DNA of 8,911 nt from an uncultured Sphingobium sp. (GTDB lineage: Bacteria; Pseudomonadota; Alphaproteobacteria; Sphingomonadales; Sphingomonadaceae). The notes below the pieces were generated by a model. The model was not told the DNA's origin. It was given only the letters and a program-made list of their open reading frames with translations, and did not search any database. The DNA lies in assembly GCA_946479185.1 (NCBI GenBank), contig CAMLFF010000118.1, positions 1 to 8,911 on the forward strand, written 5' to 3'. Positions within the stretch are counted from its first letter, which is position 1. Every line of letters begins with the position of its first letter. Position numbers and translations under genes: made by a program. This document shows, one piece after another, positions 1 to 8,911 of the stretch.

Positions 1-1
1 C

Positions 2-1150
2 ATGCCCATTACCGATCCACTGGCGCTCTACATCCACTGGCCATTTTGCGTCGCGAAGTGCCCCTATTGTGACTTCAACAGTCATGTGCGGGAGAGCGTG
101 GATCAGGCTGCCTGGCGCGCGGCGCTTCTGGCTGATCTGGCGCATGAGGCCGCGCTGCTGCCGGGTCGCGGGGTGGGGTCCATCTTCTTCGGTGGCGGCA
201 CCCCGTCCCTCATGCCGCCCGAAACGATGGCAGCGCTCATCGATGCGGCAGCAGGCCATTGGTCATTCGCCGATGACATCGAGATCACGATGGAGGCCAA
301 CCCCAACAGTGCCGAGGCAGCAAATTTCGCGCAGGTCGCGGCGGCGGGCGTGAACAGGCTTTCGCTTGGGCTTCAGGCGCTCGATGATGCGGCGCTCAAA
401 TTCCTTGGCCGCGCGCATGATGTGGATGAAGCGTTGGCGGCACTGGATGCGGCGCAAGCCAGCGTGGATCGGGTCAGCATCGACCTCATCTATGCCCGGC
501 CGGACCAGAGCGAAGCGCAGTGGGAAGCCGAGCTTGCCCGCGCCCTCGCCTTCGGCACCGATCATCTCTCGCTCTACCAGCTCACCATTGAGCCGGGCAC
601 GAGATTCGAGACGGACGTGCGGCGCGGCGAATTCACGCCCGCTGATCCGGACCACGCAGCTCAACTGTTCGAGCTAACCCAGGCAATGACGCTGGCCGCC
701 CGCCGCCCCGCCTATGAAGTCTCCAACCATGCCGCGCCGGGGCAGGAGAGCCGCCATAACCTCGCATACTGGCGCTACAATGATTATGCGGGCGTGGGGC
801 CGGGCGCGCATGGCCGGCGCGGTGGCCTTGCAACTGTGCGTCACAAAAAGCCCGAGAACTGGATGGGCGCGGTTGAGCGCAATGGGCATGGTCTCTCGCA
901 GGAGCGCCCGCTGGAGGCCGCCGAGCAGGCAGGCGAGGCGCTCATGATGGGGCTGCGGTTGCGCGAAGGCATTGATCTGAATGCACTGGCAGAGCGCTTT
1001 GATCTACCGGTTGCCGAACTGGTCGATCAGACAGCAGTGCAGCGGCTGAGCGGGCATGGCCTGCTTCGGCATGAGGGCGAGCGACTGCGTGCGACGCCGC
1101 AGGGCATGCTGCTGCTCGATGGGATATTGGGCGAGATTGTGATCATCTGA
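2..1150 (+). CDS. hemW: HemW-type radical SAM heme chaperone (coproporphyrinogen III oxidase-like)
   Basis: Cytoplasmic radical-SAM protein of the HemN/HemW family, 382 aa, normal for HemW. The [4Fe-4S] motif CX3CX2C is C16, C20, C23 in HWPFCVAKCPYCDFN. The residue two after C23 is Phe, not the extra Cys of true HemN oxygen-independent coproporphyrinogen oxidases, and the HemN N-terminal extension is absent, so HemW is favoured. Other landmarks are GGGTPS (64-69, SAM binding), MEANP (97-101), the LSLGLQ and FLGRAH segments, DLIYARPDQ, and HNLAYW (252-257), the HNxxYW signature of HemW proteins. The C-terminal HemW domain follows (MMGLRLREGID). Known HemW proteins bind heme and deliver it to target enzymes rather than making porphyrin. 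The ATG lies at base 2, so no ribosome site can be seen and an upstream start is not excluded, but the protein begins where HemW normally does. No terminator follows. Confidence 0.93.
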   Translation: MPITDPLALYIHWPFCVAKCPYCDFNSHVRESVDQAAWRAALLADLAHEAALLPGRGVGSIFFGGGTPSLMPPETMAALIDAAAGHWSFADDIEITMEANPNSAEAANFAQVAAAGVNRLSLGLQALDDAALKFLGRAHDVDEALAALDAAQASVDRVSIDLIYARPDQSEAQWEAELARALAFGTDHLSLYQLTIEPGTRFETDVRRGEFTPADPDHAAQLFELTQAMTLAARRPAYEVSNHAAPGQESRHNLAYWRYNDYAGVGPGAHGRRGGLATVRHKKPENWMGAVERNGHGLSQERPLEAAEQAGEALMMGLRLREGIDLNALAERFDLPVAELVDQTAVQRLSGHGLLRHEGERLRATPQGMLLLDGILGEIVII

Positions 1151-1187
1151 CAGCGCGAAGACGAGCCGATAGCGGCGCGCGCCTGAA

Positions 1188-1193
1188 TATTAT
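1188..1193 (+). promoter_or_regulatory. Possible -10 element of the exported-protein gene
   Basis: TATTAT stands in an AT-rich patch (AATATTATAT) inside a GC-rich gap, about 20 bp before the ribosome site of the next gene. The hexamer 17 bp upstream (GCCGAT) is a poor -35 match, so this is only a candidate. A small inverted repeat, ATGCT-GCTG-AGCAT (1194-1207), lies directly downstream, near the expected transcript start. Confidence 0.25.
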
Positions 1194-1225
1194 ATGCTGC
1201 TGAGCATGTTTGTGGGGGACATGTC

Positions 1226-2140
1226 ATGACATTCTCAGCCGATCGTTCGAGCCAATGCCTGCTAACCGCCGCAGCGGTGGCGCTTCTCCTTTCCGGTCAG
1301 GCCAGCGCGCTGCCCATCAATGGGCTCAAAGGCCATGGGCTGGAGACAATCTATGGCAGCTACGCACCGCGCGGCAACTGCGCCGCCGAGCCGCGCGTGA
1401 CGATAGACAACAAGGGCTTCACCTTCCGCGCCAATGGCCGCACCGTCATCGCCAGCAAGGTCGAATATGCGGTGAGCTATATGGGGCAAAGCTATGAGGG
1501 CATAACGTCGGTCTTCTTCCCTTTCCCGCGCAGCGACGATGATTTTGGCTCGCTTGTCATGACGGTGAATGATGGCGAGAAGCGCGGCGTCATCACCTTC
1601 GAGACCAATGTGGGGCGCGGTCAGCGCGCGGACCCATTCCATGCAGCCTTGAGTGCCGCGTCGCCCTTCACGCTTTGCAAGGGGGGAGTCGCCACGCGCC
1701 CTGCCTCGCCGGTCGTGCCCGCAAAGCCAGCTCCAGCGCTCAGCGAGCGTGGGACGCCGTGGGAAATCGTACCTGTGCAGGGCAGCGCGCCGCTCGCCCA
1801 TGTCGCCGCTGTCGGATCGCGCAACATCGAAGCATTCAGCCTGTTCTGTCAGGGCGGGCGGCCAATGATGGCGATGCTGCTCAACAAGCCAACGCGCGCG
1901 ACAGCGCTCAGCCTCAGTTGGAGCCTCTCAGGCAGCATCGTGAATTTGCCCCTGTCAAAAGGCAATCGGGAAGGCACCTTCTGGCAGGCGAGCCTCGCCA
2001 ATTCGCCGCTGATTGCGCAATTGATGCGCGGGCAAGGCGTAGCGACGCTCCGCCTCAACGGCCGGCTTGAGGGCGAGGCATCGCTTAGCAATGCGGCGCC
2101 TACCCTGCGCACAGCGATGAGGCCGTGCCTGCGGCTGTGA
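1226..2140 (+). CDS. Exported protein of unknown function, two domains
   Basis: 304 aa; I do not recognise a named family. Residues 1-28 look like a Sec signal peptide: a short start, a hydrophobic core LLTAAAVALLL, and an ASA cleavage site before L29. The mature protein is probably periplasmic, since no other membrane segment is visible and no lipobox is placed correctly. An N-terminal domain (about 30-150) begins GSYAPRGNC and carries two Cys (in GNCAA and TLCKGG). A Pro/Ala-rich linker (about 155-175) leads to a C-terminal domain (about 185-304) that also has two Cys (LFCQGG and the terminal PCLRL), so disulfides within each domain are plausible. The start is fixed by GGGGGA (1214-1219), six bases before ATG. 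It lies 75 bp after hemW on the same strand and may have its own promoter. Small exported proteins of this style are common in sphingomonads; the role is unknown. Confidence 0.8.
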   Translation: MTFSADRSSQCLLTAAAVALLLSGQASALPINGLKGHGLETIYGSYAPRGNCAAEPRVTIDNKGFTFRANGRTVIASKVEYAVSYMGQSYEGITSVFFPFPRSDDDFGSLVMTVNDGEKRGVITFETNVGRGQRADPFHAALSAASPFTLCKGGVATRPASPVVPAKPAPALSERGTPWEIVPVQGSAPLAHVAAVGSRNIEAFSLFCQGGRPMMAMLLNKPTRATALSLSWSLSGSIVNLPLSKGNREGTFWQASLANSPLIAQLMRGQGVATLRLNGRLEGEASLSNAAPTLRTAMRPCLRL

Positions 2141-2144
2141 TCAC

Positions 2145-2174
2145 AAAAAAGGAGCCTCCCGCAAGGAAGGCTCC
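2145..2174 (-). terminator. Rho-independent terminator of the TonB receptor gene
   Basis: On the minus strand the arms GGAGCCT/AGGCTCC (2151-2157 and 2168-2174) form a 7-bp stem. A one-base mismatch and two more G-C pairs lead to a tetraloop (GCAA as read on +). The hairpin is followed at once by six T on the minus strand, opposite A2145-A2150. This is a classical intrinsic terminator about 25 bp past the receptor stop. The T-run sits within ten bases of the + gene's stop. Read on the + strand the hairpin lacks a U-tract, so it mainly serves the minus transcript. Confidence 0.85.
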
Positions 2175-2182
2175 CAAGGTTC

Positions 2183-2200
2183 GAGGAGAGGGAACTCCTC
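2183..2200. repeat. Second hairpin beside the receptor stop codon
   Basis: GAGGAG (2183-2188) and CTCCTC (2195-2200) are perfect inverted arms around a six-base loop, directly adjoining the receptor's TAA (2203-2201). On the + strand the stem is followed by TTAAAATTT, a weak U-tract, so it could help end the + transcript of the exported-protein gene. On the minus strand it would be a first stem just before the true terminator. Confidence 0.5.
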
Positions 2201-5200
2201 TTAAAATTTGAAGTTCGCGCCGATCACGAAGCGGCGGCCGATCAGATCATAAGACTGCCCCGATGAGCCACCGCTGTTCGCACCGATGGCGCCGCCGACG
2301 AGCTCGCCATTCGCGCGATTTGGTGCTGTGTTATAGTTGATGAGCGGCGGCGCCTTATCGAACAGATTGTCCACGCCGAAGCGCAGCGTGGCATTGGAGG
2401 TCACCGCGATCGATCCGTTCAGGTTAAACAGGTCGTAAGCCGGGGCGCCGAAGGTCGTTGTGGTGGGATTGGTCGCGTAGGCCGACGACTTGGTCGCGGG
2501 CAGATGCTGCCATTGCAGCGCGATGCGGAAGCCATCAAGCGCATAGCTGACGGTGTTGAACATCTTCCAGCGATAGGAACTACCGGGGTTCAGCCCGTTC
2601 TGGTTCGTGCCCATCGTGCCCGCAAATTCCCGCAGCGGATTCGCCGGATTGTCTGACGATTTGAGGCTCAGCAGATAGCTGAATACACTGGAGAAACCGA
2701 GGCGACCCGGAATACCGACGCCTGCATCATCCATGTTGAGCGACCAATCCAGCTGCGCATCGATGCCCGATGTCAGGATGCGGCCAAAATTCTGATACTG
2801 GCCAACAAGATCGCCAATCGTGCCGATGCCGACATTGCGCACCACGGCCTGACAGCCGGCGGAATTGGGATCGAGCGTGGGATTGAAGGCAGTATCGAAG
2901 CATTTCTGCTGGATAAAATCGCCCGTTTCCGCGCCGATCGCATCGTCAATCTTCACCCGGTAATAGTCGACCGAAAGCCGCAGGCCGGTGAGCCAGGCCG
3001 ATTGTGATGGCGCAGTCAGCACCATGCCCGCCGTCCATGTCTCGGCCTTTTCCGGCTGCACGTTGAGATTACCGGTTGTTGTCGCGAAGCCGGTGGTCGA
3101 TCCGGTGATCTGCGCCGCCGAGTAGAACTGACCGGAGCTTGTCGGATCGGTGCCGTTCATCAGCGTTTCGCACAGGGCGCGCACGGCGGCGCGGTTGGTC
3201 GTGTTCGCCGGGCCTGCGCCATAAGGGAGCAGGTTGTTCGTGCTGGAGCAGGCATCGCCGCGCGTGAGGCTGACGAAGGATTGCTGCGGCGCCTGATAAA
3301 GCTCGGCAATGTTCGGCGCGCGCTCAGCCTTGTTGAACCCACCGCGGAAGCGCAGCCAGTCCGTCACTTGCCAATCGGCCAGCGCCTTCCAGGTGAGGCT
3401 GCTGCCCGTGGCGCTATAATCGGATGTGCGGACGCCCAACTCAAGCTCGAGCTTTTTGATGAGCGGCAAATCGGCCAGCAGCGGCACGAGCAACTCGCCA
3501 TAAAACTCCCAGACGGAAATCTGCCCTTCCGAATTGCCGCTTGGATAGAGGCCGACCGCCTGATCGAGGAAGGATGTGCCCTGCGTCGTCAGCGTGTCGT
3601 TGATGTAGGAGAAGGTGTTGCGGCGGTAGCTGGCGCCAAGTGCTGCACGCAAATCGCCTGCGGGCAGCTTGAACAGGGTGCCCTGCGCATTCGCTTCCCA
3701 ATTGGTCTGCTGCATGGTCGAGCTGGCCTTGATGTCGGCCGAGATCGCATCGATGCAATCCTGCGTCACCGGGGCATCGCTGAAAGGGTTCATGCCGCTG
3801 GTGCAGGTGGCGCTTGCGGCGCCAAAGCCGCCCTGGCTCGCATTGCCCTGCGCGCTGAAACCAGCGCCCCAATTGGGCGCGCGCAGAACCGTGCGGTAGC
3901 GCTCGAGTGAGACGAAGCCCGTGAGCAGAAAGTCCGTGCGCGATTCGCCCTGCGAGCCGGAAATATCCCAGGTCCAGTCCGATCCGGGAATGCTGCCCTC
4001 AAGCGCCACCAGCATCTGATAGGTGAACACATCAGCACTGACCGTGCGCGGCCTTTCGAGCGGATATTGGTTGAGCTGCCAGTCGCATGTCGCTGCCGAG
4101 CCCGGCACCGCCGCGCTCGCGCCCGCGCAATTGAGCGCTGCCAGTGCAGCAGGCGATGTGCCTGCCGCCGGTGTCCGGCTCGCGAGAATGCGCGCGAACT
4201 CGCTGGGGATCGCGCGGCCGTCCACAGGCACGTTGACGCTCAAGCCGTTGCCGGCACCAGCGCGCTGCTGGATTGTTTCAGTCGAGGCCTTGTTGAAATA
4301 GCCCTGCGCCACGAGGCGCACCCAATCGGTAATCTCGTAATGCCCGCGCGTGTAAACATTCCAGCGGGTCAGCGGCAGGATGAGCTGATCGTCATTGAAA
4401 TTCTCGGAGATGAACCCGGCGGCATTGTCATGCAGGCCCGGCCCCTGCGGACCATTGTAGCGATAGGCCCCTGCCCGCGTGGCGAAATTGTTCACGCCGC
4501 CAAAAGCCGTGCCATCGCTATTGAACCACACATTGCCCGTGGTCGGATAATTGGGGAATGCCGCCACATTGCGACCAGCGAAGATGCTGTTCATCACCCC
4601 CTGCGAAGGCCGGTTCACGCCCGGAACATAGGTTGGGTAGATGGAAAAGGTCTGGTTGCCTGGCACTTCCGGGCTCAGATAGAAATCGCGAAACCATCTG
4701 CGATCGATCCGCCGCGCGGAATTGCGATTGTTGGTCTCGAAACTCATGCTCACATTGCCGCGATTATCGGCAAAGTCCGATCCCATGATGCCGCTGATCT
4801 GATATTCCTGCTCATCGCCGCGCTGGGTGATGCCCATGCGGCCATCCAGCTCCAGCCCCTGAAAATTCTTCTTGAGGATGAAGTTGACGACGCCACCCAC
4901 AGCATCCGCGCCATAGGTGGCAGAGGCGCCGCCCGTGATGATCTCGACCCGCTCGATCGCAGCGGAGGGAATAGAATTGATGTCCACCACCATGTTCGCA
5001 TTGCCGGGCGTTGCGCGGCGGCCATCGAGCAGCACCACATTGCGGTTGGCGCCCAGGCCTCGCAATGAGACGCTGGCCGCGCCGGGCGTGTTCGTCGCCG
5101 TCGCCTGAATGTCACCGCCGAGCGCTGGCGTTTGCGCAGGGGTGAATTGGGGCAGCTTGTTGAGGCTGGTCTCGATGGCCGAACTTGTGGAGCTTTGCAG

Positions 5201-5410
5201 CAATTCGGTGCCAACCGTCACGATCGGGCTGTTCGCCTCATAATCGCGCCGCGCGATGCGCGAGCCGGTGATGACGATTGCCTGACTTTCACTCGCTGCG
5301 TCATTCTGCGGCGCTTCCTGCGCGAGCGCTGGCCCTGTGGCGATGATCGCTCCGCCGGTCACGACGCTCGCAAGCAGCATCGCGCGGACCCGTCCTGTGA
5401 AGTCAGTCAT
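2201..5410 (-). CDS. TonB-dependent outer-membrane receptor
   Basis: 1069 aa, at the long end for this family. It is a 22-strand barrel with an N-terminal plug that takes up a ligand using TonB-ExbBD energy. Residues 1-30 are a signal peptide (LLASVVTGGAIIATG core, ALA before Q31). AIVITGSRI (44-52) is the TonB-box-like start usual in sphingomonad and caulobacter receptors. The plug (about 55-220) carries LRGLG (116-120), LLDGRR (127-132), IERVEIITGG (152-161) and ATYGADAVGGVVNF (164-177). The barrel ends in NFKF, with the terminal Phe needed for outer-membrane insertion. The mature protein has eight Cys in four close pairs, probably loop disulfides. The chosen start has AGGGAG (5423-5418) seven bases upstream and gives a clean signal peptide; an in-frame ATG at 5575 does neither. 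Divergent from the Amt-MCP gene. The substrate cannot be read from sequence: siderophore, carbohydrate and peptide ligands are all possible. Confidence 0.92.
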   Translation of the reverse strand: MTDFTGRVRAMLLASVVTGGAIIATGPALAQEAPQNDAASESQAIVITGSRIARRDYEANSPIVTVGTELLQSSTSSAIETSLNKLPQFTPAQTPALGGDIQATATNTPGAASVSLRGLGANRNVVLLDGRRATPGNANMVVDINSIPSAAIERVEIITGGASATYGADAVGGVVNFILKKNFQGLELDGRMGITQRGDEQEYQISGIMGSDFADNRGNVSMSFETNNRNSARRIDRRWFRDFYLSPEVPGNQTFSIYPTYVPGVNRPSQGVMNSIFAGRNVAAFPNYPTTGNVWFNSDGTAFGGVNNFATRAGAYRYNGPQGPGLHDNAAGFISENFNDDQLILPLTRWNVYTRGHYEITDWVRLVAQGYFNKASTETIQQRAGAGNGLSVNVPVDGRAIPSEFARILASRTPAAGTSPAALAALNCAGASAAVPGSAATCDWQLNQYPLERPRTVSADVFTYQMLVALEGSIPGSDWTWDISGSQGESRTDFLLTGFVSLERYRTVLRAPNWGAGFSAQGNASQGGFGAASATCTSGMNPFSDAPVTQDCIDAISADIKASSTMQQTNWEANAQGTLFKLPAGDLRAALGASYRRNTFSYINDTLTTQGTSFLDQAVGLYPSGNSEGQISVWEFYGELLVPLLADLPLIKKLELELGVRTSDYSATGSSLTWKALADWQVTDWLRFRGGFNKAERAPNIAELYQAPQQSFVSLTRGDACSSTNNLLPYGAGPANTTNRAAVRALCETLMNGTDPTSSGQFYSAAQITGSTTGFATTTGNLNVQPEKAETWTAGMVLTAPSQSAWLTGLRLSVDYYRVKIDDAIGAETGDFIQQKCFDTAFNPTLDPNSAGCQAVVRNVGIGTIGDLVGQYQNFGRILTSGIDAQLDWSLNMDDAGVGIPGRLGFSSVFSYLLSLKSSDNPANPLREFAGTMGTNQNGLNPGSSYRWKMFNTVSYALDGFRIALQWQHLPATKSSAYATNPTTTTFGAPAYDLFNLNGSIAVTSNATLRFGVDNLFDKAPPLINYNTAPNRANGELVGGAIGANSGGSSGQSYDLIGRRFVIGANFKF

Positions 5411-5415
5411 CGTCT

Positions 5416-5423
5416 CTCTCCCT
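5416..5423 (-). promoter_or_regulatory. Ribosome binding site deciding the receptor start
   Basis: On the minus strand AGGGAGAG lies seven bases (counted from AGGGAG) before ATG at 5410. It supports this start over the 55-codon longer reading frame from 5575. Confidence 0.75.
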
Positions 5424-5581
5424 GTTTTATGGCGTGATATCAGCCATTCATTGCCCTGATTGCGCAGTGGCGATGGGAAGGGAGATTGGTGCGCACGGCT
5501 ATGCTCCAGCCATCGGGCCGTGCTCGCGCATGACCGGATGATCGCAAGCTTCCAGCACGGAAGCATCCTCTCCATTCCACT

Positions 5582-5605
5582 AATACTGTTGCTTGGGACA
5601 ATATT
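5582..5605. repeat. Imperfect inverted repeat, possible operator
   Basis: AATACTGT (5582-5589) and ACAATATT (5598-5605) match as inverted arms at seven of eight positions around an 8-bp spacer. The repeat sits in the AT-rich centre of the divergent region and overlaps the weak + strand -35 candidate. Its symmetry and place suit a dimeric repressor or activator site. The regulator is not identified. Confidence 0.35.
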
Positions 5606-5733
5606 TAGGTTGGTTTATCGTTAGCTGCCCTTAGTGTCACCGCGACAAAGGCCCTCTACGGTGCACCCAGCGAAATCTTGGGGGTTAACCCTGCGGCGCG
5701 CTGCACCGCTTCAGCGTGTCGTTCAGGCTATGG

Positions 5734-5761
5734 TGCAGGAAAATTAACCGCTTCTCCTGCA
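5734..5761. repeat. Inverted repeat upstream of the Amt-MCP ribosome site
   Basis: TGCAGGA (5734-5740) and TCCTGCA (5755-5761) are perfect 7-bp arms with a 14-base spacer, ending about 17 bases before the ribosome site. The left arm overlaps GGTGCAG (5732-5738), which is itself complementary to CTGCACC (5701-5707). The region could be a protein site or, if transcribed, two alternative RNA stems. Confidence 0.35.
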
Positions 5762-5778
5762 TGAGCGCATCTCCATCT

Positions 5779-5784
5779 AGGGGG
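5779..5784 (+). promoter_or_regulatory. Ribosome binding site of the Amt-MCP gene
   Basis: AGGGGG lies eight bases before the ATG at 5793. It supports that start, which also gives a complete signal peptide (AHA before G23). Confidence 0.7.
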
Positions 5785-5792
5785 TTGGCTTC

Positions 5793-8216
5793 ATGCGACT
5801 ATTCCGTGCGCTGTTGGTGATCGGCGCGACCGTTGCCGCGCCTTCCGCAGCCCATGCAGGCTGGATGGAGGCCGATAAAGACCCACTCGACCTCGTTTGG
5901 ATCACCATAGCAGCGATCTTCGTCGCCCTGATGCGCCTTGGCTTTCTGTTCTTGGAAGCCGGGATGGTCCGCTCCAAGAACAGCATCAATGTCGCGATGA
6001 AGAATTTCGCGGACTTCATCGTGGCTGGCCTGTGCTTTTCGCTCCTCGGCTTTGCAATCATGTTTGGCGCGAGCCAATCTGGCCTTATCGGCTGGACGAG
6101 CGATTTCGCGCTGGCAAGCTTCACCGGCTCAGGCGTGATTGCCTTCTTCTTCTTTCAGGTCATGTTCTGCGGCACGGCGGCGACGATCGTCTCCGGCGCG
6201 GTGGCCGAGCGCATGCGCTTTAGCGCCTATCTGCTGTTCACGGCCTTGCTGGCCGGGCTGGTCTATCCGATTGCTGGCCACTGGATCTGGGGCGGTCTGC
6301 TCACCGATACCGGGCCGGGCTGGCTGGAAGCGCTGGGCTTCGTCGATTTTGCAGGCTCGACCGTCGTGCATGTCGTTGGCGGCGTCGCCTCGCTTGCGGT
6401 GGTGATGGCTGTCGGCCCGCGCATCGGCAAGTTCACGGCTGATGGCGAACCTGTCCGCATCCAGGGCCACAGCCCCGTGCTGACGGCATCGGGCGCGCTG
6501 CTGCTGTGGGTCGGCTGGTTTGGCTTCAATGCTGGCGGCACCGTTCCAGGCACAGCGGTGTTCGAGCAGGCGCTGCTCAATACGCTGCTTGCGGGCGGCG
6601 CTGGAGGCCTGTTTGGGTTGCTGATGGGTCGGCGTATCGATGGCTATTATGTATATGAGCGCGCGACGAATGGCGTGATCGCGGGGCTGGTGGGCGTAAC
6701 GGCTGGCTGCGCAACCTCGACATCCCTTGGCGCGCTGGCGACCGGCATTGTTGCTGCTGGCTGCGCAATGGTCGCGCAACATTTAATGGAGCATCGCCTC
6801 AAACTGGATGATGCCGTGGGCGCCGTGCCCGTGCATGCCGTGGGCGGCGCGGTCGGCACGCTTTGCGTTCCCTTCGCGGCAGCGCCCGGCACGATGGCGA
6901 ATGGCTTATTGACGCAGGCAGGCGTGCAACTGCTTGGAGTGGTCTGCGTGGGTGGCTTCACATTCCTGTGCTGCTATTCGGCGTGCCGCCTGTGGAGGCG
7001 GTTCAACCTGCTGCGCATCAGCCCGCAGGAGGAAATGGCGGGGCTGAACGAATCCGAACATCGCACAAGGCTGGGCGCCGCGGATTTGCAGGCGGTGCTC
7101 ATGCAGCTTGTCAACGGTCAGGGTGGGCTTGATAGCCGCGTTTCGACCGATGCAGGCGCGGAGAGCGAAGATCTGGCGCTTGCCTTCAATGCGCTGCTGG
7201 AGAAGCTGGAGGTGGAGCAGAAGATGCTCAACGAAAAGCTGATGACCACCCACGCCAAGGCCGAGCTTGAGTTTACCCGGCGTGAGCGTGCCGAAATCGA
7301 GCGTGCCATCACCGAGGAGCAGCGCCTGCGCCATGACGCCCGCGAGGCTGGCCGCCGCGCGCAGCAGCTCGAAACGGTGCTCGCCTCATTCGATGAGACG
7401 ATTGCGCGCGCGGTCGAGACGGTTCTTCAGGCCTCGAGCGCACTCAACAGCACGGCAGATGCGCTCTCATCCGAGGCGGAGAATACAGATCACCGCGCCC
7501 TTGCCGCGTCCGACAATGCGAAGGAAGCGCTTGACCGGTCGATGGCCGTGGCCAGCGCGACCGAGCAAATGTCCATGAGCGTGCGCGAGATCGCAGGGCA
7601 AATGGACCTGATGCGCCGGGTCGCCGTGGAAACCGCCGAGACTGGCAAGAATGGCATGAGACTGTTCACCTCCCTCAATGAGAGCGCCGCGCAGATTTCC
7701 CAAATTGTGGACTTCATCCAGACGATGGCGAAGCAGACCAATTTGCTGGCGCTCAATGCGGGCATCGAGGCTGCACGCGCGGGCGATGCAGGCGTGGGCT
7801 TCGGCGTCGTCGCATCCGAAGTGAAGGGCCTGGCACATCAGACCAGCGAGGCCGCGGGCAACATCATGAAATGGATTGGCGATGTGACGCGCGCCATCAA
7901 TGAGGCGATGGCCGCGATGACCAGCATTGCCGGTGCTGTTGAGAAGACCGAGACGGCGACAGTGTCGGTTGCTTCCATCGTTTCACAACAGGCCGACGCG
8001 ACGCATGAGATCAGCCTGCATGCCTCGCGTGCGGCGCGCGTGTCGATGGATTTCAACGGACAGATGAATGACCTCTCCGTCACGACCCGCTCGACGCGCA
8101 TTTCCGCCGATGATGTGCGTCAGGCCTCTGCACGGCTGAGCGAGATGGCGCGCAATCTGAGTGACTCGCTCGCGACGGAATTCAGCCAGTTCAAGAAGCG
8201 CGTGGGCGATATCTAG
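5793..8216 (+). CDS. Ammonium transporter (Amt) fused to methyl-accepting chemotaxis signalling domain
   Basis: 807 aa inner-membrane protein with two complete modules. Residues 1-22 look like a signal peptide, as in AmtB. Residues about 30-405 form the 11-helix Amt channel: [14 protein letters not shown] near the start, and the family signature DFAGSTVVH (185-193). By alignment by eye to E. coli AmtB, the Phe gate is F125/F245, twin histidines H193/H348, with W166, D185 and W242. The usual S1-site Ser is Gly (G249). [15 protein letters not shown] (409-423) is the Amt C-terminal tail. Residues 427-475 resemble HAMP (LDSRV, then [13 protein letters not shown]). A long coiled coil follows, then an MCP domain (about 540-795) with the hairpin tip [17 protein letters not shown] (648-664), which contacts CheA and CheW in known receptors. 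A partial methylation-type site is ASATEQ (587-592); no CheR-tether pentapeptide is present. Likely role: ammonium sensing coupled to a chemosensory kinase, transport retained or not. Annotation as a plain Amt or plain MCP would miss half of it. Confidence 0.93.
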
Positions 8217-8896
8217 CGCACGTTCAGCCCCAGCTCGCCGAGCAATTGCCCGGCCTGCTCGCGCGAGATGGTCGCGCCGCGAAACAGATTGGCATCCATC
8301 AGCCGCAAGCCGCCAATGTCCGCGCCGCGCAGATCCGCGCCCTCGAAGCGCGAACCCGTCATCACTGCATCGCGCAGACTGCACTCTTCGAAGGTCACGG
8401 CGCGGAAATCACATTTGCGCAAGTCTGCCTGCGCAAAGTCGATCTTGCTGAGCGTCTGCTTGCGGAAGGAGAAGCCGGGCAGCTTGGCGTGGATGAGCAG
8501 GCATTCCTCAAAGCGCAGCTCCAGTGTCTTGGCATCCGACAAATCCGCGCCGGTCAACTTGCAGCGCGTGAAGCTTGCCCCCGCCAGCGACGTGCGGCGG
8601 AGGATGCAATTGTTGAAATCGCTGGCGGTGATGGTCGCATCGCTCAGATCAGCGCCGGTAAATTGCGCGAAGGCGGCGCGGCAGGACGACCAGACCGTCC
8701 CCTCCAGCCTGGCACCGGTGACATCGGCATGGCGGAAATTGCAGCGTTCGAACGTCCAGCGGGTGAGATCGAGCCCGACGAGATGGGCCTCCTCCAGATC
8801 GCAATCGACGAGGCGGCTTGGCGACGGCAGGTGCTCGACATCTGCACGGCTGAGCACCTGATCGCGAACCGCGCGGTCGGAGAAAAGATCATCCAT
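8213..8896 (-). CDS. Pentapeptide-repeat protein, Qnr-like C-terminus
   Basis: 227 aa, no signal peptide or membrane segment, so cytoplasmic. From about residue 30 to 205 nearly every fifth residue is Leu, Phe or a similar hydrophobic preceded by A, C or a small residue ([38 protein letters not shown]). This is the A(D/N)LXX pattern of the right-handed quadrilateral beta-helix. After the repeats, [18 protein letters not shown] is a short amphipathic helix laid out like the C-terminal dimer helix of Qnr and McbG proteins, and the length is close to Qnr (about 218 aa). Qnr-type proteins mimic DNA and protect gyrase; whether this one does is inference, since most pentapeptide proteins have no known role. 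The ATG at 8896 lacks a clear ribosome site in the 15 visible bases upstream, so it may be translationally coupled to a gene beyond the edge, or start further up. Its TAG stop overlaps that of the Amt-MCP gene. Confidence 0.85.
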
Positions 8897-8911
8897 CGCG
8901 ACGTGGTAGCG

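Follow-up and report, generated by a model that had tools for sequence, protein, structure and literature searches.

A predicted ammonium chemoreceptor that joins a sensor-clade Amt domain to an MCP signalling hairpin

Ks-Amt5 from Kuenenia stuttgartiensis (PDB 6eu6) combines a sensor-type Amt domain with a signalling module. Unlike the protein described here, it has a histidine kinase output and no HAMP domain; its ammonium ligands are Q24, E31, N47, D50, T51, T109 and T112; ammonium is bound without efficient transport; and the protein elutes as a trimer with its kinase modules attached (PMC5764959). Fusions of Amt to other domains had already been noted before 2018 (PMC5764959). A related receptor from Shewanella denitrificans, Sd-Amt1, is represented by PDB entries 8qj3, 8qj4 and 8qpf, titled 'Receptor Sd-Amt1' in an ON and an OFF state. 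We take its output to be a diguanylate cyclase, and a 2024 Sd-Amt1 paper (Sci. Adv.) reportedly describes a HAMP connector with domains that interact in pairs.

Here we describe a gene that appears to give this known, structurally characterized sensor class (Ks-Amt5, Sd-Amt1) an MCP output, in a form that is seemingly unstudied. The gene lies in the window, by which we mean the whole 8,911-nucleotide stretch of DNA that was analysed, from an uncultured Sphingobium sp. It encodes one conserved protein in which an Amt domain of the sensor clade is followed by a HAMP-like connector and an MCP hairpin; on sequence grounds this protein is likely to be a transmembrane ammonium chemoreceptor. No account of an Amt-MCP was found in the literature searched, which included few subscription papers and is weak evidence on this point.

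Ks-Amt5 and Sd-Amt1 are the top PDB matches of the window's Amt domain by sequence and by fold, and fall in the same tree clade; a covalent cytoplasmic signalling module, as in Ks-Amt5-type receptors, is present by Pfam. The Amt domain of Sd-Amt1 is 42–44% identical to that of the window, has the same fold and shares its site residues (S134 and F75 included) and GLN motif, with Gln in place of R48. The equivalents of Ks-Amt5 E31, N47, D50 and T109 are kept, whereas Q24, T51, T112, Y30 and F34 differ. With transmembrane MCPs of the Tsr class the protein has MCPsignal, tip and hairpin in common, but it uses an Amt membrane domain as sensor and has no periplasmic ligand-binding domain. An NWETF-type pentapeptide, the C-terminal motif of MCPs such as the Tsr class, is not in its sequence. 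The AmtB and Amt-1 transporters share its fold and pore residues, but are unfused, end in a C-terminal GLD motif (absent from the window's protein, which has GLN instead) and, in most of those sampled, lack the Ks-Amt5 site.

Domain architecture and gene context

The gene and its surroundings contain the following features:
Positions 2 to 1150: HemN/HemW-like radical-SAM protein, a neighbour (Pfam)
Positions 1226 to 2140: neighbouring ORF without a Pfam match
Positions 2201 to 5575, minus strand: TonB-dependent receptor, a neighbour (Pfam)
Positions 5779 to 5784, plus strand: AGGGGG, a ribosome-binding-like stretch 8 nt ahead of the ATG, read from the sequence
Positions 5793 to 8216, plus strand: Amt-MCP gene, 807 codons plus stop (ORF reading, Pfam, full-length relatives)
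Positions 5793 to 5858, plus strand: putative, probably cleaved signal peptide, residues 1–22 (ending SAAHA, followed by GW), predicted from sequence
Positions 5895 to 7064, plus strand: Amt domain, residues 35–424 (Pfam Ammonium_transp, PF00909, E 5.5e-102)
Positions 7071 to 7214, plus strand: HAMP-like connector, residues 427–474 (conservation, HAMP matches of relatives, linker profile)
Positions 7314 to 7385, plus strand: predicted flexible break between HAMP-like helix and hairpin, residues 508–531 (AlphaFold2 pLDDT <50)
Positions 7377 to 8210, plus strand: MCP coiled-coil hairpin, residues 529–806 (AlphaFold2, fold comparison)
Positions 7734 to 7784, plus strand: 17-residue hairpin tip, residues 648–664 (sequence motif)
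Positions 8213 to 8896, minus strand: pentapeptide-repeat protein of 227 aa, a neighbour (Pfam)

The initial annotation had described a single uninterrupted frame of 807 codons comprising Amt, connector and MCP, and had proposed a domain search. The frame is free of stops from the ATG at 5793 to the stop at 8216 on the plus strand, Pfam finds Ammonium_transp and MCPsignal in one chain, and the AlphaFold2 model agrees with this architecture. That model, built from a 94-sequence alignment, has a mean pLDDT of 85.7 and a pTM of 0.61, with Amt blocks mostly at 90–98. Two stretches fall below 50, the break at residues 508–531 and residues 16–27, and values drop to 50–56 around the putative signal peptide. 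Cleavage of this peptide would probably leave the N-terminus outside; the N-terminus of AmtB is likewise outside.

Of the residues that had been claimed for the Amt part, H193/H348 and F125/F245 align with the twin His and Phe gate of solved Amts. W166 and D185 align with their conserved Trp and Asp, and none of these positions varies across the 118 Amt-MCP rows (the window's row included and redundant rows kept, without de-duplication).

The reading of a HAMP-like connector was right, although it is weak in the window's own copy, where PF00672 gives no Pfam match even at E 10 and the gathering score is not reached. Of 60 relatives scanned, drawn from the 110 Amt-MCPs listed, 27 match PF00672 at E ≤0.01, and in an alignment of 94 Amt-MCPs conservation is 90% or higher at connector residues L427, G428, L432, L446, R449, E457 and N466. 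AlphaFold2 places a short helix (430–440) and a long helix (459–506) after the Amt block, which we read as the predicted two arms of the HAMP-like part.

The coiled coil and MCP tip of the original description are borne out by the tip motif, by PF00015 (MCPsignal, residues 622–750, E 2.9e-28) and by a predicted antiparallel hairpin (529–662/664–806, pLDDT about 77–86 except at the ends). The tip presumably makes the CheA/CheW and trimer contacts, by homology to Tsr, and N655, A656, E659, G667, F670 and V673 in this region are invariant in the 94 aligned Amt-MCPs. The best-ranked Foldseek hits of the model are Sd-Amt1, Ks-Amt5 and further Amts. In VIA-align, residues about 26–429 match Amts and 525–807 match chemoreceptor hairpins, the latter match barely exceeding that of an unrelated coiled coil. 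The flexible break predicted between connector and hairpin counts against the chemoreceptor reading.

Pfam gives no che-family match among the four neighbours in the window. The pentapeptide-repeat gene is convergent with the Amt-MCP gene and overlaps its stop by 4 bases. A nitrogen-regulated promoter was rejected for the Amt-MCP gene: the sigma-54 consensus TGGCAC-N5-TTGCW, with up to two mismatches, has no match in 5576–5792, and its three matches elsewhere in the window are fewer than the chance mean of 6.26. A sigma-70 scan across 5400–8500 gave 0 hits.

Links to chemotaxis proteins

CheA (PF02895) is present in nine of nine relatives' genomes checked, including seven of seven with an Amt-MCP (G989 lies outside this set), against a background of 169 of 385 genomes in a class sample. 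As specific proof of chemotaxis this co-occurrence is weakened by the other Amt fusions, whose class-sample genomes also have CheA in 19 of 22 cases (22 of 25 for fused-Amt genomes overall). Since 22 of these 25 genomes are kinase-type by best match, genome size or lifestyle may explain the CheA excess.

The chemotaxis genes themselves form clusters. A ChpT-CheA-CheW-CheY-CheB-CheR cluster occurs in sphingomonads at loci L142 (8567–14556) and L141 (8790–14095). The row in genome G074 comprises HPTransfase (ChpT-like), CheA, CheW, a receiver (CheY-like), CheB and CheR, all Pfam-checked; in G377, CheA, CheW and the receiver are Pfam-checked, and CheB- and CheR-like frames were recognized by eye. 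There is one CheA in each genome, with five PF00015 matches in G377 (one with an internal stop) and three in G074. Amt-MCP and CheA are on separate contigs in G377 and about 1.3 Mb apart in G074. Encoded away from the che cluster in both, the Amt-MCP would enter the array of the host's other MCPs.

Equal hairpin length with host-type MCPs was considered, but of the six non-Amt MCPs compared only L151 (G074) and L156 (G233) align gaplessly with the hairpin for 130 residues in both directions from the tip. A 14-residue gap is needed against L149, L150 and L153, and two compensating 7-residue gaps against L154; L150 is the only non-Amt MCP compared from G377, the nearest genome. Because four of the six require gaps of 7–14 residues, joint arrays with the Amt-MCP are not assured. 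These gaps, the lack of CheA specificity for an MCP output and the absence of a flagellin match in G074 all weigh against the chemoreceptor reading.

The output might be something other than swimming, with the CheA system serving surface, developmental or second-messenger behaviour. Flagellin has a match in seven of the nine genomes checked and none in G074 (Amt-MCP) and G233 (Amt-GGDEF-EAL); G074 thus combines an Amt-MCP and a che cluster with no flagellin match, has no PilT-family match over the cut-off (one weak match) and belongs to a side clade in which the tip is altered (to RRTN or RRAN, with His or Asn in place of the Arg in EAARAG). Flagellin is nevertheless found in six of the seven Amt-MCP genomes, among them G377, the genome nearest to the window (75% identity), and we regard a non-swimming output as unlikely for the window's protein. 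Altered-tip Amt-MCPs are P0017, P0018, P0019 and L085; one such genome (G074) was examined, and it gave no flagellin match.

The predicted ammonium site and the transporter question

The residues at issue, located by alignment, are:
Positions 5934 to 5936, plus strand: codon 48, CGC, Arg at the Ks-Amt5 ligand position Gln24
Positions 5955 to 6014, plus strand: predicted ammonium site, E55, N71 and D74, equivalents of Ks-Amt5 E31, N47 and D50
Positions 6183 to 6185 and 6192 to 6194, plus strand: T131 and S134, predicted ammonium-site residues
Positions 6537 to 6539, plus strand: codon 249, GGC, Gly at the Ks-Amt5 selectivity Ser227 position
Positions 7047 to 7049, plus strand: codon 419, encoding the Asn of the C-terminal GLN motif, a position held by Asp in unfused Amts

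In order, the Ks-Amt5 ligands correspond to R48, E55, N71, D74, F75, T131 and S134, of which four of seven are identical (E55, N71, D74 and T131). Conservation across the 118 Amt-MCP rows is close to complete (E55 118, N71 117, D74 116, T131 118, S134 118), and the E, N and D are also kept in 38 of 38 readable kinase-type rows from loci and in 13 of 13 cyclase rows.

The initial annotation proposed a chemoreceptor with a channel as its ligand module. An ammonium chemoreceptor is likely, but the term 'channel' is unproven; the Amt domain sits in the clade of Ks-Amt5, which does not transport efficiently. One alternative is that the domain still conducts ammonium and that what the MCP reports is flux, or the state of the pore, instead of equilibrium binding. 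The invariance of the twin His, Phe gate, Trp and Asp would suit such a protein, as would the loss of two of the three bulky side chains that block the Ks-Amt5 pore (F27 is kept as F51, whereas Y30 and F34 are L54 and M58). All fused forms, however, share one clade with Ks-Amt5, an inefficient transporter (PMC5764959), and the selectivity Ser is Gly in the window's protein, so that we consider conduction with flux reporting improbable.

The site in the window's lineage might instead be retuned, with Arg48 replacing one bound ammonium, so that the receptor would be biased or would respond selectively to a different cation or to pH. Arg at the Gln24 position is confined to the window's protein and P0003 (Q in 115 rows, R in 2, L in 1), and position 249 is Gly in 19 of 118 Amt-MCP rows, as against Ser in 98 of 98 unfused Amts. 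These two substitutions in the window's copy also count against its being an ammonium chemoreceptor. The retention of E55, N71, D74 and T131, and the Gln at position 48 of the close relatives P0002 and P0004, make a change of specificity quite unlikely.

A sensor of ammonium remains the preferred reading, but the site is rejected as an exclusive mark of sensors: Asp at the D50 position occurs in 7 of 98 unfused Amts from the same searches, and the unfused lineage of one of these seven, L003, keeps the site throughout, so that the seven are no chance finding. In that lineage (L003 and other matches listed, 120 proteins that are 78–100% identical and so count as one lineage), Q, E, N, D and T are present in 120 of 120 and S in 119 of 120. 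Its members, L003 (1323–2729) and P0121–P0240, have no output domain, and those with names are Desulfobacterales or Deltaproteobacteria. The site therefore predates fusion or is independent of it; that an unfused lineage already has it suggests that it arose ahead of the fusions.

Residue 419 is a cleaner mark of fused and unfused forms than the ammonium site. It is Asn in 172 of 172 fused Amts (118 MCP, 40 kinase-type, 13 cyclase and 1 partial) and Asp, giving GLD, in 98 of 98 unfused Amts sampled and in 120 of 120 of the L003 lineage among the matches listed. These counts leave out one row with masked stretches; loci were sorted as fused or unfused by score, length and motifs, with 10 Pfam-checked, and cyclase rows were assigned by precomputed Pfam domains (9), by Pfam check (L087) or by motif (L122 and L127). 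GLN as against GLD is possibly a one-residue marker of sensor function, to judge from these alignments.

Distribution, exchange of outputs and receptor symmetry

Both PF00909 and PF00015 occur in 109 of the 119 other proteins among the matches listed; nine of the rest have GGDEF (with EAL) outputs and one is a partial protein without an output domain. Pfam finds both domains in all 60 relatives scanned. Identity to the window's protein ranges from 79% down to 31% (94 aligned, of 110 Amt-MCPs listed), and source names among the matches listed include Sphingobium, Blastomonas, Sphingorhabdus, Azospirillum, Roseospirillum, Pseudooceanicola, Methylococcales and Bradymonadia. A comparison of the window's gene with that of G377 over 768 aligned codons (75% identity) gives dN/dS values of 0.27 for the Amt part, 0.15 for the linker and 0.09 for the hairpin (dS 0.87–1.08), so both halves are under purifying selection and have been kept. 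A frameshift or misassembly joining two genes, which the initial annotation had named as a possible refutation, is ruled out to near certainty, as the relatives are full-length proteins with both domains rather than two genes, all three parts are under purifying selection and no point in its favour was found.

The G377 copy (L140, about 8964–9140) shows an apparent frame loss where a short stretch close to the start is duplicated in tandem; its close relative P0004 is listed at full length, and the frame loss could be an assembly error.

A survey of Sphingomonadales, suggested at the outset, found the architecture present but rare, and it extends beyond the order. Matches at E 1e-70 or better occur in 4 of 396 genomes, with Pfam identifying MCP fusions in G377 and G074 (Amt-MCP in at least 2 of 396), a kinase fusion in G057 and a GGDEF-EAL fusion in G233. 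In the class sample, 25 of 385 genomes match at E 1e-90; MCP fusions are Pfam-checked in G431, G520 and G685, and the remaining 22 are assigned as kinase-type from score, length and C-terminal motif alone. Within the order of Skermanella, 17 of 82 genomes match; G794 and G853 carry MCP fusions, and G002 has a Pfam-checked kinase fusion. The phylum sample gave 18 of 398 genomes at E 1e-85, with an MCP output in G074 and also in G989, where the assignment depends on the tip motif alone; most of the remainder are GGDEF, G1083 is unfused and G1129 was not placed. All these counts are lower bounds because only the best few candidates per genome were scored. The Amt-MCP pairing is spread over several bacterial groups, and MCP is a minority partner of sensor-type Amt in the genome surveys.

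Outputs have been exchanged repeatedly on one sensor clade. A quick tree (LG+G4, SH-aLRT only) was built from 128 Amt domains, leaving out the truncated L113 and L079, the partial P0092 and rows that exceeded the identity limits; in it, 77 MCP, 22 histidine kinase and 13 diguanylate cyclase fusions form one clade apart from 16 unfused Amts (support 96). Output labels change 8 times, against a possible minimum of 3, a figure that is no census since sampling centred on the window's protein. For example, P0064 (MCP) adjoins Sd-Amt1, and L086 (kinase, Pfam-checked) lies within an MCP clade. A linker profile built from 94 Amt-MCPs recognizes 24 of 24 further Amt-MCPs, 37 of 39 kinase-type and 11 of 13 cyclase fusions at E <1e-3, and 0 of 97 unfused Amts at the same threshold; the search omitted Ks-Amt5 and Af-Amt1 (Amt parts only). 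It misses L087 and Sd-Amt1, whose connector (E 2.5) lies beyond the profile. The reach of the profile over all three outputs argues that Amt plus connector travels as one input module.

In the chemoreceptor model, NH4+ would pass W166 and then fill the buried site (E55, N71, D74, T131, S134). The Amt trimer would shift conformation, the C-terminal GLN segment would relay this shift to the HAMP-like connector, and the MCP hairpins, necessarily paired two by two, would turn CheA activity up or down. As each Amt trimer has three strands, either two of the three would pair within one trimer or strands of neighbouring trimers would pair with each other; in the latter case two Amt trimers (six chains) would supply one trimer of MCP dimers. 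The trimer/dimer mismatch raised by the initial annotation is real but not peculiar to Amt-MCPs, since the Ks-Amt5 trimer with its kinase modules poses the same problem.

Chemoreceptor arrays have a spacing of 12 nm, and an Amt trimer is about 8 nm across. By a back-of-envelope estimate, the 12 chains of a unit cell of ~125 square nm would correspond to four Amt trimers of ~45 square nm each, ~180 in total. A pure Amt-MCP array at canonical spacing would therefore be overcrowded, suggesting a minority place in a mixed array or a different lattice. We tentatively raise, as a doubtful but not negligible extension, a class with a symmetry mismatch, in which each twofold hairpin dimer would bridge two threefold sensors, making one covalently cross-linked lattice that could not be the canonical 12-nm array if Amt-MCP were its sole receptor, and in which Asp-to-Asn at 419 would switch a transporter domain to a transmitter.

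The GLD/GLN difference offers a one-residue test of transporter versus sensor. As one sensor clade carries kinase, cyclase and MCP outputs, the action of the same input can be compared across outputs of differing symmetry. Cells with an Amt-MCP probably steer by ammonium, or otherwise respond to it, directly. If this is true, a single chain would couple recognition of a basic inorganic nutrient to CheA, providing a direct route to ammonium taxis.
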